Below are positions 1-9,034 of a DNA stretch of 9,034 nucleotides, in pieces. The DNA comes from Thermoplasmata archaeon (GTDB lineage: Archaea; Thermoplasmatota; Thermoplasmata; Thermoplasmatales; Thermoplasmataceae): contig JAKBQO010000053.1 in the NCBI GenBank assembly GCA_021835185.1, positions 1 to 9,034 on the forward strand, written 5' to 3'. The notes under the pieces were generated by a model. That model was not told where the DNA came from. It saw only the letters and a program-made list of their open reading frames with translations, and did no database searches. Made by a program: the position numbers and the translations under genes. Within the stretch, counting starts at the first letter, position 1; every line of letters begins with the position of its first letter.

Positions 1-714
1 TTCCAGAATTCTGGATACAAAATTTTCCACTTCATCAGGGTCAGTTCCGGAGGCAGAAACTTCTACTTCAACCCACGGCTTTCCATTATCCAGTTTCGGA
101 TGGGTCTTGATATATGCCCTATCTCCATATTCTTTCATTAATTTTGCAATCAAAGGGGCTAAAAGGCTTTCTTTTGCATCGTGAAGGTCTATTGACCTGT
201 CTACGTAATGGAAATCCTTTATCCTGATCCTCTGTTCCACTTCCTTCATTATTGCTTCAACTTCCCGTGGTACACCTGGAAGGATAATGAATACTTTCCC
301 TGATATATTTTCATATATGCCAGGCGCCGTGCCTGCTTTGTTTTCTATCGGTATCGAATTTTCAGGTATCATTCCCATTTTCTCCCTTTCCGGAGTTAAT
401 GTATGTACCTTTTTCAGCACCATATTCATCGCATTATCATTTCTCTCCATTTTCAGGTTAAATGCCAGTGAAAAACCCTTTAATGTCATATCATCGTAGG
501 TCGGGCCCAATCCACCGGAAGAAACTATAAGATCGGCAATAGAGGATGCCTCTTTGAATGCACCTGCAATTTGTTCCAGATTATCAGGCACTATTATCCC
601 TTTTATTACATCATATCCGGAATAGGTCAATATTTTCCCTATATCAGAAAAGTTTGTATTTACTGTCCTTCCCTTGAGTATCTCATTTCCAATGGTTATA
701 ATAACGGCTTTCAT
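1..714 (-). CDS. CinA-like molybdopterin-binding (MoCF) domain protein, 3'-truncated by window edge
   Basis: The reverse strand is open from an ATG at 712-714 to the left edge: 238 codons with no stop, so the C-terminus lies outside the window. The protein has the MoaB/MogA-like fold signature of the CinA N-terminal family: GNEILKGRTVNTN at residues 9-21, the SSGGLGPTYDD loop at 65-75, NKAGTAPG at 125-132 and ILPGVPREVE at 144-153. In bacteria this domain is fused to a nicotinamide-nucleotide amidase domain; archaeal members are usually the roughly 250-residue domain alone, so only a short piece is probably missing. Such proteins are often called competence/damage-inducible CinA, but the archaeal role is unproven; a nucleotide pyrophosphatase-type activity is known for some relatives. 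It is divergently oriented from the dehydratase gene and has no evident link to the sugar pathway. Confidence 0.9.
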   Translation of the reverse strand, partial: MKAVIITIGNEILKGRTVNTNFSDIGKILTYSGYDVIKGIIVPDNLEQIAGAFKEASSIADLIVSSGGLGPTYDDMTLKGFSLAFNLKMERNDNAMNMVLKKVHTLTPEREKMGMIPENSIPIENKAGTAPGIYENISGKVFIILPGVPREVEAIMKEVEQRIRIKDFHYVDRSIDLHDAKESLLAPLIAKLMKEYGDRAYIKTHPKLDNGKPWVEVEVSASGTDPDEVENFVSRILE

Positions 715-730
715 AAATTAATATATTATA

Positions 731-740
731 ATAATATAAA
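731..740 (-). promoter_or_regulatory. TATA box of the CinA-like gene
   Basis: Read on the minus strand this is TTTATATTAT, 17-26 bases before the ATG at 714. That spacing puts transcription start at or next to the start codon, so the mRNA is probably leaderless. No Shine-Dalgarno motif precedes the ATG, which agrees. Confidence 0.55.
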
Positions 741-794
741 TATCATCTGCAAAGGGAGCAAAATAAAAATGCAATTTAATATTTGCATTGGAAT

Positions 795-812
795 ATATCC
801 ATACGTGGATAT
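795..812. promoter_or_regulatory. Upstream palindrome (ATATCCA-N4-TGGATAT), candidate operator
   Basis: Perfect inverted repeat with 7-base arms ATATCCA and TGGATAT around the 4-base spacer TACG. It lies about 80 bases before the dehydratase ATG and just over 80 bases before the divergent CinA-like ATG. Its half-site ATATCC/GGATAT recurs in the palindrome at 841-862, with centres about 47 bases apart. No gene covers it. A dimeric regulator site is the simplest reading; the regulator is not identified. Confidence 0.5.
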
Positions 813-840
813 CTAAAGTTTTAGTGTATTATTGTGCTAT

Positions 841-862
841 AAACATATCCGGATATATGTTT
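841..862. promoter_or_regulatory. Promoter-proximal palindrome abutting the dehydratase TATA box, candidate operator
   Basis: A 22-base near-palindrome: outer arms AAACAT (841-846) and ATGTTT (857-862) enclose a perfect 12-base core ATATCCGGATAT at 845-856; the two dyad centres differ by one base. The likely TATA/BRE stretch TTTAATACTTA begins at 860, about 25-34 bases before the ATG at 894, so a bound protein would touch the BRE/TATA region. The half-site matches the palindrome at 795-812. Position and symmetry suggest control of the dehydratase gene. Confidence 0.55.
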
Positions 863-893
863 AATACTTATCAATAATTATAAACATGATCGT

Positions 894-2003
894 ATGAAAG
901 TTGAAAGTATTAAAATAATCGGCAGGGAAAAGGTTAAACAGCCTGTGTATAAATACGTAAAACCCACAGATTACTACAAGGACATACTTGGCGAGGTATC
1001 TCCAACCGAGGCTGCAATGATAAACGAAGTTTGCACCCTTGAAATGAAGGCCGGGGAATACAGTTCATACTATAATACAACCTCTGATGTGGCATCTTTT
1101 GTAATGGAATTTTCTGGCAAGCTTAAGGAATTTAACATCTCGGAAATCAATATGGCATGGGATATGCTTTACAGGCTTTCCCTTCCCCTTGGCAGGTCGG
1201 GCGTGATGATGCACGCACTCAGTGCTGTGAACATAATGATGTACGATATATATTCTAAATCGCTCAATGTCCCTGCATATAAAATAATGGGTGGGGCAAC
1301 GAGAAAACGCATAAGGGCATATGCCTCCCATCTGCACCCAACGGATCTGAAAGAACTCCGGAAAGAGGCGGAAGAATACGTTTCCCAGGGATATAAAACA
1401 ATGAAAATGAGGTTTATTTCGGGCCCATCGGATATTAACGGGCTGGAGAAAAATATAGAACTTGTCAAAACAATAAGGGACGCTGTGGGATATGACGTGG
1501 AACTTGCAGGAGATGCATGGATGTCATGGAACTATAATTTTGCCCTGAAGATGGTAAAGAAACTGGAGAGGTACGATATGGCCTGGGTTGAGGAGCCATT
1601 GATGCCTGATGATTTCGATGCTATGAAAATGCTATCGTGGAAGACCGGAATTCCAATTTCTGAAGGAGAACACCATTACCATGTATATGACTTCAAGCGG
1701 TTGCTTGATGCGGGAATAAGGATATTGCAGCCCGATGCTGTATGGACCGGTGGAATAACACCTATGAAAAAAATTGTTGCCTTAGCTGAAACCTACGGAG
1801 CCATAGTAGTTCCACATACGGGAAATATCTACAATTTGCATGTAATCGGCTCAGAACCTGAGAGCGTCACGCCTGTGGCTGAATTCCTGACAAAATACAG
1901 GGAATGGATGGAACAGCACATGGAGGGCACGCTGTTTCCGGAGAAAGGCTACTTTACATTGAGCGATAAGCCGGGATTCGGATTGGAATACAAACCACAG
2001 TAA
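894..2003 (+). CDS. Enolase-superfamily sugar-acid dehydratase, probable L-rhamnonate dehydratase
   Basis: 369 residues, a full-length mandelate racemase/muconate lactonizing-type enzyme: N-terminal capping domain to about residue 135, then the barrel. Expected catalytic residues are present: K171-x-R173 at the end of strand 2, metal ligands D207 (AGDAWM), E233 (WVEEP) and E259 (SEGEHH), and the His-Asp dyad D281 (LQPD) and H308 (VPHTG). The run GEHH, then about 20 residues to LQPDAVWTGGIT, VVPHTG, and the C-terminal DKPGFGLE resemble L-rhamnonate dehydratases more than archaeal gluconate dehydratases, from memory of those families. Expected reaction: L-rhamnonate to 2-keto-3-deoxy-L-rhamnonate plus water, Mg-dependent, cytoplasmic. 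It faces the aldolase gene tail to tail with 11 bases between. No SD precedes the ATG; TATA spacing suggests a leaderless or nearly leaderless mRNA. Fuconate, mannonate-like or broader sugar-acid specificity is possible; superfamily membership is secure. Confidence 0.85.
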   Translation: MKVESIKIIGREKVKQPVYKYVKPTDYYKDILGEVSPTEAAMINEVCTLEMKAGEYSSYYNTTSDVASFVMEFSGKLKEFNISEINMAWDMLYRLSLPLGRSGVMMHALSAVNIMMYDIYSKSLNVPAYKIMGGATRKRIRAYASHLHPTDLKELRKEAEEYVSQGYKTMKMRFISGPSDINGLEKNIELVKTIRDAVGYDVELAGDAWMSWNYNFALKMVKKLERYDMAWVEEPLMPDDFDAMKMLSWKTGIPISEGEHHYHVYDFKRLLDAGIRILQPDAVWTGGITPMKKIVALAETYGAIVVPHTGNIYNLHVIGSEPESVTPVAEFLTKYREWMEQHMEGTLFPEKGYFTLSDKPGFGLEYKPQ

Positions 2004-2014
2004 TCAATATACCA

Positions 2015-2893
2015 TTAAATCCAGATCTTATCGAGAATCATATTTAATTTTGAATCCATCCGGCCTGGCATTTCAGGTTCCGGGCTTCTAACATTTGTAT
2101 ATATTATTATTTTTCTCCTGTACAGTATTTTCTTTTCTATCTGGACAAAGAATTTTAGATTTTCTGCTTCAAATCCAAGCAATTCCTGAATTTTGCTGAA
2201 ATCATCAATATACGTTTTATCATTGTTTCGGTATTTTTCATAAACTCCGGATAATATATCCAGAAATGCCAATCCTGTTATAGACCCATCAGAACTATTG
2301 TTCAACTCATTAACCATATCGAAGCCAAGATACCCGCCAAGAATGGAAATATCAGGAAAATTGGTATGCAGTAAATGTATTCTCCTGGCACTGTCCTTGC
2401 CTTCTGTTTTTATTCCTGCTATATTATTGGCCGCTATGGTTTTCAATAATTTTAATGGCATATTAGACCGGTATCCAAAATCCTGTATAATTACAGGAAT
2501 ATCTATGGAGTTAGATATATCAATAAAATGCTTTGCTATTATGCTATTCTCAAGTTTTCCATACGGGTAATAGTATGGAGGCATTAAAATTATACCAGAA
2601 ACCCCAGAATCCCTTGCTTTTTCTGCAAGTTTTGCCGCAGCAAATGTTGCCGGTTCGGATACTCCTGCGAATATTTTAATTCGCTTCCTGAATTTACTTA
2701 CATTATTAATTATTTCAATTTTTTCATTGAATGTTAATTTATAGAATTCACCGCCGAGGAGCATTGGCGCAATGGCACCGGCACCTGATTTAATTGCAAA
2801 TTCGATGCAGTTTTCAATTCCATCGAAATCTATTTCCATATTATCTTTAAATATTGTTGGTATTGCAGGAATTACCCCGCTGATCGGTTTCAT
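2015..2893 (-). CDS. DapA-family class I aldolase, probable 2-keto-3-deoxy-L-rhamnonate aldolase
   Basis: 292 residues, the normal size for the dihydrodipicolinate synthase/N-acetylneuraminate lyase family of Schiff-base aldolases. Motifs in order: GVIPAIPTIF at 6-15, LGGEFYKLTFNEK at 46-58 (GE...LT..E region), AGVSEPAT near 76-83, MPPYYYP at 104-110, and the Schiff-base lysine K162 in GIKTEG. The tyrosine of the usual YN-P motif is replaced by IIQDFGY at 135-141, a QD variant that occurs in uncharacterised relatives. Context suggests cleavage of 2-keto-3-deoxy-L-rhamnonate to pyruvate and L-lactaldehyde; true dihydrodipicolinate synthase is less likely in this sugar-acid setting. Promoter: on the minus strand a T/A-rich TTTAAATAC box lies about 20 bases before the ATG, consistent with leaderless transcription. 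It diverges from the MBL gene. Substrate is inferred; general KDG/KDGal aldolase activity is the main alternative. Confidence 0.8.
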   Translation of the reverse strand: MKPISGVIPAIPTIFKDNMEIDFDGIENCIEFAIKSGAGAIAPMLLGGEFYKLTFNEKIEIINNVSKFRKRIKIFAGVSEPATFAAAKLAEKARDSGVSGIILMPPYYYPYGKLENSIIAKHFIDISNSIDIPVIIQDFGYRSNMPLKLLKTIAANNIAGIKTEGKDSARRIHLLHTNFPDISILGGYLGFDMVNELNNSSDGSITGLAFLDILSGVYEKYRNNDKTYIDDFSKIQELLGFEAENLKFFVQIEKKILYRRKIIIYTNVRSPEPEMPGRMDSKLNMILDKIWI

Positions 2894-2984
2894 ACTATCA
2901 TAATGGTGTATTTAAATTAAAATCTTCCCCGGAAATGTATGGAAAATATTTTATTTACTGTTCATTTATGATTATCTGGTATAA
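2894..2984. promoter_or_regulatory. Divergent promoter region between aldolase and MBL-fold genes
   Basis: 91 bases serve two leaderless-looking genes. On the minus strand a TATA-like box spans about 2908-2920; on the plus strand ATATTTTATTTA spans 2946-2957, 28-39 bases before the ATG at 2985. Between them, TTCC-CC-GGAA at 2925-2934 is a short dyad containing CCGG, like the core of the palindrome at 841-862 but with much weaker symmetry. No SD motif precedes either start. Confidence 0.5.
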
Positions 2985-3743
2985 ATGGCTCAAAATGTAT
3001 TCAGGGTTAAGGTTTTTAAGGTAGGGGAATCAGATGTACCTGCGCCGGAAGTTTACAGGATGTCCGGATGGGGAAACTGGGAAACCCTACATTTTCATAT
3101 GATAATGGCATATAACGACGAAACAAATTTCCTGATAAATGCTGGAATGCCAGTGGACATGGAAGAAAGAAACCGTGCAATGGTTGAGTTCGCAGGCAGC
3201 AGGGCAAAATTCACATCCAGTGATTCCATAGAAACTTTAAGGAAAGCTGGATTTAAGCCGGAAGATGTTAAAAATATCTCATTTACTCCCTTACAGGACT
3301 ACACTACCGGAAGGGCGGATGAATTTAAGAATGCAACATACCATATATTGAAGAAAGGATGGATTAATGATATTATGGTACCTGGCCCACACAACGATAA
3401 TAGGAATCTATTTATCCCTGAAAATGTGCTTCAATACCTTTTATTTGAGGCAAAAGACAGAATTCACTTTTTTGATGCAGAAAATATTACTGAACTGATA
3501 CCAGGAATCAGTGCACTATGGGTAGGGTGCCACCACAGGGCATCGCTGGCCTTTATCATTAACACAGGCAAAGGCAAAATAATATTCACAGACGCATCCT
3601 TTAAAAGCTCAAATATACTTAAAAGCATACCAATGGGGATAGCAGAAAATATTTTTGAATGTTACAGTGCATATGATAAATTAAAATTATACGTAAATGT
3701 ACTATCTGCATATGACCCTGATATAGATGGGCTTGAATTTTAG
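2985..3743 (+). CDS. Metallo-beta-lactamase-fold protein with degenerate metal site, candidate sugar lactonase
   Basis: 252 residues with the layout of the AHL-lactonase (AiiA/AttM-like) branch: INAG at 51-54, a helix then KPEDVKNISFTPLQDYTTG at 91-109, CHHRASLAFIINTGKGKIIFTDA at 182-204, and a terminal SAYDPD at 241-246. The canonical HxHxDH motif aligns with T101, L103, D105 and Y106, so only the aspartate survives; a later histidine (H183 or H184) and D203 remain, and the last His aligns with Tyr. It therefore keeps the fold but probably not the normal two-metal site. Between the aldolase and transporter genes of a rhamnose locus, the missing role is opening of L-rhamnono-1,4-lactone, hence the proposal. 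A binding or regulatory protein, or an enzyme on a different lactone, are alternatives. The frame looks intact, not decaying. The leaderless start fits its TATA box. Confidence 0.65.
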   Translation: MAQNVFRVKVFKVGESDVPAPEVYRMSGWGNWETLHFHMIMAYNDETNFLINAGMPVDMEERNRAMVEFAGSRAKFTSSDSIETLRKAGFKPEDVKNISFTPLQDYTTGRADEFKNATYHILKKGWINDIMVPGPHNDNRNLFIPENVLQYLLFEAKDRIHFFDAENITELIPGISALWVGCHHRASLAFIINTGKGKIIFTDASFKSSNILKSIPMGIAENIFECYSAYDKLKLYVNVLSAYDPDIDGLEF

Positions 3744-3932
3744 AAACATATAATCTATAAATTCAATCAAATAATTGCCCGAATGTATTGTTATACATTG
3801 ATTCAAACATACAGGGGTACACACACTATCCCTTTATATATTGTATATAATATATGCATTATGCAGTATACTATGGAATAGTTTGGGAATTACTATATAT
3901 ACACTAATGGAAATATATTTTAAGGTGAACTT
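3744..3932 (+). promoter_or_regulatory. Long leader/promoter region of the MFS gene with two inverted repeats
   Basis: 189 bases, the longest promoter region in the locus. AATGTAT-TGTT-ATACATT at 3782-3799 is a perfect 7-base-arm palindrome. AGGGGTA-N7-TATCCCT at 3813-3833 is an inverted repeat with one mismatch. TATA-like candidates are TTTATATA at 3833-3840 and CTATATAT at 3893-3900; the latter is 33-40 bases before the ATG at 3933. The SD GGTGA at 3924-3928, four bases from the ATG, shows this mRNA has a leader, unlike most neighbours. The palindromes sit where an activator or repressor could act on the upstream TATA box. Confidence 0.5.
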
Positions 3933-5294
3933 ATGGTAGATAGTAAAACTTATGACGATGCTGCGCTCTCATCAACTCATTTCAAGTGGACTTTTATTGC
4001 ATCACTTGGAGATTTTTTGGACGCTGGTATGCTTGCAGGTACCGGAATAACTCTTCTGGCTATCGGAACATTGCTGAATTTTACAACCCTGGAAGATGGG
4101 TTACCTGCATTGATTACACTCCTGGGTGCTGCATTTGGAGCACTTGGATTCGGAAGGTTAGGAGATAAATTTGGTAGAAAATTTATTTATCAGGTTGATA
4201 TGATAATATATGGCGTATCTGCAATATTGCTCGCAATAACTGGAATTTTCCCCAGCCGTATTTTTAATATAGTCTGGGCAATGGTATTTTATGCCCTTGT
4301 TGGAATAGCAGTAGGTGCTGACGTTCCCACATCCTGGAGCCTGATAACTGAATTCTCGCCAAAAAATTATCGTGGCAGATTGATGAGCATTACAACAATA
4401 ATGTGGTATGTCGGTGTCCTTGTGGAGCTTGGAATAGCGATAGCACTGTACAACACAGGCATGGTATTATTCAGGGTCATATGGATTATGCTCGGTTTAC
4501 TCGCCTTTGTGAGCTGGTTACTGAGAAGAAACCTTACAGAATCTCCAAGATATGATATGATGCGTGGAAATAAAACAGACCTGCAGAAATCTGCTAAACT
4601 GCTTCACATAGATATTAAGGATGAGGAAAACAAAAAATTCACGATAGACAAGTATAAGGAACTTTTCAAGAAATATGGATGGTTCATGCTACTGGCCTGG
4701 TTTTTATACCTTATGTGGGGAATACCTGCTTCTACATACGGTGAGTTTTTCCCGTACATATTCAGTTCGCTTCATCTGGTAAGCCTTAGAGACACATATG
4801 CATTTGAGGCCATTTACTTTGGAAGTGCTATTGTCCCCGGACTGTTAATATTTTATTATTTATCAGACCGTGTGGGGAGAGTTCCGCTTTACCTTGCAAG
4901 CGCTGCAATGGCGGCAGTATCATTTTTCCTTCTCGTTTATCCGCCATTCCTTAAAAACGTATACGTTCTACTGGCTTCATTCCTGCTATTCGGTATTGGC
5001 CAGGGGCTCGGTATCTGGACCACCACAAGGCTGCTATCACTGGAACATTTCCCTACAAGCCTCAGAAACTCCGGACAGGGGTTTGTCTGGTTTACTATGA
5101 GGTTCGAAGCAGGGATATTCGGGTTATTCACACCGATGATAGTTGCGTTTGGTATTGAGTATATAGGATATATAGCAGGGGCTTTCTTTGTTCTAGCATT
5201 TATAGTGGTAACACTGCTTTACATATTTAAGCCGGAATATGTGAGAACTGAAAGAAAATCACTGGAGGAAACTTCGAGAGATGTGGTGAAATAA
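3933..5294 (+). CDS. MFS sugar/metabolite:H+ symporter, probable L-rhamnose transporter
   Basis: 453 residues with about twelve hydrophobic membrane segments, a full-length major facilitator. The family A-motif GRLGDKFGRK is at 74-83 (loop 2-3) and repeats as LSDRVGR at 310-316 (loop 8-9), the internal duplication expected of MFS. TM1 carries acidic residues (GDFLDAG, D27 and D30), as in proton-coupled sugar porters and metabolite:H+ symporters. Also seen are EFSPKNYRGR at 140-149 and LTESPRY at 201-207 (PESPR-like end of TM6), followed by a charged central cytoplasmic loop to about 248. The start is supported by GGTGA four bases upstream. Its place among rhamnose-oxidation genes suggests uptake of L-rhamnose or a related sugar or sugar acid driven by the large proton gradient of an acidophile. 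Substrate cannot be read from sequence. Confidence 0.85.
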   Translation: MVDSKTYDDAALSSTHFKWTFIASLGDFLDAGMLAGTGITLLAIGTLLNFTTLEDGLPALITLLGAAFGALGFGRLGDKFGRKFIYQVDMIIYGVSAILLAITGIFPSRIFNIVWAMVFYALVGIAVGADVPTSWSLITEFSPKNYRGRLMSITTIMWYVGVLVELGIAIALYNTGMVLFRVIWIMLGLLAFVSWLLRRNLTESPRYDMMRGNKTDLQKSAKLLHIDIKDEENKKFTIDKYKELFKKYGWFMLLAWFLYLMWGIPASTYGEFFPYIFSSLHLVSLRDTYAFEAIYFGSAIVPGLLIFYYLSDRVGRVPLYLASAAMAAVSFFLLVYPPFLKNVYVLLASFLLFGIGQGLGIWTTTRLLSLEHFPTSLRNSGQGFVWFTMRFEAGIFGLFTPMIVAFGIEYIGYIAGAFFVLAFIVVTLLYIFKPEYVRTERKSLEETSRDVVK

Positions 5295-5333
5295 CTGGAT
5301 ATTATAAAATTATATTATAATTTAAATATTTAT

Positions 5334-5390
5334 TATTTTTTGTAACAATCATGCCATTTAACAGATGCACATGTCTGTATTTTTTGTAAC
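5334..5390 (+). terminator. T-run terminator region after the MFS gene, with a 13-base direct repeat
   Basis: TATTTTTTGTAAC occurs exactly at 5334-5346 and 5378-5390, a 44-base period. Between the copies, ACAGA (5361-5365) and TCTGT (5374-5378) form a small inverted repeat leading directly into the second T6 run. Archaeal terminators are mainly T-runs, so this 40-96 bases after the MFS stop at 5294 is a reasonable double terminator. The repeat could also be chance in such AT-rich DNA. Confidence 0.4.
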
Positions 5391-5485
5391 TATGAGATTC
5401 AAAATAAGAAATGTAAAACGATCTAAGTGATTATACAATATTTTTAATCTTAAATACCTACGGCAAGATATTATTATCCTGTATA

Positions 5486-5665
5486 ATGGGTAAAAAATAT
5501 AACCCGTTATAAGAATAACCGCTGTTATATCAAAAATTTAATAATATAGTAACTCACATGAGTTTTTCCGTCAAAATTATTATTAAATAAATTTACAAAT
5601 CCATCTACCAGAACGAAAGCCACTGAGTTTACGATGTGGATGAATTTCTGGAAATAAAGAAATAA
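5486..5665 (+). pseudogene. Possible decayed reading frame, transposase-like remnant
   Basis: A single plus-strand frame from ATG 5486 reads like protein interrupted by stops at 5510, 5516, 5588, 5624 and 5663: MGKKYNPL, then LLYQKFNNIVTHMSFSVKIIIK, then IYKSIYQNESH, then VYDVDEFLEIKK. A TTAAATAC box at 5450-5457 lies about 30 bases before the ATG, as for a real archaeal gene. The stretch is less AT-rich than the DNA on its right. The style recalls the N-terminus of a transposase, but I cannot name a family and the call rests on impression. It may simply be non-coding DNA. Confidence 0.25.
5498..5528. repeat. Two tandem ATAAC/GTTAT palindromes
   Basis: TATAAC-CC-GTTATA at 5498-5511 and ATAAC-CGCT-GTTAT at 5515-5528 are perfect inverted repeats lying 4 bases apart. 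The first has the same ATAAC-N2-GTTAT form as the palindrome at 7832-7849 upstream of the small conserved gene. A third perfect dyad, AACTCA-CA-TGAGTT, lies at 5551-5564. They overlap the possible decayed frame. They could be operators, hairpins from a mobile-element end, or chance. Confidence 0.4.
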
Positions 5666-5771
5666 ATGGAAATAATTTATATATTAAATTGATATAATAA
5701 AATTAAATGAATTATTAAAAATTAAAAATAGAAAATTAAATAATTATTTTAAGAAATATAATATAAATTTA
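5666..5771. other. Extremely AT-rich spacer, no gene
   Basis: About 105 bases of nearly pure A/T, with short runs such as AATTATTAAAAATTAAAAATAG. No coding frame, RNA gene or clear dyad is visible. TATA-like strings toward its right edge (about 5757-5775, ATATAATATAAATTTAAA) could act as a promoter for the tnpB tail/omega-RNA remnant that follows. Confidence 0.5.
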
Positions 5772-5903
5772 AATGTACCTATGGAGCGTAGGGAATTAAC
5801 GCCTGTGGAGATTATTGCCTCTGGCTTTGAAGGGCTTAATATAAGCCCCTATGTGAAGTTAAGCATGGTCAATGAAGCAGGAAGCCTCTATGCTTTAGCA
5901 TGA
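5772..5903 (+). pseudogene. tnpB: 3'-terminal remnant of IS200/IS605-family tnpB
   Basis: The plus frame ending at TGA 5901-5903 reads NVPMERRELTPVEIIA, then SGFEGLNISPYVKLSMVNEAGSLYALA. This is the characteristic low-conservation tail of archaeal TnpB proteins (ERRELTPVE... ...NEAGS), where the coding sequence runs into the element's right end. All upstream catalytic parts (RuvC-like DED residues and the zinc finger) are absent; the DNA to the left is AT-rich non-coding. From ATG 5781 it would encode only 40 residues, so it is a fragment, not a gene. The GC content jumps relative to the adjoining spacer. It converges on the rhamnose dehydrogenase gene, six bases from that gene's stop codon. 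Confidence 0.75.
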
Positions 5904-5913
5904 GGTAGTTCAC
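5781..5913 (+). ncRNA. Candidate orphan omega-RNA (reRNA) scaffold and IS right end
   Basis: Omega-RNAs of TnpB systems overlap the 3' end of tnpB and finish at the element's right end with a hairpin followed by a short TTCA-type end, after which flanking DNA gives the guide. Here the hairpin is at 5885-5905: CCTC (5885-5888), bulged T, ATGC, loop TTTA, GCAT, GAGG (5902-5905), then TAGTTCAC at 5906-5913. This agrees with IS605-family right ends. The 5' limit is arbitrary. The guide would start near 5911-5914 and run into the dehydrogenase 3' end as antisense sequence. With tnpB gone, function would need a TnpB in trans. Transcription is not shown. Confidence 0.5.
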
Positions 5914-6671
5914 TGTAAATTAACAAGCATGCCGCCGTCAACTAAAAGTTCAGCACCATTTATATATGTATTTTCATCGGAAACAAGGAATAAAGCCGGA
6001 GAAGCTATATCGGAAGGATTTCCCAATCTTCTTAGGGGTATTCTGTTTTCCATATACTCCCTTTTCTTTTTATTTGAAAGGTCTTCTGTGTTGATATCAG
6101 TAAGTATAGTACCAGGTTCCAGCGAATTAACCATTATCCCGTGCTCACCGAGTATTATGGCCAGTGAATGCATTAATCCATTCATAGCAGACTTTGTTGT
6201 GGTGTAATGTGCCTGAAATTTCCCGCCAACTATTGCGCTTATTGAGCTTATAAATAATATTTTTCCCTTAGTATTGTTCTCTATCATCATCTGTGAGACA
6301 CGCTGTGTGATGAAAAAATGGCTTTCCACATTGACTTTCCATACTTTTTCAAATAAATTCTGGTCTATATTAAAAAAATCCATGAACGGGCAAATTCCGG
6401 CATTGTTGACCAGCACATCCACTGTTTTGAACTTATCTTTAATAAATTTCATCAATCCATCTATTTCTCCTATATCCGACTGGTCTATCTTGTATTTTTC
6501 GCCTGAAACTCCCTTACTTCTTATATATTTCACAGTTTCATCCGCAGCATTGTCGTTGTTGCCATATGTAATTATAACATTTGCGCCGTTGTCTGCCAGA
6601 GCTTTTGCAATGCCATTCCCTATGCCTCTTGAACCACCTGTAACTATAGCATTTTTATTCCTGAAATCCAT
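5910..6671 (-). CDS. L-rhamnose 1-dehydrogenase (NADP+), short-chain dehydrogenase/reductase
   Basis: 253 residues, a classical SDR with TGGSRGIG at 11-18 (cofactor loop), NNAG at 89-92 and the catalytic set N114, S143, Y156, K160 (YTTTK). The basic residue in GGSRGIG and no acidic residue after strand 2 (VIITYGNND) fit NADP+ preference. From memory it closely matches the characterised Thermoplasma acidophilum L-rhamnose dehydrogenase Ta0747, notably NAGICPF.DFF, FEKVWKVNVESH.FITQR, ISSIS..VGG.FQ.HYTTTKSA, VNSLEPGTILTDIN.EDLSN and the terminal GGML.NLQ. That enzyme oxidises L-rhamnose to L-rhamnono-1,4-lactone and also accepts L-lyxose and L-mannose. It lies 9 bases downstream of the HTH_10 gene, so the two are co-transcribed; GGGGAT four bases before the ATG is the likely SD. 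Its stop codon overlaps the end of the tnpB-type right end. Published work calls the enzyme RhaD, a symbol also used for an unrelated bacterial aldolase. Confidence 0.88.
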   Translation of the reverse strand: MDFRNKNAIVTGGSRGIGNGIAKALADNGANVIITYGNNDNAADETVKYIRSKGVSGEKYKIDQSDIGEIDGLMKFIKDKFKTVDVLVNNAGICPFMDFFNIDQNLFEKVWKVNVESHFFITQRVSQMMIENNTKGKILFISSISAIVGGKFQAHYTTTKSAMNGLMHSLAIILGEHGIMVNSLEPGTILTDINTEDLSNKKKREYMENRIPLRRLGNPSDIASPALFLVSDENTYINGAELLVDGGMLVNLQ

Positions 6672-6680
6672 TTTAATCCC

Positions 6681-7403
6681 CTACTCACCAAATTTCTTCA
6701 TCAAAAAATATCTATTCTTGCGGGTCCATTCATCCATGATTTTTCCCGTTGCTTTTCTCATGTATTCTTCCAGGGCTGACTTTGAAAGCCCTGTTATTGT
6801 AGCCAGTTCACTGAGATATTTTTCCCTGGGTATGTTAAAATACCCATTCTGGTAAGCCATATACACTGTAAATGCTTCCTGGTCAGTTAAATTGAATACA
6901 CTATCAATTTTTCCATTTTGCCTGTCGCTCTTCATATGGAAATAGGGCATCTCTCCAAGTTCTGACAGTGATGACTTTAAAGTTTTAACAGATTCAACAG
7001 GGACAATTGCCATTATATATTCAAAATTATCAGATATCAGGTCATTATGGTAAACAACATTGTTTTCATACAGCAAAGATACTATCATATTGCTATATTT
7101 TTCCTTGAATGAAACTTCATAAAGATTTTTTCTATAGGCACTGGAAGACACTCTTAAAATCTCGCTTATGGCACTGGACCGTTTGAAAAGTGTAAGGAAT
7201 TTTTTGAATTCCCTTTCTGATTCTGCCTTTATCTCCACAGTTCCGTAAATATAGTTATTGTCTTTATGCACATTGCTGCTAACCGTGTGTATATTAACAT
7301 TTAAGCCATCAGTAATCTCTGTCCAGCATCGTTCATGCCGCATCTGAAAATCAACTTCAACATATTCATGCCCATCATCTTCTCTAAATATCATATATAA
7401 CAA
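6681..7403 (-). CDS. HTH_10 (bacterio-opsin activator-type) transcription regulator
   Basis: 240 residues. The C-terminal 70 residues are a typical HTH_10 domain: LTDQEAFTVYMAYQNGYF at 172-189, then NIPREKYLSELATITGLSK (190-208) and SALEEYMRKATGKIM to 223. The N-terminal part has the short H..CW segment (H23, C26, W27) and an alpha/beta sensor-like region common in Thermoplasmatales and halophile members of this family; no known ligand fold is identifiable. It is the first gene of a two-gene operon with the L-rhamnose dehydrogenase, so it is the best candidate regulator of the locus, responding to the sugar or an intermediate. Start: ATG at 7403; an in-frame ATG three codons later (7394) is an alternative. 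Activator or repressor sign cannot be told from sequence. Confidence 0.85.
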   Translation of the reverse strand: MLYMIFREDDGHEYVEVDFQMRHERCWTEITDGLNVNIHTVSSNVHKDNNYIYGTVEIKAESEREFKKFLTLFKRSSAISEILRVSSSAYRKNLYEVSFKEKYSNMIVSLLYENNVVYHNDLISDNFEYIMAIVPVESVKTLKSSLSELGEMPYFHMKSDRQNGKIDSVFNLTDQEAFTVYMAYQNGYFNIPREKYLSELATITGLSKSALEEYMRKATGKIMDEWTRKNRYFLMKKFGE

Positions 7404-7470
7404 TATTTAATAGTTTATTTAATCATTTGTATTATCTAATAACTCTAAAATAAAGTATAAAAATTACCAT
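7404..7470 (-). promoter_or_regulatory. Promoter region of the regulator-dehydrogenase operon
   Basis: 67 AT-rich bases between the small conserved gene and the regulator. On the minus strand TTAAATAAA at about 7424-7432 lies 21-29 bases before the ATG at 7403, a fitting TATA box for a leaderless start. No palindrome like those upstream of the dehydratase or transporter genes is visible, so operator sharing across the locus is not supported here. Confidence 0.4.
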
Positions 7471-7821
7471 TCACATATTTTTGAATATTGAATCGTATAT
7501 ATTTTTTTCGGAATCTTCTTCCTTTTCTTCCTTTGCTAGCTTATTTATTTTGGCTTTGTCCAGATACCACTGATTGATGCGCCATGCTTTTCCATGGACT
7601 ATGTTAATTTCCTCCCTGTGGGTTGTTACTATTCCATATTCCTCAAGGTTGTAAAAAACGTCCCTTTCAGCAGCAGAAAGAACATTGTCTATTATGTAAT
7701 CCTCATATCCGAAAAAAGAAAGAATAAAGTCGCAGAGATCTTCAGAATCTTTTTTAGACATTCCTTTTCTACCATAAATATTATCAATGGCTTTAAATAA
7801 TTCTCCCCTGCTAACAGTCAT
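7471..7821 (-). CDS. Small conserved Thermoplasmata-type protein (DUF6015-like), unknown function
   Basis: 116 residues, soluble, with no signal or membrane segment. The N-terminal 60 residues look helical (SRGELFKAIDNIYGRKGMSKKD, then SEDLCDFILSFFGYEDYIIDN), then a winged-helix-like segment with DVFYNLEEYGIVTTHREE at 54-71 and GKAWRINQWYLDK at 77-89, and a highly charged tail (KINKLAKEEKEEDSEKN, 91-107). This pattern matches, from memory, a Thermoplasmata-restricted family annotated as DUF6015; the family name is uncertain. The middle segment resembles the wing of an HTH protein, so a small DNA-binding or adaptor role is possible but unproven. It has its own TATA box and a palindrome overlapping it, which would fit autoregulation. 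No functional tie to the rhamnose genes is visible. Confidence 0.75.
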   Translation of the reverse strand: MTVSRGELFKAIDNIYGRKGMSKKDSEDLCDFILSFFGYEDYIIDNVLSAAERDVFYNLEEYGIVTTHREEINIVHGKAWRINQWYLDKAKINKLAKEEKEEDSEKNIYDSIFKNM

Positions 7822-7831
7822 GGCAATATCA

Positions 7832-7849
7832 TTAATAACAGGTTATTAA
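7832..7849. promoter_or_regulatory. Perfect 18-base palindrome at the promoter of the small conserved gene
   Basis: TTAATAAC-AG-GTTATTAA: 8-base perfect arms with a 2-base spacer, beginning 11 bases before the ATG at 7821. On the minus strand the TATA-like TTTAATAA at about 7845-7852 overlaps its upstream arm, so a bound dimer would block TBP or polymerase entry. This is a classic archaeal repressor arrangement. The same ATAAC-N2-GTTAT core occurs at 5498-5511. Confidence 0.5.
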
Positions 7850-7899
7850 ATTTTATGAATATAATATATATAATATAATAGCAGATGTGGCATAGGTCT

Positions 7900-8826
7900 T
7901 TATATAGATATCTCCTCCATTATAGTATTCTCATATGCATACAATAATGTTGTATCCGCGGTTCTTATTACCTGCCCCTTAGAATATTTTTTATCCGTAT
8001 CATTCTCAATATAGCCTGTGCCTGAACCTATTTTTAATATTTTGCCAGATTTAATTTCAACATTTTCACCTGATCTGATGTAATACTCGACTATGCTTTT
8101 CCCCTCATCAAAGTATAATGTTTTCAAGTACCCGTATGATGTGTCTTCCCTACCTTTGTATAACTCTTTTATGGTTCCTAAATCCTTTTCGCTGTCTATG
8201 CCAAGCCAGAGGGCATCCTCGCAGTATACGCCCATCCTGTTATTGTTTACAAGGTACGGAAAAACACTTTTTTCAATATCCTTTTCCATATATTTTCTGA
8301 AAAATGCTTCAAATGCAGATTTTTTTACATAATATAATCCGGCATTGATATAATGGTTAAGTTCAGGCTTTTCCCTGAAATTGTCAACCTTGTCTCCTGA
8401 AAATTCTACTATTCCATAGGGGCTCTGCATTTTAGTTACATACATTACTACATCATAATCCCTCGATTTCGAAAACTCCACAAAGCTCCTGAAATTTATG
8501 TCGGTAACAGTATCTCCATTTCTTACTATGGCGTCCTCATTTATATTTTTCATGAGGTTTGAGAGTGAAAATAAAGTTCCCATAGGTTTGTCTTCCCTGA
8601 GATAATGGATATTCATATCTTTATAATTTTTATAACGTTCTTCTATAACCTCGCTCAGGTATCCGGAAAGGATATAAACATCAGTGATTCCTATATTTTT
8701 AAAATCAAAAAGCTGTCTGTCCATTATGGTATAATTATCCTTAATTTCCACCAGTGCTTTGGGTATATGGTCTGTTATAGGTTTCAGCCGTTTGCCATAT
8801 CCTCCTGCAAGAATAGCTCCAATCAT
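7900..8826 (-). CDS. Sugar-1-phosphate nucleotidyltransferase with C-terminal cupin-like domain
   Basis: 308 residues. Residues 1-225 are an NTP_transferase (RmlA/ManC-like) domain: LAGGYGKRLKPIT at 6-18 and PKAL at 22-25 (nucleotide-binding loop and lysine), EDKPMGT at 78-84, the metal-binding NGD at 103-105, FREKP at 150-154, NAGLYY at 161-166 and WLGIDSEKDL at 207-216 with the second metal aspartate D211. It makes an NDP-sugar and pyrophosphate from NTP and a sugar-1-phosphate, in the cytoplasm; base and sugar are not decidable. Instead of the left-handed beta-helix of many archaeal relatives, residues 232-308 are beta-rich and look like a single cupin (YGYLKTLYFDEGKSIVEYYI, a GSGTG turn at 267-271, KGQVIRTADTTLLYAYEN), reminiscent of the isomerase-type cupin tail of ManC proteins but without its His/Glu metal residues. 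It is transcribed alone; likely role is surface glycan or glycolipid synthesis. Confidence 0.82.
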   Translation of the reverse strand: MIGAILAGGYGKRLKPITDHIPKALVEIKDNYTIMDRQLFDFKNIGITDVYILSGYLSEVIEERYKNYKDMNIHYLREDKPMGTLFSLSNLMKNINEDAIVRNGDTVTDINFRSFVEFSKSRDYDVVMYVTKMQSPYGIVEFSGDKVDNFREKPELNHYINAGLYYVKKSAFEAFFRKYMEKDIEKSVFPYLVNNNRMGVYCEDALWLGIDSEKDLGTIKELYKGREDTSYGYLKTLYFDEGKSIVEYYIRSGENVEIKSGKILKIGSGTGYIENDTDKKYSKGQVIRTADTTLLYAYENTIMEEISI

Positions 8827-8841
8827 GGTGTTGTAATGAAA

Positions 8842-8852
8842 TACTTTTATAA
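8842..8852 (-). promoter_or_regulatory. TATA box of the nucleotidyltransferase gene
   Basis: Minus-strand AATTATAAAAGTAT covers about 8842-8855, its TATA core 16-26 bases before the ATG at 8826, giving a leaderless or near-leaderless transcript. The rest of the DNA to the right edge (8857-9034) holds only short frames and no gene I can support. Confidence 0.45.
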
Positions 8853-9034
8853 TTAATTTTGCAGTATATTTAGTTATTGTTATGATTGAACAAAATTGGC
8901 GGGTAAAATAATTGCATGTTCCGGATACCCTTTAACAATTATATCTCGTCAGAAAAAAAGAAAATAAGTACTCTAATTATTCCTATAATTGGCATTACTT
9001 CATAACTCCATATATCTGATTTGTATGTAATAGA

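Follow-up and report, generated by a model that had tools for sequence, protein, structure and literature searches.

The window, which here denotes the whole 9,034-nucleotide stretch of DNA analysed, corresponds to G000:C1:521513-530546 (minus strand) in a genome of 1.94 Mb that consists of a single contig, and the six genes that the initial annotation had placed between positions 894 and 7403 are all present there as open frames, five of them backed by Pfam. Reading along the window, a gene for an enolase-superfamily acid-sugar dehydratase (DEH; 894..2003, plus strand; Pfam MR_MLE_C) is followed by a DHDPS-family Schiff-base protein (ALD; 2015..2893, minus strand; Pfam DHDPS), an MBL-fold protein (2985..3743, plus strand), which is the exception lacking a Pfam match, and an MFS transporter with a probable role in sugar uptake (3933..5294, plus strand; Pfam MFS_1 and Sugar_tr). 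Beyond these lie an SDR (RDH; 5910..6671, minus strand) and, on the same strand and separated from it by a 9-base gap, an HTH_10 regulator (6681..7403, minus strand; Pfam HTH_10). The interval between the MFS and RDH genes holds a 230-base repeat, of which five further copies with 97-99% identity occur in the genome; an Rfam search gave zero matches.

The identity of the locus is set by its SDR, which scores 509 bits against NF041159 (L-rhamnose 1-dehydrogenase, Thermoplasmatales), above the curated cut-off of 450. The protein features the SDR tetrad Asn114, Ser143, Tyr156 and Lys160, kept in all 17 aligned RDH sequences, together with Arg15, whose counterpart is an arginine in 15 of the 17, a lysine in one and a gap in the other. 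PMC12028159 connects this arginine with NADP+. Judged by sequence, RDH is an L-rhamnose 1-dehydrogenase, predicted to oxidise L-rhamnose itself and probably to use NADP+. Many relatives have rhaM (rhamnose mutarotase) next to the cluster or next to ALD, and a GH78 rhamnosidase adjoins RDH in genome G065 and lies about 6 kb away in G088. Because RDH exceeds the NF041159 cut-off and rhaM or alpha-L-rhamnosidase genes sit beside RDH in several relatives, the earlier proposal of an archaeal locus for non-phosphorylating L-rhamnose oxidation is well supported. The window's own genome contains a single, unlinked RhaM (47% identical to the G097 protein and also present in G060, which lacks the locus), and no alpha-L-rhamnosidase was found in it. 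Across 18 neighbourhood loci, several of them on short contigs, the HTH_10 gene has a homologue in 16 and the MFS gene an orthologue of 66-91% identity in 11. A scan of named database genomes with RDH returned five loci: a single Thermoplasmata MAG contributed two pieces, and the other three were weak SDR hits at 27-32%.

DEH is probably an L-rhamnonate dehydratase. Its best NCBIfam model is that of L-rhamnonate dehydratase (PRK15440; 194 bits, under the cut-off of 393). It reaches the cut-off of no named dehydratase model, so the sequence does not settle its substrate. Lys171, Asp207, Glu233, Glu259, Asp281 and His308 are kept in all 19 orthologues; as in other acid-sugar dehydratases of the superfamily, they would include the three ligands of the metal and an Asp-His pair. 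The best matches to solved structures bear other labels than L-rhamnonate dehydratase; structures that do carry this label match at 142-148 bits, compared with about 83 bits for L-fuconate dehydratase. The failure of DEH to reach any named cut-off could also be accommodated by a locus used chiefly for a different sugar (L-fucose or L-mannose, for instance), but this seems very improbable given that RDH passes the rhamnose equivalog, that rhaM and GH78 genes are neighbours in relatives, and that the L-fuconate dehydratase structures are the weaker matches.

The MBL-fold protein is a candidate L-rhamnono-lactonase. Its predicted model (pLDDT 91) retrieves AHL lactonases in the top Foldseek rows at a TMq of about 0.79, and NCBIfam gives a weak match to AiiA lactonase (E 1.7e-5). 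A sequence search of the PDB produced three matches, of which two, both IcmE/DotG repeat proteins, were treated as spurious. While the MBL fold is common to this protein and the AiiA-type AHL lactonases, the latter have the HxHxDH metal motif, which the subfamily described here has lost: it occurs in none of 25 MBL ORFs and none of 44 database homologues, a count that includes the window's own protein. Another conserved set is kept instead, with P-x3-Y-x2-G, HH-x2-S and [TS]D-x2-F recurring in all 25 ORFs, including five paralogues of 25-31% identity. These five paralogues adjoin other sugar-dehydrogenase-type genes. Their neighbours are an SDR with a transporter and a regulator in G088, or a zinc-type dehydrogenase plus a gene weakly resembling GH88 in G063, G066, G068 and partly G088, in most cases together with genes of the enolase superfamily. 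Such neighbours are consistent with a lactonase role, short of proof.

We surveyed 117 genomes of the order for these genes. The dehydrogenase passes the NF041159 cut-off in 11 of them and has a match of at least 315 bits, taken as the orthologue threshold, in 19 (some partial; next match 190), while the MBL protein is found in 20 (at least 278 bits; next 115). Both occur together in 16 genomes (Fisher 2e-13, with genomes counted as independent and kinship uncorrected), and the grouping of the locus is more than chance. DEH precedes the MBL gene on the same strand in all 20 MBL-bearing genomes and is its direct neighbour in 19, the window alone having a DHDPS-family gene in between. ALD is present in 14 genomes, each of which also has the MBL protein and 11 of which have the dehydrogenase (again uncorrected for kinship); the remaining three, with no dehydrogenase match, are G100, G066 (its contig breaks off within the MFS gene) and G108 (on a short contig). 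Conversely, of the 19 genomes with the dehydrogenase, 8 (not all of them complete) have no ALD. By sequence, then, the conserved core consists of the SDR, DEH and the MBL protein, and the last step varies by lineage, so that the co-occurrence in other Thermoplasmatales put forward for checking in the initial annotation holds for the core genes and fails for the last step.

Two palindromes are candidate operators on sequence grounds. The first, ACATATCCGGATAT (843..856, plus strand), lies upstream of DEH at a conserved position: a ACATWTCCGGAWAT-like palindrome precedes DEH in 9 of the 11 genomes compared, with G097 and G094 showing weak resemblance, and the pattern matches twice in the window against 0.03 expected. 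The second and weaker one, ACATTTCCGGGGAA (2925..2938, minus strand), lies between the ALD and MBL starts. It reaches 13.5 bits against a matrix built from nine sites upstream of DEH, whose own scores with it are therefore circular. Other window matches as strong as 13.5 bits fall in coding sequence. At 6.5 bits or above the matrix gives 28 matches in the window, almost every one of them within a coding region, where shuffles give 7.2, and therefore only position and conservation favour the two listed sites. In relatives, further matches precede the MFS gene (G042, G102), ALD (G102, G108) and rhaM (G102, G109), and at several loci, for instance those of G094 and G100 and the ALD-rhaM loci, no strong match precedes any locus gene. 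An 11-mer common to four upstream regions was no commoner than in shuffles and was discarded.

Relatives differ in the genes that could complete the pathway downstream of 2-keto-3-deoxy-L-rhamnonate (L-KDR). A diketo-hydrolase route for L-rhamnose is known in Sphingomonas and Haloferax volcanii, and candidate genes for it are found in relatives' clusters and are absent from the window locus. Thermoplasma acidophilum, the organism whose L-rhamnose dehydrogenase was reportedly described by Kim et al. in 2012 (cited in PMC12028159), is taken to be G097; its SDR orthologue is 62% identical to the window RDH, with DEH, MBL, MFS and HTH_10 genes nearby as in the window. Unlike the window, G097, and likewise G102, carries an additional rhaM, a zinc-type dehydrogenase (read in two frames in G097) and a FAH-family hydrolase in the cluster, and the G097 ALD is 29% identical to that of the window and occupies a different position. 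The best NCBIfam model for the G097 FAH-family protein is 2,4-didehydro-3-deoxy-L-rhamnonate hydrolase (181 bits, cut-off 500). Within the 26 genomes covered by a search for this route, dehydrogenase orthologues occur in 10 (at least 207 bits; next 174) and FAH-type hydrolase orthologues in 9 (at least 212 bits; next 192), and all 13 genomes from genus g2 and the genus of the window carry paralogues only. An in-cluster dehydrogenase with a FAH-family protein is seen in G094, G097-G100, G102, G104 and G107. Candidates for the two enzymes elsewhere in the window's genome were rejected as more distant paralogues, with best identities of 33% and 43% over part of the length and counterparts in the locus-less G060. 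Downstream of the G102 cluster, the only pair scanned in this respect encodes LUD and cysteine-rich domains of the lactate-utilisation type.

A different solution is found in G063 and G065, where a KDG-type aldolase that retains the usual Tyr sits beside DEH inside the rhamnose cluster and is those genomes' only close match to the KDG-type aldolase of the window's genome, which is unlinked to the locus (G000:C1:1702309-1703178). G042 and G043 show neither diketo-hydrolase genes nor a KDG-type aldolase in the stretches read. A search of the window's genome with PF03328 for an HpcH/HpaI aldolase returned nothing at E 0.001, while it was positive in 10 of 14 control genomes; this supports the earlier proposal that the locus does not rely on an HpcH-type class II aldolase. 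An aldehyde dehydrogenase just outside the window was considered as a lactaldehyde dehydrogenase and set aside as not locus-specific, because G060, G061 and G064 keep it without the locus.

The initial annotation had read ALD as a DapA-type class I aldolase, and its active site argues against this assignment. The Schiff-base Lys of DHDPS/NAL class I aldolases is present as Lys162, but the catalytic Tyr, which KDG-type aldolases retain, is replaced by Gln137, and the Lys-x-Glu arrangement (Glu164) is that of L-2-keto-3-deoxyarabonate (L-KDA) dehydratase. Gln137, Lys162 and Glu164 are invariant in all 11 aligned members and correspond to Gln143, Lys171 and Glu173 of L-KDA dehydratase. In a wider residue table, one row of which is a fragment, all rhamnose-linked rows reaching these columns agree, barring the degraded copy of G096, where Gln is retained and the flanking residues are changed. 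G066, G067 and G068 each have an ALD, 30-35% identical, next to rhaM; that of G068 is some 40 kb away from the main cluster. The review PMC9795676 describes the L-KDA dehydratase active site with Gln, Lys and Glu, and reports Glu173 as not conserved elsewhere in the family. ALD and L-KDA dehydratase have the fold in common (PDB 7C0C-7C0E, 3FKK), yet identity is about 20%, and in the alignment to 3FKK/7C0C Glu199 and Glu200 of L-KDA dehydratase become Tyr188 and Leu189. We do not assign ALD to L-KDA dehydratase, as it has the Gln/Lys/Glu set and lacks Glu200. With the predicted ALD model (pLDDT 91), rows 1-9 of the Foldseek output are all chains of L-KDA dehydratase, whereas L-KDA dehydratase and DHDPS tie in VIA-align, and the fold was rejected as an arbiter. 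The C-terminal ALD fragment alone found no relative in the PDB.

These residues bear on two competing accounts of ALD. One, that of the initial annotation, holds that ALD is a class I L-KDR aldolase in which Gln137 and Glu164 replace the Tyr, yielding pyruvate and L-lactaldehyde. Besides the Schiff-base Lys, it draws on the position of ALD in the locus behind a weak candidate operator, on a genome devoid of both the cluster-type dehydrogenase/hydrolase pair and an HpcH aldolase, and on YagE, labelled 2-keto-3-deoxy-galactonate aldolase, which is among the best solved matches and has a GGEF motif in common with ALD. We nonetheless consider it unlikely, though clearly worth weighing: the Gln substitution extends throughout the rhamnose-linked group, no NCBIfam aldolase model reaches its cut-off, and ALD is kept by relatives having another cleavage module, coexisting with the diketo-hydrolase dehydrogenase and/or hydrolase in 7 of the 14 ALD genomes and with the in-cluster KDG-type aldolase in G065. 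In the other account, RDH would also oxidise L-lyxose and L-mannose and ALD would dehydrate the 2-keto-3-deoxy acid that results (L-KDA, for instance), in keeping with the shared Gln/Lys/Glu residues and the optional presence of ALD. L-lyxose is rare in nature, which speaks against it. The T. acidophilum enzyme is reported to oxidise L-lyxose and L-mannose too (cited in PMC12028159), but Leu189 replaces Glu200, the proposed base for the L-KDA C5 proton (PMC9795676), and overall this account appears distinctly improbable.

We tentatively favour, with slightly less than even confidence, an L-rhamnose front end with an MBL lactonase in which an unlinked KDG-type aldolase cleaves L-KDR and ALD performs dehydratase-type chemistry. 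The MFS protein would take up L-rhamnose, RDH would oxidise it, probably with NADP+, to L-rhamnono-lactone, the lactone would be opened by the MBL-fold protein acting as an altered lactonase, and DEH would dehydrate L-rhamnonate to L-KDR, with the HTH_10 protein probably regulating the locus. C-C cleavage to pyruvate and L-lactaldehyde would most likely fall to the unlinked aldolase, with no dedicated DapA-type aldolase in the locus. ALD itself may form a Schiff base with a 2-keto-3-deoxy acid, with removal of the C3 proton and loss of the C4 hydroxyl in place of retro-aldol cleavage. A bolder version, in which Thermoplasmatales break down L-rhamnose by means of two uncharacterised catalysts, an MBL lactonase with no canonical metal site and a Schiff-base L-KDR dehydratase that adds a third branch to the known aldolase and diketo-hydrolase ones, is in our view rather unlikely.

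The first three steps of the favoured scheme would be those of the fungal and bacterial LRA1-4 aldolase pathway, which differs in using a class II HpcH-type L-KDR aldolase and another type of lactonase; the usual LRA-pathway lactonase belongs to another family than MBL. If the scheme is correct, L-rhamnose oxidation in these archaea combines a fixed front end with an exchangeable last step. For DHDPS proteins with Gln/Lys-x-Glu and MBL proteins without HxHxDH, the family name does not reveal the chemistry, which is open to direct assay, and DHDPS family membership alone is no ground for naming a gene an aldolase. We found no account of this locus or of an archaeal L-KDR aldolase in the passages of the literature consulted (including PMC10354927 and PMC3750248).

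Finally, four close relatives (G060, G061, G062 and G064) are without the locus at the same chromosomal site. In G062 the DUF6015 and MoCF genes adjoin there, the site flanks are separated by about 1 kb in G061 and by one small gene in G064, and the 'same species' genome, G060, is rearranged on that side of the site.

Between the MFS transporter gene and the L-rhamnose 1-dehydrogenase gene (RDH), positions 5680-5909 of the window are occupied by a repeat with five additional copies elsewhere in the genome, at 97-99% identity, as well as shorter or diverged ones. This segment resembles one end of an insertion element, presumably IS605-like, that has remained between the two genes. Just past window base 9034, an aldehyde dehydrogenase gene (locus L051, 8065-9378) adjoins the NTP-transferase gene; it is retained in the relatives G060, G061 and G064, none of which has the rhamnose genes of the locus.

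In the T. acidophilum-like genome G097, the zinc-type dehydrogenase gene of the rhamnose cluster, presumed to belong to the diketo-hydrolase route, is split over two reading frames (L033, 10850-11602), and in G101 a single open frame joins pieces of RDH and of the zinc-type dehydrogenase (L116, 2697-3800). Some Thermoplasma thus seem to be losing the L-rhamnose pathway by gene decay. A further small gene, coding for some 237 residues (L034 11192-11905; L086 1175-1888; L090 2707-3426; L111 8170-8883), sits inside the rhamnose cluster of G066-G068 and has been left behind in G064, which lacks that cluster; the one copy scanned gave no Pfam match.

In sequence alignments, PDB entry 3DZ1, labelled dihydrodipicolinate synthase, also carries Gln-Asp and Lys-x-Glu at the key columns of ALD, the DHDPS-family gene of the locus, and its label may therefore be wrong. 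Finally, a second conserved cluster, found in G068, G063, G066 and partly in G088 (L083, L084, L085, L082), comprises enolase-superfamily genes, a CoA-transferase family III gene, a GH88-like gene, a paralogue of the MBL-fold candidate lactonase and a zinc-type dehydrogenase.
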